NCBI GenBank assembly: GCA_002011035.2
Contig: MTLY02000003.1
Coordinates: 489,194 to 553,193 of the forward strand
Length of the DNA: 64,000 nucleotides
Reading direction: 5' to 3'
DNA from: Candidatus Hecatella orcuttiae
GTDB lineage: Archaea > Thermoproteota > Bathyarchaeia > Hecatellales > Hecatellaceae
The notes beneath the pieces were generated by a model. The model saw only the letters and a program-made list of their open reading frames with translations, did not search any database and was not told the DNA's origin. How positions within the stretch are numbered: position 1 is the stretch's first letter; each line of letters starts with the position of its first letter. A program made the position numbers and the translations under genes. Positions 1 to 64,000 of this stretch are shown piece by piece.

Positions 1-407
1 CTATTAAATGTTTTGAAAACCTTGGTAAGCGTCTTCCCGAGTGAAACCCGCTGCTTCAGTTGCGGTTGCGGGGGAGAGGGATCAAAAACCGAGGAAAACC
101 CTTTCCAGCTTCTACCAGGTCTTAAGCATTCTTTATGTTTTCCCTTCCCTCCCCTTCATGCCGTTGGCAGTTTATAAAGTTGCGAATCAAAATTCTTTCA
201 TGAGAGTTCATTCGGTGAAGGAAATTCTTTATTGGAACGTCTTTAATTTTTCCCCAAGACTTCCCGATTTTTTTACAGGTTTATGCTAAGTGCGAAGATA
301 GGATTCGCCTCCACCTTCTCATCGTTTCATCAAAGGTTTCATCCGTCCTTCTCCGTAAATTTTTATGTGATTCTTCAGTTTGATGAAAGAATGCGGAAGG
401 ACTCCCG
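1..407. other. Upstream region without a supported gene
   Basis: I see no gene I can defend here. The third plus-strand frame reads 13 codons to a TGA at 42-44, which could be the tail of a gene lying before the window, but it is too short to identify. A GC-rich stretch near 45-80 can form a weak hairpin (CCCGC pairing with GCGGG). The remainder is AT-rich and presumably carries the promoter of the transporter pair. GGAAGG at 395-400 sits 7 nt before the permease ATG. No TPP-type riboswitch core was recognised. Confidence 0.4.
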
Positions 408-1226
408 ATGGCTTTCTCAGGTTTCTTACGGAGGATGAAGCATCGCTCTTCCAACGCCCCTTCTCGCTCCAACGGGGCCGCCGCAGACAATTTCCTGTTC
501 CTCCTCCCCCTAGGAGCCATCTTCGCAGGCTGGGAGGCCGCTGCGAGGCTGAACCTGTTTTTCGTTAAATTCGCGCCTTCCCCCTCTGAGATCCTCGCGG
601 TTTTGTTCACCAACCTAGGCAATCCTGAATTCGTCTATCTTATCCTCCACAGCATGGCCAACTTGGTCTTAGGCATCATCATAGCCAGTGTTTTCGCCAT
701 ACCCCTAGCCATCGGGACGGGGTTGAAGTCTCGGGTTGATTCCACGCTTACCCCTTTGGTGATGATAGTGGGAGCGCTGCCTGACCTGGCGCTTCTCCCT
801 TTGATAGTCTTCTGGTTCGGCCCCGGGATGGCGGCCGCTGTGTTCATGGCCACTGTGGTGGCGTTTTTCCCCGTGTTCTTCACCGTGAGGGAGGGTGTGA
901 AAGATATTCCTCAAGACTATTTCCATGTGGCGGAGATCTACAAGGCGAAAAAATACCAAGTCTACACCAAGCTGGTTTTCCCCGCTGTTTTGCCTCAGAT
1001 CGTAACTGGGGTGAGGTTGGCTTACGAGTTTCTATGGGAAATAGTCTTAGCCATAGAAATCATAGCCAGCATCCACGGCATAGGCTTCTTCATCAACCAC
1101 TCCGTTCAGGCTGAGTCTCTCACCCAAGCTTTCGCCGGCATCTTCGCCATCGGAGGCTTAGCCATCATCATTGACAGGACTGTCTTCCAGCGGCTGGAGA
1201 ACTACATCAGGAAGTGGCATGAATGA
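408..1226 (+). CDS. ABC transporter permease, NitT/TauT (SsuC/TauC) type
   Basis: Integral membrane subunit of an ABC importer of the nitrate/sulfonate/taurine/thiamine-precursor class. The 272 residues contain about six hydrophobic segments, the family motif APSPSE near residues 57-61, and an EAA-type cytoplasmic loop around residues 174-200 that docks the ATPase. The ATG at 408 is supported by GGAAGG 7 nt upstream. The stop overlaps the start of the ATPase gene in an ATGA junction, so the two are translationally coupled. No periplasmic-type binding protein is visible, so the substrate cannot be named; it may be encoded before the window. Confidence 0.9.
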   Translation: MAFSGFLRRMKHRSSNAPSRSNGAAADNFLFLLPLGAIFAGWEAAARLNLFFVKFAPSPSEILAVLFTNLGNPEFVYLILHSMANLVLGIIIASVFAIPLAIGTGLKSRVDSTLTPLVMIVGALPDLALLPLIVFWFGPGMAAAVFMATVVAFFPVFFTVREGVKDIPQDYFHVAEIYKAKKYQVYTKLVFPAVLPQIVTGVRLAYEFLWEIVLAIEIIASIHGIGFFINHSVQAESLTQAFAGIFAIGGLAIIIDRTVFQRLENYIRKWHE

Positions 1227-2044
1227 CCGTGTGCTTGGAGGTTGAGAAGGTAACCAAGCACTTCCCCCATCGTAGGGAGAGAGTCTGCACCCTCCACGAG
1301 GTAACCTTCGACGTCCACGACAAAGAGTTCGTGTGCATCATCGGGCCCAGCGGCTGCGGGAAGTCCACGCTTCTCAAGATCATCGCCGGCTTAGATGCGC
1401 CCTCCACCGGGGAGGTCAGGCTTAGGGGTGAAAGCATCGAGGAGCCTCATCCCAAGATAAGCATGGTGTTCCAATCCTTCGCCCTTTTCCCTTGGAGGAC
1501 GGTGGTTCAAAACGTGGAATTCGGCCTTGAAGCCAGGGGAGTCCCCCGCCCTCAGAGGAGGAAAATCGCCCTCGAGCTTCTGGAAATGGTGGGATTGAAG
1601 GGTCTGGAGAACCTTTATCCCAAAGAGATTTCCGGGGGGATGAAGCAGAGAGTCGGCATTGCAAGGGCCTTAGCCGTCGACCCCGAGGTCATCCTGATGG
1701 ATGAGGCCTTCAGCGCGGTCGACGAATTTACGGCGCAGGTTTTGAGAAGCGAGGTTCTGGAGCTTTGGGAGGAGACGGAGAAAACCTTCCTGCTTGTTAC
1801 CCACAACCTGACGGAAGCCATAGAGATGGCTGACAGGATTATTGTCCTAAGTTCGAAGCCGGCTAGACTTAAGTGCAATGTCCCCGTCCACCTTAAGAGG
1901 CCTAGGAATAGGGGAGAACCCCGTTTCTTGAAGTTTCAAAAAGAACTTTTCGAATTGCTGAGGGAGGAGCTGGAGAACACCATCGTGAGGCATAAGCTCA
2001 GAGCCGTCCACGCCCACCACGGCCTTGAAGACATGGAGAAGTAG
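1223..2044 (+). CDS. ABC transporter ATP-binding protein, NitT/TauT type
   Basis: Cytoplasmic ATPase partner of the preceding permease. Seen: Walker A GPSGCGKS at residues 41-48, Q-loop Gln near 84 (VFQS), ABC signature SGGMK at 137-141, Walker B ILMDE at 157-161 and switch His at 194. After Walker B the sequence is DEAFSAVD where most relatives have DEPFGALD; this is a mild deviation that keeps the catalytic Glu. The length (273 aa) is normal for the SsuB/TauB family, with a C-terminal extension of about 50 residues. It is followed by a T-rich stretch (2045-2060) that could end transcription. The substrate is unknown. Confidence 0.92.
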   Translation: MTVCLEVEKVTKHFPHRRERVCTLHEVTFDVHDKEFVCIIGPSGCGKSTLLKIIAGLDAPSTGEVRLRGESIEEPHPKISMVFQSFALFPWRTVVQNVEFGLEARGVPRPQRRKIALELLEMVGLKGLENLYPKEISGGMKQRVGIARALAVDPEVILMDEAFSAVDEFTAQVLRSEVLELWEETEKTFLLVTHNLTEAIEMADRIIVLSSKPARLKCNVPVHLKRPRNRGEPRFLKFQKELFELLREELENTIVRHKLRAVHAHHGLEDMEK

Positions 2045-2060
2045 CCCCTTTTTTTTGGGA
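2045..2060 (+). terminator. T-run after the ABC operon
   Basis: An eight-T run directly after the ATPase stop codon resembles the simple U-run terminators of archaea. No strong hairpin precedes it. Confidence 0.4.
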
Positions 2061-2100
2061 GGCCGGTTTCCCCCTTTTTTCGCAGACGTTTTGAGACGTA

Positions 2101-2165
2101 GATTTTTATATGTGGGGGAAGGCTATATTCTTCTTGAGAATTAATCGATATGAGGCTAAAGTTGT
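2101..2165 (+). promoter_or_regulatory. Putative TATA promoter and SD of the tubulin-like gene
   Basis: A TATA-like element (TTTTTATATG, about 2103-2112) lies some 55 nt before the TTG start. GAGG at 2152-2155 precedes that start by 10 nt and supports it. Confidence 0.45.
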
Positions 2166-3269
2166 TTGAAGCTTGTAACCATAGGTTTAGGGCAGGCTGG
2201 CGGGAGAATCGTCGACCTACTCCTCCATTATGATACTTGGGGAAGACACAAGCATATTGTGGCCTCCTGTATGGCTGTTAATACCTCCAAGTCGGACCTC
2301 ATAGGCTTGAGAACCATCCCCCAGAAGCACAGGGTCCTCATAGGGCAGAGCGCTGTGAAAGGCCACGGAGTAGGATTAAACAACGAGCTGGCGGCTAAAA
2401 TAATGGAAAAAGACCATCCGATGATCAAGAGAGTGCTGAGTGAGCGGGAGCACTTGGACATCGACGCCTTCCTCCTGATAGCCGGGCTTGGCGGGGGCAC
2501 AGGTTCAGGGGGAACCCCCGTGCTGGTTAAAGCATTGAAGGAGAGCTACGGGGAGCCTGTCTATGTCCTCGGAGTGCTGCCCAGCGACGATGAGGGAGGC
2601 CTGATGTGCTACAACGCGGCGAGAAGCCTGGTTTCCCTCAAAGACAAGGCGGACGGAATCATTCTTTTCGACAACAACCTCTGGAGGAGGGAAGGGCTGC
2701 CCATCCAAGCCAGCTACGACGCCATGAACCACCAGGTGGTCAAGCCTCTGCCTGTGCTGATGGGAGCCGGGGAGGTCACGGCTAAGGATAAAATAGGCGC
2801 CAAGGTGGTAGACGCCTCCGACATTATGAACACCATCCGCCAGTTCACTGTCCTAGGCCATTCGGAAGTCCAGCTGGGTGGGCTGTGGAGTAAAAAAGTG
2901 GACATCCACGAGCTCATAAGACTGGCTGTGACGGGGAAGCTGACGGCTGAGTGCGACATAAAGCAGGCCCGCCGGGTCTTGTTCATGGTAGCCGGGCCTC
3001 CGCGGGAGATGAGCCGCGCCGGCATCGATCATGCTCGAAGCTGGCTGGAGAGCGTTGCCGTGAACGCGGAGCTGAGGGTGGGCGACTACCCGCTTCCCAA
3101 GTCTAAAACCATGATGAGCATCGTCCTCTTCTCAGGCATGGAGGACACGCCGAGGGTGAAGGCGTTGGTGAAGAAGGCTCTGGAGTATCAGAAACTTCAG
3201 GAAACCCGGGAGGCGGGGGTAAGCAGCTTGGAGTTGGGCAAAGGTCGGCTGAAGCCTCTGATAGAGTAG
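2166..3269 (+). CDS. cetZ: CetZ/FtsZ-like tubulin-family GTPase
   Basis: Tubulin/FtsZ-superfamily cytoskeletal GTPase expected to polymerise at the membrane and affect division or cell shape. Seen: an N-terminal nucleotide-binding strand with GQAGG at residues 9-13, the tubulin signature GGGTGSGG at 109-116, a downstream FDNN near 168-171, and VDASD near 215-219 in the place of the T7 catalytic loop. The 367 aa length fits CetZ. It looks nearer to CetZ than to true FtsZ because the long FtsZ-type C-terminal tail is missing and the N-terminus starts directly at strand 1. The start is TTG with GAGG upstream. It stands alone here, but an ESCRT-III/Vps4 cluster lies 9 kb away. The CetZ versus divergent FtsZ assignment would need a tree. 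Confidence 0.85.
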   Translation: MKLVTIGLGQAGGRIVDLLLHYDTWGRHKHIVASCMAVNTSKSDLIGLRTIPQKHRVLIGQSAVKGHGVGLNNELAAKIMEKDHPMIKRVLSEREHLDIDAFLLIAGLGGGTGSGGTPVLVKALKESYGEPVYVLGVLPSDDEGGLMCYNAARSLVSLKDKADGIILFDNNLWRREGLPIQASYDAMNHQVVKPLPVLMGAGEVTAKDKIGAKVVDASDIMNTIRQFTVLGHSEVQLGGLWSKKVDIHELIRLAVTGKLTAECDIKQARRVLFMVAGPPREMSRAGIDHARSWLESVAVNAELRVGDYPLPKSKTMMSIVLFSGMEDTPRVKALVKKALEYQKLQETREAGVSSLELGKGRLKPLIE

Positions 3270-3309
3270 CAGAGCTGGACTCCGAAAACTTTTTCAGCTC
3301 CCCAGCTTT

Positions 3310-4470
3310 ATGGGAGGCGGAGCAACCTTGCAGGTTTCAGGCTTCCGAAAGTTTTACCCCTTTTTCTTCGCAGTCCTTCTCTCCCTCGGCAGCTTGACGG
3401 CCTTGGCCTCCGCAGCCGCCCTCCAAGGGGAGGTCGAAGTTCTGCTGGAGGGGCTGAATCACCCTACAGGTTTGGCTGTGGACCAGGAGGGCAACGTTTA
3501 CTTCACGGAGTTCGGTTTGGAGGGAGCTCTTAAAAAATACTGGGCGGACGGCCGGGTTTCCACGCTGCTCTCCAACCTCACCTCCGCGCCGGGGGTGGCA
3601 GTGGGGCCTGAAGGCGACGTCTACGTGGTGGAGGGCGCTGAAGGGGTGCTCTGGAGGCTGAGGCCCGGAGCTTCGGAGCCTGAGGCTGTGGTGGAGGAGA
3701 CCTTGGGGATGTGGGACTTGGCCTTGGACGGAGACGGCAACCTTTACATTACCATCCGGTCGGTGGAGGGGGCGCTGCTGAGGCTGAGCCCCGGGGCTGA
3801 GCGGCCTGAAACCTTGGTGGAGGGTTTGAACGTCCCCTACGGAGTGGCCGTGGACGGAGCTGGCAGTGTCTACTGGGTGGAGTTTGGGAACAGAACGGAG
3901 AGCAACGGAGCCCTGAGGATGCTTCCCCCGGGGTCGGCGGAGCCTCTGACCCTGCTGGAGGGGCTGCGGAACCCCTACGACGTGGCTGTGGACGGCCGGG
4001 GCTGGGTTTACTTCACCGAGAAGGCGGGGACGCTGAAGGTTTTGAAGCCTGAGGGCGGGGAGCCGGAGGTAGTCCTCTCCGACCTGGGGAGGGTCTACGG
4101 CATCGCCTTCGACCCCTTGGGAAACCTGTACCTGGCTAGGTTCGGAAGCCCCGTTGGCACAGGCGACGGAGCCCTTTGGAGGCTTCGGGTTTCGGAGCCC
4201 CCTGCCCCCGAGGGCGAGGACGGGCGGCTGGCTGCTTTGGAAAGCCGGGTGGCTGAGCTTTCTTCGGAGGCTGCTTCCCTGGAAGCTCAGGTAGTTGCGT
4301 TGGGGGACGCCGTGGACGACTTGGCCGGTGAGGTGGCTGGGGTTGAGGGTTTGATACGGGGAGTTCTGGCTTTGGCGGCTGTGGCCGTGGTCTTGGCTGT
4401 GGCTTCCCTGGGGCTTCAGTTGAAGGCCGGGGCTCCGAAGGGGAAGGCTGGGCGTCCTCGGAGAGTTTGA
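3310..4470 (+). CDS. Membrane-anchored NHL/Vgb-like beta-propeller protein
   Basis: Predicted extracytoplasmic protein. A signal-like hydrophobic segment (residues 13-37) ends in ASA. About six propeller blades follow, each with a motif such as PTGLAVDQEGNVYFTE or PYGVAVDGAGSVYWVE, typical of NHL repeats and virginiamycin-B-lyase-like propellers. Residues 305-345 are heptad-rich and probably coiled coil, and residues 347-370 form a C-terminal membrane span followed by basic residues. This gives a head, stalk and membrane anchor facing outward. Catalytic residues of a lyase or lactonase cannot be assigned; binding or adhesion is equally likely. High GC and strong codon bias resemble the surface genes at 8.7-10.8 kb. 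Confidence 0.8.
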   Translation: MGGGATLQVSGFRKFYPFFFAVLLSLGSLTALASAAALQGEVEVLLEGLNHPTGLAVDQEGNVYFTEFGLEGALKKYWADGRVSTLLSNLTSAPGVAVGPEGDVYVVEGAEGVLWRLRPGASEPEAVVEETLGMWDLALDGDGNLYITIRSVEGALLRLSPGAERPETLVEGLNVPYGVAVDGAGSVYWVEFGNRTESNGALRMLPPGSAEPLTLLEGLRNPYDVAVDGRGWVYFTEKAGTLKVLKPEGGEPEVVLSDLGRVYGIAFDPLGNLYLARFGSPVGTGDGALWRLRVSEPPAPEGEDGRLAALESRVAELSSEAASLEAQVVALGDAVDDLAGEVAGVEGLIRGVLALAAVAVVLAVASLGLQLKAGAPKGKAGRPRRV

Positions 4471-4520
4471 GGCTTGGCTGAGCTGGAGGGAAACGTGAAG
4501 CCGCTGTCTCGGATGGAAAC

Positions 4521-4871
4521 TTAGACTAGGAGCATTCGCATGGGTTTTAGTGTGCGTTTGAAGGGGTCGAGGACCAGTCCCAAAATTTCCAAGGTGACCA
4601 CGCCTAACAGTGCCTCATCACCCGCCTCTCCTAGAATGACGGGGGTGCGGGCTTCTCCTTGGGGAAGGATGATGTAGCATTCTGAAACCTTCCGGGTTAT
4701 CGCGCTTCCGTCGGCTAGGGTGAAGGTGTGCTCCCGCATGGGCTTCAGCCCGATTTTCCGCCATACTTTTTGGGGAAGTAGGGAGTAGGTTGCGCTGCTG
4801 TCGACGAGGAAGCGCACTTGCTCTTCTCCAGCCGGGCCCTTCACGGTTCCTTCGAGGTGGGTGATGCCCAA
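4521..4871 (-). CDS. Small retropepsin-like aspartic protease domain protein
   Basis: A 116-residue single-domain protein resembling archaeal/cyanobacterial clan AA retropepsin-like proteins. The family signature region reads LVDSSATYSLLP (about residues 22-33); relatives usually have D-S/T-G-A. The aspartate is kept but the next-but-one glycine is serine. Later features include TLADG and the hydrophobic-Gly segment near ALLGVVTLEILGL, typical of the second half of the fold. As a dimer it would form one active site, with an unknown target. The start is TTG at 4869-4871, and no companion gene is adjacent. Activity is uncertain because of the substitution. Confidence 0.7.
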   Translation of the reverse strand: MGITHLEGTVKGPAGEEQVRFLVDSSATYSLLPQKVWRKIGLKPMREHTFTLADGSAITRKVSECYIILPQGEARTPVILGEAGDEALLGVVTLEILGLVLDPFKRTLKPMRMLLV

Positions 4872-5281
4872 AAAAATATCCCCGCTTTTGAACGCGGTTT
4901 TCCGCTCTATTAAGCTTTACGCCCGTTGGATTGTGTGGTGTGAGTTTTTTGCAAGGTTTTTCAGGACTGCTGGTTTTGTAGGAGGGTGAGTCCGTAGGGT
5001 CTGGAATGTTCAACTTTTCTTGTTGAAGGGTTAAGCGAGGTGTTCTCAGAAAGTTTAAGGGCGTCTTTCCGCCGAAAACCTATGCCACCATATGCCACTA
5101 TCGCGCACTTTTAGGGACTCTGCTCTGGGGCTGGGGTGTTGTGGTTTTTCAGGCGGCTGTTTAGGGTGGTTTTTGTTGTTTTTTGTTTACATTTGTATAT
5201 AAAATGTAAGCTAAGGTATATATACTGTCGGAGGGCTAGTTTGAGGTTGGAAATATCTAACGGTATGAGTGTGAGAAAAAG
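4872..5281. other. Intergenic region upstream of the S-layer gene
   Basis: No gene is supported in these 410 nt. The left part is the divergent leader of the retropepsin gene. The right part carries T-rich tracts and two AT-rich boxes before the S-layer gene. I found no tRNA-like or riboswitch-like structure. Confidence 0.5.
5193..5226 (+). promoter_or_regulatory. Two TATA-like boxes before the S-layer gene
   Basis: TGTATATAAAA (about 5194-5204) and GGTATATATAC (about 5215-5225) are both good archaeal TATA candidates at 57-88 nt before the first ATG. Tandem boxes would fit a very strongly expressed surface-layer gene. Confidence 0.5.
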
Positions 5282-8200
5282 ATGAATACCATAGGCTTGA
5301 ATATCGACATGAAAAAAGGTTTAGGCATAGCAACCATCGCCATACTCCTCCTAGGAGTACTAGCCGCCATACCCATCGTCCTACCCAAAGCCCACGCAGG
5401 CACCCTGGGAACCATAACCGTATCATCCGACAGGTTCAGCGGCGACAACCTACTTCAGATAACCATCACAGACCCAGATATCGCCGCTGCCACTGCTGGA
5501 ATGCCCAGTGTTGAGGTAAACGGCGTAGCCATAGACCTCTATCAAATAGTGGGAGGCGCTTGGGTTGCGTGGATCGTGGACGACGCCTTTGATACTCCTA
5601 CAAACGAAGGCCGTCCAGCTAATCCGCCCAACCAAGAAGCCAACCTCGGCGCTAACGAACCGAATGCTGATGACGACGGTGATGGCGTCACAGAGTTGGG
5701 CGAATTTGATGAGGTCGTTGAAGAGTTCGACTTTGCTGATGCAGGTGTGACCTCTGTTACGATCATCTACCATGATGTAGATCCCTTCCAGGATGTTTCT
5801 GTGACCGTAAGCTACGGTGCCATCACGGGCGCTGTTACCCTTGACCGTGAAGAGTACCCACTAGGCGCTACTGTCAACATCGATGTAGAGGACGTAGACC
5901 TGAACGCCGACCCCACAGCTGCGGAGACAACCGCAGCCTTGCTGAACCTCGCCACCACCACAGGTGGTGCTGTAGGCGTCCAGACTATGACTGAAACAGG
6001 TCCCACCACGGGCGTGTTTGAGGACGCCATAGCGCTGCCTGCGGGAACAGCAGTAGGAGACATCATCACGGTGACCTACGATGCCGGAGGAGACAACGTG
6101 GTGGTAACCGCCGTGGTCACAGCCAACACAGGCGCCGTGACCTTGGACAAGGCGGAGTACGACATCAACGATGTGGCTACCATAACCCTGACTGACCCAG
6201 ACCTTAACCTCAACGCGGAGGCCGCTGACGAGGTTAACAACGTTAACGTGCTGAAAGTCACAGTAGACCTGCCGGCTGCTGTAGGAAACTACGCTGTGGA
6301 CATGGATGAGACAGGCGTCAACACAGGTGTCTTCACCGGCCAGTTCTCCTTCGTCCTAGACGACGGAGATGCAAACGACGACAGCACCGCTGGCAACGAC
6401 CCCATCATCGAAGTGGCCAGTGGAGCTACGATCACCGTAACCTACACCGACGCCAACACGGCGGACGGTCGGACGAACGTGGACCTCACAGCTACGGCTG
6501 ACTTCGTCACCCACACAGGAACTGTTGCCTTGGACAGGGACACCTACGGCCCCAACGCCGTAGCTACCGTCACCGTGACGGACATGGACCTGAACACCGA
6601 CTCCAGCGCTCGGGAGAGATACTACTCCTTAAACGTGCTGGATGTCACCAGCGCAGCTGACCAGAACGCTCCCCACGCCATCATGATCTTGGAGACGGGA
6701 CCTGACACAGGTGTCTTCACCGGCCAGTTCCGGTTCACCACCACAGACGGTGCAGGAACTGCTGGCACCATTCCGACGGTGGAAGTTGCCATCGGCGGAA
6801 CAGTGACTGTAACTTACACCGATGCGGTGGATGCAGCCGGTAATGCCGTGGACGTGACTGACACAGCTACCTTCAGAAGCCAGACAGGGTCCATCGACAT
6901 CCTCAAGTCGGTGATCTCGCCGGACACCACCATCCTAGTCCAACTAACCGATCCAGACCTCAACACTGACGCCTACGTGGTAGACGACGCCTTCGACAGT
7001 CTGGCGGACACAGCTCTGACCTTCTACAGCACAAGCTGGCCTCTTACCTCTGGCACTGAAGATGAACACCAGTTCGAAGATAGTGCTGCGGTTGAAACCG
7101 ACTTCGACGAGACGGGTGTTAACACAGGAGTCTTCGAGATACGAATAGACCTCAGCCACGCAACTGTTCTCGAAGCAGCCGGAGATACATTCTACGTTAA
7201 ATACATCGATCCGGCTAACAGTGCAGGCGGCACCTCCACCCTCCAAGACACAGCCTCAGTTAGGACTAACACAGGGACATTGTCGCTGGACAAATCCGAA
7301 TACAGCATCGGCGATACGATAACGATAACCCTGACCGACCCAGATCTGAACACTGACCCGGAAGCAGCGGACACAACTCCCGACGACGGTGACGACACAC
7401 TGGAAGACAGCGAAGTCCTGATAAAGAGCAGCACGGATCCCACAGGCGAGGTCATAGTTCTCACAGAAACAGGCTGGGACACCAACGTCTTCACCGACAC
7501 GATTATCGTGTCTGAAACCCAAGCCACAAATGACGAGTACCTTCTAGTATCCCGCGCCGACACGGTCACCGTCCAATACAGAGACGCGGCCACAGCCGGA
7601 GGCGGAGGAGCTATAACCATCACCGCTACAGCGACGATCACAGCCACCACAGGCACCCTCGAACTGGACAAGACCGTCTACACGCCCAGAGGAAAGGTCA
7701 CCGTCACAGTGACCGACCCCGACCTCAACGTCAACTCCCTCGTCAACGACGAACTTGATGAAACAACGGAAAGAGCCAGAGCCTTCACCACCAGCGACCC
7801 CACAGGCATCTACTTCACCCTCACAGAAACAGGGCCTGACACAGGCGTCTTCCAAGCCATCATCACGTTGGCAGCAGCCACCAACGATGCTGCCGACGAG
7901 TTGAAGGCTGCGGACGACGACGGCCTGACGGTGGTCTACATCGACGCTGCGGATGCCGCGGGCAACTTGGATGTAGCCGTCAGGAAGACAGCTTTGGTCA
8001 CCTACAACACAGGCATCCTCAGCTTCGACATGGCCTCCTACACCATGGATGACTCACCTGTGGTCACCCTCAATGACCCCGACCTCAACCTTGAACCAGC
8101 CCTCAGAGAATCCGCCAACATCGCAATAACTTCAAGCACCGACCCCGCGGGCATAAGGCTGACCTTAACCGAGACAGCTGTCGACTCCGGAGTATTCTCG

Positions 8201-8707
8201 GAGAGCTTCACCTTCACCACAGGCACATCCCAAGGCACCAAGCTGCAGGCTGCCGTGGGCGACATCATCACAGCGGTCTACGACGACGCCGCCAACGCCG
8301 ACGGTCTGGCACAGAGGATTAAGGCCACCGCCACCCTGACGGTGACCCCGGTTGCGCCCGGAGTTGTCATCTCCGCCGGTGCACCGTCTCTGCTGGACGT
8401 CAACGGCAACCCCATCGCCGCAGCCACCGTGGGCACCACGGTGCTCCTGTCCACCGAGATGACCAACAGCGCCGCTGAAGACCAAGCCATGCTCTACATC
8501 GTCCAGGTCAAAGACGCCGCAGGCCGTGTGGTGAGCCTCAGCTTCATCAGCGGCACCGTCCCAGCCGGAGCCACCTACACCTTCGGAGTTCCGTGGATTC
8601 CGGCTGAAGCCGGAGACTACACCGTCGAAGTCTTCGCCTGGCACAGCTGGACAGACCCGACACCCCTATCAGAAGTCAGCACAGCCACAGTGACCGCCAC
8701 CTCGTAA
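5282..8707 (+). CDS. S-layer protein, thaumarchaeal type with about eight repeats
   Basis: Large (1141 aa) secreted surface-layer protein. A signal peptide spans about residues 10-39 (hydrophobic core AILLLGVLAAIPIVL, likely cleavage after AHA). The mature part has about eight tandem domains of roughly 110-140 residues. Each opens with a segment like LDKxEYxxxDxVTxTxTDPDLNxD, and most carry an ETGxxTGVF motif. Both motifs are characteristic of thaumarchaeal S-layer proteins such as Nmar_1547. A different beta-rich domain closes the protein (about residues 1035-1141). It is very acidic and has no C-terminal membrane span, so anchoring probably relies on partners; the next two genes encode membrane-anchored stalk candidates. 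ATG at 5282 and 5309 are both possible starts. Confidence 0.88.
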   Translation: MNTIGLNIDMKKGLGIATIAILLLGVLAAIPIVLPKAHAGTLGTITVSSDRFSGDNLLQITITDPDIAAATAGMPSVEVNGVAIDLYQIVGGAWVAWIVDDAFDTPTNEGRPANPPNQEANLGANEPNADDDGDGVTELGEFDEVVEEFDFADAGVTSVTIIYHDVDPFQDVSVTVSYGAITGAVTLDREEYPLGATVNIDVEDVDLNADPTAAETTAALLNLATTTGGAVGVQTMTETGPTTGVFEDAIALPAGTAVGDIITVTYDAGGDNVVVTAVVTANTGAVTLDKAEYDINDVATITLTDPDLNLNAEAADEVNNVNVLKVTVDLPAAVGNYAVDMDETGVNTGVFTGQFSFVLDDGDANDDSTAGNDPIIEVASGATITVTYTDANTADGRTNVDLTATADFVTHTGTVALDRDTYGPNAVATVTVTDMDLNTDSSARERYYSLNVLDVTSAADQNAPHAIMILETGPDTGVFTGQFRFTTTDGAGTAGTIPTVEVAIGGTVTVTYTDAVDAAGNAVDVTDTATFRSQTGSIDILKSVISPDTTILVQLTDPDLNTDAYVVDDAFDSLADTALTFYSTSWPLTSGTEDEHQFEDSAAVETDFDETGVNTGVFEIRIDLSHATVLEAAGDTFYVKYIDPANSAGGTSTLQDTASVRTNTGTLSLDKSEYSIGDTITITLTDPDLNTDPEAADTTPDDGDDTLEDSEVLIKSSTDPTGEVIVLTETGWDTNVFTDTIIVSETQATNDEYLLVSRADTVTVQYRDAATAGGGGAITITATATITATTGTLELDKTVYTPRGKVTVTVTDPDLNVNSLVNDELDETTERARAFTTSDPTGIYFTLTETGPDTGVFQAIITLAAATNDAADELKAADDDGLTVVYIDAADAAGNLDVAVRKTALVTYNTGILSFDMASYTMDDSPVVTLNDPDLNLEPALRESANIAITSSTDPAGIRLTLTETAVDSGVFSESFTFTTGTSQGTKLQAAVGDIITAVYDDAANADGLAQRIKATATLTVTPVAPGVVISAGAPSLLDVNGNPIAAATVGTTVLLSTEMTNSAAEDQAMLYIVQVKDAAGRVVSLSFISGTVPAGATYTFGVPWIPAEAGDYTVEVFAWHSWTDPTPLSEVSTATVTATS

Positions 8708-8723
8708 AAGGAGCTGACCCAAA

Positions 8724-9425
8724 ATGTACCCGATGACACCCCAAAAATCCCTACCTTTCTTTATGGTAGCAGTGCTCATCGTCGCCGCAGCAGTTTTGCC
8801 TTTGGCTTTCGCCGCCCCCACGGTTGCCACGGATAAGGACACCTACGAGCCGGGGGACAGCCTTTCGGTGAGCGGTACAGCTGCGGCCAACGCTTTGGTG
8901 TCTCTTCAGCTGTTCGACCCCGACGGGGTTCGGGTGGCCATAGCCCAAGCGGAGGCCGACGCCGCCGGCGCCTACTCCGCCGCCAACATCTACACTTTCT
9001 CCGCCCAAGACCCCACAGGCACCTGGACGGTGAAAGCCTACGAAGGCGGCATAACCGCGGAGACTACCTTCCAACTGGTCTCCGAGATAACGCCCCCGGT
9101 AGAAGATAGAGTCGCCGAACTCGAAGCCCAAATCGCCGACCTCACCAGCCAACTGGAAGCCCTCCAAGCCGAACTCGCCGCCATCGAACTCCAACCAGGC
9201 CCTGAAGGTCCCCAAGGCCCTCCAGGCCCTGAAGGTCCCCAAGGCCCTCCAGGCCCAGCCGGCCCAGCCGGTCCAGCCGGCCCTGAAGGCCCACCGGGCC
9301 CACCGGGTCCTGCCGGCCCAGCCGGTCCAGCAGCACCCATGGGGCTGACCTACGGAGCCATCATCATCGCCATCATAGCCATAGCCCTCAGCGCCGCCAG
9401 CCTAGCCAGAAAACCCAAAGCCTAA
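8724..9425 (+). CDS. Collagen-like, coiled-coil, membrane-anchored stalk protein
   Basis: A 233-residue surface protein. An N-terminal signal/hydrophobic segment (residues 12-31) is followed by one Ig/MG2-like beta domain (about 33-120, starting [14 protein letters not shown]). A short coiled coil (about 126-157) leads into fifteen uninterrupted Gly-X-Y triplets (residues 159-203, mostly [12 protein letters not shown]). The protein ends in one membrane span (about 207-226) and a basic tail (ARKPKA). This suggests a trimer with a collagen-like rod holding a head domain above the membrane. It starts 16 nt after the S-layer stop, so it is likely co-transcribed and may act as the S-layer anchor, analogous to SlaB of Sulfolobales. 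The anchor role is inferred. Confidence 0.82.
8772..9050 (+). repeat. Perfect 279-bp direct repeat, copy 1
   Basis: Base-for-base identical to 9606-9884 (offset 834). It covers the end of the signal peptide and the whole Ig-like head domain of the collagen-like protein. Sequence on both sides differs. Confidence 0.95.
9198..9332 (+). repeat. Gly-X-Y coding repeat (15 collagen triplets)
   Basis: Fifteen consecutive 9-nt units encoding Gly-Pro-Xaa triplets. The DNA is also internally repetitive, so the length may vary by slippage or recombination and may be prone to assembly collapse. Confidence 0.9.
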
Positions 9426-9536
9426 ACCCAAACCCAAAACCCCCCTTTTTATTTTTTTCAACACTTCCTCGGTTAAGGTAATATAACCTAGCAGATAGTA
9501 TAGTGGATCACATACAAGCTCACCTAGGTGAAATGA
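9426..9536 (+). promoter_or_regulatory. T-run, TATA-like box and SD between the stalk genes
   Basis: CCCCCC followed by a long T tract (about 9442-9459) could terminate the S-layer transcript. AATATAACC near 9480-9488 is a possible TATA box for the next gene. AGGTGA just before the TTG at 9537 is a plausible SD site. Confidence 0.4.
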
Positions 9537-10793
9537 TTGTTGAATAAAACCCTAGAAAAAACCCCCTCCCTTCACACCCTCTTGGCCGCCGGTATCCTAG
9601 CGGTTGTGCTCATCGTCGCCGCAGCAGTTTTGCCTTTGGCTTTCGCCGCCCCCACGGTTGCCACGGATAAGGACACCTACGAGCCGGGGGACAGCCTTTC
9701 GGTGAGCGGTACAGCTGCGGCCAACGCTTTGGTGTCTCTTCAGCTGTTCGACCCCGACGGGGTTCGGGTGGCCATAGCCCAAGCGGAGGCCGACGCCGCC
9801 GGCGCCTACTCCGCCGCCAACATCTACACTTTCTCCGCCCAAGACCCCACAGGCACCTGGACGGTGAAAGCCTACGAAGGCGGCGCCTTCGCCACCGCCA
9901 CCTTTACCCTCCGAGGAGTGGTGGACACCACGCCTCCAAGCCTAACCCTCAACTTCACGCCCCTCAAGGCCGTCTACGGCAAAGCTGACACCTTCACCAT
10001 CACCCTCACCGCCGACGAACCCCTCCAATCCGCCGTCATCCACGTCAACCAGCAGGGAGCTCCCCTAGTCATCGACGGAAAATGGGCTGCCTCCGTGGAA
10101 GCCGCGGCCTCCCCAGAAGACCCCGCCCGCTGGAGCGGAAGCTACACCATCATGGAAGGCTACGACGGCCCGGCTCAAGTCCACGCCGTAGGCATAGACC
10201 TAGCCGGAAACAAGGGTGAAGCCACCGCCACCTTCCAAGTCGACACCGTCGCCCCCCAGCTGACCGTCACCGCGCCCTCCGCCACCACCGAGGCCACCGT
10301 CACCGTCACCGGAACCGTCGACGACCCGGATATCACCGAGATAACCCTAACCTACGACGCTGCGGTTAAAACAGTCAGCGTGAGCGAGGGCTCCTGGAGC
10401 GCCACCATCACCCTCCCAGCCGCGGGAAGCTACACCGTCCAAGCCACAGCCGTTGACGCTGCGGGCAACGTGGGCTCATCCCCCGCTGTCTCCATTGTCT
10501 ACACTCCGCCCCCACCCCTAGAAGCCGAGGACATCATCGGCCCCATCCGCGCCGACATCTCCGATGTGAAAGGCGGCATCTCGGATGTGAAAGGCGGCAT
10601 CTCAGAGGTTAAGGGCAGCATCTCCGAAGTCAGAGGCAGCATCTCCGAGCTGAGGGATGAAACCCGAGCCCTCAGCACAGCTGTCTCCAGTCTCACCGTC
10701 TACGTCATGGTCGCCGTTGTGCTCTCCCTCGTCGCCGCAGTCGCCGCCATCATCTCCGTGGTAACCATCGCCCGCAAGGTCGTGCTCAAATAA
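9537..10793 (+). CDS. Ig-domain, heptad-repeat, membrane-anchored surface protein
   Basis: A 418-residue surface protein. It has a signal segment (about residues 12-38), then the same Ig-like head domain as the preceding protein (identical over the 279-bp repeat). Two further Ig/Big-like domains follow: about 125-235, with TPPSLTLNF, and about 237-330, ending VDAAGNVGSSP, a typical HYR/Ig-like ending. After a proline linker come five exact seven-residue repeats (ISDVKGG/ISEVKGS type, residues 340-374) forming a coiled-coil stalk, then a membrane span (about 388-412). TTG at 9537 is chosen for the AGGTGA upstream; the ATG at 9533 runs into a stop after four codons. It is likely a second S-layer anchor or accessory pilus-like stalk; the function is inferred. 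Confidence 0.82.
   Translation: MLNKTLEKTPSLHTLLAAGILAVVLIVAAAVLPLAFAAPTVATDKDTYEPGDSLSVSGTAAANALVSLQLFDPDGVRVAIAQAEADAAGAYSAANIYTFSAQDPTGTWTVKAYEGGAFATATFTLRGVVDTTPPSLTLNFTPLKAVYGKADTFTITLTADEPLQSAVIHVNQQGAPLVIDGKWAASVEAAASPEDPARWSGSYTIMEGYDGPAQVHAVGIDLAGNKGEATATFQVDTVAPQLTVTAPSATTEATVTVTGTVDDPDITEITLTYDAAVKTVSVSEGSWSATITLPAAGSYTVQATAVDAAGNVGSSPAVSIVYTPPPPLEAEDIIGPIRADISDVKGGISDVKGGISEVKGSISEVRGSISELRDETRALSTAVSSLTVYVMVAVVLSLVAAVAAIISVVTIARKVVLK
9606..9884 (+). repeat. Perfect 279-bp direct repeat, copy 2
   Basis: Second copy of the block at 8772-9050. Identity stops abruptly at both ends, as expected after recent gene conversion or segmental duplication. Confidence 0.95.
10554..10658 (+). 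repeat. Five 21-nt tandem repeats encoding coiled-coil heptads
   Basis: Five in-frame 21-nt units, the second nearly identical to the first, encode Ile-Ser-(Asp/Glu)-Val-Lys-Gly-Gly-like heptads. The regularity at DNA level suggests expansion by slippage. Confidence 0.9.
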
Positions 10794-10917
10794 GGAGGAA
10801 AGACATTCCCAGCCCTAAATTCCTACATCAAGACTGTGAACAACCCTTTTTTTCAGACCACCGCTTCCAGCGGAAACCTTTTAGCCTTCCCCTTCAGATA
10901 ACTAAACTCAGATAGGT

Positions 10918-11493
10918 TTGAACAGGAAACTTCTAGCAGCCCGCGAAGACTTGGTTAAAAAGATAGCTCAGATAGCCAAAAGAAAAAACCTAACTCTCTT
11001 CGCCTTCATCAACGAAACCTTGGAGCAGCTGCTGAAATCCGAAGAGAAAGGCGTCCCCCTGCCGCAGATAGTGGAAGAATACTTCATCCTCAAGACGGCG
11101 AAGGAAGCCGGCTTCAACCTAACGCCGGAAAGTCTTTTCCATGGGCTTCTGGAAAAAGTCTTCCAGAAGGACGATCGAGCCCTCCGCGAGGCTTGGAGGG
11201 ACATGGGAGGTTGGTTTGGGAAATACTTCAAAACCCTTTACTCCAATCAAGACTCTCTAAAGCTCATCGAGAAAGTCATGAGGACCATTCTGTGGGAGGC
11301 CTCGGATTTCTCCCTCACGAAGGACGGTGAGGAAGTTTACCTCCGATGCATAGGCTCCCGGTGTCCCGCCTCCCACACTCTGCTCCTCTCCGCTCTCCTA
11401 TCCGGCTTCATGGAAGCCTTCGACTACACGCCAGTTCGGAAGGACTTGGCCCGGGGGATAATATCCTTGACCTTCGTGAAAAGGAGGGAGTAA
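10918..11493 (+). CDS. RHH-like protein of unknown family, ESCRT-linked (copy 1)
   Basis: I do not recognise a named family. The 191-residue protein begins with about 45 residues that look like a ribbon-helix-helix fold (short strand, helix with KKIAQIAKRKN, then TLFAFINETLEQLL). A mixed domain follows, with WRDMGGWFGKYFKTL and ILWEASDF motifs and a beta-rich end. The next gene is a diverged paralogue with matching GLWYGKY and CFWEITE motifs, and a third relative sits at 38148-38663. Both copies lie directly before two ESCRT-III genes and CdvC on the same strand, suggesting a regulator or structural partner of that system. The start is TTG at 10918. Confidence 0.7.
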   Translation: MNRKLLAAREDLVKKIAQIAKRKNLTLFAFINETLEQLLKSEEKGVPLPQIVEEYFILKTAKEAGFNLTPESLFHGLLEKVFQKDDRALREAWRDMGGWFGKYFKTLYSNQDSLKLIEKVMRTILWEASDFSLTKDGEEVYLRCIGSRCPASHTLLLSALLSGFMEAFDYTPVRKDLARGIISLTFVKRRE

Positions 11494-11497
11494 AACC

Positions 11498-12115
11498 ACG
11501 ACTGCGCCTAAAAAAGACAAAAAATTCATAGCTGTGAGAAGCGACCTCCTTCACAAGGTTATCGAAATATCCAACCGTCGAGGCACAACTGTCTACGGCT
11601 TCGTTAACGAAATCTTCGAACAGGCTATCAAGGCTGATGAGCTTAACGCCACTCCAACCCAAGTGGTGGAATACTACAGCCTCATGGAGACCATGAAAAA
11701 GGCCGGCGCGGTGATCATCACCCTCGACATCCTAAACCATTGTATTGAGAAGCTTTCCCGCATAGACAAAGACCTGAGCAAGAAATGGTACACATCGGGT
11801 TTATGGTATGGAAAATACCTCTCAGCCAAATTTCAAGACCCCTTGGAAACCTTGAAAAAAATATTGACCACCTGCTTCTGGGAGATCACGGAGGTGGAGC
11901 TGATCCAGAAAGACGAGGAAAACCTCACCCTGCGAGTGTTAGCTCCCAACCACACGGAGGTTCACACAGAGCTACTCCTGAGATTCGTCGAAGGAATTGT
12001 GAACTCCCTAGACTACAAGGTTCAAAGGGAAGAACACTGGAAAGGCATCATCCTCTTAGACCTTCAGAAAAGAATCATGCCCGCGGACATGGAATTAGAG
12101 ATCGAAACCATATAA
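11498..12115 (+). CDS. RHH-like protein of unknown family, ESCRT-linked (copy 2)
   Basis: Paralogue of the preceding gene (about 205 aa). The strand-helix-helix start (KKFIAVRSDLLHKVIEISNRR) aligns with NRKLLAAREDLVKKIAQIAKRK of copy 1. The only canonical start, GTG at 11534, would remove the first strand and has no SD. GGAGGG at 11483-11488 lies 9 nt before an in-frame ACG at 11498, and a stop at 11477 closes the frame. I therefore place the start at ACG, with GTG 11534 as the conservative alternative. The C-terminal domain keeps GLWYGKY and CFWEITE. The role is unknown; the context is the Cdv cluster, with a TATA-like box and two CdvB genes downstream. Confidence 0.6.
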   Translation, partial: TTAPKKDKKFIAVRSDLLHKVIEISNRRGTTVYGFVNEIFEQAIKADELNATPTQVVEYYSLMETMKKAGAVIITLDILNHCIEKLSRIDKDLSKKWYTSGLWYGKYLSAKFQDPLETLKKILTTCFWEITEVELIQKDEENLTLRVLAPNHTEVHTELLLRFVEGIVNSLDYKVQREEHWKGIILLDLQKRIMPADMELEIETI

Positions 12116-12154
12116 CCCCTGCCGACGCCGGGGAATCCGCCCTTCAAAGGCCAA

Positions 12155-12165
12155 CTTTATATATT
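12155..12165 (+). promoter_or_regulatory. TATA-like box upstream of the ESCRT-III genes
   Basis: CTTTATATATT in the 190-nt gap before the first CdvB paralogue is a good archaeal TATA box. It would give a long leader of about 180 nt to the ATG at 12374. GTTAATACTTTTT near 12297 is a weaker second candidate. Confidence 0.4.
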
Positions 12166-12373
12166 CAGAGTCACGGAAAACGCTGATCGAAATGTACTTA
12201 AACTTCAAACCTCGCCGCAAAATAGACAGGAGTTGAGTTTTTCTTGTAAAAGCCCCTCTTCAACACGGCTTTTTTTAAGCATTTCATTTCTACAAGGTTA
12301 ATACTTTTTGGAGTTACCCTATTTAAGGTACTACGCTGGATTGAGTGCTCTATCTAAAGGTGAGCCGGGAAAA

Positions 12374-13021
12374 ATGTTCAAAAATTGGAGTAAACCAGAA
12401 GGCGGGTCGGTGTTCCGGCGGTTTGAAGAAAAGATTCACAAGGGTCCACCGCTCAAGGAAAAAATAGCGCAAACCATTTTCAGGCTTAAACTTCAGCAAA
12501 GAAAACTGGAAGAAGCCGCATCCAAGCTTCAGCGCCATGACCGTGAATTGTTCGAAAAATGCGTTGCCGCCGAGCTGGCCAAGGATGATGCCAGAGCCGC
12601 CATCTACGCCAACGAATGCGCCGAAGTGAGAAAAATGGCGAAGATAATCCTCCTCAGCCAGTTAGCCTTAGAGCAGGTAAGCCTGAGGCTGGAAACTGTC
12701 GAGGAATTTGGAGACGTCCTAACCCAGATGGCCCCGGTGAGCGATGTGGTCCACAGCCTCAAAGGACGTTTAGCTGGAGTGATCCCCGAGGTCTCCTACG
12801 AACTCGGCTCCATCGGCGAGATGCTCAACGGGATGATGGTTGAGGCTGGAGCTGCCTCCAACGTTTCATGGACACCTGAAGCAGCTGGAGAAGAGTCAAA
12901 AGCCATCCTCAACCAAGCGTCTCTTGTGGCTGAAGAGAGGATGAAGGAGAAATTCCCCGACCTCCCCGCCGTCGCTACTGCTCAACGTGAAGCCACAGAA
13001 GGAGAAAAGCCCCTCCGTTAA
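12374..13021 (+). CDS. cdvB: ESCRT-III (Snf7/CdvB) family protein, short paralogue
   Basis: Core-only ESCRT-III protein of about 215 residues. It has a basic helical start (PLKEKIAQTIFRLKLQQRKLEE) and the long helical hairpin with YANECAEVRKMAKI, typical of archaeal CdvB. The end carries KFPDLPAV, which resembles a proline-rich MIM2 motif that binds the MIT domain of CdvC/Vps4. It lacks the C-terminal winged helix found in the next gene. I chose ATG 12374 because GGTGAG lies 8 nt upstream and the length before PLKEK then matches the paralogue; an in-frame TTG at 12308 is the longer alternative. It should polymerise on membranes for scission. Confidence 0.85.
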   Translation: MFKNWSKPEGGSVFRRFEEKIHKGPPLKEKIAQTIFRLKLQQRKLEEAASKLQRHDRELFEKCVAAELAKDDARAAIYANECAEVRKMAKIILLSQLALEQVSLRLETVEEFGDVLTQMAPVSDVVHSLKGRLAGVIPEVSYELGSIGEMLNGMMVEAGAASNVSWTPEAAGEESKAILNQASLVAEERMKEKFPDLPAVATAQREATEGEKPLR

Positions 13022-13089
13022 GGTGTTCGACTTCCCGCAAGCAGAAATGGGTGAACCGTAGAAGAGTGAAGATGAGGGATTCTCTCTAA

Positions 13090-13974
13090 ATGTCCTTCCT
13101 TCGAAAGGTCCTCCCTTCCCTAAAGGCGGCGAAAGAAATGCACTTCACTAGAACACCTCTTAAAGAGAAGATCGCCCAAGCAGTCTACAGGCTGGAAACT
13201 CAGCTGAGCCGCTTAGAGCAGACCTCGGCGAAGCTTCAGCAAAGAGACCGGGAAATGTTCGAGAGATGCATAGGCGCCAAGGCCAACAACGACACAGCCC
13301 ACGCGGTGATCTACGCCAATGAATGTGTGGAAATCAGAAACATGGCTAAAATCGTTCTAAGCAGCCAGCTGGCCCTCGAGAAGGTTATCCTCAGACTTCA
13401 AACCATCGAGGAAGTAGGCGACGTCATGGTTCACATGGCCCCGGTGCTGAGCATCGTAAAGGAAACCCGGGGAAACCTGAAGGGAGTGATCCCCGAGGTC
13501 TCCCAAGAGCTTGATGAAATCAACATCTTCCTCAACAACACCTTCTTAGAGGTGGGGACCACCCCGGAGCACATGGCCAATTTAGAGGCTTCCTCCTCCG
13601 AAGCCAAGAAAGTCCTTGAAGAAGCAGCAACCATAGCCGAGCGGAAGGTGAAAGAAGAATACCCCAAGCTCCCCGAACCTCCCCTCACAGCCCCAGAACC
13701 CCCAAGCCCTGAAGCTGAAGCCCTAACCGTCGGAGGTTCTCCGGAGCCAGCACCCTTCGAGGAAGAGAAACCGGTGGAGGCAGCTGAGCCTCCTACCCCC
13801 ATCCAGGAAGTTCCCTTCGAACAGTTGAAAGAGCAAGTGTACGACTTCATAAGAGAATGCGGTGGAGAATTGAATCTAAGCCAGTGCGCTCAGGCTCTCA
13901 ACGCTGACATGGAATCTGTTCAGAAAGCCCTGGCTAAACTTGAGGAAGAGGGCCGAATTCGAGTTCAAACCTAG
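13090..13974 (+). CDS. cdvB: ESCRT-III/CdvB with C-terminal winged helix
   Basis: Second ESCRT-III paralogue (294 aa), clearly homologous to the preceding one (PLKEKIAQAVYRLETQLSRLEQ; IYANECVEIRNMAKIVL). After the helical core it has KEEYPKLPEPP, a MIM2-like motif, then a proline/glutamate-rich linker (about 195-245). A winged-helix domain (about 250-294, DFIRECGGELNLSQCAQAL ... LEEEGRIRV) ends the protein. In Crenarchaeota the CdvB winged helix binds CdvA at the membrane. No CdvA-like gene is in this window, so the recruiting partner here is unknown. It lies 29 nt before the Vps4 gene and is probably in the same operon. Confidence 0.9.
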   Translation: MSFLRKVLPSLKAAKEMHFTRTPLKEKIAQAVYRLETQLSRLEQTSAKLQQRDREMFERCIGAKANNDTAHAVIYANECVEIRNMAKIVLSSQLALEKVILRLQTIEEVGDVMVHMAPVLSIVKETRGNLKGVIPEVSQELDEINIFLNNTFLEVGTTPEHMANLEASSSEAKKVLEEAATIAERKVKEEYPKLPEPPLTAPEPPSPEAEALTVGGSPEPAPFEEEKPVEAAEPPTPIQEVPFEQLKEQVYDFIRECGGELNLSQCAQALNADMESVQKALAKLEEEGRIRVQT

Positions 13975-14003
13975 GCTGAAGCCTAGCGGGGGAACTGTTA
14001 GCG

Positions 14004-15140
14004 ATGAGCGCCCTCGAAGAACTGGAGCGCTACGCGGTTAAACATGCGTCTGAAGCCGTGCGGATGGACAGCCAAGGCGCCCGGGGAATGGCTGCCTCCG
14101 AGTATCAGCATGCCGTAGAAATTCTCCTTAAACTCTGCTCCCTCTACCCTAACGTTCCCCAGAACAGAATTTACATGAGCCGCATAGAAGCCTACAGGAA
14201 GAGGATCAAGGAGCTTCAAAAAGAGGGAGGGCAAGAGGAAAAAGCTGCGGAAGCCACAGCGGCAACCGGCCGCGTCGACTGTAAACTGAAGGAGAAACCT
14301 CGAGTTAAATGGGAGGACATTGCAAACCTAGAAAACGCCAAAAGAGCAATCCTCGAGGCTGTGGTCTACCCTGTTAAGAGGCCGGATTTGTTTCCCCTAG
14401 GCTGGCCTAAAGGCATCCTGCTCTTCGGGCCTCCTGGCTGCGGTAAAACCCTCATAGCCGCTGCCACGGCCAACGAAATCGACGCCAACTTTTACTGTGT
14501 GGACGCAGCGGCGATAATGTCCAAGTGGCTGGGGGAGTCGGAGAGAAACGTGGCTAAAATTTTTGAGGAAGCCAGAAGTTCATCCGCAAAGGGGAAGCCT
14601 TCTATCATTTTCGTCGACGAGATAGACTCCCTCATGGCCTACCGTTCAGAGGAAGTAGGCGGAGAGGCTAGGGCGCGAAACCAGTTCCTCAAAGAAATGG
14701 ACGGAATCCTCGACAAAAACCGAAACCTCTACGTCTACGTTTTCGGAGCCACCAACAAGCCTTGGGCTTTAGACGAGCCTTTTGTGAGGCGTTTCCAGAA
14801 GAGGATTTTCGTCCCCCTCCCAGACCATCATGCCCGCTTGGAAATGATCAAAATCTACGCTAGGGAGCTAAACCTAGCCCCGGAAGTTGACGTGGAGGAC
14901 TTGGCTAAAAGAATGGATGGCTTCAGCGGAAGCGACATCCGAGATCTCCTCCAATCAGCTCAGATAAAAGTGGTCAGAGAGTTCTTCGAAAACAACGGCT
15001 CCGCCTCCAACCCCCAAGCCAAGCCCAGAGCCATAACTTGGCATGATCTCCAAGAGGTTCTCTCAGAGCGAAAAACCAGCGTATCCCAAAACCTCCTCAA
15101 AGCCTACAGAGAATGGGACTCCGCTTTCAAAGCCCTCTAG
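14004..15140 (+). CDS. cdvC: CdvC/Vps4-type AAA ATPase
   Basis: AAA ATPase that disassembles ESCRT-III polymers. The 378 residues start with a three-helix MIT domain (about 1-75: ALEELERYAVKHASEAV ... YRKRIKEL). A linker and a Vps4-type AAA module follow: Walker A GPPGCGKT at 142-149, Walker B IIFVDEID at 201-208, and Arg-rich VRRFQKR for the arginine finger region. The C-terminal helix is typical of Vps4. The MIT domain should bind the MIM2-like motifs seen in both CdvB paralogues. ATG at 14004 follows the CdvB stop by 29 nt. The assignment is firm. Confidence 0.94.
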   Translation: MSALEELERYAVKHASEAVRMDSQGARGMAASEYQHAVEILLKLCSLYPNVPQNRIYMSRIEAYRKRIKELQKEGGQEEKAAEATAATGRVDCKLKEKPRVKWEDIANLENAKRAILEAVVYPVKRPDLFPLGWPKGILLFGPPGCGKTLIAAATANEIDANFYCVDAAAIMSKWLGESERNVAKIFEEARSSSAKGKPSIIFVDEIDSLMAYRSEEVGGEARARNQFLKEMDGILDKNRNLYVYVFGATNKPWALDEPFVRRFQKRIFVPLPDHHARLEMIKIYARELNLAPEVDVEDLAKRMDGFSGSDIRDLLQSAQIKVVREFFENNGSASNPQAKPRAITWHDLQEVLSERKTSVSQNLLKAYREWDSAFKAL

Positions 15141-15296
15141 CCGGTTTTGCCGAGCCTTTCTTTCTAACTTTTTCAGCCGGAAAGCTTAAGTCACACGTTT
15201 CAGGTAGAGGGCTATTTGCATGAAGATAAGCGGAAAAACTAAATACGTATTGCCCCTCTTTTGAATAATCAAATAAAGGAGGAGTGTAGCTAAAAA
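15141..15296 (+). promoter_or_regulatory. Leader of the CrtI-like gene with distant SD
   Basis: The gap contains AT-rich sequence and AAAGGAGGAG at about 15275-15284. That strong SD lies 13-14 nt before the ATG at 15297, a looser spacing than elsewhere in the window. Confidence 0.4.
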
Positions 15297-16886
15297 ATGT
15301 CTGAAGGGCATGCGGACATCATCGTCATCGGAGCTGGACACAACGGGCTGATAGTGGCAGGTTATCTTCTGAAGGCCGGTTTCAGCGTCCTTGTAGTTGA
15401 GAAAAATCCTTGGATCGGCGGCGCGACCAGCTGCCGGGAGGTCAACGGGTTCAAACTAGACTGGGCTTCCACCAACCACATCGACATTCAACCCAACCCT
15501 CTGCTGGTGGACGATGAGTTGCAGCTGAAGGCCAAATACGGGTTGAAGTACATCATCCCCGAAGTTCAGATGGCTGGGCCCTATCCAGATGGGACAAGCA
15601 TGATCATCTACAGGGATGTGGAGAAAACCGTCAAACAGGTGGCGAAGCTCTCCAAAAAGGACGCTCAAGCCTACCGCAGGTTCGCCCAGTGGGGTATCCA
15701 GTGTTTAGAAACCATCCTGCCCGGCATGTACAATCCTCCCCCCACCTTGGGAGCTATCGTTTCAGAGCTGGAGCAAAGCCCTGACGGGCAAGAGCTGCTG
15801 AGGGCTATGATGATGAGCTTCGGAGACATCGTTGACGAATGGTTTGAAGACGACCGGGTGAAGGCTTTGCTTCTCCACTACGCTTCCGAGCTGCTGCTTC
15901 CCCCGTGGGAAAACGGAACAGGCTCAGTTCTCTTCATCATGATCCCTATCATGCACGTGTACGGGATGGGCTGCCCTGTAGGCGGCTCAGGCGCCCTGGC
16001 TGAAGCCTTGGGCAGATGCGTGGAGGCTTATGGAGGGAAAATCCTGACCAACAGCCCTGTTGAAAAAGTGATCGTGGAAAACGGGGAAGCCCGAGGTGTA
16101 ATCTTGGAAAACGGCCGGCGGCTTCGAGCCGAGAAAGCGGTGGTGGCATGTCTTCACCCTAAGCCCCTGTTCCTCAACATGGTGGGTGAGGAGCATCTCG
16201 AACCCGGCTTCGTCCGGAGGGTTAAACGGGTTAAGCAGTCTGCCTTCTCAGGCATCAACACCACCTACATGCTGAACGAGGCTCCCCGCTTCAAGGTTGA
16301 AGAAGTCAACGAAGGAGCCAACTGGGAAATATCCTGGTCCCTAGAAGATATGATGGAACTCTTCCAAGACGTAGTCTTCCGGAGGGTGCCCCCCGAGAAA
16401 CCATGCCCCAACGTGGTCTGCTGGTCGAAGCTGGACCCCTCCCGGGCTCCTCCAGGGAAGCATTCCCTCTACGCCATCAGCTACGCGCCCTACAACCTCA
16501 GAGACGGAGGGCCCTCCCAGTGGAAGGAAATAAAGGAGGAAGTAGCGGACAGCGTACTGGAATCCATAAGGGAGCATACCACCAACATGGGCTCCGGAAA
16601 CATCCTCGGAAGACTCATAACAACTCCTGTGGACGTGGAGGAAGTCATCTCCAGCAACAACCTTCTCCACGGAGACCTCACAGGCGTGCGGGCGACGCTA
16701 GAACAGACCTTCATGTTCCGACCTCTCATCAGCCTAGGGAACTACCGGACGCCTGTGGGGAAACTCTACCTAACTGGTGAGTGCACCCATCCCGGCGCTG
16801 GTGTGGCCGGCGGAGGCAGAGCTACCGCTCAAGTTATCCTGCAGGATTTCGGAATAAAATTTGACGATGTCCTGCGAAAGTCTTAG
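15297..16886 (+). CDS. FAD-dependent CrtI/phytoene-desaturase-like oxidoreductase
   Basis: A 529-residue flavoprotein of the phytoene desaturase/carotenoid isomerase/PYROXD2 superfamily. The N-terminal dinucleotide-binding fold reads DIIVIGAGHNGLIVAGYLL (GxGxxG at 12-17), with the acidic end of strand 2 at VVEKN and the downstream GG(A/S)T motif. Residues near the C-terminus (LTGECTHPGAGVAGGGRA) form the second FAD-binding signature. Likely substrates are isoprenoid chains, such as carotenoid, quinone side chain or lipid saturation changes, but these cannot be fixed from sequence. A class I isoprenoid-synthase-like gene lies 20 kb away with no operon link. Confidence 0.85.
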   Translation: MSEGHADIIVIGAGHNGLIVAGYLLKAGFSVLVVEKNPWIGGATSCREVNGFKLDWASTNHIDIQPNPLLVDDELQLKAKYGLKYIIPEVQMAGPYPDGTSMIIYRDVEKTVKQVAKLSKKDAQAYRRFAQWGIQCLETILPGMYNPPPTLGAIVSELEQSPDGQELLRAMMMSFGDIVDEWFEDDRVKALLLHYASELLLPPWENGTGSVLFIMIPIMHVYGMGCPVGGSGALAEALGRCVEAYGGKILTNSPVEKVIVENGEARGVILENGRRLRAEKAVVACLHPKPLFLNMVGEEHLEPGFVRRVKRVKQSAFSGINTTYMLNEAPRFKVEEVNEGANWEISWSLEDMMELFQDVVFRRVPPEKPCPNVVCWSKLDPSRAPPGKHSLYAISYAPYNLRDGGPSQWKEIKEEVADSVLESIREHTTNMGSGNILGRLITTPVDVEEVISSNNLLHGDLTGVRATLEQTFMFRPLISLGNYRTPVGKLYLTGECTHPGAGVAGGGRATAQVILQDFGIKFDDVLRKS

Positions 16887-16916
16887 CCTCGTAACCTAGA
16901 AGGTGCACTGTGCCCT

Positions 16917-17345
16917 ATGCCGGAGGCTGAAGCGACCTTCACCATCAAGGCGCCGCTGGACCGGGTTTGGAGTTTTCTAGTGGACCCTAGGAGGTTAGGG
17001 TCCTGTTTCCCAGATGTTCAGGAGGTCAGGGTTTTGGATGAAAAGACGGCTGAATGGGTGCTGAAGGTGAAGCTTGGGTTCATCCGAAAGACCATCAAAA
17101 TGAAGTCTACAGTCACGGACTTTGTCCCCCAGAAACGTGTGACGTTTCAGGGCGTTGCTGAGGAAGCGGAGCTCTCTGGGACTATGAACCTCGAGTCCGG
17201 CCCCGGGGAGGTAAAGATACATTATAAAATACTCATGGAAGGCAGAGGGCCTCTCGCCCCTCTGATGAACGACTTGATAAGGAGGAGGATAAGCAAACAA
17301 AGCCAAGAATTCATAGAAATTCTCCAAAAAAAGCTGGAAGTCTAG
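16917..17345 (+). CDS. CoxG-like SRPBCC-domain protein
   Basis: A 142-residue START/Bet v1-like (SRPBCC) protein. The start AEATFTIKAPLDRVWSFLVDPRRLGSCFPDV is typical of the CoxG/carbon-monoxide-dehydrogenase subunit G family. A long C-terminal helix follows (NDLIRRRISKQSQEFIEILQKKL). Such domains bind hydrophobic ligands or help deliver proteins to the membrane. No CO dehydrogenase genes are nearby, so a CO role is not supported. It follows the CrtI-like gene by 30 nt and may be co-transcribed, which would suit a lipid-binding helper; that is inference. Confidence 0.8.
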   Translation: MPEAEATFTIKAPLDRVWSFLVDPRRLGSCFPDVQEVRVLDEKTAEWVLKVKLGFIRKTIKMKSTVTDFVPQKRVTFQGVAEEAELSGTMNLESGPGEVKIHYKILMEGRGPLAPLMNDLIRRRISKQSQEFIEILQKKLEV

Positions 17346-17503
17346 TTTTCTTCAAGTTTAAAGCAGGAAATAAGGCTGGGACCAAAAAAATTTTAACCTT
17401 AAAATCCTTTTTTAGAACGACTTCTGAAAAGTGCACATTAGAGGCTCAGAAGATAGGCGTAAAGATCTAAAAAGGTAGTTGCCAGCAGAGGGCGACGGGG
17501 AAC

Positions 17504-19252
17504 ATGATCGGCCGGTTGAGAGAGAGGTTCCATATACCCGCCCACGTAGAAAGGCTTGGAGTCCTAGACGTCCTCGGCATCGTAGCCGGCTTGGCAGGCG
17601 GATTGGGAGCGGTTTTTTTCCGATACATGATAGGGTTCACCCACTGGGCGTTCTTCGACCTTCTGCTTCCTCTCATCTCCTTCAGGGTGAACGGCTTTAA
17701 CCTTGGAATAATTCTTCTTCCCGCCATCGGAGGCCTGATAGTCGGGCCGATTGTTTTCACGTTCGCATCCGAAACTAAAGGCCACGGAGTGCCAGAGGTG
17801 ATGGAGGCCATCCACCTCAGAGGTGGGAGAATAAGAAAGAGGGTGGCCGCTGTGAAGATAATCGCCTCCTCCATCACCATCGGCTCCGGGGGCAGCGCAG
17901 GCAGAGAAGGCCCCATAGCCCAGATTGGCGCCGCCCTCGGCTCCTTTCTGGGGCACTTCTTCCATCTGAAGGAGAGCGATGTTAAGCTCCTCGTCATCTG
18001 CGGCCTTTCAGCGGGCATCGCAGGCACTTTTAACGCACCCTTAGGCGGGGCGTTATTCGGTATGGAGGTTCTCTACCGTGAATTCCGCCCTTTGGACGCT
18101 GTGCCCATAATTCTAGCCTCGGTTGTTGGAGCGGCTGTCGCAAGCATATTCTTTGGCTTAAACCCGGCTTTCCAAATTCCGCCTCTCCCCTTCACGAATC
18201 CGGCGGAGTTATTCTTCTACTTTCTGCTGGGACTGTTCTTCGGGCTGATGGCGGTGCTTTGGGTTAAGATTTTCTACGCCGTGGAAGACCTTTTCAACAG
18301 CCTTAAGCTTCAGCCAAGGCTTAAACTCGCCGTCGGCGGGCTTCTAACCGGAGGCATTGGAATGTTGTTCCCCACCTACGGAATAATGGGCGTGGGATAT
18401 GAAGGCATAGACTTGGCGCTTGTAGGGACTTTCCCCTTGGTCTTACTGCTGGTGCTGGGGTTCTTGAAACTTTTCGCAACCTCCTTCACCATCGGCTCAG
18501 GGGGCAGCGGAGGCATCTTCGCTCCGTCGCTGTTTATTGGCGCCATGTTAGGCGGCTTCCTAGGCCTTGTGTTTCACGGCATCTCCCCGGAGATCATCCA
18601 ATACCCTTACGCTTTCTCCCTCGCAGGAATGGGCGCTCTTTTCGCCGGCGCAGCCCGAGCGCCTTTAACCTGCATGATCATGATTCCTGAAATGACGAAC
18701 GACTGGAGTTTACTTCCCCCACTCATGCTTTCCACCGTCACCAGCTTCCTCATCTCCTCCTTCCTTCTCCGAGGCTCCTCCATCTACACTCTCAAACTGG
18801 AGAGAAGAGGAGTGCGGCTGAGGGAAAGAAGGAGGATAGACACTTTGGACCTGATAAAGGTAGGGGAAGTCATGGAAACCAAACTAGTCACTGTTCCCCC
18901 TGACATTACAGTTTCCCAGTTTATGGAGGTCCTCAGAAAACACCGCCACATGGGCTACCCAGTGGTGGACAAAGGCCGGCTGATCGGAATGATGACCTTC
19001 GACGACGTCTTGAAGATACCCCGCGACATGAGGGACAAAGTAACTGTGCTGCAGGCGGCAAACCAGAAGCTGGCGGTTACATACCCGGATGAAACCGTGC
19101 ACAGAGCTCTGGACAAAATGTATGAGCGAGGGGTCGATAGGCTGGCTGTTGTGGACAGAGAGCATCCGGAAAAACTGCTGGGCATTATAACTGACCGCGA
19201 CGTCATCCACGCCCATCACATCGTAACCGAGAGAAGTTCTGAACTCGAGTAA
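17504..19252 (+). CDS. ClC-family chloride channel/transporter with CBS pair
   Basis: A 582-residue ClC membrane protein with a C-terminal pair of CBS domains (about 445-495 and 510-570). Seen: GHGVPEV at 93-99, the selectivity segment GSGGSAGREGP at 127-137 with gating Glu135 (equivalent to E. coli E148), and a second GSGGSGGIFAP. The inner proton-pathway glutamate (E. coli E203) aligns with Val189 in GMEVLY, as in ClC channels, so channel or proton-uncoupled behaviour is possible. CBS domains usually bind adenosine nucleotides and gate transport. The ATG at 17504 follows GACGGGG. Confidence 0.9.
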   Translation: MIGRLRERFHIPAHVERLGVLDVLGIVAGLAGGLGAVFFRYMIGFTHWAFFDLLLPLISFRVNGFNLGIILLPAIGGLIVGPIVFTFASETKGHGVPEVMEAIHLRGGRIRKRVAAVKIIASSITIGSGGSAGREGPIAQIGAALGSFLGHFFHLKESDVKLLVICGLSAGIAGTFNAPLGGALFGMEVLYREFRPLDAVPIILASVVGAAVASIFFGLNPAFQIPPLPFTNPAELFFYFLLGLFFGLMAVLWVKIFYAVEDLFNSLKLQPRLKLAVGGLLTGGIGMLFPTYGIMGVGYEGIDLALVGTFPLVLLLVLGFLKLFATSFTIGSGGSGGIFAPSLFIGAMLGGFLGLVFHGISPEIIQYPYAFSLAGMGALFAGAARAPLTCMIMIPEMTNDWSLLPPLMLSTVTSFLISSFLLRGSSIYTLKLERRGVRLRERRRIDTLDLIKVGEVMETKLVTVPPDITVSQFMEVLRKHRHMGYPVVDKGRLIGMMTFDDVLKIPRDMRDKVTVLQAANQKLAVTYPDETVHRALDKMYERGVDRLAVVDREHPEKLLGIITDRDVIHAHHIVTERSSELE

Positions 19253-19324
19253 GCCTCCAGCTCAAGCATAACCAGCTTATTTAGGACGGATAGGTCTAAA
19301 CCAGCAAACAACAGGCTAAAAAAG

Positions 19325-19337
19325 AAGGATATATCCT
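19325..19337. promoter_or_regulatory. Palindromic TATA-like element before the M20 gene
   Basis: AGGATATATCCT is a perfect 12-nt palindrome about 75 nt before the peptidase ATG. It may be a TATA box or a small operator overlapping one. Confidence 0.3.
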
Positions 19338-19408
19338 ACCCTTTACTGGGCAATCAGCTTATTAAGTCTCTTTCTTCACTATCTTTTGAATTTTCTCCAG
19401 GTGAAAGC

Positions 19409-20533
19409 ATGGCTAAGTTTCTGTGCAGCAGAAAACACTTAATCGAAAACCTGTTAAACCTAGTCCGCATACCCAGCCTCTCCGGCTCAGAGGAGGCAAT
19501 AGCCTCCGAGGTTTCAAGACAGTTGGAAGCCTTGGGGCTCACCCCCAAAACAGACTCCCACTTCAACGTCCAAGCCGAGATGGGCTCAGGGAAGACCTTG
19601 CTGCTCAACGCCCACCTGGACACAGTTCCCCCCGGGAAGGGATGGAGCTTCAACCCCTACAAAGGGAAGCTGGTGGGTGGAAGGATCTACGGTTTGGGCG
19701 CATCCGACAACAAGTCAGGCGCAGCCGCCATGCTAGAGATCGCTCGAGTTCTATCTCGGAAAGACTTGGAAGGGAAAGTTGTTTTCCTCTTCACATCACA
19801 GGAAGAGTCAGGAGATACTCGCGCAAGAAAGGAGGTCATGAAGAGGCTGAAAGCTGATGCAGGCGTATGCCTTGACACCTGCCTTCGGCAGCCCCAGGGA
19901 GCCGCGGAAATCGTGGTAGGGTGCAGAAGCATCCAGAACTTCACCCTCCAAGTCTTGGGTAAGGCCTACCATTCCTCAGAGCCGTCGTTGGGGGTCAACG
20001 CCATCTACAGGGCGGTGGACTTTATCGAAGCCTTCCAGAAGCTACGGTATCCCTCCATCAAAAAGCCCGCGGAGGCCTCCTCGGTGGCCAGTGTCACCAC
20101 CATGAACACCGACGGCTGGCCTACTCGAATTCCGGACCTATGTGAGCTCACCGTCAACTACCGAGGCCTACCCGGGGAGGAGATGGAGAAAATACAGGCT
20201 AAAATCCGCCGCCTAGCCGAAAAAACCTTGGAAAAAGACTTCCGTCTAAAGCTCAGACACCGGAGGAAAGGCTACTTGCTCTCCCTCCGAGAACCCATCT
20301 ACAAGGCTGCGGAAAAAGCCTTGGCCGAAATGGGCCTTAGAAGCACACCTGTCGTTTCCAAAGGCTGGATTGACGCCGCGGACTTCTACAACAGGGCCGC
20401 AGTCCCCATCATAGGCTTAGGCACCACCACCCACGGACAAGCCCACGTGAAGGATGAATATGAAGAAGTAGAAAACCTCCACCAAGGCGCTGAGGCAGTC
20501 CTGAGGACGGTTCTAACCTACTTTAAAACCTGA
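19409..20533 (+). CDS. M20-family metallopeptidase (ArgE/DapE/LysK type)
   Basis: Di-zinc amidohydrolase of 374 residues. Seen: NAHLDTVPP with metal ligand His69 and catalytic-support Asp71; GLGASDNKSG with bridging Asp100; TSQEESGD with general-base Glu132/133; an Asp ligand in CLDTC; and the last His ligand in TTTHGQAHVKDE. A dimerisation lid lies between the two metal-binding halves (about 170-290). It could be acetylornithine/succinyl-diaminopimelate deacetylase, LysW-lysine hydrolase or a dipeptidase. No arginine or lysine pathway genes adjoin to decide between these. Confidence 0.85.
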   Translation: MAKFLCSRKHLIENLLNLVRIPSLSGSEEAIASEVSRQLEALGLTPKTDSHFNVQAEMGSGKTLLLNAHLDTVPPGKGWSFNPYKGKLVGGRIYGLGASDNKSGAAAMLEIARVLSRKDLEGKVVFLFTSQEESGDTRARKEVMKRLKADAGVCLDTCLRQPQGAAEIVVGCRSIQNFTLQVLGKAYHSSEPSLGVNAIYRAVDFIEAFQKLRYPSIKKPAEASSVASVTTMNTDGWPTRIPDLCELTVNYRGLPGEEMEKIQAKIRRLAEKTLEKDFRLKLRHRRKGYLLSLREPIYKAAEKALAEMGLRSTPVVSKGWIDAADFYNRAAVPIIGLGTTTHGQAHVKDEYEEVENLHQGAEAVLRTVLTYFKT

Positions 20534-21059
20534 CACCCCTTCCACGGAAAAAGCCCTCGAGGCGGAGGGCTGCAAGCCCTGAAAGCCACCCTAAAAAGGC
20601 TCCAGCCACCACGTCAGTGGGCCAGTGGTAGCCTAGATACACCCGGCTGAAGCCGGCGATGAAGGCGGCAGACCATAGGAGAATCTTCCCCCGGAGAAAT
20701 CTTCTGCCAAGGACGGTGGCGGCTGAGAAAGCCCTGGCTGTGTGGCCGCTGGGGAAGCTGGAGGCAGCCTCCCCCACCAACTCTCCGGAGGCGGTGGCGC
20801 TTGGGGCGAAAGGCCTCGGCCGGAAGAAGGCCAGCTTGAAGGCGGCTACCGTGGCGATGGAGATGGCTAGGCCTAGAGCTAGGAGGTAGGCTTCCCTTCT
20901 CCTCCCGGCGGCGAAAAGAGCGGTGGCCACCGAAGCCCAGAGGATGATGGAGCCCAGAATGGTCAGCTCCCTAAATATCTCGTAGGCCAGAGGGGAGGAC
21001 AGGTAAAGGCTGATAGCCAGAAAAACCCAGCGGTCAACGGAAGAAACAACACCGGCCAG
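20523..21059 (-). CDS. PAP2-family membrane phosphatase, apparent CTG start
   Basis: Lipid-phosphatase-like membrane protein with all three PAP2 motifs: KLAFFRPRP, FPSGH and SRVYLGYHWPTD. It should dephosphorylate a polyprenyl or phospholipid phosphate outside or within the membrane. The first canonical start (GTG at 20930) would cut off a convincing first membrane segment (VFLAISLYLSSPLAYEIF). No ATG, GTG or TTG exists further upstream in frame. An in-frame CTG at 21057-21059 lies 8 nt after a perfect AGGAGG (21069-21074), so I place the start there (178 aa). It overlaps the end of the M20 gene by 11 nt, tail to tail. Confidence 0.75.
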   Translation of the reverse strand: MAGVVSSVDRWVFLAISLYLSSPLAYEIFRELTILGSIILWASVATALFAAGRRREAYLLALGLAISIATVAAFKLAFFRPRPFAPSATASGELVGEAASSFPSGHTARAFSAATVLGRRFLRGKILLWSAAFIAGFSRVYLGYHWPTDVVAGAFLGWLSGLAALRLEGFFRGRGVRF

Positions 21060-21168
21060 CGGAAGCGCCTCCTGAAGGTTGGAATAGTTTAAGGGCCTTA
21101 AAGTCCTTAAAGCTATAAGCTATAATAAAACTTCCAGCCGCCTCGGTGGAAAAGGAGTTGAACCTGAA

Positions 21169-22134
21169 TTGCGCCGGAAACCCGGAAGCCTGACGGTTCT
21201 GGCCGGTGGAACAGGCTCAGCTAAGCTGATCCGAGGCTTGGCGGAGGTCATTCCCCAAGAAAACCTCACCGTCATAGTCAACGTGGGAGACAACATCCGC
21301 CTCTACGGCCTCATCGTCTGCCCAGACCTCGACACGGTGATGTACAACCTGGCAGGTGTCGCCGACGAGAAGAGAGGCTGGGGCATCGCCGGGGACAGCT
21401 TCAACGCCCAAAAAATGCTAGCCTGTTACGGTTTGGAGACATGGTTCAACTTGGGAGACAGAGACCTAGCCACCCACATTCACCGCACAGCCCTCTTAGC
21501 CGGAGGCCTGAAGCTTTCTGAGGCCACTCGGCTTCTGGCCGAGGCCTTAGGGGTTAAAGCCCGCATTCTCCCCGCCTCCGACGACTGGATTGAGACCGTG
21601 GTCCACACCTCAGAAGGATGGATGCATTTTCAGGAATTCTGGGTTAAGCGGAAGGCGGAGCCCAAAGTTTTGAAGGTGGAATACCAAGGCGTGGAGGACT
21701 CTAAGCCAGCGGATGGGGTGGTGGAAGCTATCTCGGAGGCGGAAGCCGTCATCCTCAGCCCGGCTAACCCCATCACCAGCATCCAACCCATCTTGGATAT
21801 TCCCGGCGTCAGAAAAGCCTTAGGGGAGACAGAAGCCTCGGTCCTAGCTGTGTCGCCCATCGTGGGGGGAAGCCCTGTCAGCGGCCCCGCTGGGAGGCTG
21901 ATGGCCGGGTTAGGTCTTAAGGTTTCCGCCTATACGGTGGCTGAACGGTATAGGGACTTCTTAGATGTCTTCCTCATCGACCGCCGGGATGAGGCGTTGA
22001 AGAACGCCATAGAAAGCTTGAAGATAAAATGCATCCCCACCGACATCATCATGGCCAGCCGGCGGGATGAGAGGACGCTGGCTGAATTCATCATAAAAAC
22101 CCTGCGCGCAGAAGGCGCCTCTACATCTGCTTAA
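21169..22134 (+). CDS. cofD: 2-phospho-L-lactate transferase (F420 biosynthesis)
   Basis: CofD joins the lactyl (or enolpyruvyl) phosphate moiety to the deazaflavin Fo, making F420-0 (or its dehydro form). Seen: the N-terminal [12 protein letters not shown] motif at about 13-24, VNVGDN, the DTVMYNLAG segment, and the [12 protein letters not shown] region typical of CofD. The length (321 aa) is normal. The start is TTG with GGAG about 12 nt upstream. It is convergent with the RimK-type ligase gene (4-nt overlap), and cofC lies just beyond, so three F420-related genes cluster here. Confidence 0.93.
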
Positions 22135-23009
22135 CGCTTGGCCTTGGCCAAAACCAAGTCCGCTATCTCCCCGGCAATGTCCACCCCGCTGGAAGTCTGC
22201 AGCCCCCGGAAGCCGGGTTGACTGTTAACTTCGTGGACGACCAGGCCTTCATTTTCTTTCTCCATGAGGTCCACTCCCGCTACTTCGCAGCCCACAGCCT
22301 TAGCTGCCCTCACAGCCAAGTCTTCCACTTCCCCCTCAGGCTTGAAGGGAACCGGCTGCCCTCCGCGGCTGACGTTGGTCTTCCATTCCGAGGAAACCCG
22401 GTACATGGCTGCGGGAACCCTGTCCCCCACCACCAGGCAACGGATGTCCCGGCTGCCGTGCTCCACGAACTCCTGCTGGTAGAGGACGAAGTGGTTGTAG
22501 GCCAGATGCCTGAAGATTCTCCCCGCCACCTCCCCATCGGATGTTCTGGTGATCCCCAGCCCCCTGGAGCCGAAGATGGGCTTCACAACCACCTGGCTGC
22601 CCAGTTGGGGGAAAGTCTTGAAGGCTTCCCGGGGGCTCTCGGTCACCACCGTTCGAGGAACTCGAAGCCCTGCGTCTTCCAGCAGGGTTAGGGTGTAATA
22701 CTTGTCCGCCGCCCTTTCGATGGCGAGGGCGGGGTTGACGACGGGGACCCCCAGCCTCTCCAGCCTGTGAAGCATGTCCACCCTGAAGATGACCTCATCC
22801 AAGGACCCAGGCCCTATGGGCCTGACCAGCAAGGCTCCCAGCTGTGAAAGGTCGCAGCCTCCGGCTTCTAAGAAGGGTTTAAACCCAACCCTCGCCACCA
22901 CCTCGGAGAGGTTGAAGGCCAAGGTTTCCACATTCCTAGCTTGGAAGGCTTCCAGTATTTTACGGGAGCACCATGATTCCCTGTTCTTGGTCGCGACGCC
23001 TATGCGCAT
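22131..23009 (-). CDS. RimK-type ATP-grasp ligase, CofF/MptN-like
   Basis: ATP-grasp amino-acid ligase of the RimK/LysX/CofF/MptN family (292 aa). Seen: the ATP-grasp segment VVKPIFGSRGLGITR, DIRCLVVGDRV, and the metal-binding VHEVNSQPGFRGLQ near the C-terminus. In archaea such enzymes add alpha-L-glutamate to F420 (CofF) or to tetrahydromethanopterin (MptN). The position between cofD and cofC supports an F420-tail or pterin-tail role, but the substrate cannot be separated by sequence alone. The ATG start at 23009 is clear. It is probably co-transcribed with the upstream cofC and the asparagine-synthase-like gene on the minus strand. Confidence 0.85.
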   Translation of the reverse strand: MRIGVATKNRESWCSRKILEAFQARNVETLAFNLSEVVARVGFKPFLEAGGCDLSQLGALLVRPIGPGSLDEVIFRVDMLHRLERLGVPVVNPALAIERAADKYYTLTLLEDAGLRVPRTVVTESPREAFKTFPQLGSQVVVKPIFGSRGLGITRTSDGEVAGRIFRHLAYNHFVLYQQEFVEHGSRDIRCLVVGDRVPAAMYRVSSEWKTNVSRGGQPVPFKPEGEVEDLAVRAAKAVGCEVAGVDLMEKENEGLVVHEVNSQPGFRGLQTSSGVDIAGEIADLVLAKAKR

Positions 23010-23036
23010 GAGGTTTACCTCTCCCAGATTTTTAGT

Positions 23037-23699
23037 TTAACCCAGACTTAAGGATATACCGCTCTTACCTCGCTGGGCTAAGAAGCGGTGGGTCTGCGTG
23101 CTGCCGGCTGTTTGGAGAAAGAAGCCCAAATCCTGAGGCTCATCCAAGTCCAACATGATGCGCCATGAAAGGTAGACCCCCACCTTGATTCCTTTCCCCA
23201 AAGCCTCTCGGAGATGAGCGCGGAAGCTGTCATGCTCGTAGAAGGTTGGTATGATGCCGGGGGGATTCAGTAAAAGGGCGTTGGTGCCGTCCAGCCGAAG
23301 GGACGGTGAAAGAACAACCGACGGCTGTCTTATCCCCATGTTCACGATTCTTTCCAAGTCCTCAGAAGATAGGAGGGGAATGTCCGAAGGCAAGATCAGC
23401 ATGGCTGAGGTTCCCCCCTCCGAGCAGAACTTCCGCGCCTTGGAAACAGCTCGGTTGACACCGCCCTCCGCCCTCTCTTTCAGAACAGCGGCGCCCAGTC
23501 TCCGGGAAAATTTCAAGATTTTTTCGTCAGGGCTGACTACGAGAACCTTCTGGATGGTTGGGGTCCCTTCCGCAGCCTCCACCACGTCAGCCAGCATGTG
23601 CAGGCTCAACTGTCTTCGCTCCTCCGAGCTAAGCGTAGGGCTAAGCCTGCTTTTGATGTTGGCCATTTTCTTAACAGGGATTACGGCGACGACCTTCAG
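23037..23699 (-). CDS. cofC: 2-phospho-L-lactate guanylyltransferase, apparent CTG start
   Basis: CofC activates 2-phospholactate (or phosphoenolpyruvate) with GTP for CofD. The family opening is clear if translation begins at CTG 23697-23699: KVVAVIPVKKMANIKSRLSP, matching the usual VIPVK...KSRLS signature. The first ATG (23666) would remove the nucleotide-binding strand. The CTG overlaps the TGA of the upstream gene (CTGA junction), with GAGG 9 nt before it, so coupled re-initiation is likely. LPSDIPLLS and LDLDEPQDL are the downstream nucleotidyltransferase motifs. Length from CTG is 220 aa. Confidence 0.85.
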   Translation of the reverse strand: MKVVAVIPVKKMANIKSRLSPTLSSEERRQLSLHMLADVVEAAEGTPTIQKVLVVSPDEKILKFSRRLGAAVLKERAEGGVNRAVSKARKFCSEGGTSAMLILPSDIPLLSSEDLERIVNMGIRQPSVVLSPSLRLDGTNALLLNPPGIIPTFYEHDSFRAHLREALGKGIKVGVYLSWRIMLDLDEPQDLGFFLQTAGSTQTHRFLAQRGKSGISLSLG

Positions 23700-25222
23700 T
23701 TGCTCCCGCCTCTGTCTTCTTCCGCTTTTCCAAAGGCCCGGCTGTATACTCTCTGGAAGACTTCCGCCAAATACGACTTAACCGTTTCCCCCTTCTCTCG
23801 GGCCAGAAGCTTCAGAATCCTCTGGCTGCCTGAACCATACTGCACAGCTTTCTTGGGCATCTTAACGATGAAGGACGGCGCTCCCATCTTCTCAGCCACC
23901 CTTCGGAGAACCTGCTTCCTCAGCCTGTCCTCTCCACTGGAAACCTTCAATCGGGGGTGAATCCTCCCAGCTTCCCCGACCACCCGCAGGTCCGCCGCGG
24001 GAAAATGGATTCTTACACCTCCCGCCGCGGTTGCCATGTTATCCCGCTCTAGGCTTCCGGCCAAGCCTTGAACATCCTGCCACAAAGCCTTCTCCAACCC
24101 TTCAAATCCCTTCTCCTGAAGAATTTTCAGGTACCGGTGGTATCCTCCGAAGAGTTCGTCGCAGCCTTGACCTGAAAAGACGTTTTTCAATTCCTCCTCC
24201 TCTGCAGCTTGAGATGAGAAATAGAGGGGAAGAGTCACTGCCACATCCATCGGCCCGCAGCGTTCGATGGAGTAGACCAGTCTCTCCAGCTGGGCTTCAA
24301 CATCCTTCCGGTCGAAGGGTGTAATCTTGAGCTTCAGACCCAGTCTCCCCGCGGCCTCCTCTGCGCTTTCCACGTCTCTGCTTCCCTCCAAGCCTGAGAC
24401 GAGGAGGGTGACCTCCAACCCCAGCCTCCTCAGGGCTAGGGCGATGAGGGAGCTGTCCAAGCCTCCGGAGTAAAACACCCCCACCTTCCTTAAGCCTTCA
24501 GCCCTCAGCCTGCAGGCTTCGAGAAGCCGACGGTGAACCCTCTCCGCTGCTTCCTCCATCTCCGTCACCTCCGCTCTCTTTTCCGGAAGCTTGCAGGCTT
24601 CGAATACTCTTAACCCCGAGGAGGAGGCTTCGCCTACAAAGCCGGAGGGAAGGGCCTTGGTTTCCCCTATTCCAACTTTCCAAAGGGCTTTTCCCTCAGA
24701 GGCGAAGCCTACCAGATGCCGGTTGACTCCGAAGTAAAGGGGCTCCGCCCCCACGGGGTCTCTGCCGAAGGCTATCCTCCCCTCCGAGGCCACGGCTAGG
24801 ATGTAGCTACCGTAAAGTCGCCTCATCACCCTCCCCAAAGCTTCTCCCAAGCTGCCATCCCATCCCCTCTGAAAGGCTTCCGAAACCTCGCTCCATGAAT
24901 GCCCCTTTGGGGAAGGTGGAGGGGGGAACCCTTCGACGGCGAAGAGGCTGCCAGCCCCAGCCAGAAGAAGCCTCCTACCCGGCTTGGAGAAGCGAGGCTC
25001 TAAGCCGTCTACACCGTCGGTTTCCATGAGGTTTCCGCCTATCGCCCAAGAGGTTTCATGGGCTTCGACGCCGTCCAGCCGTTTCGAAAGGTGGATCACT
25101 CTCCCCCCAAAGGACAGCCAAACTCGGCTGGGTCCTCGGTGGGCCAAGGTTTTCAGCATCTCCACTATTAGGCTGTAAACATTTTCACCCTTCAAGCTTA
25201 AGAGACCTACCAAAGACCCCAA
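23696..25222 (-). CDS. Asparagine-synthase-like protein lacking the glutaminase Cys
   Basis: A 508-residue AsnB-family protein with an N-terminal Ntn-glutaminase-like half (about 1-205) and a C-terminal PP-loop synthetase half. SGGLDSS at 252-258 and SGQGCDELFGGY are the synthetase signatures. The N-terminus reads MGSLVGLLSLKGEN where active enzymes have MCGIVG, so the nucleophilic Cys is replaced by Gly although HRGP (28-31) remains. The TTG start is fixed by GGGAGG 7 nt upstream, so a mis-chosen start is unlikely. The protein probably uses free ammonia or another amine, or forms a different amide. It is co-directional with cofC (overlapping) and the CofF/MptN-like gene, hinting at a cofactor role. 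Confidence 0.85.
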   Translation of the reverse strand: MGSLVGLLSLKGENVYSLIVEMLKTLAHRGPSRVWLSFGGRVIHLSKRLDGVEAHETSWAIGGNLMETDGVDGLEPRFSKPGRRLLLAGAGSLFAVEGFPPPPSPKGHSWSEVSEAFQRGWDGSLGEALGRVMRRLYGSYILAVASEGRIAFGRDPVGAEPLYFGVNRHLVGFASEGKALWKVGIGETKALPSGFVGEASSSGLRVFEACKLPEKRAEVTEMEEAAERVHRRLLEACRLRAEGLRKVGVFYSGGLDSSLIALALRRLGLEVTLLVSGLEGSRDVESAEEAAGRLGLKLKITPFDRKDVEAQLERLVYSIERCGPMDVAVTLPLYFSSQAAEEEELKNVFSGQGCDELFGGYHRYLKILQEKGFEGLEKALWQDVQGLAGSLERDNMATAAGGVRIHFPAADLRVVGEAGRIHPRLKVSSGEDRLRKQVLRRVAEKMGAPSFIVKMPKKAVQYGSGSQRILKLLAREKGETVKSYLAEVFQRVYSRAFGKAEEDRGGSN

Positions 25223-25309
25223 GGGACGGCCTCCCAGCGTCTTTCTGGAGTTGAAGCTTTAAATCTCTACCTAAAATATTGGTATAAAGCCCGCAGGCGG
25301 TGTCCCCGA
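25223..25309. promoter_or_regulatory. Divergent promoter between asnB-like gene and ilvE
   Basis: The 87-nt gap contains CTTTAAATC (25256-25264) and AATATTGGTATAAAGC (about 25275-25290), TATA candidates for the two divergent genes. Confidence 0.45.
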
Positions 25310-26239
25310 TTGCCCTTGGAGAAGACACGGTACATCTGGATGAACGGGAAGCTGGTCCCCTGGGATGAAGCCAAAATCCACATCCTCACCCACGCCCTCC
25401 ACTACGGCAGCGGCGTTTTCGAAGGGGTGAGATGCTACCTTACACCTCAAGGCCCGGCGGTCTTCCGGCTGGAGGAGCATCTGCAGCGGCTTTTCAACTC
25501 AGCGGAAACCTACCACATGAAGATACCCTACACCCTCCAGGAGCTGGCCGGGGCGGTGAAGGAGCTGATAAAAGCCAACGGCCTCCGGGAATGCTACATC
25601 AGGCCCATAGCCTACCGAGGATACGGGGAAATGGGCCTAAGCCCCCTGACCAGCCCCGTGGAAGTAGCCATAGCCGCCTGGCCATGGGGAGTCTACCTTG
25701 GCGAGGAAGGCTTGAAAAACGGAGTTAGAGCCACCGTTTCCTCCTACAGGAGAATCGCCTCCGACGCCCTCCCCTTGAAAGCTAAGGCCACAGGCCAATA
25801 TCTGAACTCTATCCTAGCGAAGGTGGAGGCCCTGAACCGAGGCTACCATGAAGCCATCATGCTGGACTCCCGGGGCTTCGTCGCCGAAGGCCCAGGTGAG
25901 AACATTTTCATCGTCAAGCACGGCCGCCTGCAGACTCCTCCCGAGGAGGCAGGCATCCTCCTCGGCATAACCCGGGACAGCGTGATGAGGATAGCGGAAA
26001 ACCTCCACTACACAGTGGAGGAGAAGGACATCACCCAGCAGATGCTGCGGGAGGCGGATGAGGCCTTCTTCACAGGAACCGCCGCGGAGGTTACTCCCAT
26101 CAGGGAGGTGGACAGGCAGCCCATAGGAACAGGGAAACCCGGCCCCATCACCGTGAGGCTTCAGAGGGAATTCAAGGAAATCGTCCAAGGGAAAAACCCT
26201 GAGTACCGCTGTTGGCTGAGCTTCGTAGAAGAAACCTAA
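25310..26239 (+). CDS. ilvE: Branched-chain amino acid aminotransferase
   Basis: Fold type IV PLP enzyme of 309 residues that interconverts leucine, isoleucine and valine with their 2-oxoacids. Seen: the start IWMNGKLVPWDEAKIHILTHALHYGSGVFEG, the catalytic Lys in LPLKAKATGQYLNS, the glutamate motif DSRGFVAEGPGENIF, and the phosphate-binding GTAAEVTPIREVD. All fit IlvE rather than D-alanine aminotransferase or ADC lyase. The start is TTG at 25310. It is divergent from the asparagine-synthase-like gene. Confidence 0.93.
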   Translation: MPLEKTRYIWMNGKLVPWDEAKIHILTHALHYGSGVFEGVRCYLTPQGPAVFRLEEHLQRLFNSAETYHMKIPYTLQELAGAVKELIKANGLRECYIRPIAYRGYGEMGLSPLTSPVEVAIAAWPWGVYLGEEGLKNGVRATVSSYRRIASDALPLKAKATGQYLNSILAKVEALNRGYHEAIMLDSRGFVAEGPGENIFIVKHGRLQTPPEEAGILLGITRDSVMRIAENLHYTVEEKDITQQMLREADEAFFTGTAAEVTPIREVDRQPIGTGKPGPITVRLQREFKEIVQGKNPEYRCWLSFVEET

Positions 26240-26269
26240 ACCCATAAAGCTTGCGTAGAGCCGAAAAGG

Positions 26270-28105
26270 CTAATAGACCGGTCTCACACTCAGCCTTTTC
26301 GGCACTGGTAAGGGCCGCCAAGGGTAGCCCTTTACCTTCTCCTTAATTTCAGCCGCCAGCTCTTCTAGGCTCATTTTCTTCAGCGGCTTTTCTCCCCTGG
26401 CTCTGACGCTGAAGATCCTGCTTGCAGCCTCTTCTTCCCCCACCACCAGCGTGTAGGGAACCCACGCCGTTTCAGCTTTCCTCACCTTCCTAGGCAAGGT
26501 TTCATCTCCATCGTCCAAATCCGCTCTGATGTTTTCTCTCTCCAGCCACTCCACAACCTCCATGGAGAGGTCGAGGTACGTTCTAGACACTGGTATGACC
26601 CTCACCTGGGTTGGAGACAACCACAAGGGCAGCTGCGGAGGCTTCCCCGCGGTCTGAGCCTTGACGGCGGAGTCGAAGACGGCGTAAAGGTATCTTTCCA
26701 CACTGCCGAGAAGTGCGGAGTGAATGATGACGGGGTAAACCTTCGCCCCCTCCTCGTTTACGTAGGTTATTCCGAATCTCTGAGCGTTCCCCACGTCAAT
26801 CTGGAAGGTGGCGATCTCCCGGGGCCTTCCCAGCTCGTCTATTATATTGTATTCCACGTTCAGAACCCAGTAGTATTTTCCGGGGACAAAACAGAGGAGT
26901 ACGGGTTTTCCTTCCACGGACAGCAGTTCTCTGAAAAAATCTCTGTTTCCCTCAAAAAACTCCTCCGTTACATTATATAATGATACGTAATCCAGCCCCA
27001 GCTTCTCCACCTCTTCGTAGATTCTACGGTGAATCTTCAAGGCGTATTCTTGAGCCTCTCTCATATCCCGGCAGAAGACATGGAGGTCCGGCATGTGGAG
27101 TTTCCTAAGCCTAAAACAGAGGAGCAGTTCCCCCTCCTGCTCCAGCCTGTAGCTGTCCGCCAGCTCATAGGCGCCCATGGGCAGGTCCTTGTAGCTGATG
27201 GTCCAGTTGCGGATCATGGCAAACTGCTGATGGCAGGCAGCATACCTCAACAAGAGGTCTCTTCCCCCGGACTTCAGCTGGTAGAGCCTCCCACCGAAGA
27301 GCTGAGCGTGCTCCCTCACCGGGGGCACCGAAAGGTCGAACATGTTGGTGCCCCTTACCTTATAGACGGGGATGCCTAGGGAGCATGAAACCCGGTCCGC
27401 GTAGTCGGAGACCATCTCGAAGAGAAAAGTAGCCTCAGGGCCGAAGCGCATGTGGCCTAGGTCAGAGAAGGACTCCCAGTCCAGCCCAAATTTTTTGCAG
27501 TAGCTCAGATAGCGGGGTTCACCTCCTCCGGCAAGCTCCTTTTTCAACGCCTCCTTCTCCACCAAGGCCTTGAAGTTTTCCTCTCCGGGCTTGAAGCCGT
27601 AGTCTTCTGGGGCGTAGAGTTCCATGCTGGGTGTCAGCACTTTGTAAATGTACTCAGCCTCAGGCCTTTCCTCCTCAGCTTCTTCGGGCGAGATGGTCCT
27701 TGAAAGCTCGGAGAGGGGATGGCCTTTGCATTTCAATTCAAAGCTTTTGTACCATCCGAAGGGAGCTCGTTTTACCGGGTAGCCGGCTTCCTGCAGCTTG
27801 GACTCCAGCCTTCTCAGAAGCTCAGCAGCGGCCTTCGGTGAAGCTAGGTCTTGGGCCAGATGGGCATAAGGGTAAACCACAACTAGGTTTACCTTCAGCC
27901 TTCGAGCCTGTTCTCGGATGGATTCAGCTGTCTTATCTACAACTTGCTCAGGATTTTTTTCGTCTCCCTTCTCCACCGAGCAGAAAGCTATCAGCGCCTC
28001 CCCCACGGAGAGAGCCTCTCGGCCTTCCGCCTTTTCAGGCTCTTTAAGAGCCTTGCCTCTCACTTCATACTGGAAACGGTCCGCGTGGATGAGCAGAACT
28101 CTCAC
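26270..28105 (-). CDS. thrS: Threonyl-tRNA synthetase, archaeal type
   Basis: Class II synthetase of 611 residues. The N-terminal 140 residues (MRVLLIHADRFQYEV ...) form the archaeal editing domain related to D-aminoacyl-tRNA deacylase, which removes mischarged serine. The catalytic core shows LRYAACHQQFA with the class II motif 2 arginine, and DSYRLEQEGELL. The anticodon-binding domain ends the protein (LWLSPTQVRVIPVS ...). Nothing appears truncated. The start is GTG; on the minus strand a palindromic CCTATATAGG (about 28189-28198) may be its TATA box. Confidence 0.95.
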   Translation of the reverse strand: MRVLLIHADRFQYEVRGKALKEPEKAEGREALSVGEALIAFCSVEKGDEKNPEQVVDKTAESIREQARRLKVNLVVVYPYAHLAQDLASPKAAAELLRRLESKLQEAGYPVKRAPFGWYKSFELKCKGHPLSELSRTISPEEAEEERPEAEYIYKVLTPSMELYAPEDYGFKPGEENFKALVEKEALKKELAGGGEPRYLSYCKKFGLDWESFSDLGHMRFGPEATFLFEMVSDYADRVSCSLGIPVYKVRGTNMFDLSVPPVREHAQLFGGRLYQLKSGGRDLLLRYAACHQQFAMIRNWTISYKDLPMGAYELADSYRLEQEGELLLCFRLRKLHMPDLHVFCRDMREAQEYALKIHRRIYEEVEKLGLDYVSLYNVTEEFFEGNRDFFRELLSVEGKPVLLCFVPGKYYWVLNVEYNIIDELGRPREIATFQIDVGNAQRFGITYVNEEGAKVYPVIIHSALLGSVERYLYAVFDSAVKAQTAGKPPQLPLWLSPTQVRVIPVSRTYLDLSMEVVEWLERENIRADLDDGDETLPRKVRKAETAWVPYTLVVGEEEAASRIFSVRARGEKPLKKMSLEELAAEIKEKVKGYPWRPLPVPKRLSVRPVY

Positions 28106-28227
28106 AGCTTTGACGCTCCTCAGGCAGACGCCTTCAAGGTTTTCTCGGAGTTTAAAACAACACTCCAGTCTCTGATTCTCAGAGAACGGCCCCTATATAG
28201 GATTTGTGGTAGGATAGCCCTCCAGCC

Positions 28228-28488
28228 CTATGCTTTATACCTCCATCTTTCTATTCTTTTATTCTCCCTTCTCCTTTTCTTCAGCTCCTTGTAGTGGTCC
28301 CTGCAAAGGTACGCCCTCCTAGTCTCCCGGGTGCTCAAACCTGCAGCTTGAACCTCTGCCTGAGAAACAGACCTGACAGCCTGATTTCCACACCCCGGCA
28401 CACTGCACTTAACACCTGAAGCTGTCTTTCCCACTTCCTTCATCTCCGAAGATTCTATGTCATCACGGCAGGGGTTTATATTTTTCAC
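28228..28488 (-). CDS. Small zinc-finger-like protein
   Basis: An 86-residue basic protein with one apparent zinc site: CSVPGCG near residues 28-34 and CRDHYKEL near 67-74 (C-x4-C ... C-x2-H). A strongly basic tail (KKRRRENKRIERWR) follows. Similar short archaeal proteins are annotated only as hypothetical zinc-binding proteins; RNA or ribosome association would suit the composition and the neighbours (thrS, srp54). The GTG at 28488 is used; an internal Met at residue 16 is a shorter option. Confidence 0.7.
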   Translation of the reverse strand: MKNINPCRDDIESSEMKEVGKTASGVKCSVPGCGNQAVRSVSQAEVQAAGLSTRETRRAYLCRDHYKELKKRRRENKRIERWRYKA

Positions 28489-28543
28489 GGGAAACGCCAG
28501 ATAAGCGCCTTCCCGAAGAATCGAAGGGAGTCCTCCCAGTTCT

Positions 28544-29890
28544 TTAAGATTGGAGGTTCCTAAACATTCTTTTTTGAAACATCTTGAGAGGCCCGTATCT
28601 CCTTCTCAAGGTCTTGGCCATTTTCCTCATCAGCTCAAACTGCTGAACCAGCTCCTTAACCTCTTTTTCACTCCTCCCAGACCCCCGAGCCACCCGCCTA
28701 ATCCTAGAGGCGCTGAGGATTCTCGGATTCTCTCTCTCCTCGGGGGTCATGGACTGGATTGCAGCCTTCCATGCTTTCATCTTCTCTTCGCTGAGTTCAG
28801 CCATGGAGTCTGTTATCTCCAAGCCTAAACCCGGCAGCATTTTGAGGAGTTTCCCCAAAGGCCCCAGCTTCCTAAGGCTTTCAATCTGCCCGTAGATCTC
28901 CGTCAGGGTGAACTTCCCCGATAGAAAAGCCTTGGCCTTTTCATCCGGAATGGCTATCTGGGCTTCCTTAACCTTCTCGAGGAGGCCTCGGATGTCTCCC
29001 ATCCCCAGAAGGCGGCCCACAAACCTAGCTGGCTCAAAGAGTTCGATGTCCTCCGTTTTCTCCCCTGTGCCCAAGAAGACTATGGGGGCGCCGGTAGCCG
29101 CTACGGCTGAAAGGGCGCCTCCTCCTCGCGCGGAACCGTCCAGTTTGACCACCATGATGGAGCCTACCTTTGTGGCCTCATGAAAGGCTTGAGCCTGAAC
29201 CCTCGCCTGTTGGCCTATGGTTCCGTCGATGACCAACATGATCTGGTCAGGTTTTACGGCTTCAGCTATGCTCTTCATCTCCTCGATGAGGCTTTTCTCA
29301 TCCTTATGTCTCCCAGCCGTATCCACGAGAATAGCCTCGTAGCCTTCCCGGCGGAAATTTTCCACTCCCCGGAGGGCGATGCTGACAGGGTCTCTTCCAT
29401 CCTCCTCTCCGTAGACGGGAATACCGGCGGCAGCGGCCAGCTGCTTAAGCTGAGCTAAAGCCCCCGGCCTGTAGGTGTCAGCGCAGACGAGGGCGGACTT
29501 TATTCCTCTCTTCTTCAGGAAACGGGCGATTTTGACGGCGCTGGTAGTCTTGCCGGAGCCTTGGATTCCCACCAGCATGAGCACGTTGGTTTTTCCCGCT
29601 TCTACTGGAATGCGAGAAGGTTTCTCCCCCAGAAACCGGGTTAGCTCATCGTAGAGCACCTTGACCACATGTTCCTTTCTGGAAATTCCTGGAGGGAGCT
29701 CCTCTTGGAGGGCGCGGTCTTCAATCCGGCGGGATATTTCGAAAACCAGTTCCACGTTCACATCGGACTGGAGGAGGGCTCTCTGAAGGTCTCGAACCAG
29801 CTCCTTAACCGCCTTCTCATCCACTATGGAAAGTCTGAGAAGCTTCTTCACAGAATCTTGCAGAGTAGCGCTCAGCCGCTCTAAGACCAT
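28544..29890 (-). CDS. srp54: Signal recognition particle GTPase SRP54
   Basis: Targets ribosome-nascent chains to the SecYEG translocon with 7S RNA, SRP19 and FtsY. The 448 residues hold the N domain (helices, about 1-90), the G domain with P-loop [15 protein letters not shown] and [10 protein letters not shown], and a Met-rich M domain ending in [16 protein letters not shown]. The length is standard. The start is ATG/GTG-type at 29890. No 7S RNA gene was seen nearby. The assignment is firm. Confidence 0.96.
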
Positions 29891-29972
29891 AGCTCAGCTC
29901 AACCAGCACCGTAGAGAAGGATGCGTCTAAGATGAAATTGAGCATTCTTCTGTATTATTCTTTCCCTCCTAC

Positions 29973-30902
29973 CTAGGGAAGCTTAGACAGAGCGTAGGCG
30001 ACCAGCAGAGGAAAGACGATAGTGAAATCCGCGGTTACCGTGACTAGGCTGCCCTCAGGTTTAGCCTTCCTCCATGATATGGCCTCCTCCAAGGTGGCTC
30101 CTGAAAGGCTTCCCGTTTCAGGCCTGTCCATGGTGATCTGCAAAGCCGCATCAACTCCCCCCTTTAACATGCTGGCTCCTAGGACGTAGTGCTTGGGCAT
30201 GCCTCCTCCTAAGATCACGGCTCCAATTTTCTTGGAGTTGAAGACAAGCTCCGCCATCCGGTCCATGTCCTTCGCCAAATCCACCGTCAAGCCCTTAGAC
30301 CGCCCGTAGGTCCAAAGATGTAAACCCAGCATGGAGTCGTAAATACCCGGGGAAAAAACCGGGACCCCGGTTTGGGAGGCAGCGGCGAGGAGTGAATCCC
30401 CGTCAACCAACAGCCGGCCTAAGCCCTCCAAGATTTCGTAGACCCCTAACTTTCTCTCAGTCTTTTCCTGCAACAGACGGTCTAGAAGCCGGTAGGATTC
30501 CTTCTCCAAGGCTTGAAAGGCTTGCTGCTCCACGTACACGTCACCGATCCTTCCTATTCCCTCCTCCCCCAGCTTCACATCGTCGGCTGCAAGATTTCCT
30601 TTGACATGTCTGAACCCTAAGGCCTCCACGAGGTCGTGGGTGATGTTGGCGCCGTTGCTAACCACGGCGTCCACCGCCCTCCTCTTGATGAGCTCGGCCA
30701 CCACGCTTCTCAAGCCGCCGGGAACCACAGGCCCGGCGAGGCTTAGGAAAACCGTATAATCAGGGTCCTTCAGCAGGTCTGCCAGCACCTCAGCCGCCTT
30801 AGCAACTCTCCCAGCCCCCAAAACTCCGCTGGAGCGCATGGCCTCCACCAGCTGGGAGACTTGAATGTTGGCAACTATCTTCATCTGCTGAACAAAGTCC
30901 AT
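29973..30902 (-). CDS. dys: Deoxyhypusine synthase
   Basis: NAD-dependent enzyme transferring the aminobutyl group of spermidine to a lysine of eIF5A. Seen: SNGANITHDL, FSPGIYDSMLG, LGGGMPKHYVLGA, and the catalytic-lysine segment EEAISWRKAK followed by VTVTADFTIVFPLLVA, equivalent to the Lys-bearing loop of the human enzyme. The length (309 aa) is typical. It lies directly downstream of its substrate gene eIF5A on the same strand with a 42-nt gap, a telling operon-like pairing. Confidence 0.95.
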   Translation of the reverse strand: MDFVQQMKIVANIQVSQLVEAMRSSGVLGAGRVAKAAEVLADLLKDPDYTVFLSLAGPVVPGGLRSVVAELIKRRAVDAVVSNGANITHDLVEALGFRHVKGNLAADDVKLGEEGIGRIGDVYVEQQAFQALEKESYRLLDRLLQEKTERKLGVYEILEGLGRLLVDGDSLLAAASQTGVPVFSPGIYDSMLGLHLWTYGRSKGLTVDLAKDMDRMAELVFNSKKIGAVILGGGMPKHYVLGASMLKGGVDAALQITMDRPETGSLSGATLEEAISWRKAKPEGSLVTVTADFTIVFPLLVAYALSKLP

Positions 30903-30944
30903 GGAGCGGCTGTCCTCCCAGCTTGGGTTTTCCCTCGGGGAAGC

Positions 30945-31340
30945 CTAACTTTTCACTCTGGTGATTTTAATCCTGTTCATGATCTTCCAATATTCAACTT
31001 CTGCTCCCACAGTCAGGCTGCTTCGAAGCTCCTCTTCCGCTGGTAGAGCGGTTTCGAAAACCTCGTAGGTTTCAAGGTCCATGAGCTGAAAACTTTCAGA
31101 GCCAACGGAGATAACCTGGCCGCTTCTCTTGTCGATGAGGGGCACCTCCGCCCTAGCGTCCACCGGGCTTACGATGCTTCTTTTAACGTTGTCGAAGAGT
31201 CCCACGGCCACGATTCTTGCTTTGGCTGAACCGTGTTTGCCGGGTTTTGATTTTTCGAAGCTTATAACTCTGCAGGGTTCATTGTCTATGATCATATACT
31301 GCCCAGGCTTGATAGAGCCTACATCCACAGGCTTGCTCAT
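30945..31340 (-). CDS. eif5A: Translation initiation factor 5A (hypusine protein)
   Basis: The 131-residue aIF5A/EF-P-like factor assists peptide bond formation at stalled sites such as polyproline. The hypusine loop reads SKPGKHGSAK with the modified lysine at residue 35. An OB-fold C-terminal domain follows. Its modifying enzyme is the next gene on the same strand. The proline-rich collagen-like protein at 8.7 kb would be a natural client for this factor. The start is ATG at 31340. Assignment is firm. Confidence 0.96.
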   Translation of the reverse strand: MSKPVDVGSIKPGQYMIIDNEPCRVISFEKSKPGKHGSAKARIVAVGLFDNVKRSIVSPVDARAEVPLIDKRSGQVISVGSESFQLMDLETYEVFETALPAEEELRSSLTVGAEVEYWKIMNRIKITRVKS

Positions 31341-31398
31341 CGCTCATCTACCCTAGTTCATTTAAGGTTAATAGGCGGGGAGTAATTAAGCTTAAGCT

Positions 31399-32220
31399 TT
31401 AATCCACAGAAGAAATTCTCAGCCTCCGCTTCAACCTTTCATAGAAATTCTGACTTGTCCTAAGGAAGACTATGCTCTCCTCAGCCTTCCTAACTTTAAC
31501 TTCCCCAACCCGGCCTATTTTCTTCCTTATCTGGCCGTCGATGAGGACAATGAGCTCAGCCGGAGACTCCGGCTTCACCGTAACCTCCACATCAGAAGGC
31601 ACTACGTGGGGTATGAAGTTCCTTGATAAGGGGCATATGGGGGCGACGACAAAGGCATCAAGCCTAGGGTCTACCACGTTAGCTCCAGCGCTCAATGCGT
31701 AAGCGGATGACCCCCGAGATGTCGCCACCAAGATGGCGTCCACCCTATCGTGGGCGATGAGCACTCCGTCGATGAAGACAGCTACATCCACCATCTGCTG
31801 AGAAGCCTCTGTTCCGATGTGAACCTCGTTGAGGGCGTTGGGAAGCTCGAGGTTCGTCGTCAACATAAAGCAGCTGTCTTGGATAAATCGTCCCTCCAGA
31901 ATCTCTTGCAAGATGGATATGGCCTTCGAAGGACTCGCTTCCCCGAAGAACCCCACTCTCCCCATATTCACCGTAAAGAGCGGCATCCTGCAACATAACC
32001 CGTGAACCGCCCTCAGAACAGTTCCATCCCCGCCTATGACCACCGCCATGTCGCCTTCCATCCGGCGGAGAGGGATGCCTTCGACTCCCAGCAGGGAGGC
32101 CAGCTCCGCCTCGAAGACAGGTTTTAATCCCTTTTCCCGGAGGAAATCCGCTATTCGAACAGCAAGCTCTAGGGACTCTTTTAGGTCAGGTCTCGCTATG
32201 ATGGCGATGTTTTTAAACAT
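31399..32220 (-). CDS. nadK: NAD kinase
   Basis: ATP- or polyphosphate-dependent kinase making NADP. Seen: the GGDGT motif (VVIGGDGTVLRA), NMGRVGFFGEA in place of the usual NxGxLGFL, and the later TSRGSSAYALSAGA with PICPLS, all typical of NadK. I use ATG at 32220 because GGTGGGGTGG lies just before it and the family starts close to this point. A TTG nine codons upstream (32247) is possible. It is followed by eIF5A and dys on the same strand. Confidence 0.92.
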   Translation of the reverse strand: MFKNIAIIARPDLKESLELAVRIADFLREKGLKPVFEAELASLLGVEGIPLRRMEGDMAVVIGGDGTVLRAVHGLCCRMPLFTVNMGRVGFFGEASPSKAISILQEILEGRFIQDSCFMLTTNLELPNALNEVHIGTEASQQMVDVAVFIDGVLIAHDRVDAILVATSRGSSAYALSAGANVVDPRLDAFVVAPICPLSRNFIPHVVPSDVEVTVKPESPAELIVLIDGQIRKKIGRVGEVKVRKAEESIVFLRTSQNFYERLKRRLRISSVD

Positions 32221-32331
32221 CCACCCCACCCAGCCGATTCTCCTCAACTCCTAAAAGGGAGACTTGCCTAAAAATAATCATCTTCAAGCTTTAACTGTTT
32301 AGGAGAACCGGGAATAAAGGAAGGGAAAAGC

Positions 32332-32877
32332 TTGAACAGGAAAGCCTCTTTCCAGAGAAAGAGCGGTCCCTTAGTTTTAGACGCTTCCGCCTTTATCATG
32401 GGTCTATATTCGGCCTCCTCCAACAAGGGGGCAGTTACAACTCCCGAAGTCATGAGCGAGCTGAAAAATTGGCTCCGATCGTCTTCTTCAATCCTAAGCC
32501 TTGAAAGACTGAGGGTTTCTTCCCCTGCGAAAAAATTCCTCGACGAGGTCCGCCAAGCCTCCAAGGAGACAGGGGATTTCCTTAAACTTTCTAAGACCGA
32601 TTCCAGTATCCTTGCTCTTGCTCTCCAGTTGAAATCTCAAGGGCTCAAGCCTCTTCTCGTAAGCGAAGATTATGCTGTTCAAAACGTAGCCCACCATCTG
32701 GGTTTGGAATACGCGCCTCTTGCAGAGGGGATAAAATCTCAAATCCAGTGGCTAACCTATTGCCCCGCCTGCAAAAAAAGGTTTAAAGCCGACTTCCTAG
32801 GGAAAACCTGTCCCATCTGCGGAGCTGAGGTCAAGCGAAAGGCTGCGAAAAAATTCCCCATCAAAAGGAAAAACTAA
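32332..32877 (+). CDS. nob1: NOB1-like ribosome-maturation endonuclease
   Basis: The 181-residue protein has a PIN nuclease domain (LVLDASAFIMG, TTPEVMSEL, SKTDSSILALA, LVSEDYAVQN provide the four acidic positions). A C-terminal zinc ribbon (CPAC ... CPIC) ends in a basic tail. This is the arrangement of archaeal NOB1, which makes the final cut at the 3' end of 16S rRNA. The start is TTG at 32332. It is divergent from nadK. Confidence 0.93.
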   Translation: MNRKASFQRKSGPLVLDASAFIMGLYSASSNKGAVTTPEVMSELKNWLRSSSSILSLERLRVSSPAKKFLDEVRQASKETGDFLKLSKTDSSILALALQLKSQGLKPLLVSEDYAVQNVAHHLGLEYAPLAEGIKSQIQWLTYCPACKKRFKADFLGKTCPICGAEVKRKAAKKFPIKRKN

Positions 32878-33019
32878 GAAGCAGGAGGAACCTATTCTTC
32901 CCGGCCTCACGACGCCTAATTCCATAGACTTCTCTGCTTCGGCATTTATTCAATCACCTTTTCTTCCAAGTTCAGTTAATCTGCTTCTATTCATCCAGTT
33001 GGATGATATGGCCGTTAAC

Positions 33020-33619
33020 CTACCCCGGCGGAGTGTTATAGGCGGTGAGAAACCTTAAGCGGCTCATGTTTTCCCGCAGTTGTCTCTCGCAAACTGGGCA
33101 GAAGATAGGTTTCTTTCTGTCTGTCATTTGGATGCTGTTGGAGAAAAACATCACGCACGTGGGATCGCTACAGTGGGTTAAACCTAAGGTATGCCCCAGC
33201 TCGTGGGTAGCTTCTTTTTTAACCCTAGAAAGGAATAGAGATCCGTCCTCCGCCTTCCCATAAAATTCAGGTCTAAGTCTATGGGTTGAAATGATGGCCA
33301 GCCTGCCCGGGCATTGGGCTTCTCCAAAGATAAAGTTAAGGCCGGGAACGTAGAGGTCGACGGGCACCACGGCCAATATTCGGTGAGCATTCAGATTTTC
33401 TGCCACTTTCCCAACTTGGGCTAGCAGCCGGGAAGAATGGTACTGGCCTCTCGCCCTATTGTAGCTTTTCTCCAAAAGGCTGGGGTCGCCGTGGCTGATT
33501 GAACATCGAGAACCAAAGAAAACTTGACATAGGTGTTCTTCAACCTCCTCTAAAATGCGGGAGATAGTCGCTTCAAAGAGGAGGATGTGAATATGCAGAT
33601 TAACAGCCAAGATGCCCAC
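33020..33619 (-). CDS. amzA: Archaemetzincin (AmzA) metalloprotease
   Basis: The 199-residue protein carries the archaemetzincin signature HELGHTLGLTHCSDPTCVM, which contains the extended zinc motif HExxHxxGxxH. A four-Cys structural zinc site follows (the Cys after the last His, TC, and CPVC near the end). The physiological substrate in archaea is unknown. It is a single-domain cytosolic enzyme without a signal peptide and stands as its own transcription unit, divergent from the decarboxylase-like gene. Confidence 0.93.
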   Translation of the reverse strand: MGILAVNLHIHILLFEATISRILEEVEEHLCQVFFGSRCSISHGDPSLLEKSYNRARGQYHSSRLLAQVGKVAENLNAHRILAVVPVDLYVPGLNFIFGEAQCPGRLAIISTHRLRPEFYGKAEDGSLFLSRVKKEATHELGHTLGLTHCSDPTCVMFFSNSIQMTDRKKPIFCPVCERQLRENMSRLRFLTAYNTPPG

Positions 33620-33744
33620 ACCGACGTAGCTTATAAAGGGTTTAAACTTCTTCCACTGGAAACCTTAAAACCTATTAAAGGCTGAATGTTAGATAAAGTC
33701 TCCGAAAGGAATAGGGCTGGGAGGCCTAACATCGCTTTCGCTGG

Positions 33745-34412
33745 GTGAAGTTCAGCCGCATGTCGACGCTCTGGGTTATCGGCCTTATATTAGCCTTGGT
33801 TATCGCCCTGTTTCTGGTTAATTTTTACAGGGATCCGGAAAGGATGCCTCCTGCGGACGAGGGAGTAATCGTAGCCCCTGCGGACGGGAGGATTGTCTAT
33901 GTGAGAGAGATTGAACGAGGGGAAATTCTGTGGACTCAGAAAGGTGGAAGGAGGATTCCCCTGAAAGAGATATTGTGGGATGAAGACCTTCAGATGTCTT
34001 CAGGATACATTTTAGGCATATACATGTCTCCTTTCAATGTTCATGTAAACAGAGCGCCCATCGCTGGAAGGGTTGTTAAAGTCTCCAAAAGAGAGGGAAA
34101 GCTTCTCCGCATAGGCCGAGAAGAGTTTGAGTTTCGAAATAGGAGAAACATTCTAGTTCTAGAGCATGAAACAGGCTTCAGGGTGGTAGTCGTTCAAATT
34201 GCAGCCTTCATCGTGGGGAGAATAGACTGCTATGTGGGTGAGGGCGAAACCGTTAACCTCGGCCAGAGAATAGGCAAGTTAAATTTGGCTCCCATGTAGA
34301 CCTTGTCGTTCCCCAAGTCTTAAACCTGAAGCTCGCTGTCAAACCAGGGGATAAAGTAAAGGCTGGAGAGGCGATCATTGCGAGGCTCAGTTTAAAGCCG
34401 TCTAAAGGATAA
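33745..34412 (+). pseudogene. asd: Archaetidylserine decarboxylase-like gene with -1 frameshift
   Basis: Phosphatidylserine/archaetidylserine decarboxylase family, which makes ethanolamine-type lipids using a self-cleaved pyruvoyl serine. The first frame (33745-34299, 184 aa) has an N-terminal membrane segment, the hallmark FYRDPER, and MSPFNVHVNRAPIAG, then stops just short of the cleavage site. The -1 frame continues directly as GSHVDLVVPQVLNLKL ... AGEAIIARL to TAA at 34410, including the expected GS(H) pyruvoyl serine. The junction sits on A_AAT_TTG (34281-34287), the X_XXY_YYZ slippery form. It may be a programmed frameshift, a genuine mutation, or one missing A in an A-run. As one polypeptide it would be about 222 aa. 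Confidence 0.8.
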
Positions 34413-35058
34413 AATCTAGGATCCGCTCCAAGTCATCTGAGCGAATTACCACATCCGCTGCTTCTCCCAGCTCTCTGTCTTTGGGGTTAAAAGCTATCTT
34501 CAACCCCGCCCCCTCAAACATGCTTAGGTCATATTTTGTGTCTCCTACCACCACGAATTTTGACAGCGGCATTCCAAGCTCTAAGGCCAGCTCTCTGACT
34601 ATCTTATTTTTTCCGCCCAGCTCAACTCTGTTAAACTGGTTTCCTGTGATGCGGCCCTCGGCGTCTACTTCAAGAGTGTTGGCGTAGATGCGGTCTATCT
34701 TCAGGTCTCTGCCTACTCTGTAGGCCAGGATGTCCAGCCCGTAGGACACGAGGGCCAAGGTTAATCCCGCCTGACGGAGTTGAGTCGTGGTTTTTTTGGC
34801 GTTTTTGGTCAGGGTGTAGGTTTTGAGGGTTTCATCTATCTCCCTGATGTAGGGTAGTTTCCCGTCTTTCTCCCACAGTTTTATCTCCCTCTTTACCAGC
34901 TCTTCGAAACTCAGCCTGCCTTGAGCGTATTCTTCAATAAATTTTTGCGTCTTTTCCCAGTCTACGTGGAAGTGGCGGTGGAGGATCTCCCAGCATTGCT
35001 CCTTTATCAGGGTTCCATCCATATCGAAAACGACGGCCTTGTATGCTTTGAAACTCAT
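34402..35058 (-). CDS. HAD-family phosphatase, SerB-like
   Basis: A 218-residue HAD hydrolase. Motif I is VFDMDGTL (about 10-17), motif II ALVSYG (about 102-107), the Lys of motif III lies in GGKNKIV, and motif IV is VVGDTKYDLSMF. The helical cap inserted after motif I is of the phosphoserine-phosphatase type (C1). Serine biosynthesis is one option. The convergent decarboxylase-like gene (11-nt overlap) also allows a lipid headgroup phosphatase role, though convergent genes share no operon. The start is ATG at 35058. Confidence 0.85.
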   Translation of the reverse strand: MSFKAYKAVVFDMDGTLIKEQCWEILHRHFHVDWEKTQKFIEEYAQGRLSFEELVKREIKLWEKDGKLPYIREIDETLKTYTLTKNAKKTTTQLRQAGLTLALVSYGLDILAYRVGRDLKIDRIYANTLEVDAEGRITGNQFNRVELGGKNKIVRELALELGMPLSKFVVVGDTKYDLSMFEGAGLKIAFNPKDRELGEAADVVIRSDDLERILDFIL

Positions 35059-35184
35059 ATTGAAGATATTTTTACCTTTGAGGAGAAAATAAACTTTATA
35101 TGACTATCGGTTTCGTTTTATTTTTTTTGGTTAAGTCAATATCTTTAAATATTTGTAATATTTAAGAATATTATGTAGTTTAAA

Positions 35185-35209
35185 AATATATAAATAAATT
35201 TAAAGGTGA
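35185..35209 (+). promoter_or_regulatory. TATA-rich promoter and SD before the V4R gene
   Basis: AAATATATAAATAAA at 35185-35199 is a strong TATA candidate. AGGTGA at 35204-35209 resembles an SD but is followed only by non-canonical codons (ATT 35210, ATA 35216) in the V4R frame; the first ATG is 35276. Confidence 0.4.
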
Positions 35210-35275
35210 ATTAAAATATTTTTTAAAACAGGTCATGAAGTCTTTGACACCATATCCGCCCTCGGCAAAGGCTCC

Positions 35276-36643
35276 ATGATCTTCGTCCTCGATGAGGGAC
35301 ACTACGAGTCGCTTTTTTTCCTCACCCACCTTCTCTCCAGGTTCGCGGAGACAAAACCCGTCTATCTCCTCACCCACCAGCCGGTTTTCAGCGATTTTAA
35401 AGCAATCAACATAGGCGGCGTGAAGGCGCTTTCAGAACTCAGCATTCGTATAGCGGAGATAAGAAACGAGGTCGGTGAGGGGGTGATAATTCATCACTAT
35501 CTACCCTACATCCTCATCAACTACGAGGAAACCGTGATTCTAAAGCTCTTGGAGCATCTCGCCTCCCAAGTTCAGGGAAGGCCTCTCCTAGAATTCTTAA
35601 CCCTTCCCAAGGGGACTTTTCCCACCTTCGAAAAGAAGGCGCAGACACTGCTTCATGGCACAATTATCCTGAGCTATGGGCAAGTCGACGGAAGCTATAC
35701 ACATAAATTTTCAATTTTGAAGGCTTGTAAACCTGAGTTCTACGCCAAGGAGTTCCCCTACGTAGTGAGAGGCAACCGTCTGCTCATCAAGTTTGAAGAT
35801 GAATTCACCGACAAGCTCCCCGCATCCTTGGAGGAAAAAACTCGAGCGAAAAGGGTCTATCTGGAAAACAACATCAAAAACCTCAAAATAATCATGCGTA
35901 AAGATGCTATAGAAAAACTGAACCCTGTGGATTATTTTCTCTTAACCCAAACTCACAACATGCGGCTTACTGACGTGAAGCTGCTCTTTTACGACAGGTT
36001 CGACGAAATTCTGGATAAGCTATCCAGATGGGCTGTTCTAGGCGCCGTTGGCTTTGAAAGAGTTGCGGAACATAAAGAAGATGTTGAAACCATAGGCGGC
36101 ATAAAAAAAATCTCTAAACTGGCCTTAAAGCTTCCCTGCTCACTTTCTTCAAGACTGTTAGGCAGGAAGCCGCGTAAAGTTCCTCTTGAAGCTCTTTTGG
36201 GGCTTAGAAAGAGTATCGAAATAGTCCTTAACAACTATTTCCCAAACAGCAGGGAGCCCGCGGAGGTCTTTCAAGCTACTGAGCGGCTGATCCACGAACT
36301 TGCAGCCAGGGTTACCACCATTGAAAGGCTTGAAAAATACGGGGAAACACCTTGGGTTAAACTTGAGTTTAACTACCTACCCAAAGTAACCGCTTTAACT
36401 CTACACATAGGATTCGGGCTTAAAAGCAAAACCATGAAGAAAACTGATTCCAGCTTTGAAGTTATAGTTGGCGACTGCTTCGAATGCGAAGGAGCTGTTG
36501 GCGAAAAACCTTTATGCAACATGATTACCGGGACCCTGATAGGAGCCCTCTGCCAAGTCGCCAAAGAGCCGGTATTCGTTGATGAAATAAAATGCAAGGC
36601 TTTAGGAGACCGGGAATGCGTTTTCTTGGTTAGGAAAGCTTGA
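35276..36643 (+). CDS. V4R-domain protein with KaiC-like N-terminal region
   Basis: A 455-residue protein. The first 230 residues resemble a degenerate RecA/KaiC-like sheet-helix domain (MIFVLDEGHYESLFFLTHLL ...) without a Walker A motif. The last 80 residues form a V4R small-molecule-binding domain with conserved cysteines (GDCFECEGAVGEKPLCNM ... CKALGDRECVFL). V4R domains sense hydrocarbons or metals in regulatory proteins. ATG 35276 is the first canonical start, but the frame is open upstream and HEVFDTISALGKGS looks coding, so the true start may lie near 35216. Neighbours are a class I isoprenoid-like gene, an RHH-like gene and a KaiC-like ATPase. Confidence 0.75.
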   Translation: MIFVLDEGHYESLFFLTHLLSRFAETKPVYLLTHQPVFSDFKAINIGGVKALSELSIRIAEIRNEVGEGVIIHHYLPYILINYEETVILKLLEHLASQVQGRPLLEFLTLPKGTFPTFEKKAQTLLHGTIILSYGQVDGSYTHKFSILKACKPEFYAKEFPYVVRGNRLLIKFEDEFTDKLPASLEEKTRAKRVYLENNIKNLKIIMRKDAIEKLNPVDYFLLTQTHNMRLTDVKLLFYDRFDEILDKLSRWAVLGAVGFERVAEHKEDVETIGGIKKISKLALKLPCSLSSRLLGRKPRKVPLEALLGLRKSIEIVLNNYFPNSREPAEVFQATERLIHELAARVTTIERLEKYGETPWVKLEFNYLPKVTALTLHIGFGLKSKTMKKTDSSFEVIVGDCFECEGAVGEKPLCNMITGTLIGALCQVAKEPVFVDEIKCKALGDRECVFLVRKA

Positions 36644-36659
36644 TTTCCCTAGCCTGAGG

Positions 36660-37898
36660 TTAATTTATCACAAACTTACCATAGGACCAAAGATAATCGG
36701 GGATATCGGAGCGAAAATTCTCAAACTTGTCAAAAGACTGGAAAACTAAGCGTAGGCTTCGTAGATCTTTCTTTTCTTCCACTTGCTTCCTCAGAAGAAA
36801 CATCCTCAGAACTCTCGCACAATAGACGAGAGCTTCCACGTCGATATCTTGATTCAGGTTTTCAGCCTCCCGCATCTGTTCAACAGCACTCAGAAAAACC
36901 AGGTTACCTAAGTGAATGGCGTCGTCCAAAACTCCCCGTTCCTCCAAGGTCTTTATAACTTTGGCTGCTTTTCCCTGAAGCTCGGAGAGGGAAACCTTAC
37001 CCGTTTCCAGCCCAAGCATCATGGCTGAATTGACGATGGAGTCCCTTAAGTCGTCTTTCAGATCGGTTACATCATCCCAGATGATCAACGCCCGGAACAG
37101 TAGGTCTATGCCCCGGTTGATGCACTCCAGAGACTTCAGCGTAGCGCCGTCCAATCCGCCGGTTGATGCCTCATAAAAACATAGGTCCACATCCACCCAA
37201 AGGGTCCCGGAAGCTTTGGCGGTTATCTTCTTTAAATAGTCTTTAAAGTTTAACCCCGAGAGACTGTAGAGGTTGCTCTTCTGGTAGAAAGACCTGATCT
37301 GCGCGTCTATGAACTCTTTAACATCTGCAACAAAAATCTTAAAGGTCTTCAAGTCTTCAAGCGGAGATGGCAGCCTATGATAGGCCCACCTCGTTATGGC
37401 GTAAGCCGAGTTTTCAGCTCGAGCCAGCCAAAGTTTTCTTCCCTCAATGCTCTCTAAGAAGAAGATAGGCCTGGTTAAGGCTTCTTCATATTTCTGCTGA
37501 GATGCTTCAGCTTGTTCAAAATCATGGAACTGATCGTTGATGTTGTCCAACAGTTTTATCCCGGTCATCATGGCTGTTTTCGAAAAAATTGAGGAATCCA
37601 CAACATCGTTCCCTGCGACTCTGTGAAGGATAGGATACGAACTTATAGCCGCCAGAAAACTGGCATAGGCGAGATACTTATCTTTCAGAAGCTTTCTATC
37701 CTTCAAATCGTCGAAACTCAACACTAAAGGGCCGTCTAATTCCGCAGTCAATTTTGCTTCCAGTTCTTTTTTCACTCGACTGATGCTTTTGTAAACCTTA
37801 AAGAAACCGATAGAAGGAAATTTTCGCGCCATGGAGGTGAGAATAATCAAGCCGCCGAGATGGTAGAGAGGATTTAACCCCTCTTTGAAAATTTTCAC
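36660..37898 (-). CDS. Divergent class I isoprenoid-synthase-like protein
   Basis: A 412-residue, nearly all-helical protein. Two acidic clusters fit the class I isoprenoid synthase fold: DNINDQFHDFEQ (about residues 118-129) and WDDVTDLKDDLRDS (about 275-288). These resemble the two Mg-diphosphate-binding Asp motifs of prenyl synthases and terpene cyclases. The overall sequence is otherwise unlike typical GGPP or FPP synthases, so a squalene/phytoene-type or terpene-cyclase-like activity is possible. It may act on the isoprenoid chains of lipids. The gene is flanked by long AT-rich gaps and stands alone on the minus strand. The product cannot be predicted. Confidence 0.65.
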   Translation of the reverse strand: MKIFKEGLNPLYHLGGLIILTSMARKFPSIGFFKVYKSISRVKKELEAKLTAELDGPLVLSFDDLKDRKLLKDKYLAYASFLAAISSYPILHRVAGNDVVDSSIFSKTAMMTGIKLLDNINDQFHDFEQAEASQQKYEEALTRPIFFLESIEGRKLWLARAENSAYAITRWAYHRLPSPLEDLKTFKIFVADVKEFIDAQIRSFYQKSNLYSLSGLNFKDYLKKITAKASGTLWVDVDLCFYEASTGGLDGATLKSLECINRGIDLLFRALIIWDDVTDLKDDLRDSIVNSAMMLGLETGKVSLSELQGKAAKVIKTLEERGVLDDAIHLGNLVFLSAVEQMREAENLNQDIDVEALVYCARVLRMFLLRKQVEEKKDLRSLRLVFQSFDKFENFRSDIPDYLWSYGKFVIN

Positions 37899-38147
37899 TA
37901 ATAAATCACCCCATAGCAGGGGTATTCCAACTTTATTGCTGTAAATAACTTAAATTTGGGTCTTTTATTTAACTTTTGTTATTATTTTTAAATAATAAGC
38001 CGTTTTTAAATTTCTTTATTAAAAAAATATTCAAATATGGCTTTTATTTGAAAATAAATCAAATATAACTTAAATTATATTAAAAATAAAAACAGATGCC
38101 GTTATACAAAAAACAGTCGAATGTAGGAAAAAATCCGCTGCCATTAG
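37899..38147. other. AT-rich intergenic region
   Basis: The 249 nt between the isoprenoid-like gene and the RHH-like gene are very AT-rich with several TATA-like stretches (ATTTAAATAATAAGC, TATATTAAAAAT). No coding frame or stable RNA fold is evident. Confidence 0.4.
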
Positions 38148-38663
38148 TCAGTCTTTCAAAATCCGGAACACTTGCACATCAATTTTCATTTGAATGGGTT
38201 CAAGTTTAACGTTCAAAACACTTTCTACGTAACTTTTCATCAAACTGGAAGGTAGAGCTGGAGAAACAATCTGAATGTAGTCCCTGTCCGTAGCCGAAAA
38301 TTGTCCCCAGCCAAAGTTGGACATAATCTCCAAAGCGGAATCCCAGTCTTTGGTAGTGTCGGTTTGAAACTGAAACAAAGCGAAAGACTTGATGACTTCC
38401 CCCATTTCCCTACCTAGGTCCCTGTGGTCTTCCTGCTCCACCCGCTCTATCAACAGGTCTAGGGCTTTTTTTGGGAGGAAAACAATTCTAACAGGTCCTA
38501 TGTCAAAAAGACCCTTTTGCCATCGGTCTAAAGTGTATTGTCTCCCGAATTTAACGCACATCTCAACGAATTCTTTTAAAGACCGAACTCGCCCCTCTCG
38601 CATCAGTCTTTCGATGTACTCTACGTCTTCCTCTTCTAATTCAACTGATGTGACCCTGCTCAT
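38148..38663 (-). CDS. RHH-like protein of unknown family (third relative)
   Basis: A 171-residue protein. An N-terminal ribbon-helix-helix-like start (VTSVELEEEDVEYIERLMREGRVRSLKEFVEMCVKFG) is followed by a domain with GREMGEVIKSF, WGQFSATD and LMKSYVESVLNV. The layout resembles the two ESCRT-linked proteins at 10.9-12.1 kb. A role in transcription control is possible through the RHH region, but the C-terminal domain is unassigned. It lies between the isoprenoid-like gene and a KaiC-like ATPase. Confidence 0.65.
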   Translation of the reverse strand: MSRVTSVELEEEDVEYIERLMREGRVRSLKEFVEMCVKFGRQYTLDRWQKGLFDIGPVRIVFLPKKALDLLIERVEQEDHRDLGREMGEVIKSFALFQFQTDTTKDWDSALEIMSNFGWGQFSATDRDYIQIVSPALPSSLMKSYVESVLNVKLEPIQMKIDVQVFRILKD

Positions 38664-38855
38664 GAATAAATGCTCCTATTCAAAGTTAATATATAATAAT
38701 ATTTTTATTTAATTAATGTATTGTTGCGCATCTTTTATATAAATTTATAATTAAAAAATTATGTTAAACTTAAGGAGCCTATCTCCCTTTTCCCGGAAAC
38801 ACTCCCTTCCCCCAAAAAATAACGGGACTGCCCGATGCTCGCTGTCTCCTCCACA

Positions 38856-39617
38856 TTAAGGAGTGATAAACAGTTTCTCCTTCGGGAAGACAGTGATCCC
38901 TCGCTGGTCTATTTTATACGGGTGCGGCTGGATGTCGTGGGAAACTCCCCGCATTTTTTCCACATGAATGCTTTTAGCCGTCACATCCTCTCTCCGAATG
39001 TTCTGCATGACAATAACTCCGTCGGATAAATATTCCTCAAAGATAAACTCCCGCTCTAGCAAGTTGGCTTTCACCTCAGAAATGATGAGGGCGGTGACGC
39101 CTAATTCCGTGAAAGTTTTAAAAATAAGCATGGTAGCCAGCCGCCTCTTAACCAATTCTGGCTCTTGGAAGGTTAACGCGGAAAGGGAGTCAAGGACTAC
39201 TCTTTTGGCGCCGACGTCTCTGCAACTGTTTCGAATAACCTCCAACAAGCTTGAAATTTTGAAGGCAGGCATGCTCAGAAATTTCACCGCAGCTTCAATT
39301 TCTCTTTGAGGCATGTAATTAATAATAGAGTAATCCACTATCTTCAACATTCCATCCTTCTCATGCTTTTCAAAGTTTAGATCAAGCTTTGAAAGTTCCC
39401 TCTTCAGGGATGAAACATCCTCTTCCAACGTAATGTAAAGGCCTTTCTCGTTGAACATGGATATCCCGTTGCAGAGATACTGAGCGCTGAGAATAGTCTT
39501 CCCAGTTCCAGGGCCGCCGATGACAAGAATGTTCCGGCCCTGAGGGAGACCCCCTCCCAAAATCTCATCTAACCCTTCAATCCCTGTGGGAATAATGTCC
39601 TTCGGATGTGAAGTCAT
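38856..39617 (-). CDS. KaiC-like RecA-superfamily ATPase
   Basis: A single-domain KaiC/RadA-like protein (253 aa). It opens with IPTGIEGLDEILGGGLPQG, then an intact Walker A GGPGTGKT (about residues 33-40). YITLEED supplies the catalytic glutamate region and VVLDSLSAL the Walker B. Such archaeal proteins act in signalling or assembly and often pair with V4R, kinase or CheY-like proteins; a V4R protein lies 2 kb away. The partner is not determined. Compare the P-loop-less relative at 49426. Confidence 0.88.
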   Translation of the reverse strand: MTSHPKDIIPTGIEGLDEILGGGLPQGRNILVIGGPGTGKTILSAQYLCNGISMFNEKGLYITLEEDVSSLKRELSKLDLNFEKHEKDGMLKIVDYSIINYMPQREIEAAVKFLSMPAFKISSLLEVIRNSCRDVGAKRVVLDSLSALTFQEPELVKRRLATMLIFKTFTELGVTALIISEVKANLLEREFIFEEYLSDGVIVMQNIRREDVTAKSIHVEKMRGVSHDIQPHPYKIDQRGITVFPKEKLFITP

Positions 39618-39719
39618 GAAAACCCCTTCTTCTCCTCCCAGCCTAATTATTCTTCCCCAAACGAGGTTAATATCTCTTTTCGCTCCAAGCTGGAAACCCG
39701 AATAATTAACGCCAAATGT

Positions 39720-40634
39720 TTAAGGCTGGTTTTTCTTCTCGTCTTCCAACATGTCCATCAAGCCTTCCCATAGGCTGTACCTAGCTCGGAACCCTAGATC
39801 CTTCTCCGCTCGCCTGACATCATAGACAAAATTTTGAGCGTCAAAGCTTCTAGGCGGCTTTACAACCGGCTTCAAGTTCGAGTTTAGAGCCTTCAAGCAT
39901 AGGTTGCAAACTTTTCTGATGGAAAGAGCCCTACCTGTGCCTATGTTGTATATTTTATTAAGCTTCTGAGCTTCTAAGGCCAGTATGTTTGCGCGGGCAA
40001 CATCCTTCACGTAGATGAAGTCGCATTTTTGACTGCCTCCATATATTTCTGGGGGCTCCCCCTTTTTGATTCTCTGAAGAAATTTCCCTATGGCACCCCC
40101 CTCTTTATGCCTCCCATATATGTAGCCGTAGCGGAGGATTATGTAGGGAAGCTTTTTGCCGCTATTCCTAACCCACTGCTCAGCTTGAAGCTTAGTCCAT
40201 CCGTAATCACTATCAACGCTCGGCCCCAGTTTTTCTCTTTCGCTGATGGGAACCCGCGCGTTTTGTCTATAAACATTCCCTGTTGAACCATAGACCAAAC
40301 GCTCAGCTTTCTTTGCTATACACGCGTCTACAACATTTATGGTTCCCTCCACATTCATCCTTAGAGCGTATCTTCTGTTTGCGCCAGCTGCATCAAACGT
40401 GGATATGGCAGCCAAGTGAAGTACCTTGTCCCCCGGACGGATAAGCTTAAAAAGCCTTGGGTCTAGTATGTCGAATTTCTTCAAGGTAAAGTTCGGGTGG
40501 GAATCGAATTTTTCAAGTCTGTCGCCAGATAGGTCTATTCCCAAAACCCTATAGCCTTCTGCCAAAAGGGCCTCTACCGTATGGATGCCAACGAAACCGT
40601 TCGCTCCAGTTACAACTATTCTACTTTTTTCCAA
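39720..40634 (-). CDS. NAD-dependent nucleotide-sugar epimerase/dehydratase
   Basis: Short-chain dehydrogenase of the extended type (304 aa). It has NAD motif VTGANGFVGIH (GxxGxxG) near the start and a catalytic Tyr-x-x-x-Lys in YGWTKLQAEQ, together with a Ser/Thr region GSTGNVY. It likely interconverts UDP- or GDP-sugars for glycan synthesis. Its start overlaps the end of the DUF354 gene by 14 nt, so the three minus-strand genes from 42591 to 39720 form an operon. Confidence 0.87.
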   Translation of the reverse strand: MEKSRIVVTGANGFVGIHTVEALLAEGYRVLGIDLSGDRLEKFDSHPNFTLKKFDILDPRLFKLIRPGDKVLHLAAISTFDAAGANRRYALRMNVEGTINVVDACIAKKAERLVYGSTGNVYRQNARVPISEREKLGPSVDSDYGWTKLQAEQWVRNSGKKLPYIILRYGYIYGRHKEGGAIGKFLQRIKKGEPPEIYGGSQKCDFIYVKDVARANILALEAQKLNKIYNIGTGRALSIRKVCNLCLKALNSNLKPVVKPPRSFDAQNFVYDVRRAEKDLGFRARYSLWEGLMDMLEDEKKNQP

Positions 40635-41649
40635 GAGCCGATAACCTGTGCACTTGCTCTATAATATGTGGAACAGGGTCCTCCAAAGCGTTCAGCCGTT
40701 CTCCTACCTCTACCCTTTCACCCATGATCCGGCAGACCAATTTGTACGCTTCTTTAACGTTCGGCAAATAATACAGCGGAAAACCTTTTTTACTCAGATA
40801 TTTACCAATGAGGTCGAAAAAATGGAGGCTGATGGCAGGGGTACCCTGCAAAGCTGCTTCCTTAGCTATCGTTCCTCCGCTGCATATGACTGCCCCAACA
40901 AGGCGGACGAGCAGAGGTACGTTTAAAACATTCTTCGGAACCATGATGTTTCCCGCCCCTTTTAACTCAGCTTTTTTTCCAGTGTAACGTGGAAGGAAAA
41001 TCACCTGATAATCTTCAGCCAACATGCTTAGGAGTTCTTTGATTTTCTCGCGGTAGACTCGAACGTACGACGCATCGCTTTCAATGTCCCTTAAAACCAC
41101 TGAGTAGCGTAGTTCCTTCTCCGACATGTCAATCCCTAAAGGTACATCCTCGGCAATCCGCCTCTTAATGTAGGAGACTTCCTCCGTGCCATTATATTGA
41201 ATTATCTTAGAAGGCGCTATGCCAAATTTTTCCCATAATTTTTTTTCGATGGAATTGGGTGTTACCAAAGAATCGAGAAGCGGAACTGTAAGCCTCAAAA
41301 CCGACAAGTTTATTATAGTATCATTTGCATGCACCATGGGAATTCCGAAACCGAAAGCCACCCGCGTCGCCTCCACGGATCCATGAGCATACAAAACATC
41401 CGGCCTGCCATGGCTTTCAATAAATCCAGCCAACGTTTTTTCCCGCTCTACCCCAAACATGAATTTTTCCCTCACGGAATAACCGTATCTCCCGAACGGA
41501 GTATGCGAGATTTTAAGCATATCTAAAACTTGGCACGTTGCCAAGCCTCTCCGAGATGTCACGTATACTTCTTCAAATTTACAGTCTAACAGCAACGCTT
41601 TTAGCAGCCATGCATCCTTAGGATGAACAACATCCACCCATAATTTCAT
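40621..41649 (-). CDS. DUF354-family protein (glycosyltransferase-like)
   Basis: A 342-residue protein of the DUF354 family, which adopts a GT-B-like fold related to UDP-GlcNAc 2-epimerase/MurG. Seen: KLWVDVVHPKDAWLLKAL at the start, a middle segment with FLPRYTGKK, and ICSGGTIAKEAALQGTPAISL, where relatives bind a nucleotide sugar. The family is common in archaeal surface-glycan clusters. I start at ATG 41649 because relatives begin with this strand; a GTG three codons earlier is possible. It sits inside an operon with two sugar epimerases. Confidence 0.85.
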   Translation of the reverse strand: MKLWVDVVHPKDAWLLKALLLDCKFEEVYVTSRRGLATCQVLDMLKISHTPFGRYGYSVREKFMFGVEREKTLAGFIESHGRPDVLYAHGSVEATRVAFGFGIPMVHANDTIINLSVLRLTVPLLDSLVTPNSIEKKLWEKFGIAPSKIIQYNGTEEVSYIKRRIAEDVPLGIDMSEKELRYSVVLRDIESDASYVRVYREKIKELLSMLAEDYQVIFLPRYTGKKAELKGAGNIMVPKNVLNVPLLVRLVGAVICSGGTIAKEAALQGTPAISLHFFDLIGKYLSKKGFPLYYLPNVKEAYKLVCRIMGERVEVGERLNALEDPVPHIIEQVHRLSALGKK

Positions 41650-41691
41650 GGACGCCACTTCAAATCCGGTTGTGCCTTGATGAAAAGAACG

Positions 41692-42591
41692 CTAAAATAG
41701 GCTTCTGCGAAGGGCCTCCTCAATGTTAACTGAGGGTCTATAGTTGAAATATTTCTCAGCTTTAGTAATTGAAGGATAAGAGTTGACGGGTATTTCATTA
41801 GGCCTCGGAGGAGCCAACTTTATCTTCGACTTACTGCCTGAAATCTGGATCAGTTTTTCCACAACCCATTTTAACTTGACAGGCTGCCCGCTTCCTATGT
41901 GAAACAGTTCGCCGAACGTTGAGGAGGGATTCATCAAGACGCTGCGTATGGCTTCGCAGAGGTTTCCTACGTAGTTGAAATCCATCACCTGCTCACCGTA
42001 ACAGTAGAGGGTGATGGGCTCCTCTTTCTTCACTTTGGCTGCTAAAAGGTTCAGAATGGTGCCTCTCAACCCTTCTCCTATCAAATCCCAGCACCGAAAG
42101 ATTGTTGCCTTCAACCCTTTTTTAGCCATGTAATGGAATATCATGTATTCAGACAAAACCTTAGAGTACGCATAGCCGCTTTGGGGATTGTACTGCCAGT
42201 TATCTTCGCTGATGGGTAAAAATTTAGATGAACTGCCGAGAACAGCAGCGCTGGACATGAAAATCACCCTTGCATTATAATTAACACAACAATCAATCAC
42301 GTTCAAGGTTCCAAACGAGTTGGTGTGAAAGTATGGATACGGCTTCTCATTACTTTCTTTGGAATTGCAAAGAGCTGCCAGATGAACCACCACGTCCGGC
42401 TGAAAGGATTCAAATACTGATTTAACATCTTCTAGAACTGTAACGTCGCATACAAAGTTAGTAGAATTCGTTCTTTTAACGTCTATGCCTGCGACATCCA
42501 CTTGGGAAGTCTTCAAATAGTTGAATAAGTGGCGGCCCACAAACCCCGCGCTGCCCGTTATCAAAACTTTCGTTTTCTCCTTCATATTCAT
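41692..42591 (-). CDS. NAD-dependent nucleotide-sugar epimerase
   Basis: Extended SDR enzyme of 299 residues. It has NAD motif ITGSAGFVGRHL, the acidic end of strand 2 in GIDVKR, and catalytic YxxxK in YAYSKVLSEYM with MSSAAVLGSS supplying Ser. It is first in a three-gene minus-strand operon (epimerase, DUF354, epimerase). A TATA-like ATTATATAAATA lies at 42655-42666, about 65 nt upstream. It probably prepares an activated sugar for N-glycan or exopolysaccharide assembly. Confidence 0.88.
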   Translation of the reverse strand: MNMKEKTKVLITGSAGFVGRHLFNYLKTSQVDVAGIDVKRTNSTNFVCDVTVLEDVKSVFESFQPDVVVHLAALCNSKESNEKPYPYFHTNSFGTLNVIDCCVNYNARVIFMSSAAVLGSSSKFLPISEDNWQYNPQSGYAYSKVLSEYMIFHYMAKKGLKATIFRCWDLIGEGLRGTILNLLAAKVKKEEPITLYCYGEQVMDFNYVGNLCEAIRSVLMNPSSTFGELFHIGSGQPVKLKWVVEKLIQISGSKSKIKLAPPRPNEIPVNSYPSITKAEKYFNYRPSVNIEEALRRSLF

Positions 42592-42654
42592 TGCTCCATT
42601 ATTTCGCAGAGTCGGACGGCCACTGAGATCTTCGTCTAAAGGGTAGCAAGCCTC

Positions 42655-42666
42655 TATTTATATAAT
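42655..42666 (-). promoter_or_regulatory. TATA box of the sugar epimerase operon
   Basis: On the minus strand ATTATATAAATA is a near-ideal archaeal TATA box about 65-75 nt before the epimerase ATG. Confidence 0.5.
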
Positions 42667-42815
42667 ATCCTTATGTTTTCATAAGCTTTAGGCGGGAAAA
42701 ATTTTTAAGCCTATCTGAATTCCCACGCTTACAACTCTATGACCCTTCTCCGTAGGGCCTTAATCGTCTGCTTAATGTGAAAGAAGTCTCTTTGCTAATT
42801 GAAGAAACACTTAAC

Positions 42816-43737
42816 TATTTGTTGATAATCTCTTGGTAGAATTTAAGATACATGCCAGTAGCTCTATCCCAAGTTAGGTTCCTTTCGATGTATCCTCTTC
42901 CCTCTAAGGCTTTTTTCTCGCATTTTCATAATTTTTAAAAATCCAACAAGCTTTTTCAGCAAACGCCTCTGCTTTGTAGGGAACATAGTAAGCATACTTA
43001 CCTACAGATTCCCTTATGGCTGGTATATCTGTGGCTATCACCGGTGTCCCGCATGCCAATGCTTCAGCTGAAGCCAGAGAGAACCCCTCAGCATAGGGCG
43101 GGCTTGGAACTAAAATAACATGGCATTTGTTGTAGAAATAGCATAATTGATTATCATCTAAGACCTTATCGTTCAACAAGATAACGCATTCCGGTAATAA
43201 TTCAGCATTTTTGGGATAAGACTAATTTTGTAGGATGCTTTTCTTCCCACATAGCCGATAGTCGGTTTTTTCGGTTTCTTTATTCCAAGCGGTTTAAATT
43301 TACTGCAATCAACCCCGTTAGGGACAACTCTAGCCTTGTCAGTCATCTTCGGCATCACAACTCCCAGGGCCTCTATAATAGCCTTTGTCGGGGTTGTTAT
43401 TCCTATAGCTTTTTTTTACAGCTAATTTTTGAAGATATCCTCTGAAGTGATACATTCGCATAGGAGCGATGTCATGGAGGGTTAGGATGTAATTCTTTCT
43501 AGCGATGATCGGCGGCATTGCTGCCCTAAAATTAGCCGCGTGAATGACATCATAGTCTTTAAGTTTCATTGATGCTCTTACCATCCAAAGAAAAGTTCCA
43601 GTCTATGGTTTTCCGTTATGGACGACTTCAACGTTAACATGTTTTCTCAGCCTTTCCACTATCTCTATACTAAATCTGTTAACGCCTCCTATCGGTTTTT
43701 CAGGCGTATAATGGAGAGTTAACCACAGGACTTTCAT
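42816..43737 (-). pseudogene. Decayed GT4 glycosyltransferase
   Basis: Pieces of one GT-B/GT4 glycosyltransferase occur in order but in shifting frames. The N-terminus from 43737 reads MKVLWLTLHYTPEKPIGGVN. Next come RASMKLKDYDVIHAANFRAA and TLHDIAPMRMYHFRGY. These are followed by KARVVPNGVDCSKFKPLG with TIGYVGRK, and then VPSPPYAEGFSLASAEALACG with TPVIATDIPAI. The C-terminus is RGYIERNLTWDRATGMYLK, ending at TAG 42816. At least four frameshifts separate these parts. No single frame could give a working enzyme. It is either a decayed gene or an error-rich stretch of assembly, because the neighbouring methyltransferase is broken in the same way. Confidence 0.85.
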
Positions 43738-43782
43738 GGCTTTCGTCTAACTACTTTAAACTTTCTTTTAATGGTATATAGG

Positions 43783-44321
43783 TTATAAACCCTCCAAATA
43801 TATAATTGCTTCAATCTCATTGCTGAGGGATGCCACCTTATTGACGATTCCCATCAGCTTCCTTAACTTATCTTTACGTTTTCCACTATAAATATCGTGG
43901 TTTTGTCCTTATTTTCAATTGAAACTCTTCCTTTCGCAGAAGCTTGTATAATGAAAAAGGAGTATACCTTTTTCTATGCCTATGGTATTGTTTCTCCCCC
44001 GGCATCATAAAGCGGATTAGAAACAGTTTTGCGTCCCGCTAGTCTCGGCAAAAGAAAATAGTAAGGTATGGCTATTAAATTAGGGACGACTATTGTTATT
44101 ATGGTTATATATCTTCTAGAAATTCTTGTAAGCTCTCTCAACAAGGTATGAGGTTTATCACTATGTTCAAAAGTATGGAATAGGTAAACTTGTTCAAAAC
44201 ATTTTTCTTGAAATGGTAAATAATGCATGTCTGCCCCCACATCTGGATTGACGATAGGATCTATATCAACGCCAATATCCTTCCGCTTATTCCTGCCGCA
44301 GCCTACATCGAGAGTTACCAT
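43783..44321 (-). pseudogene. Frameshifted SAM-dependent methyltransferase
   Basis: Starts cleanly at ATG 44321 with GGAG upstream: VTLDVGCGRNKRKDIGVDIDP (SAM-binding motif I) and FHTFEHSDKPHTLLREL. The frame ends at 43980 after DAGGETIP. In other frames the protein appears to go on: EKQYHRHRKRYTPFSLYKLL, then KDKTTIFIVENVKIS, then KLRKLMGIVNKVASLSNEIE, ending at TAA 43783. At least two or three indels are needed. It lies next to the decayed GT4 gene in the glycan cluster. Whether this is decay or sequencing error is undecided. Confidence 0.75.
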
Positions 44322-44457
44322 GCCTTTAATCTCCTGTTTACCAACTCAAATTAAGATGAGGAAACATTCAATGTGGTTTTACAAAGCTAAAAATTAATTC
44401 GTTGTTTATTAATGAGATCTCCTAAAAAGGTTGGGCATATTGAAGGCAAAGAGATGA

Positions 44458-44490
44458 CTAAATTATATATTAAATTAATAGTATATTAAT
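44458..44490 (+). promoter_or_regulatory. AT-rich promoter of the GT4 operon
   Basis: TTATATATTAAATTAATAG and the following TATTAA form an AT-rich box 65-95 nt before the TTG start at 44554. AGGT at 44542-44545 is the likely SD. Confidence 0.4.
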
Positions 44491-44553
44491 CGAGTAATGA
44501 AAAACTTAAGAGCCAAACCGTCTTGAATTGACGAATCTACAAGGTAATAAAAT

Positions 44554-45672
44554 TTGAGGGTTCTTCTACTGGGTCGATATACGGCTTGGGACAATAGGGC
44601 TTTTGGTGGCGACATTCACGCCCAGAAATTGGCGGATAATTTAGGGGCCTTAGGATGTAAGGTCGATTTCTGTAATGCCTCAAACTTCTCTGGCAGAGAA
44701 AGCATCAACTTCTTAAAGGTTGAATATTGCCGATTTAGGAATACACCATATTATCCATTGTTAAAACTTGATAACGTGGTTGAATACGATGTGGTTCACG
44801 GCTTCTCCACCACCGGCTACATTTTTAGAATTATTAATAAATTTCGTTCTTCCTCGTCTTTGAGCCGTCCTTTGATGGTTCAATCTCAGCTTGTTTCAAG
44901 ATTGGCTGCTTTAGGAGTCAAACATCCAGCTGAACTCTTACTCAGGCTCAAGCCCTTTAGGTTTTTAGCTTGGCGGATGGAGAGAGATGCATGCAGGCAT
45001 GCCGACGTGGTTGTAGTGACCTCTCAGGCCGTGAAGGAATGTATCGTCAAAGAATTCGATTTGCCTAACAGTAAGGTTCAGGTAATTCCAAGAGGGGTAG
45101 ACGTGGAGCACTTTAAGCCTACACGGCTTCCTGAAGATAAGGTTATTCTGACGGTGTGCAGACTTGAAATAGAAAAAGGAATCCAACATCTCATCGAATC
45201 GGTTAAGTATCTTCATAAATCCCATAAAGATATCAGTCTTCATATCGTAGGAAGCGGAAAGGATGAGCGTCGGTTGAAAGAAATGGCTAAAGGTTGTTCC
45301 TATGTGCGGTTTTTAGGTAAAGTTCCTCATCAAGACATGCCTAAAATTTACGCAAGTTGCAGAGTTTTCGTATTGCCCTCTCTCTTTGAACCATTCGGTG
45401 CAGTGTTGCTGGAGGCTATGGCCTCTGCTAGGCCGGTGATAGCTGTCAATACAGGTGGACCTAGAGATATCGTGACCCCGGACTGCGGTGTACTGGTCAA
45501 TTTTGGTGATGTAGATCAATTAGCGGCCGCTGTTGACAATCTTCTCCACGACAGGAAGAAGGCGGAGAGAATGGGGCTTATGGGAAGAGATAGAGTTCAA
45601 AAAGAATACACTTGGGAAAAAGAGGCGGAAAAATATTTGAGACTGTATCGAGGAGAAACAGCCAAGCTCTAA
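44554..45672 (+). CDS. GT4 family glycosyltransferase
   Basis: A 372-residue GT-B enzyme. The N-terminal domain opens RVLLLGRYTAWDNRAFGGDIHAQKLADNL. The C-terminal domain contains VIPRGVDVEHFKP, VCRLEIEKGIQHLIES, VGSGKDERRLKEMA and LPSLFEPFGAVLLEAMASARPVIA. The E-x7-E donor-binding motif of GT4 (FEPFGAVLLE) is present. It transfers a hexose from an NDP-sugar, probably onto a lipid-linked glycan. TTG is supported by AGGT 8 nt upstream. It is followed closely by a GT2 gene. Confidence 0.9.
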   Translation: MRVLLLGRYTAWDNRAFGGDIHAQKLADNLGALGCKVDFCNASNFSGRESINFLKVEYCRFRNTPYYPLLKLDNVVEYDVVHGFSTTGYIFRIINKFRSSSSLSRPLMVQSQLVSRLAALGVKHPAELLLRLKPFRFLAWRMERDACRHADVVVVTSQAVKECIVKEFDLPNSKVQVIPRGVDVEHFKPTRLPEDKVILTVCRLEIEKGIQHLIESVKYLHKSHKDISLHIVGSGKDERRLKEMAKGCSYVRFLGKVPHQDMPKIYASCRVFVLPSLFEPFGAVLLEAMASARPVIAVNTGGPRDIVTPDCGVLVNFGDVDQLAAAVDNLLHDRKKAERMGLMGRDRVQKEYTWEKEAEKYLRLYRGETAKL

Positions 45673-45691
45673 ACTGTTGGAGGCGATGCAA

Positions 45692-46534
45692 TTGAAGTTT
45701 GACATAGTGATGTGGGCGAAAAATGGTGCATGGTCCTTGCCTCGGGTATTCAGCCGCATTAATGAAGTTATACCTCTCAGCTCTGTTAACCAGCGGATAT
45801 ACGTTGATGATCACAGCATAGATGATAGCGTGGAAATAGCCAAGTCATTCGGTTGGAGTGTCTACAAAAACGAAGGTGCCGGTCTCAGTGACGGCGCCAA
45901 CACAGCCCTAAAACATGTTGAAACTCCTTACTTCATATCGTTTGAACGAGACATAGTTCTAGCTGAAGATTGGTGGGAGAAAATACCGCCTCAAGTTCTA
46001 GGTAAGCATAAAGTCCTTGCTGCACAAGGGATACGTCTCCCAGATCATCCTATTCTGAGAAAGCTCCAAGAATATCGGACGGAGAGGATGATTAAAACTG
46101 GACGTTCCACCCAATCTCTAGATAACACCATGTTCAACACCACCCTTCTCCGTGGTCTAGGCGGTTTCCCTAAGATAAAAAAGGCAGCAGCCGGCGTCGA
46201 TAGCATTCTGGTTCAGAAAGCTTTAAGAGCGGGCTATGAATGGAAAACCGACTTCAGCGTCATGTCTCTACATTTGAGAAAGGGGGTATGCCAAGAGCTT
46301 CGGCATTATTACAGATATGGCGTTTACTCTAACATAGTAAAAAAATATGATAAGTCAATTAATATGCTGCGTTTTCTCAAAATGTTATTTTTCTCGCCCA
46401 TTAGGGGATTTGATATTGCTGTAAAGAAACGGTGCATCTGGCTTTGGCCCCTGTATCTCACAATCAGACTCTACGCCTTTTTGGGTTATCTCCACGGATA
46501 TTTTTCTCTTTCACATGAAGAGAACGATGTTTGA
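45692..46534 (+). CDS. GT2-like glycosyltransferase
   Basis: A family-2-like (GT-A) transferase of about 280 residues. Seen: KFDIVMWAKNGAWSLPRVFSRI, the acidic IYVDDHSIDDS segment, and a C-terminal hydrophobic region that may touch the membrane (WLWPLYLTIRLYAFLGYL). The middle reads FERDIVLAEDWWE where a DxD-type metal site is expected. I choose TTG 45692 because GGAGG at 45679-45683 precedes it by 8 nt; a TTG at 45677 gives five more residues. It is co-transcribed with the GT4 gene before it. Confidence 0.82.
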   Translation: MKFDIVMWAKNGAWSLPRVFSRINEVIPLSSVNQRIYVDDHSIDDSVEIAKSFGWSVYKNEGAGLSDGANTALKHVETPYFISFERDIVLAEDWWEKIPPQVLGKHKVLAAQGIRLPDHPILRKLQEYRTERMIKTGRSTQSLDNTMFNTTLLRGLGGFPKIKKAAAGVDSILVQKALRAGYEWKTDFSVMSLHLRKGVCQELRHYYRYGVYSNIVKKYDKSINMLRFLKMLFFSPIRGFDIAVKKRCIWLWPLYLTIRLYAFLGYLHGYFSLSHEENDV

Positions 46535-46562
46535 CCGATGTCATGTTCATAAAGCAATTTTA

Positions 46563-47282
46563 CTAAGCCGTCCGTCGACAGACTAGTACAGAATTTGATA
46601 TGTCTTCACATATTTTTCTTTTCAAGATTTTACTATAAAATGTTCTGGCAAAAGGAAAATCCACGCGTAGGACCTTAATGGAGAAGAAACTTTCAATCAC
46701 GCTAAAGCCATTCTCCTCCATCAAACTGAGGATTTCTTTGGGCGAAAATGACCTTAGATGCTTTTTATCCGCGATGAAGGCTACCCTGATCCTTCTCAAG
46801 ACAAAGAATTTACGTCTAATTTTACTCCAAAATTCACTTTTATAGGGTACCGGGACGGTCAAGACCAGTAACCCATCCGGCTTCAATACCCTTTTCATCT
46901 CGCTCAGAATCGCCGAAGGGTTTATCACGTGCTCCAAAACCTGCGAGCAAAGAATCAGGTTGACGCTAGAATTTTTTAAAGGGAGGGTCTCACCTACCCC
47001 ATGGATGTAATCTGTTTTATCGTTTTTTCCCGCTTTTCTCAGAAGCGGGAGAGAAATGTCGAGACCGATGAGGAAGTTAAAAAGGTCTCTAAATAATTTC
47101 AAATAACAACCTTCAGCGCATCCCACATCCAGTAAGATATCTCCCTCAGCGAACTTATGGACAACCTCTAACACTTTTTCTCTTCTTCTGAGATGTCCCT
47201 CTGCCTCGTAGAGTTTATTTTGCCCTTCCATACTTTGATATTCTTTGTAATATTTTCTCGGAATAATGCCCTTAGTAACCAT
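46563..47282 (-). CDS. SAM-dependent methyltransferase (class I)
   Basis: A 239-residue class I methyltransferase of the type-11 group. Motif I is ILLDVGCAEGCYLKLF, the acidic ribose-binding position lies in IGLDIS, and motif post-I/II is NLILCSQVLEHVINP with LKPDGLLVLTVP. Such enzymes in glycan clusters often methylate sugars. It is convergent with the GT2 gene and divergent from the next GT4 gene, so it forms its own unit. Confidence 0.87.
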   Translation of the reverse strand: MVTKGIIPRKYYKEYQSMEGQNKLYEAEGHLRRREKVLEVVHKFAEGDILLDVGCAEGCYLKLFRDLFNFLIGLDISLPLLRKAGKNDKTDYIHGVGETLPLKNSSVNLILCSQVLEHVINPSAILSEMKRVLKPDGLLVLTVPVPYKSEFWSKIRRKFFVLRRIRVAFIADKKHLRSFSPKEILSLMEENGFSVIESFFSIKVLRVDFPFARTFYSKILKRKICEDISNSVLVCRRTA

Positions 47283-47420
47283 ATTCTATGCGCCTAATTT
47301 CATATTCAGGTAGCTGTCCACGTCAATACAACTGCTTGTCGATGATAAAAAGTCTCCTCTCAGTTTTTAGAAAATAATCTCTGTAGCCATTATAGCTTAG
47401 GATTTTAATAATCCATAGCA

Positions 47421-47430
47421 TTATATAGGT
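47421..47430 (+). promoter_or_regulatory. TATA box of the second GT4 gene
   Basis: TTATATAGG about 60 nt upstream of the TTG at 47486 fits an archaeal promoter. GGGGTAGAGGT just before the start gives a possible SD. Confidence 0.4.
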
Positions 47431-47485
47431 TGAATTAAGGCTGAGGGCTTAAAGGGGAAGCTATAAGGGGTAGAGGTCCCGCGCT

Positions 47486-48625
47486 TTGAAGATTTGTATT
47501 TTCTCCCCTCAATCTCGTTTAGCCTCGCAGATGAAGGAATTCGCCATAAGATTTGTTAGCATGAATCATGAGGTACACGCAATTATAGCTTCCTCTTCCT
47601 ATGGGCGAAAACATAGAAGGCGTGAAATTGATGGAAGCGGCATTGTCTATCATGTTATGCCGGTTATACCCGTCTCTAAGTTGTTATATCCTTCCTATGT
47701 AATTTTAGCTACGATAAGAGGATTACTCGTGAGAAATAGTGTTACTATCTCTCATGAGGTCTACACAGGTTTGATAGGGGTAATCCTTCGTTTCTTAACC
47801 GGCAGAAAGTCTGTCCTCTATGTGGTTGACGCTCAGACAGACCTGAAAATAGAGCGGGGTATGTGGCGTAATTCGCTGCTCCTAAAGCTTGGTAGGTGGC
47901 TGGAGCGTTTCGTAGTCAGTCACTCAGACGTATCCATAGCCATTGATCAGTCTTTGATCCCCTACCTAAAACAACTAGGCGCAAAAAGGGTTGAAGTTGT
48001 TACCTACGGGATTAAACTGGACCTGTTCAATAAATGTGATGGCAAAGAAATCGTGAAGAAACACTGTCTCCCCGAGGGGAAGGTTGTAGGTTATGTCGGC
48101 GGAATGGAGCCCCATCATGGAGTACAATATCTGGTCGAAGCTATTCCTTATGTTATAAAAGAAATACCTGACGTCAAATTCCTTATAGTAGGTAACGGTC
48201 TTCTGAGGCCTTGGCTAGAAGAAAAGGCGGGAAAACATGGTGTCTTTCCAGGGCATGTACCATACCATGAGGTACCAAAATATCTTGCCGCCTCAGATAT
48301 TCTCGTGGTCCCCGCAGCACCTCGCTCCAAATACGTGTCTGTGTTGACCACCAAGATTTTTGACTACCTTGGCTCTGGCAAGGCTATCATTGCAACAGAT
48401 GTGGGCGGAATTAAACAGACCTTAGGCGATGTTACTTTAGTTGTGCCACCAAGAGACCCTAAAGCATTGGCAAATGCCATTCTACATCTGATAAAAGACA
48501 GAGAATCACGCCGGAAGATGGGTTTGGAGGCGAAGAAAATCATCAACATCAGATTCAACTATGATAAACTTGCAAAAAGATTCGTCAAAATCTTGGAAGA
48601 TGCAGGCAGGGATTGTGAGTCATGA
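47486..48625 (+). CDS. GT4 family glycosyltransferase
   Basis: A 379-residue GT-B enzyme with an N-terminal acceptor domain (KICIFSPQSRLASQMKEF). The donor domain has VVTYGIKLDLFNK, VGYVGGMEPHHGVQYLVEAI, FLIVGNGLLRPWLEEKA, VPYHEVPKYLAASDILVVPA and GSGKAIIATDVGG. The usual E-x7-E is not obvious: the segment after PAAPRSKYVSVLTTK replaces the canonical EGFG. This is a feature of some GlcNAc/mannosaminyl-type GT4 members. It is part of the surface-glycan cluster. Confidence 0.86.
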   Translation: MKICIFSPQSRLASQMKEFAIRFVSMNHEVHAIIASSSYGRKHRRREIDGSGIVYHVMPVIPVSKLLYPSYVILATIRGLLVRNSVTISHEVYTGLIGVILRFLTGRKSVLYVVDAQTDLKIERGMWRNSLLLKLGRWLERFVVSHSDVSIAIDQSLIPYLKQLGAKRVEVVTYGIKLDLFNKCDGKEIVKKHCLPEGKVVGYVGGMEPHHGVQYLVEAIPYVIKEIPDVKFLIVGNGLLRPWLEEKAGKHGVFPGHVPYHEVPKYLAASDILVVPAAPRSKYVSVLTTKIFDYLGSGKAIIATDVGGIKQTLGDVTLVVPPRDPKALANAILHLIKDRESRRKMGLEAKKIINIRFNYDKLAKRFVKILEDAGRDCES

Positions 48626-48641
48626 ACCTTCTTCACTTAAT

Positions 48642-49010
48642 TTAGTCGCTTTCCGCCCATTTTTTCATTAGCTTAATGGCTTCAGCATTTTTTCCATCCG
48701 CCAACAAAATGATGGCCTTTGCCAGGTCGCGGTAGTAGGGATTCGCTTTAGCCATAATTGTGTGGTTTATGGGGACTGCGCCTCGTTTAACATCTGTCCA
48801 CCCGATGATGGTGGCAAGAGGGATGTAAATTACAAAAAAAACTATCATAAAAACAATCAAATGTGAAAAGAGTTTTTGGAGGGTTGGAATATATTCTATT
48901 AGAAGGCGGTACTGTATCACAATAAAGTTTAGAAAGGTGATGGCGAAGATCAGGTAAACGCTGTGCCCCCTCCTAAAATAAGTCCAATATCTTAGTAGCC
49001 TTCTTCTCAA
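48642..49010 (-). CDS. Small membrane protein of unknown function
   Basis: I do not recognise the family. The 122 residues show a basic start (MRRRLLRYWTYFRRGH), two membrane segments (about 17-40 and 47-72), and a soluble C-terminus with repeated helical character (YYRDLAKAIILLADGKNAEAIKLMKKW), reminiscent of a TPR-like hairpin. It is convergent with the GT4 gene. It could help a membrane-bound glycan complex, but nothing in the sequence proves this. Confidence 0.65.
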   Translation of the reverse strand: MRRRLLRYWTYFRRGHSVYLIFAITFLNFIVIQYRLLIEYIPTLQKLFSHLIVFMIVFFVIYIPLATIIGWTDVKRGAVPINHTIMAKANPYYRDLAKAIILLADGKNAEAIKLMKKWAESD

Positions 49011-49425
49011 TCCTTAACTCCTCCCTGTTTTTGTCAGTAAAGTTATTGTTGTTCTTGAGCACTTTTAATCAGCCTTAAAGAGAGGATATAAACTTTTTGA
49101 AAAGTAGGTTCAGCCTTCTTCTTGAATTTTCTGTCCTATTTGAACTTATTAGTTTAAAAATCTAGGCTTCAGCTGACTTATTTTGCGGACCTTTTCGGAT
49201 CTTTCTCTAACATTTTTCCATATTTCTCCAAAGTCAAGTCTCTGCTTTTCTATTCGAAATTTCTTTAAGTACTTATGCATGTGTTATAAGTGAACTTATA
49301 ACTGCGAAACAAATAAACCATTAATTTGGGATGTGCCGTGTTTTTATGGGAGAGGGAAAATATCTTTAAAAGTTGCTGTTTAGGCGTGATGGTGTTCAAG
49401 TCATAGAAGAGGCAGATTTACGCGT
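49011..49425. other. Intergenic region before the pilus-like locus
   Basis: No gene is supported in these 415 nt. They hold a perfect inverted repeat (49283-49302), a TATA-like CTTTAAAAG near 49364, and AT-rich sequence. No tRNA or other structured RNA was recognised. Confidence 0.5.
49283..49302. promoter_or_regulatory. Perfect inverted repeat, operator-like
   Basis: The arms GTTATAAGT and ACTTATAAC match perfectly around a 2-nt spacer. The site lies 124 nt before the first gene of the pilus-like locus and about 60 nt before its likely TATA box. It has the size and symmetry of a dimeric regulator binding site. Confidence 0.5.
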
Positions 49426-50154
49426 ATGGCTGAACTCATAAAGACGGGTGTGGAGGGTTTAGACGATGTCCTCGGGGGAGGTCTACCAGATAAGAGCCTA
49501 GTCCTCGTCCTCGGCGAGACTGGCTCTCATTATGATACCTTCGTTCGTCAGATTTTCTACAACCACGTTCTTGAGGGAGGGAAGGTCGCCTATTACATTG
49601 TTGAAACTTCCAGCTCCGATGTCTTAGAGGATATGTCCGTCTACAATTGGGACCTTACCGAGTTTATGGAGAAAGGATCGTGGGTCTTTGTCAACGCACT
49701 CTCTCCAGACTTACAGGAGCTTTCAGAGCTATCTCCCAGTAAAACCCCTGAAGTTAAGCTTCTCCTGAGTCAGACCTTAACAACACTGAAAAGGGATTTT
49801 TTAGCTAGGGTTAAGGAAGGAAGGTGGACAGCGTTGCATATCTCCCATCTCATCTTACGCTACGACTTCAGAGATGTGATGGATACGGTGCTGTACATGC
49901 GGATGGTGGTCCGTCACCATTCAGGCTTACATTTTATACTGCTGCCTAGGGGGGTTCATGAGGAGCAGAAGATTCAGGCTCTCAAACATTTAGCGGATGG
50001 AGTATTCGAATTCGGTATGCAGGAAAGAGGCAGAGAATATGAAGGAGTGTTTACCATCACTAAGTTGAGGAAAGTTCTCCATAAAACGAAAACTCACTCC
50101 TTTATGATTTCAAACAGGGGACTCTACATTGAGAGAGCGGAGCGGATAGTCTAG
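49426..50154 (+). CDS. FlaH/KaiC-like protein with lost P-loop
   Basis: A 242-residue relative of the KaiC/FlaH family. The family opening LIKTGVEGLDDVLGGGLPDKSLVLVLG is intact, but the Walker A position reads GETGSHYD (residues 30-37), with no GKT/GKS. The Walker B region (TALHISHLIL) also lacks its acidic residue. Nucleotide hydrolysis is therefore unlikely. FlaH (ArlH) is a regulator that sits on the FlaI ATPase and FlaJ in archaeal motility machines. The next plus-strand genes here encode FlaI/TadA- and FlaJ/TadC-like proteins, so a structural FlaH-like role is plausible. Confidence 0.8.
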   Translation: MAELIKTGVEGLDDVLGGGLPDKSLVLVLGETGSHYDTFVRQIFYNHVLEGGKVAYYIVETSSSDVLEDMSVYNWDLTEFMEKGSWVFVNALSPDLQELSELSPSKTPEVKLLLSQTLTTLKRDFLARVKEGRWTALHISHLILRYDFRDVMDTVLYMRMVVRHHSGLHFILLPRGVHEEQKIQALKHLADGVFEFGMQERGREYEGVFTITKLRKVLHKTKTHSFMISNRGLYIERAERIV

Positions 50155-50495
50155 TCCTATTTGACATTGCAAAGATATCTCTTTAATGCGAAGGCGAATT
50201 TTTTGAAGCCCTTTTTTATACATCACAGGAGAAAAAAGCTGACTTACTCGGCGTCGAAAGGACATTTTGATGGAGAAAAGGTTAAGTACTGTGGAAGAGA
50301 CTTGAGAACTCAAAGAAAGGGAATAATCCTTTCCATTCAAATTGAAAACAGCTTTAATCCTTTAGGCGCCCAAGACAAAGAGGCGTCTGTTAAGGTTCCG
50401 GCGATGGGTGGAAACATAGATCCTGGGAGCTGTCTTCAGATGGATGTTCAAGCATGGGTTGGCAACTCTGGTTTTCAAGAGGGGGTTGCTTGGTT
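50155..50495. other. Gap before the TadA/FlaI gene
   Basis: About 340 nt with no confident gene. A weak 112-codon frame (50161-50499) has no recognisable domain and overlaps the following SD and start, so it is not called. GAGGGGG at 50479-50485 is the SD for the ATPase. Confidence 0.4.
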
Positions 50496-52055
50496 GTGAA
50501 ACTGATAGGGCGGGGTAAACCGAAGTCTGAAACCGGAAAGACGGGAGCTAAACCGGAGATTCTCACACCAAAACTTCCAGAGAAAATTATAGACATTCAT
50601 CCTGTGCTACCCCCGTATGCTCATGTGGCAATTACCCGTGATGAGATGGGACGGCATCGGTATGTTGTCATAGAGCCAGTCCTCAACGAGTCTGAGTCCC
50701 GGATCATGGAGAGATTGAGAGAAATACTTGTTGAGGAATTGGAAGTTGCCACAGAAGAGCTGGGCAGTCACGAGAGAAGGGAAGCCTTCCTCAAAGAAAA
50801 AATTCAAAGTATTATTAAAAGGTACAAGATTAAACTCAGCCCGGAAGCCGTGGATAAACTCACCTACTATTTAATTCGAGATTTCGTTTATCTCAGCAAG
50901 ATCGAGCCTCTCATGCGGGATCACATGATAGAAGACATTTCTTGCGATGGACCCAAGATTCCCATCTACGTATGGCATAGAGAATACGAGTCCATGCCAA
51001 CCAACGTGGTCTTTGAGTCGGCTGAAGAGCTTGACAGGTTTGTTGTGAGATTATCCTACTTGGCCGGACGTCATATTTCCGTCGCTCAACCTATTGTTGA
51101 CGGTTCGCTGCCGGATGGTAGCAGGCTTAATGCAACCTTCGGCTCGGAGGTTACAAAAAAAGGAAGCAGTTTCACCATCCGCAAGTTCAGAGCAGACCCG
51201 TTGACCATCACGGATCTCATCGCCTTCAACACCATCTCCGCGGAAATCGGAGCCTATTTCTGGTTTCTAGTCGAGAACAAGGCCTCTATTTTAGTCTCTG
51301 GAGGTGTGGCTTCCGGTAAGACGACGTTCCTCAACTGCCTTGCCATGTTCATCCGACCGGAGCTTAAGATAGTCACCATTGAAGACACAGCGGAGCTTAA
51401 CATTCCCCAAGAAAACCTAATTCAGGCTCTTACCCGTTCAGGTTTCGGTCCTGCGGGGGAGACGGCTGAGATCAGCCTCTTCGACCTGTTGAAGAATGCG
51501 ATGAGGCAAAGACCCGACTACATCATAGTAGGGGAGATCCGTGGAGAGGAAGCTTACACGCTTTTCCAAGCCGTGACCACCGGCCATGGGGGTTTAAGTA
51601 GCATACATGGAGATTCCGTTCAATCCGTCATTTACCGTTTAGAATCTGAGCCTATGAAGATTCCGAGGAATTTCATCGCCAGCTTGAATGCTGTAACAAT
51701 TTTAGGCAAGGTTCAAGTTGGTGAACGGTCTGTCAGACGTATGTTAAACTGCACTGAGTTGGTGGGCATAGACCCTTCAACCAAGCATCTTCTAACCAAC
51801 CTAATCTACGAGTGGAAACCAGACGATGACTCCTTTGCCTTCGAAGGAAGAAGCAACTTTATCAGTAAAGTCATGGCCGCCAAAAACATGACGGAAGCTG
51901 ATATTAGGGAGGATCTGAAAATGAGAACCCAAATCCTCAAATGGATGGTGGCCAGCAACATCAGACGCTATATAGATGTAGCTCAAGTTATCAGGCAGTT
52001 CTACGTCGACCCTCAACGTCTTTATGCAAAAGCCAGATACGGTCTTGAGGCATGA
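50496..52055 (+). CDS. Type IV pilus/secretion ATPase, TadA/FlaI-like
   Basis: Hexameric ATPase that drives pilin assembly. After an N-terminal region (about 1-130), the core shows IEDISCDGPKIPIYVWHRE, Walker A SGGVASGKTT, IEDTAELNIP (Asp box), the Walker B region PDYIIVGEIRG, and the His box TTGHGGLSSIHGDS. These define the GspE/TadA/FlaI family. Length is about 519 aa from GTG 50496; TTG 50490 and a TTG at 50454 are longer options. It is coupled by an ATGA overlap to the next gene, which encodes its membrane partner. Confidence 0.93.
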   Translation: MKLIGRGKPKSETGKTGAKPEILTPKLPEKIIDIHPVLPPYAHVAITRDEMGRHRYVVIEPVLNESESRIMERLREILVEELEVATEELGSHERREAFLKEKIQSIIKRYKIKLSPEAVDKLTYYLIRDFVYLSKIEPLMRDHMIEDISCDGPKIPIYVWHREYESMPTNVVFESAEELDRFVVRLSYLAGRHISVAQPIVDGSLPDGSRLNATFGSEVTKKGSSFTIRKFRADPLTITDLIAFNTISAEIGAYFWFLVENKASILVSGGVASGKTTFLNCLAMFIRPELKIVTIEDTAELNIPQENLIQALTRSGFGPAGETAEISLFDLLKNAMRQRPDYIIVGEIRGEEAYTLFQAVTTGHGGLSSIHGDSVQSVIYRLESEPMKIPRNFIASLNAVTILGKVQVGERSVRRMLNCTELVGIDPSTKHLLTNLIYEWKPDDDSFAFEGRSNFISKVMAAKNMTEADIREDLKMRTQILKWMVASNIRRYIDVAQVIRQFYVDPQRLYAKARYGLEA

Positions 52056-53020
52056 GTCCTTCTAGGAAAGAAGGCAAGTCTGAAAAGGTTAAGCAAGTCA
52101 AAGGCAAAGGTGGAATGTCCGCGGGAGTTTTGGAGAAACCTTGGTATGCTTCTTACGGTTTTTTGGCATCAAAGATCGATCCTCTGCTCCCCCACCTTAA
52201 AGGGTTGAGGAGTAAGTTCATCAAAGCCGGTCTTCCGGTGGATTTCAGGGCCTATGTGAGTTTTCTCATTTTCGCAACCATCATGTCTTTTGCGGTAACC
52301 TTGGGGATTACTTTGAGCATAAATATTTTCTTCCTTAAAACCCAAATAATCTATTTTCTCGGTGTTTCGTTTCCTTTTCTATCGCTCCCTCTCATAATAG
52401 CCGGCTTCTCGGCGGCGACAACGTTTCTTTCGATCTATCTCTACCCCAGCTTTGTGGTGGGTGTTGAGAAGAGAAAGATTGAGAATTCTCTCCTCTACGC
52501 TGTAAGCTACATGTCCATCTTAGCCACAGCCGGCTTGTCGCCTGAAAGGATCTTTAGAGCTCTCGCAGCCAAACCTGAAATTCGGGGAATCTGCACCCAA
52601 GCCAGGTTGATCATCAGAGACGTAGACATTTTTGGGGTTGATTTTCTTTCAGCTTTGCACAGTGCCATTGAGCGCGCCCCCTCCAAGCTGTACGCGGATG
52701 TTCTTGAAGGGTTTGTAGCCCTCATTTATTCAGGAGGAGATCTGTCTGAGTATCTGAGGACTAGGACGGATGAGCTGACAAAGCGCCAAGCTGACATCAT
52801 CCGCATGTTCGTTGGGAGGCTTGGGATGCTGGCCGAGTCCGCTGTAGCTATCATAGCTGTCTTTCCTCTGATATTCATCGTCAGCTTCAGCACAGCTTCC
52901 CTTCTCCCAGGGGGGTTTCTAACTCAGCCGATCTTTGTATACAGTGTGGTTTACTTGATGCTGCCCTTTATCTCTATTCTGTTCTTAGCGATTCTGAGAA
53001 CGGGAGCTCCTCAGGTGTAA
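52052..53020 (+). CDS. Type IV pilus membrane protein, TadC/FlaJ-like (first)
   Basis: A 322-residue polytopic protein with a T2SF domain. After a basic start come membrane segments near 68-90, 98-120 and two near the end. A cytoplasmic helical region reads ISILATAGLSPERIFRALAAKPEI ... DFLSALHSAIERAPSKLYADVLEGF, the classic repeat unit of GspF/TadB/TadC platforms. It works with the ATPase before it and a second such protein after it. A single FlaJ usually carries two T2SF units; here two separate proteins seem to share the job. Confidence 0.9.
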   Translation: MSPSRKEGKSEKVKQVKGKGGMSAGVLEKPWYASYGFLASKIDPLLPHLKGLRSKFIKAGLPVDFRAYVSFLIFATIMSFAVTLGITLSINIFFLKTQIIYFLGVSFPFLSLPLIIAGFSAATTFLSIYLYPSFVVGVEKRKIENSLLYAVSYMSILATAGLSPERIFRALAAKPEIRGICTQARLIIRDVDIFGVDFLSALHSAIERAPSKLYADVLEGFVALIYSGGDLSEYLRTRTDELTKRQADIIRMFVGRLGMLAESAVAIIAVFPLIFIVSFSTASLLPGGFLTQPIFVYSVVYLMLPFISILFLAILRTGAPQV

Positions 53021-53026
53021 TCTGTC

Positions 53027-53935
53027 GTGATCGAGAAAAGGGATATAAAAATCGGCTGGGCAGTCTCCTGCGGCGTAGGGTTCGCCATAATCTTTCTTGC
53101 TTTGCTGGGCCCCTATTTCTTCGGGCTTCCGGAATTTTTAGGTCTCTTCAAACTGCTGGGAATACCGTATTTTCTTCCGTCATATCTCGGTGTTCTGTGG
53201 GTAGATAAACTCATGGTTATCTCCGTAGTCATAATGATTCTCCCTCCAGGGGTTCTCCACCATCTCCATTGGCGGTGGAAGAAGGCGGTGGACAGAAATG
53301 TGCCTAACTTTCTCAGGGATATAGCGAACGCTCAATATACAGGGATGACCTTCATTCGAGCTCTGGAATATACGGCGAAAAGAGACTACGGCCCCCTTTC
53401 TGAGCATCTCAGGTGGGCTTTGGCTAAGATATCTTGGGGCGTACCCTATGAGGAGGCTCTGCAAGCTATGGCTGAGCGTTTGGACACGCCTCTGGTGCGG
53501 AGGGCTGTGATGCTCATCATCGAATCCGGGCGTACCGGGGGAGATATCTTAGAGATCATGGAGTCGATAGCGAAGCACATTCGAAACGTTGAAGACTTGG
53601 AGAGGGAGCGGTTGACCAGCATGAGGCCTAACATCTACATAATCTACCTCGGCTTCGCAGTCATGCTGCTGACCGTGGTGTTAGTTTACACCACTTTCAT
53701 CCTCCGGCTGCTCACTGGGGAGCTGGCGGGAAGCATCGGGGCCATACGGGCTCAGGAGTCCCCTCTCACCCCGTTGGAATACCTTAGGATATACTTCCAT
53801 ACAGCAGTGGTAGTGGCTTTTTTCGGAGGCCTCATGGCCGGGCAGATGGGGGAGGGCGGCTTAACCAACGGGTTGAAGCACTCTGTCATCATGTTGATCG
53901 CAACTCTCCTCACTTTCACTTTCTTCATGGCTTAA
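53027..53935 (+). CDS. Type IV pilus membrane protein, TadC/FlaJ-like (second)
   Basis: A 302-residue polytopic protein with the second T2SF domain: FLRDIANAQYTGMTFIRALEYTAKRDYGPLSEHLRWALAKISWGVPYEEALQAMAERLDTPLV, then segments near the C-terminus (ATLLTFTFFMA). It follows the first TadC/FlaJ-like gene by 6 nt and is clearly in the same operon. The pair would form the membrane platform under the ATPase. The start is GTG 53027. Confidence 0.9.
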   Translation: MIEKRDIKIGWAVSCGVGFAIIFLALLGPYFFGLPEFLGLFKLLGIPYFLPSYLGVLWVDKLMVISVVIMILPPGVLHHLHWRWKKAVDRNVPNFLRDIANAQYTGMTFIRALEYTAKRDYGPLSEHLRWALAKISWGVPYEEALQAMAERLDTPLVRRAVMLIIESGRTGGDILEIMESIAKHIRNVEDLERERLTSMRPNIYIIYLGFAVMLLTVVLVYTTFILRLLTGELAGSIGAIRAQESPLTPLEYLRIYFHTAVVVAFFGGLMAGQMGEGGLTNGLKHSVIMLIATLLTFTFFMA

Positions 53936-54083
53936 GGCAAGCTTGAAGAATAGTGGGAAGAATTAAACACTCAATAAGCTTTTTCACGTGATCATCCAAT
54001 AACCGAGTTCTGAATTTTTAATTCTCTACATAAAAGAGAAACATTAAGGAAGAGAGCTTGTTTTTCAGTATTTGTCTATAAAT

Positions 54084-55766
54084 TTAAACGACATCTACAT
54101 CGCCGAAATCTAGGATTCTGACAAAGAGGGCGCCGTTGGAATCGTATCCTTCTAAATGAACTATCAATCTATAGGTGCCACTAGGGGGATATGACCCCTG
54201 ATCCCCTGTTCTGCTTGGAATGGTTGTTGGAGCGCTAAATTTGAGGTAAAGAGAATCTCCGGGAGCTATTATTCTGGAATCTTGATCACTGTTTATGGGT
54301 GTAGTGAGGGTTGGGTCGCTGGTTTCAGCCCAGTCTGTTATAATGCCTGCATATGTTGTATTGTCCTGCGTGCTGCGTAATATAATTCGCGAGAGATGAT
54401 TCACCACAATGGACGCATTGCTAGGATTCGAAATTCTGACTAAAATGGGTTCTCCAGACTCAACATCTATGGACGTTGGAAAGAGCGGATCCGGGATAGG
54501 GGTTTGAAGATGACTATCCCTTGATGAGGAATCGAAATAAATGGTGAGGTCTCTTCCGCTCTGGTAGATGATGGACAGTCTGAGCCTCTCCTGAGTACTC
54601 ATATTCACCTCAGGCTCTGTTGTGGTGTACGTCCAAAGCGTTATAGCCTCTGAACGTGGAAACCCAACCGTAAAATCGTCTATGGTAGTAACGACAGTTG
54701 ATCCGTTTTGAGAAACCACTTCGTAGATTATTCTAACCGTCGTAGCCGGCCCGGAACCCGGACGCTTATAGTAAATCGACAGGTTCCAATCGCCGGCCGG
54801 AATTGTCCTCGTGTTGGTGTCGTTGACCGTATAGAATTTTATATCAGGATTAACAACAGACACAGCTGTACCTGTAGGTAGCAAGGGATCCATTATTCGG
54901 CCGTCCAGAACACTCTGATCATGAAAATACAGCCGGCCTTCGGTGTCCACTGCCGCTGAGCCGGCTGTTTCGACGTTTAAGGCTGCTTCGCTCTGTTCGG
55001 CAAAAGCCACTATTCCAACTTCGGTTGTAGCTGTTACGAAGTTTCCCTGAGGAGCCCCTACGAAAGATGCGTTGAATGTTATGGTTGTGCTTTCTCCTGG
55101 AGCTTGAAACTTATACCTGAAGACCGCGGTGCTGTCCTTAGGCAGAAGGCTGATGCTTGCCGGCGTAGGTCCCTCCAAAAGCGTGGCCCCGTCTGTGAAC
55201 GATAAAGTTGGTTGCAGGTTGTATACGAAATTGGCAGATGTGTCATTGTTGGTGTAGATTAAAACCACATTTATCTGCTCGTCGGTAGGAACAAAACCAG
55301 GGGCCACAATACCGAGATGCATCTTCACTTCAGGAACTAAATTGTAGCTTGCAATATTCCCTCTTTCCGTTACAACACGTATCGCGTAGTCCTTCCCAAA
55401 GGTCAAAGTGACCTTGGTGGTGTTGCTGAGGGATTCTCCTGGCTCTAGGTAGAGCGGTGGATTTGTGAAATTGTAGCTATAGTGCATATTATCCGTTTGG
55501 TTGATTATCCACAACCTTATGGGGTGGACGGTTACCGTCCCTCGGTTAGTCATGTTGATGACGAGTTTTCCTTCCTCATTCAGGTAAGCGCTGGTTATTA
55601 CAAGTTTTTCATGAAGTCTGTTTATGTCAAATTCACTTGCAGCCTGCACAGCCGAATGGTATTCGTTAATCTTGTAGGTGAAATAGTATATGGTGCTGAC
55701 GGAAGCCATTAAAAGTACGAGAAAGAAAATTATACCTAAGACGGTTGCCTGACCTTTTCGTCTCAT
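54084..55766 (-). CDS. Pilin-like large surface protein with class III-type N-terminus
   Basis: Starts at ATG 55766 (MRRKGQATVLGIIFFLVLLMASVSTIYYF), a short basic leader and a hydrophobic helix as in archaeal type IV pilin-like proteins. This is followed by about 500 residues of beta-rich, Asn/Thr-rich extracellular sequence with many N-x-S/T sites. The 561-residue length is far greater than a pilin, so it could be a tip adhesin or minor pilin. The stop of the pilin-like gene upstream lies at 55768, so the two are almost contiguous on the minus strand. A longer in-frame start (55820) would overlap that gene and is less likely. Confidence 0.75.
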   Translation of the reverse strand: MRRKGQATVLGIIFFLVLLMASVSTIYYFTYKINEYHSAVQAASEFDINRLHEKLVITSAYLNEEGKLVINMTNRGTVTVHPIRLWIINQTDNMHYSYNFTNPPLYLEPGESLSNTTKVTLTFGKDYAIRVVTERGNIASYNLVPEVKMHLGIVAPGFVPTDEQINVVLIYTNNDTSANFVYNLQPTLSFTDGATLLEGPTPASISLLPKDSTAVFRYKFQAPGESTTITFNASFVGAPQGNFVTATTEVGIVAFAEQSEAALNVETAGSAAVDTEGRLYFHDQSVLDGRIMDPLLPTGTAVSVVNPDIKFYTVNDTNTRTIPAGDWNLSIYYKRPGSGPATTVRIIYEVVSQNGSTVVTTIDDFTVGFPRSEAITLWTYTTTEPEVNMSTQERLRLSIIYQSGRDLTIYFDSSSRDSHLQTPIPDPLFPTSIDVESGEPILVRISNPSNASIVVNHLSRIILRSTQDNTTYAGIITDWAETSDPTLTTPINSDQDSRIIAPGDSLYLKFSAPTTIPSRTGDQGSYPPSGTYRLIVHLEGYDSNGALFVRILDFGDVDVV

Positions 55767-55767
55767 T

Positions 55768-56220
55768 TTACACTTTCCATGTACTTCGGTGAACATTCCC
55801 CAGCTCACTGAACACCTCAACTACGTAAACCCCCCCTTCGGTCCACCCCTCAGGGAAAGGGCTGTCTACGGCGATACTCACCCATTGGTCTATCCCGATG
55901 GTTACCTCCTCAAATGGAGATATATCCGTCCCATTGAAAGAGATAGCTATTATCGTAACAGGGACCCCCCCAACGTTGCCCACTGAAACAATAGCATTCG
56001 TGGAGGAGTTAAACCAAACATCATCCACCACGAATCTTTCCCGGATTTTCACCTTACTTACGTCGGTGAAAGTTCCAATGGAAACTTGGCTTTCAACGAG
56101 CATCGACAGCCCAGCCTGAACAATGATGATTCCCACTGTTGCCACCACACCTATCATGAGGATTACAGTGACAACAGTGCCAGCCGCTTTCCTCTCACGG
56201 ACCCAACCCTTCCAAGGCAT
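55768..56220 (-). CDS. Archaeal type IV pilin-like protein
   Basis: A 150-residue protein. The short basic leader (WKGWVRERKAAGTVVTVILM) gives a class III-type cleavage site, and a single hydrophobic helix (about 13-36) is followed by a beta-rich extracellular domain. The composition fits FlaG/FlaF- or pilin-like minor subunits. It is probably co-transcribed with the large pilin-like gene downstream and with the coiled-coil gene upstream. Processing would need a prepilin peptidase, and one is present at the right edge of the window. Confidence 0.8.
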   Translation of the reverse strand: MPWKGWVRERKAAGTVVTVILMIGVVATVGIIIVQAGLSMLVESQVSIGTFTDVSKVKIRERFVVDDVWFNSSTNAIVSVGNVGGVPVTIIAISFNGTDISPFEEVTIGIDQWVSIAVDSPFPEGWTEGGVYVVEVFSELGNVHRSTWKV

Positions 56221-56247
56221 GGAGCCATCTATCCTTGTTCGAGGCTT

Positions 56248-56724
56248 TCAAAGCTTTCGACGTTTTTCCACACTTGCTAGGCTTTCCTTGATGGCTTGGA
56301 GGGCTTCCAGATGTTTCTCATGAAGCTTTCTGCGTCTCGATATCTCTTCCCTCAATATAGGCATGACAACGTTGAAGAGGCGTATGGTTGCCTCCGGGTG
56401 GTATTCCCTCAAATCTTGGAAAGAGATCTCCCCCTCTTCTTCTCCTTCCTTTTTACCTTTTCTCTTAATCACCACTATACCTGAATGGTCTAGTACGGCT
56501 GATTCGATTTCTTTTCCCTTAATCTTTGGCAGTTCACCATAAGCTGAGGGCGGAATCTCGACCTTGTCCAGTTCGGCATTAGACATGACAACCCGTAGCA
56601 AGTCAATGATGTCCGATTTTAATTTATAGATCATCTGCTTGGTCGTGTGGACTTGTTCAATGTCCTCCACCACCGTCTTCATGTGGCCTAGAAGCGCCTC
56701 AAATTCAGCTTCATACGTAGCCAT
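56248..56724 (-). CDS. Coiled-coil protein of unknown function
   Basis: I do not recognise this family. The 158 residues are mostly helical with a heptad-like start (EAEFEALLGHMKTVVEDIEQVHTTKQMIYKLKSDIIDLL) and end (ILREEISRRRKLHEKHLEALQAIKESLASVEKRRKL). A highly charged middle (KRKGKKEGEEEGE) separates them. There are no membrane segments. It sits between the pilin-like genes and the VWA/MoxR pair on the same strand, which suggests a cytoplasmic accessory to that locus. Confidence 0.65.
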   Translation of the reverse strand: MATYEAEFEALLGHMKTVVEDIEQVHTTKQMIYKLKSDIIDLLRVVMSNAELDKVEIPPSAYGELPKIKGKEIESAVLDHSGIVVIKRKGKKEGEEEGEISFQDLREYHPEATIRLFNVVMPILREEISRRRKLHEKHLEALQAIKESLASVEKRRKL

Positions 56725-56767
56725 AGAGTCTACCTTCTAAACCTGTGTGAATTATCTTCCTCCTAAG

Positions 56768-58438
56768 TTACTTATTAAAATATTCGTTAAGAGCGCCTTC
56801 AACCAACGATTCTCCAAGGCTGACTTCATGCACGGTGGCAAAAGAGGCGATGGCACGGCCGCTTTCGTGCAGATATTCAACCTTGTCCCCTACGAGGAAA
56901 AGGTAGATCTTCCCGTATCTGGCTAGGATTTCTAGTAGTCCTTGAGCGGTCTCGCCGTCCCACACTCCTCCATCGGTGAAGATGTAGGTGCTCTGGTAGC
57001 CTCTCTCCTCAGCGGATCTGATGGCCGTCACCAAAGCTGGAGTGATGTTGGTGTAACCCTGAGGCTCAAGGCTGATGACCAAGTCTTCTATGGTATCGTA
57101 GTCCTTGGAGTGCATCTTCACGAGATCGAAGTTCACACCCGTGCTGAAAGGTATGAATGTAATGCTATCGGAGCCAAATCGGCAGGCTTCAACCAGGCAG
57201 AAGACAGCCTCCCTTATGCTGTCTATCTTGTTGTCTATCGCCGTCGACCCGGAAACGTCCATGAGAATGCAAATGTCGGCGAATTCTCTCCGCTGCCACC
57301 ACTCCCAGCGTTTCATGGCGAAGATTCCGGGAATGAACATGCCGTAAACCCTGTAGGTGTCTGGTATGGACAGTGCTTTGATGTGGTCGCCGATCCTCCA
57401 AGCTCCCATGGGCGGCGGTGTATAGTGCTTTCTAAACCCTCGAAGCTCATGGGCTACTTCGATGAACACGTTACTGAGGTAGAGCTTTGTCGTCATCCTG
57501 AGAAGATGGGATTTTTCCCTTCCAGTGAGTTTGATGTATCTTCCCTTCATCGAGTCGAGAACCTCTTGGAAATGTCTTGTATATTTTATCCTATCCTCCA
57601 CCGTCGCCTTTACGCCTTCCTTCTCCAGTTCATGAATGTATTCAGAGACCAGCCTCTCTATCAACTCCGCAGTGTCTAAAACCATTCTACTGGGTTGGAG
57701 GATTGATTTTCGCAGATAGCCGATTTGGCTCTTGATGTAGTCGTCGAATTTCTTTCTTTCTTCCTCAAACTCCAGCGACGAACTCAAGCAGAGGTGTACG
57801 TCTTCCCAGAAGGATCTAAGCTTAGTGGGCGTTGCGCCCATGGACAGCAGCGACCGTAGCAGTTTTTCCATCTCATCCGAGGATATTGCGAAGGAGGGGG
57901 TGGATTCTGAAATGGAGCCGTAGACCAAAAATTCTCGGGGAGCTTCCTTCGGCTGGGAAAGCATCTCCTTCGGTAGCAAGTCCAGCAGAAGCCTGAGGCG
58001 GGTTGCGGGATCAAGGGGTCTTTCAAACACTACCTCTCTAACCTCTGCTGCTATGCCGCCGATTTTATAGCTACCCCCCATGAGAGACTTGGAGGCCTTG
58101 AAAAAAAGCTCTGCCAAAGGGTTTTTGGAAGCCTTTAAGCCTTCAAGCCTGTATCTGAAAAACTTCGAATAGAGAGCGGGTTCCTCCGCCAACAAAGTTT
58201 TATCAGCCAAAGCATTGGAAAAGAGGCCTACTAGGGTTCTCTGATTTTGCACGCCGGAGTCCCAAGCTAGGTAGATCCAGCTCATGAGTCTTTCCAAAGT
58301 TCCAGGATAGGATGCTCTCAGTTCAACCTCTGAAAGCAACCAGCCTTGGAGGATGTCTTCCGGATGTTGAAGGTCTTTTTTGAGGACGGTGATAGTGTCC
58401 CAGGGGGTAGGGTCTGGAATTTCCTCAGCTATATTCAA
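56768..58438 (-). CDS. VWA-domain protein (CoxE/YehP-like)
   Basis: A 556-residue protein with a long helical N-terminal part (about 1-385). A C-terminal von Willebrand A domain starts ADICILMDVSGSTA, which has the DxSxS MIDAS motif; YTNITPAL supplies the Thr and FTDGGVWDG the Asp. VWA proteins of this kind work beside MoxR AAA ATPases as metal-dependent chaperones for assembling or remodelling complexes. The MoxR gene is directly upstream (65 nt) on the same strand. Here the target might be the pilus-like apparatus; that is inference from position. Confidence 0.85.
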   Translation of the reverse strand: MNIAEEIPDPTPWDTITVLKKDLQHPEDILQGWLLSEVELRASYPGTLERLMSWIYLAWDSGVQNQRTLVGLFSNALADKTLLAEEPALYSKFFRYRLEGLKASKNPLAELFFKASKSLMGGSYKIGGIAAEVREVVFERPLDPATRLRLLLDLLPKEMLSQPKEAPREFLVYGSISESTPSFAISSDEMEKLLRSLLSMGATPTKLRSFWEDVHLCLSSSLEFEEERKKFDDYIKSQIGYLRKSILQPSRMVLDTAELIERLVSEYIHELEKEGVKATVEDRIKYTRHFQEVLDSMKGRYIKLTGREKSHLLRMTTKLYLSNVFIEVAHELRGFRKHYTPPPMGAWRIGDHIKALSIPDTYRVYGMFIPGIFAMKRWEWWQRREFADICILMDVSGSTAIDNKIDSIREAVFCLVEACRFGSDSITFIPFSTGVNFDLVKMHSKDYDTIEDLVISLEPQGYTNITPALVTAIRSAEERGYQSTYIFTDGGVWDGETAQGLLEILARYGKIYLFLVGDKVEYLHESGRAIASFATVHEVSLGESLVEGALNEYFNK

Positions 58439-58503
58439 GCGTAAGCGAACGTTTTTCTTAAGAGTTATGCGTTTAAAAAAACCCTCCAGTTCATGGTCGG
58501 GCT

Positions 58504-59751
58504 TTATGGCAGTCTAACCTCCCAGCCTTTTTCCCCGGATTCAACCCACTCGTAGAGGTCGGCGACGGCGAGGCATTTCGTTTTCAATTCAGCCAGCTTT
58601 TCTTTTGCAGCTTCATCCCCCTTCATCGCCGGCTCCAAGAGGCTTAAGGCTTCATTCCAGAGGTTTTCCTTAAGAGCTACAGCCTCTTTCACCCTGTGAA
58701 GCACCCATTCAGCTTCGTTGGCGTACTTGGTGAAGACGCTTTGCTTCAGCTCAAGGCGGTGGGGCAGCGTATACTGCATAGCCCAGAGGACGTCGTCGAA
58801 GGAAATGGTGTCCCTGCCCTCGATCCAAGCATGAGCCTTAGAAAGCCTGATGGACGAATCTATCCACCGATGGGCTATGGGCCGGTCCATTTCGGAGCAT
58901 ATTTCCCCCATGTAGGGGCAGCCTCCGCAGGACATCCTGTATCGGGCGGAGGTTATGGACCTGTCGGTTTTTATACACTTTCTCAGCAGGGCGGCTACCA
59001 GTGTGGTTTTGAGGAAAACTTCGTTGGGTACGCCTACCTTTTCCACGTCCCGCCATATTTCCGTCATCTGCTCCGTCGTCAAAACGGGTTCAGCTAAGGT
59101 TCTGAGGTCATCTACATGTCGCTTATGGTACTTGGTGAGTAGAAGTTTGTGGGTTTCTTTAACTCCGAGAAGCTTTACATTGAGGAAGAAATCTATTCTG
59201 TCCATCAAGGCTCTGACCAGGCCTACGGTGCCGATGTCGTGAGGATTCATGTCCAAAAAGCAGATGTAGTCGGGGCTGCGGGCGTGAACGTCAGCGAAGA
59301 TGACACTTTTCTCGGAGAGCAGTTCGAGGAGGGAGTTTTGACACTGGGTGTTGAGGCGTTGGATTTCGTTGATGAACTTGAAGGGGGCGGTGACGAGGCT
59401 TCGGGGTGTCACAGCCCCGATTTTGGACTGGATGAACTTCTGGATGTCCAAGGCCCAGAGGATGTCGAAGGTTGTCAGTTCTTGGTGGCATCGGACGATG
59501 CCTAGGTCTCCGCCGTAGAACATCTTGGCTGCGATTTCGATGAAGGTTGTCTTTCCGGTGCCGTAGCCTCCGGACAGCAGGGTTTTGGCGTCCCTGCAGA
59601 TGAGGCAGCAGGCGAGGAAGTTTCTAGAGTCTTCATCCGTCATGAAGAGGGAGAAGATGCTTTCAATCCCCTTCAGATACCTGTCTCGGTGGATGAAGGC
59701 GGGTTTAGGTGAGGGTTTAACCTCTTCGACGGCTGCCAGTTTGGTTTCCAG
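58504..59751 (-). CDS. MoxR-like AAA ATPase, apparent CTG start
   Basis: AAA+ chaperone of about 415 residues that should pair with the VWA protein encoded next. Seen: Walker A GGYGTGKTT, the sensor/Walker B region INEIQRLNTQCQNSLLELLSEK, and a later cysteine-rich stretch CGGCPYMGEICSE that may bind a metal. The first canonical start is ATG 59643, yet 36 coding-like codons precede it (ending IHRDRYLKGIESIFSLF). In them there is no ATG, GTG or TTG. An in-frame CTG at 59749-59751 follows GAGGT by 9 nt and lies just after a stop, so I place the start there. Confidence 0.82.
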   Translation of the reverse strand: METKLAAVEEVKPSPKPAFIHRDRYLKGIESIFSLFMTDEDSRNFLACCLICRDAKTLLSGGYGTGKTTFIEIAAKMFYGGDLGIVRCHQELTTFDILWALDIQKFIQSKIGAVTPRSLVTAPFKFINEIQRLNTQCQNSLLELLSEKSVIFADVHARSPDYICFLDMNPHDIGTVGLVRALMDRIDFFLNVKLLGVKETHKLLLTKYHKRHVDDLRTLAEPVLTTEQMTEIWRDVEKVGVPNEVFLKTTLVAALLRKCIKTDRSITSARYRMSCGGCPYMGEICSEMDRPIAHRWIDSSIRLSKAHAWIEGRDTISFDDVLWAMQYTLPHRLELKQSVFTKYANEAEWVLHRVKEAVALKENLWNEALSLLEPAMKGDEAAKEKLAELKTKCLAVADLYEWVESGEKGWEVRLP

Positions 59752-60103
59752 TTTTTACAAACCTCTTTTTAAATTTACGGTGGCTAATTTTCTTTTTATT
59801 TGGCGGAATTCTTAAGGATATCGGTTTATGCTCTTGCTGTTGTTTGTCTTCAGCGGGCTGGTATTTTTGTGGGGTATAGTAAAGCATATTAATATGTTCA
59901 TGTACATAATTATAATAAATCCCAACGGACGGCCTGTAAAATGACCTTTCATGTGTATAACGGGTTTTCTGTTTTCCAATCTATTTTCACAAGTATGTCT
60001 ATAAATTCTGCTCGAAGCTGGAAAGACAGGCTGAGCCGAGGCAATAAAGAGGCGAAAATAATATATTAACCAACGAGGGATATTAAAAGGAGAGGAATAT
60101 CGC
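59752..60103. other. Intergenic region before the pilin pair
   Basis: No gene is supported over these 352 nt; short frames exist but lack domains and codon bias. The right end holds the promoter and SD of the first pilin gene. An AT-rich centre separates the divergent MoxR and pilin transcripts. Confidence 0.45.
60055..60103 (+). promoter_or_regulatory. TATA box and SD of the first pilin gene
   Basis: AAAATAATATATTAACC (60055-60071) is a strong TATA region about 35-48 nt before the ATG, giving a short leader. GAGG at 60092-60095 is 8 nt before ATG 60104. Confidence 0.5.
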
Positions 60104-60742
60104 ATGAGAGGACATTTTTCAAACAAAACGCTGAAGAAATGGCTTAAACAGAAAAAAGCGGTATCCCCCATCATCGCTACCCTGCTGATGATCGTCATAT
60201 CCGTGGTGGCTGGTGTCATGATCTACGGTTGGATCTCCGGTTTCATATCTACGGGTGTTCCCTCCGTACCCACAGCATACATAGTCACAATCTCCTCGGT
60301 TACTGTTTCTGATGTTGATACTTCTTCAGCTACTACGCATAATTCGACGGTTCTTAAAGTAAAGATCAGCAATCCTGGGGCGAAGGATGTTTCTGTCACT
60401 GCTGCTAACTTCATCGTAACCAATTCTTCCGGCTATGTCTACGACTACAATGGCACGGGCGGCAGCTTGCATGTGCTGGTGTACCAGGTGAGTAGCTCTT
60501 CTATAACTGCCACAGCTCAGAACCTAACTACTCAAGTAGGTCTTACCGGTGCAGCGAACACTGTTACATTGACCGGTGGAACCACGACGACCCTATATAT
60601 CGAGCTTCTAGGACATGAGTCTGGGGCGGATACTGGGGCCTTGGACAAAGGAGACACCTACATCCTCAACACCCAAGACGCAACAACCTACGACGGCATA
60701 TCGGTTACCTCAGCCGAATACACCTTCAAAGCCAACAAATAA
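60104..60742 (+). CDS. Archaeal type IV pilin (first of a pair)
   Basis: A 212-residue pilin. The class III signal reads KQKKAVSPIIATLLM, with cleavage expected just before AVSPII by the prepilin peptidase. A hydrophobic assembly helix (about 17-40) follows, then a Ser/Thr/Asn-rich beta head with N-x-S/T sites. From 60298 onward the DNA is identical to the next gene for 431 bp, while leaders and helices differ. Both probably form the pilus shaft or variants of it. The ATG is supported by GAGG and a near TATA box. Confidence 0.92.
   Translation: MRGHFSNKTLKKWLKQKKAVSPIIATLLMIVISVVAGVMIYGWISGFISTGVPSVPTAYIVTISSVTVSDVDTSSATTHNSTVLKVKISNPGAKDVSVTAANFIVTNSSGYVYDYNGTGGSLHVLVYQVSSSSITATAQNLTTQVGLTGAANTVTLTGGTTTTLYIELLGHESGADTGALDKGDTYILNTQDATTYDGISVTSAEYTFKANK
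60298..60728 (+). repeat. Perfect 431-bp direct repeat, copy 1
   Basis: Identical to 60958-61388 (offset 660). It covers the pilin head domain of the first gene up to three codons before the stop. Confidence 0.96.
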
Positions 60743-60784
60743 ATTGAAAACATCAATAACTCTACGGCTGGAGATCAGGTAAGA

Positions 60785-61402
60785 TTGAAATGGCCTAAGT
60801 GTCTCAGAAATAGAAAGGCTGTATCTCCGATTATCGGCGTCTTACTGATGATTGTCATCGCAGTCGTTGCCGGTGTCATGATCTATAGCTGGGTCACTGG
60901 TTTCATATCTACAGGCATCCCCTCCCCGCCCAAAGCATACACCATTAGTATCGACATGGTTACTGTTTCTGATGTTGATACTTCTTCAGCTACTACGCAT
61001 AATTCGACGGTTCTTAAAGTAAAGATCAGCAATCCTGGGGCGAAGGATGTTTCTGTCACTGCTGCTAACTTCATCGTAACCAATTCTTCCGGCTATGTCT
61101 ACGACTACAATGGCACGGGCGGCAGCTTGCATGTGCTGGTGTACCAGGTGAGTAGCTCTTCTATAACTGCCACAGCTCAGAACCTAACTACTCAAGTAGG
61201 TCTTACCGGTGCAGCGAACACTGTTACATTGACCGGTGGAACCACGACGACCCTATATATCGAGCTTCTAGGACATGAGTCTGGGGCGGATACTGGGGCC
61301 TTGGACAAAGGAGACACCTACATCCTCAACACCCAAGACGCAACAACCTACGACGGCATATCGGTTACCTCAGCCGAATACACCTTCAGGGCTAACAAAT
61401 AA
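60785..61402 (+). CDS. Archaeal type IV pilin (second of a pair)
   Basis: A 205-residue pilin with its own leader (RNRKAVSPIIGVLLM) and hydrophobic helix, then a head domain identical to that of the preceding pilin. The TTG at 60785 follows GGAGATCAGG. The helices differ at many codons while the heads match perfectly, which points to recent gene conversion of the head. The two may be co-assembled, or allow exchange of surface-exposed sequence. Confidence 0.92.
   Translation: MKWPKCLRNRKAVSPIIGVLLMIVIAVVAGVMIYSWVTGFISTGIPSPPKAYTISIDMVTVSDVDTSSATTHNSTVLKVKISNPGAKDVSVTAANFIVTNSSGYVYDYNGTGGSLHVLVYQVSSSSITATAQNLTTQVGLTGAANTVTLTGGTTTTLYIELLGHESGADTGALDKGDTYILNTQDATTYDGISVTSAEYTFRANK
60958..61388 (+). 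repeat. Perfect 431-bp direct repeat, copy 2
   Basis: Second copy of the block at 60298-60728. It ends abruptly at the first differing base of the final codons. Confidence 0.96.
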
Positions 61403-61439
61403 GCAACTTAAATTTTTTACATCTCTTCGGTTATTTTGT

Positions 61440-61610
61440 TAATTTTTTCTTTACAGTAGCTTTCAGTTTGGTTTCGGCTTCACTGTTTTCGGTCTCTGAC
61501 TGTCAGCTGGAAGGTTTTTGGGATTAAGGCTTGGGAGTGCTATGAGGACGCTGGAAATCCAGCCGAGGTCCTAGACCTTGGCAGATAGGGTGAGAATCGG
61601 ATGGTTTCAG
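61440..61610 (-). pseudogene. Decayed 3' fragment of the zinc-ribbon protein gene
   Basis: On the minus strand this stretch matches the C-terminal coding part of the gene at 62299-63270. The block GGACGCTGGAAATCC recurs within a run of about 45 nt with two mismatches. The fragment reads AKV-stop-DLGWISSVLIALPSL against AKVYDLGRISSVLIALPRL in the intact gene, then drifts. A TAG and indels make it non-functional. The AbrB/VapC pair lies between the fragment and the intact copy. Confidence 0.75.
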
Positions 61611-61655
61611 CAAAGGTTATATCCCACTCTAATTATCCCACTTATAGGTGGGATT

Positions 61656-61874
61656 TTGGAAGTGGAACTTAAAGACAAAGGAAGAGTCACCATCCCGTCG
61701 GAGATAAGGAAAGCCTTGGCCTTGGAGGAGGGAGATCGTCTTTTCATCGAGCTTGGTGAAGGCGTGATCAAGCTAAGGCCCAAGAAAATCGTCACCGCCG
61801 AAGAGATAAAGGGTATAGCCAAAATCAAGAAGGTGAAGCTTGAGGAGGTTGAACTTTCTCTAGCGGGTGAATGA
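61656..61874 (+). CDS. AbrB-family antitoxin (VapB-like)
   Basis: SpoVT/AbrB swapped-hairpin DNA-binding protein of 72 residues from TTG 61656: EVELKDKGRVTIPSEIRKALALEEGDRLFIEL is the typical motif. GGTGG a few nt upstream supports this start; an in-frame TTG at 61578 would add 26 residues that actually belong to the pseudogene fragment. It overlaps the PIN toxin gene by 4 nt (ATGA), the classic antitoxin-toxin arrangement, and should repress its own promoter. Confidence 0.87.
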   Translation: MEVELKDKGRVTIPSEIRKALALEEGDRLFIELGEGVIKLRPKKIVTAEEIKGIAKIKKVKLEEVELSLAGE

Positions 61875-62281
61875 CGGTGAGGTTCATCGACTCCAACATC
61901 TTCATCTACCATCTAGCAGGTGATGAACGGTATGGCGAAACCGCCAGTAGGATTGTCTATAGAATAAGTAAAGGGGAAAAGGCAGCGGCATCCACCCTAA
62001 TTTTTTCACAGGTCTTGGCATATCTCCGATGGAAGAACAGAGCTTCCATCATCCCCAAATTCATAGACTTTCTGAGGTCCTTACCGACGATTCAAAAGGT
62101 TGAAACCAATTTCGACGACCTTATCTTAGCTCGGAAGCTACAGGAAAAAGCCGGGGTGGACTGGAAAGCATGGGACGACCTAATCGTAGCCGCCCAAATG
62201 TTAAGAATGGGGGTGACGGAGATATATTCCAACGACAAGGACTTCGACGCCATCCCCAACGTAAAAAGAATATTCTTCTAG
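61871..62281 (+). CDS. PIN-domain toxin (VapC-like)
   Basis: A 136-residue PIN nuclease. The acidic residues lie in RFIDSNIFIYHL (first Asp), TLIFSQVLA (a Gln takes the place of the usual Glu), WDDLIVAAQ (Asp) and YSNDKDFD (Asp). It should cleave RNA, with tRNA or rRNA as typical VapC targets, and is held inactive by the preceding AbrB-type antitoxin. The missing Glu in the second acidic position deserves attention. The pair sits between an intact gene and its decayed copy, as an inserted mobile module would. Confidence 0.87.
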   Translation: MTVRFIDSNIFIYHLAGDERYGETASRIVYRISKGEKAAASTLIFSQVLAYLRWKNRASIIPKFIDFLRSLPTIQKVETNFDDLILARKLQEKAGVDWKAWDDLIVAAQMLRMGVTEIYSNDKDFDAIPNVKRIFF

Positions 62282-62298
62282 AAAGCTAAGCATCCAGT

Positions 62299-63270
62299 TT
62301 AGGCTTTTTGCAGTATTGTCTTCAGCTTTGTCACAGCTTCTTCGCTGTCTCCCGCCTCTATGACCGTGATCTTGTACATGGCTGCCAGCTGGGAGGCAGT
62401 ATGACTCAGTCGGGGTAGCGCTATGAGGACGCTGGAAATCCGGCCGAGGTCGTAGACCTTGGCGAACATGGTGATGATGGGTTGCTCGCCCACGGTTTCT
62501 TTCTCTTGAACGATTTCGACAACGAGTTTTTCGTTTTCTCCCCTGACAGCTAGGATGTCGAATCTGTGGTCTACCCCCGAACTGCCTTTAACGATCCCCG
62601 GACTCTCCACCTTGTAGTTGGAGGATTCGAGGAAAGAGCGGACAGAGGAAATAACCCCCACAACTTTCCTCACCTCCGCTGTTCCTCCCAAAGTGTAGGA
62701 GTAGCATTCTTTCAGCTCCGCATCCCTTATCGTAAACTGGCGTCCGCAGCTCCTACACTGATGAGGGGAGTAGGGTTCATCGAATTTTCTTTTACACGCG
62801 TGGCAAACAAACCATATGCCCACCTTTCTTGAATCCTTGCCCGCGGGGTCTAAGGGCGTTTTACATTTAGGGCATACGAGTTTCCCCTCCGTCCGATAAC
62901 GGTCCTCGGTGTCGATGTGGCCGCATTTGAAGTGTTCCAGCAAAATCTTCTTCTCTATGTCGTAGGACTTGCAGCGGGGGCAAAGGGCTAGGGTTCCCAC
63001 GTTGGGCGAATGGCAGTGGGGACAAGTGGGGTGCTTGCCAAAAAGCTTCCTGGCCAAAAGCCCTTCTGCGGTTAGCTTCTCTAGAAGGCTTGAAACTTCC
63101 TCGGAGTCCCCTAGGACTTCCTCCACTTCTGGATACCTACACCCTTTAACAGGGTCGAAGACAGGCCTCAGTTCAGGGTATTTTCCGGAAAGCAGCTCCA
63201 CCAAAAGCTTTCTAGGGTCCTCTGGAAGTTTAGCCTTTTCTTCAGGGGTGATCTTGCTACCGGCTGACAA
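62299..63270 (-). CDS. Zinc-ribbon (TackOD1-like) protein
   Basis: A 323-residue protein. A helical N-terminal part (about 1-80) leads into several zinc-binding knuckles: CPHC, CPRC, LEHFKCGH, CPKC, CHAC and CRSCG. The order LEHxxCGH ... CPKCxxxL ... CxxC ... CxxCG matches the TackOD1 output domain described in thaumarchaeal signalling proteins. The C-terminal part (about 225-323) is an alpha/beta fold with VVEIVQEKE and a KVYDLGRISSVLIALPRL segment, resembling a nuclease-like sensor domain. Function unknown; a signalling role is the best guess. Its 3' end has a decayed duplicate at 61440-61610. Confidence 0.75.
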   Translation of the reverse strand: MSAGSKITPEEKAKLPEDPRKLLVELLSGKYPELRPVFDPVKGCRYPEVEEVLGDSEEVSSLLEKLTAEGLLARKLFGKHPTCPHCHSPNVGTLALCPRCKSYDIEKKILLEHFKCGHIDTEDRYRTEGKLVCPKCKTPLDPAGKDSRKVGIWFVCHACKRKFDEPYSPHQCRSCGRQFTIRDAELKECYSYTLGGTAEVRKVVGVISSVRSFLESSNYKVESPGIVKGSSGVDHRFDILAVRGENEKLVVEIVQEKETVGEQPIITMFAKVYDLGRISSVLIALPRLSHTASQLAAMYKITVIEAGDSEEAVTKLKTILQKA

Positions 63271-63311
63271 CCTTAGGGCGCCTTTACGTTAATTATCTAG
63301 TCAATACGGCT

Positions 63312-63380
63312 TATATTTGGTTATCCCGCAGGAGGGCTGGGATGCACTGTCTAACCTCTCATTTCAGCTATTTAAATCTC
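63312..63380. promoter_or_regulatory. Divergent TATA boxes at the right edge
   Basis: AAATATAAGC on the minus strand (about 63311-63320) suits the zinc-ribbon gene, and GCTATTTAAATC (about 63368-63379) on the plus strand suits the prepilin peptidase gene. Confidence 0.4.
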
Positions 63381-63470
63381 AAGTTCTTATCCCCAAACAG
63401 CTGGAGAATCCGGTGGAAACCAGAAAACCTTAATCCTTCCGTGTTGAAGAATCGGTGAAGGCTGAGCCTG

Positions 63471-64000
63471 ATGGCCTCCGAGCAGCTGGACTACGCAGCC
63501 GTCATCTTGGTTTTAACTTTCTTAGCCTACTCCGCTTGGAGCGACTGGCGGACTAGGGAGGTGACCAACCGCGTTTGGATGATCCTCGCCCCTTCTGGGG
63601 TTGCTCTCACCCTTCTCCGAATTCTGCCTACGCACAATTGGACGCTCTACTTAGGATGGGGCCTCATCATGGGGGTTATGACCCTCATTTCCTTCACACT
63701 CTTCTACCTAGGCCTCTGGGGCGGCGCTGACTCCAAAGCCTTCCTCAGCCTAGGCCTCATCCTCCCATGGCCGCCTCGTGCTCCAGACCCTTGGCTGGGA
63801 ATTCGGCTGCCGGTTTTCCCTCTCACCGTTTTAAACAACACCATCCTCCTTTCCACTTCCGCTGTCTTCTACATCTTGGCGAGGAATATAGCTTGGAAGG
63901 CGTTTCACCACCAAAGCCTCTTCCAAGGCTTCGCCCATGAGTCTCGGTGGAAAAAGCTTCTAGCCCTCCTAGTCAGTTACAAGGTTAAAAAAGAGAAGCT
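63471..64000 (+). CDS. Archaeal prepilin peptidase (A24, FlaK/PibD-like), truncated by window
   Basis: Membrane aspartic protease that removes class III signal peptides from pilins. Seen in the 176 visible codons: YSAWSDWRTREVTNRVW with the first catalytic Asp (SxxDxxxREV), hydrophobic segments, and GGADSKAFLSLGL, the GxGD-like second catalytic motif. The gene runs off the right end without a stop. The ATG at 63471 follows GGTGAAGG by about 10 nt. Its likely substrates are the pilins at 55.8-61.4 kb. Confidence 0.88.
   Translation, partial: MASEQLDYAAVILVLTFLAYSAWSDWRTREVTNRVWMILAPSGVALTLLRILPTHNWTLYLGWGLIMGVMTLISFTLFYLGLWGGADSKAFLSLGLILPWPPRAPDPWLGIRLPVFPLTVLNNTILLSTSAVFYILARNIAWKAFHHQSLFQGFAHESRWKKLLALLVSYKVKKEK

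Follow-up and report, generated by a model that had tools for sequence, protein, structure and literature searches.

This locus raises the question of what a run of collagen-like triplets contributes to a protein encoded immediately behind an archaeal S-layer gene. The window, meaning the entire 64,000-nucleotide stretch of DNA analyzed here, contains the following elements that bear on the answer:

3310–4470, + strand: NHL/beta-propeller surface protein with a coiled coil and a C-terminal membrane helix, a conserved neighbor upstream of the S-layer gene
5282–8707, + strand: S-layer protein, 1141 aa, with repeated Ig-like domains with DPDLN motifs, assigned by its match to 8c8k_A
8724–9425, + strand: predicted SlaB-type S-layer anchor with a collagen-like stalk, 233 aa
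9446–9458, + strand: T-rich run T5-A-T7 located 3' of the stop codon, by its sequence a possible archaeal terminator
9537–10793, + strand: second SlaB-like protein, 418 aa, start codon TTG, in which the same head is combined with two further Ig domains, a coiled coil and a membrane helix

We favor, at a probability of roughly 0.68, the reading that the 233-aa product is a trimeric SlaB-type anchor whose stalk consists mainly of a ~14 nm collagen triple helix, with trimerization, the triple-helical fold, S-layer binding and a spacer role as its predicted properties.

The protein encoded at 5282–8707 matches the Nitrosopumilus maritimus S-layer protein 8c8k_A (E 1e-49), has homologs in 8/8 genomes of the order, and contains no C-terminal membrane span. 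The ATG of the following ORF, which has AAGGAG upstream, lies 16 bp past the S-layer stop codon on the same strand, bearing out the claim, made in a sequence-only reading of this DNA, that the gene directly follows an S-layer gene. Scans for sigma-70 promoters and hairpin terminators reached chance level only, and neither model applies to archaea; an Rfam search gave no match. The order NHL protein, S-layer gene, short anchor, long anchor is the same in the relatives G006 and G007 as in the window, and the NHL gene occupies the same position in two loci (L074 and L076). A CetZ-type tubulin, two Snf7-like proteins (weak matches) and an MIT-AAA (Vps4-like) ATPase flank the S-layer/anchor block (2166–3269 and 12308–15140); two relatives also have Snf7-like genes 3' of their anchors, and one (L081) has the AAA gene. 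The S-layer protein scores 204 bits against the anammox Kustd1514 S-layer family model, below the cut-off of 1400. Its C-terminal domain recurs elsewhere in the same genome, in a 632-aa S-layer-like protein (L083, 4435–6333) and a 549-aa secreted protease-like protein (L084, 5136–6785), and may be a shared surface-docking module.

The 233-aa gene divides into these parts:

8724–8813, + strand: N-terminal signal peptide region, residues 1–30, with a hydrophobic helix at residues 11–24 (AlphaFold2), aligning with relatives
8814–9083, + strand: head, residues 31–120, an MG2/Ig-like beta sandwich of 7 strands, pLDDT ~97
9099–9188, + strand: coiled-coil helix, residues 126–155, heptads unbroken (AlphaFold2 helix and heptad register)
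9108–9125, + strand: candidate trimerization motif R129-V-A-E-L-E134, in which Arg occupies a g position, Val an a, Leu a d and Glu an e position
9198–9332, + strand: collagen-like segment of 15 Gly-Pro-Y triplets, residues 159–203 (Pfam Collagen and sequence)
9342–9407, + strand: C-terminal membrane helix, residues 207–228, then the basic tail RKPKA (AlphaFold2, hydrophobicity and likeness to relatives' anchors)

The AlphaFold2 monomer model was built with 11 aligned homologs. In a fold search with this model the best matches to the head were alpha-2-macroglobulin/complement domains, which places the head in the MG2/Ig-like class; residues 157–211 have pLDDT below 50, and the collagen segment is thus without resolved structure in the model, which counts neither for nor against a triple helix.

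The Gly-X-Y run continues through 15 triplets without a break, and X is Pro in 15/15. Over 20,000 shuffles, the longest run of Gly at every third position was 6 for the whole protein and 9 when the collagen segment only was shuffled, and the protein passes the Pfam Collagen (PF01391) cut-off of 27.2 with 34 bits. The sequence-only reading had described 15 perfect triplets between a coiled coil and a C-terminal membrane span, together with an Ig-like head, and the shuffles, the Pfam match and the AlphaFold2 model confirm this layout. The Gly and Pro codons of the 15 units are invariant at their first two bases and differ only at the third, so the triplet pattern is kept by selection at the protein level. 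A 27-bp exact duplication within the segment indicates that part of it is young. The duplication also suits a different account, in which the protein is a SlaB-type anchor but the Gly-Pro-Y tract is a stiff or low-complexity Pro-rich linker produced by repeat slippage, with no triple helix and with the coiled coil alone holding the trimer; the occurrence of collagen in one genome only, the low pLDDT and the lack of a prolyl hydroxylase point the same way. We regard such a linker as unlikely, given that 0 Gly or Pro residues have been lost in 15 triplets although synonymous sites vary, and that the segment directly continues a trimer-type coiled coil, so that three strands would already lie side by side. 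For the Gly-Pro-Y segment we instead infer a triple-helical fold.

The composition of the segment bears on how such a helix might be stabilized. Pro at X in 15/15 puts the 233-aa protein at the top of all loci examined (the next highest value, 0.77, belongs to other loci of the class), and bacterial collagen-like proteins have Pro at 19–31% of X positions (PMC8968730). Because no PF13640 prolyl hydroxylase match was found in the genome, the all-Pro X positions are a plausible route to stability, Pro at X plausibly favoring a stable helix without prolyl hydroxylase. Amino-acid use in the genome gives a very rough habitat estimate of 62–76 °C, suggesting a thermophile. Host-guest values for these 15 triplets, whose mean we take to be ~42 °C, fall below that rough estimate, and stability must therefore come from the trimeric ends. 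Reverse gyrase is above the cut-off in three relatives and not in this genome; the idea of a hyperthermophile was dropped for this reason, and the organism is accordingly at most a moderate thermophile.

Collagen requires three chains, and the coiled-coil motif suggests that the 233-aa protein is a trimer. In one register, 9/9 of the a/d positions in the helix at residues 126–155 are hydrophobic. The R-h-x-x-h-E pattern, present in 1.9% of shuffled helices, occurs here as R129-V-A-E-L-E134 and matches a published trimerization motif that is found in some dimers too (PMC3653964). A trimeric coiled coil directly N-terminal of the collagen would set the three chains in register, and at the other end they would be held by three membrane helices. 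With textbook rises per residue of 0.149 nm for a coiled coil and 0.286 nm for collagen, the stalk is calculated at 4.5 + 13.7 = ~18 nm, of which the collagen part would account for ~14 nm if it forms a triple helix. For the G006 anchor the calculated stalk comprises a coiled coil of ~10 nm and one Ig domain.

On sequence evidence, the product of 8724–9425 is identified as a SlaB-type S-layer anchor. First, the NCBIfam SlaB model NF040788 matches the head (E 5.4e-12, 45 bits, missing the full-length cut-off of 700), and head profile A3, made from eight heads of the order, matches 8qox_B, the SlaB of Sulfolobus acidocaldarius (E 1.8e-5); this chain of 8QOX is part of an AlphaFold trimer fitted into a tomographic map (PMC10903991). 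Second, the gene adjoins the S-layer gene on its downstream side and encodes a signal peptide, a beta-sandwich head and a C-terminal membrane helix; its homology to SlaB lies in the head only, and its coiled-coil stalk is short (30 residues) and extended by collagen. Third, SlaB-like genes elsewhere in the class likewise lie directly 3' of S-layer genes, and in another family of the class a homolog adjoining an S-layer gene reaches 118.5 bits with the SlaB model. Since SlaB is absent from the 50 best fold-search matches with the AlphaFold2 model, it is sequence profiles and gene order that connect the protein to SlaB. When named genomes were searched with the whole protein, only bacterial collagen or coiled-coil look-alikes came back. 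The fetched loci contain 44 distinct SlaB-like proteins, 16 of them (the window protein and 15 others) encoded directly downstream of a recognizable S-layer gene, and show that SlaB-like anchors extend well beyond the Sulfolobales. A Gly-X-Y run of 15 occurs in the window protein only, the next longest being 3, and the contrast that the sequence-only reading drew with SlaB proteins relying on coiled coils only is upheld across this set.

Comparison with the short anchors of the order identifies what has changed. The model of the G006 anchor (C31) comprises Ig1, Ig2 (132–222), a 65-residue helix and a membrane helix, and the G007 anchor (C2) comprises Ig1, Ig2, a coiled coil of ~30 residues and a membrane helix; the model of the window protein runs from Ig1 through a 30-residue helix and the collagen to the membrane helix. 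The two relatives' anchors share with the window protein the same place, a homologous head (47% identity over 128 residues for G006) and a similar membrane helix, but have Ig2 and a coiled coil with no collagen. The collagen stands in place of Ig2 and, relative to G006, of more than half of the coiled coil, with the head and membrane helix kept. Pfam Collagen is found in 1/8 genomes of the order, the window genome only. Absence from all relatives had been named beforehand as a finding that would count against the idea; it is borne out for the collagen and not for the gene, as the S-layer anchor is conserved in relatives and only the stalk has been replaced in this genome.

The gene order also bears on whether the 233-aa protein might be a separate, adhesin-like collagen surface protein that shares the operon, with its 418-aa neighbor serving as the real S-layer anchor. 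The gene directly behind does encode another SlaB-like protein, one with a full coiled-coil stalk, and the class has many collagen-like surface proteins that bear other heads. We nevertheless judge such a division of roles improbable, since in relatives the first slot after the S-layer gene is held by SlaB-like genes, and since the collagen would lie between the coiled coil and the membrane, below the lattice, and not at the outer tip.

The anchor reading must also accommodate a feature that the sequence-only reading omitted, namely that the next gene, 9537–10793, carries a second copy of the head, with 279 bp identical:

8772–9050, + strand: 279-bp head stretch, copy 1, 100% identical to copy 2
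9606–9884, + strand: 279-bp head stretch, copy 2

The protein of this second gene matches the SlaB model NF040788 at E 3.3e-8. The edges of the direct repeat are sharp, and the corresponding two heads have diverged in G006 and G007. The simplest reading of the identity is a recent gene conversion or duplication that has put one binding head on two stalks; recombination between the repeats could also remove the collagen stalk. Similar local copying is seen in the tandem archaellin/pilin-like genes at 60104–60742 and 60785–61402, in which the C-terminal ~165 residues are near-identical and the N-termini differ. The wider proposal, that this lineage has largely exchanged its SlaB stalk for a hydroxyproline-free, all-Gly-Pro-Y triple helix and carries the same head on two stalks, identical by gene conversion, is offered tentatively, at slightly less than even odds.

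Identical repeats of this kind are places where an assembly can be misjoined, and collagen runs are commoner in bacteria, both of which would suit an artefact in which bacterial contamination or misassembly made the collagen ORF. Such an origin is highly improbable. The contig that contains the window is 731 kb long, one of 3 in the genome, and the neighboring genes are archaeal (archaellum ATPase, CofD, SRP54 and the CetZ-type tubulin); the head and flanks have homologs in archaeal relatives, with their order conserved; and the unique collagen stretch is outside the 279-bp repeat, with its frame intact. Bacterial contamination, which the earlier reading had flagged as a possible objection, is excluded because a contig of this size carries archaeal genes.

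The same reading had called the protein an unusual design for an archaeal surface protein, which proved too strong. Pfam Collagen matches are present in 72/257 genomes of the class and 91/398 in a sample of the phylum. Among 60 class loci inspected, the majority show an N-terminal membrane helix, collagen and a C-terminal head, and a second design, at ~18/60 loci, has a long Ig-like head, Gly-X-Y and a C-terminal membrane helix. This second design recurs mostly in a large family of the class, f11 (L104, L107, L110, L112, L118, L120, L136, L146, L148, L149, L134 and others). The class type I collagen proteins (L104, L107, L118, L134, L148, L149 and others) resemble the window protein in their Ig-like head and in Gly-X-Y before a C-terminal membrane helix, but differ in that they are without the SlaB-type coiled coil, have no recognized S-layer gene nearby, and are mostly 500–1700 aa long. 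No S-layer profile match was found near the 60 class collagen loci, in regions of mostly ~6 kb on each side, some ending at contig ends, with a profile that too-divergent S-layer proteins escape. Collagen beside S-layer genes as a general archaeal theme was rejected for the class on this basis, and looking for Gly-X-Y proteins beside S-layer genes, a check that the sequence-only reading had proposed, turned up the window protein only, among the 44 SlaB-like proteins, and none of the 60 collagen loci. A collagen rod on the archaeal surface is not rare, and in an S-layer anchor it was seen once; the novelty therefore lies in collagen within an S-layer anchor.

In another family of the phylum, f29, nearly every genome has collagen matches. 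The three loci inspected there (L154, L157 and L166, in G258, G369 and G344) encode a ~550-aa protein that consists largely of Gly-X-Y, has a conserved domain at each of its N- and C-termini, shows no obvious signal peptide or membrane span, and adjoins a GTPase-like or TPR-like gene; these are possibly the proteins annotated elsewhere as 'LPXTG-anchored collagen-like adhesin'. The open-access literature yielded no paper joining collagen-like stalks to archaeal S-layer anchors, and the word 'archaea' was not found in a review of prokaryotic collagens. A collagen-like adhesin has been named in an ammonia-oxidizing archaeon and may interact with its S-layer (PMC13037477).

In the architecture that we propose, three copies of the 233-aa protein would join via the trimeric coiled coil, and the three heads would attach to the S-layer lattice from underneath. 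On the membrane side of the coiled coil, the 15 Gly-Pro-Y triplets of each chain would wind into a collagen triple helix reaching down to three membrane helices, and this rod, replacing Ig2 and much of the coiled coil, would set the gap between membrane and S-layer with a stalk of ~18 nm. The position of the collagen rod is consistent with its putative role as a rigid spacer. If this architecture is correct, coiled coil and collagen, two trimeric rods, are interchangeable in evolution, known S-layer stalks being coiled coils, and the locus offers a compact one-gene test case for the way in which the length and stiffness of a stalk determine how far the S-layer stands from the membrane. It would further represent a collagen for warm conditions that manages without hydroxyproline by placing Pro at every X. 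Within this archaeal phylum, as the survey also shows, collagen-like surface proteins are commonplace.

Among known systems, the closest comparison is with the SlaB of Sulfolobales, whose chain runs from a signal through a head and a coiled coil to a C-terminal membrane helix and which is a trimer in situ, its heads holding the canopy and its coiled coil reaching the membrane (PMC6911244; PMC10903991). Like SlaB, the window protein is encoded directly downstream of an S-layer gene and has a signal peptide, a homologous N-terminal beta-sandwich head, a coiled coil and a single C-terminal membrane helix. Unlike SlaB, it has one head domain rather than 2–3, a coiled coil of 30 residues rather than ~110, and a collagen-like segment of 48 residues, and it is paired with an S-layer protein of the N. 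maritimus type and not with SlaA. With the bacterial Scl1/Scl2 (SclA/SclB) and Lcl proteins it shares a Gly-X-Y rod in a surface protein, but its head, anchor and topology are different, X is always Pro, and there is no LPXTG; the SclB-type LPXTG adhesin model NF038329 scores 39.7 of 325 bits, over the collagen part only, and the protein is therefore not assigned to that group. The stalk of tetrabrachion from Staphylothermus marinus is likewise a long rod reaching from the membrane to the S-layer canopy (PMC5744192), but there the rod is a four-stranded, right-handed coiled coil and is part of the S-layer protein itself.
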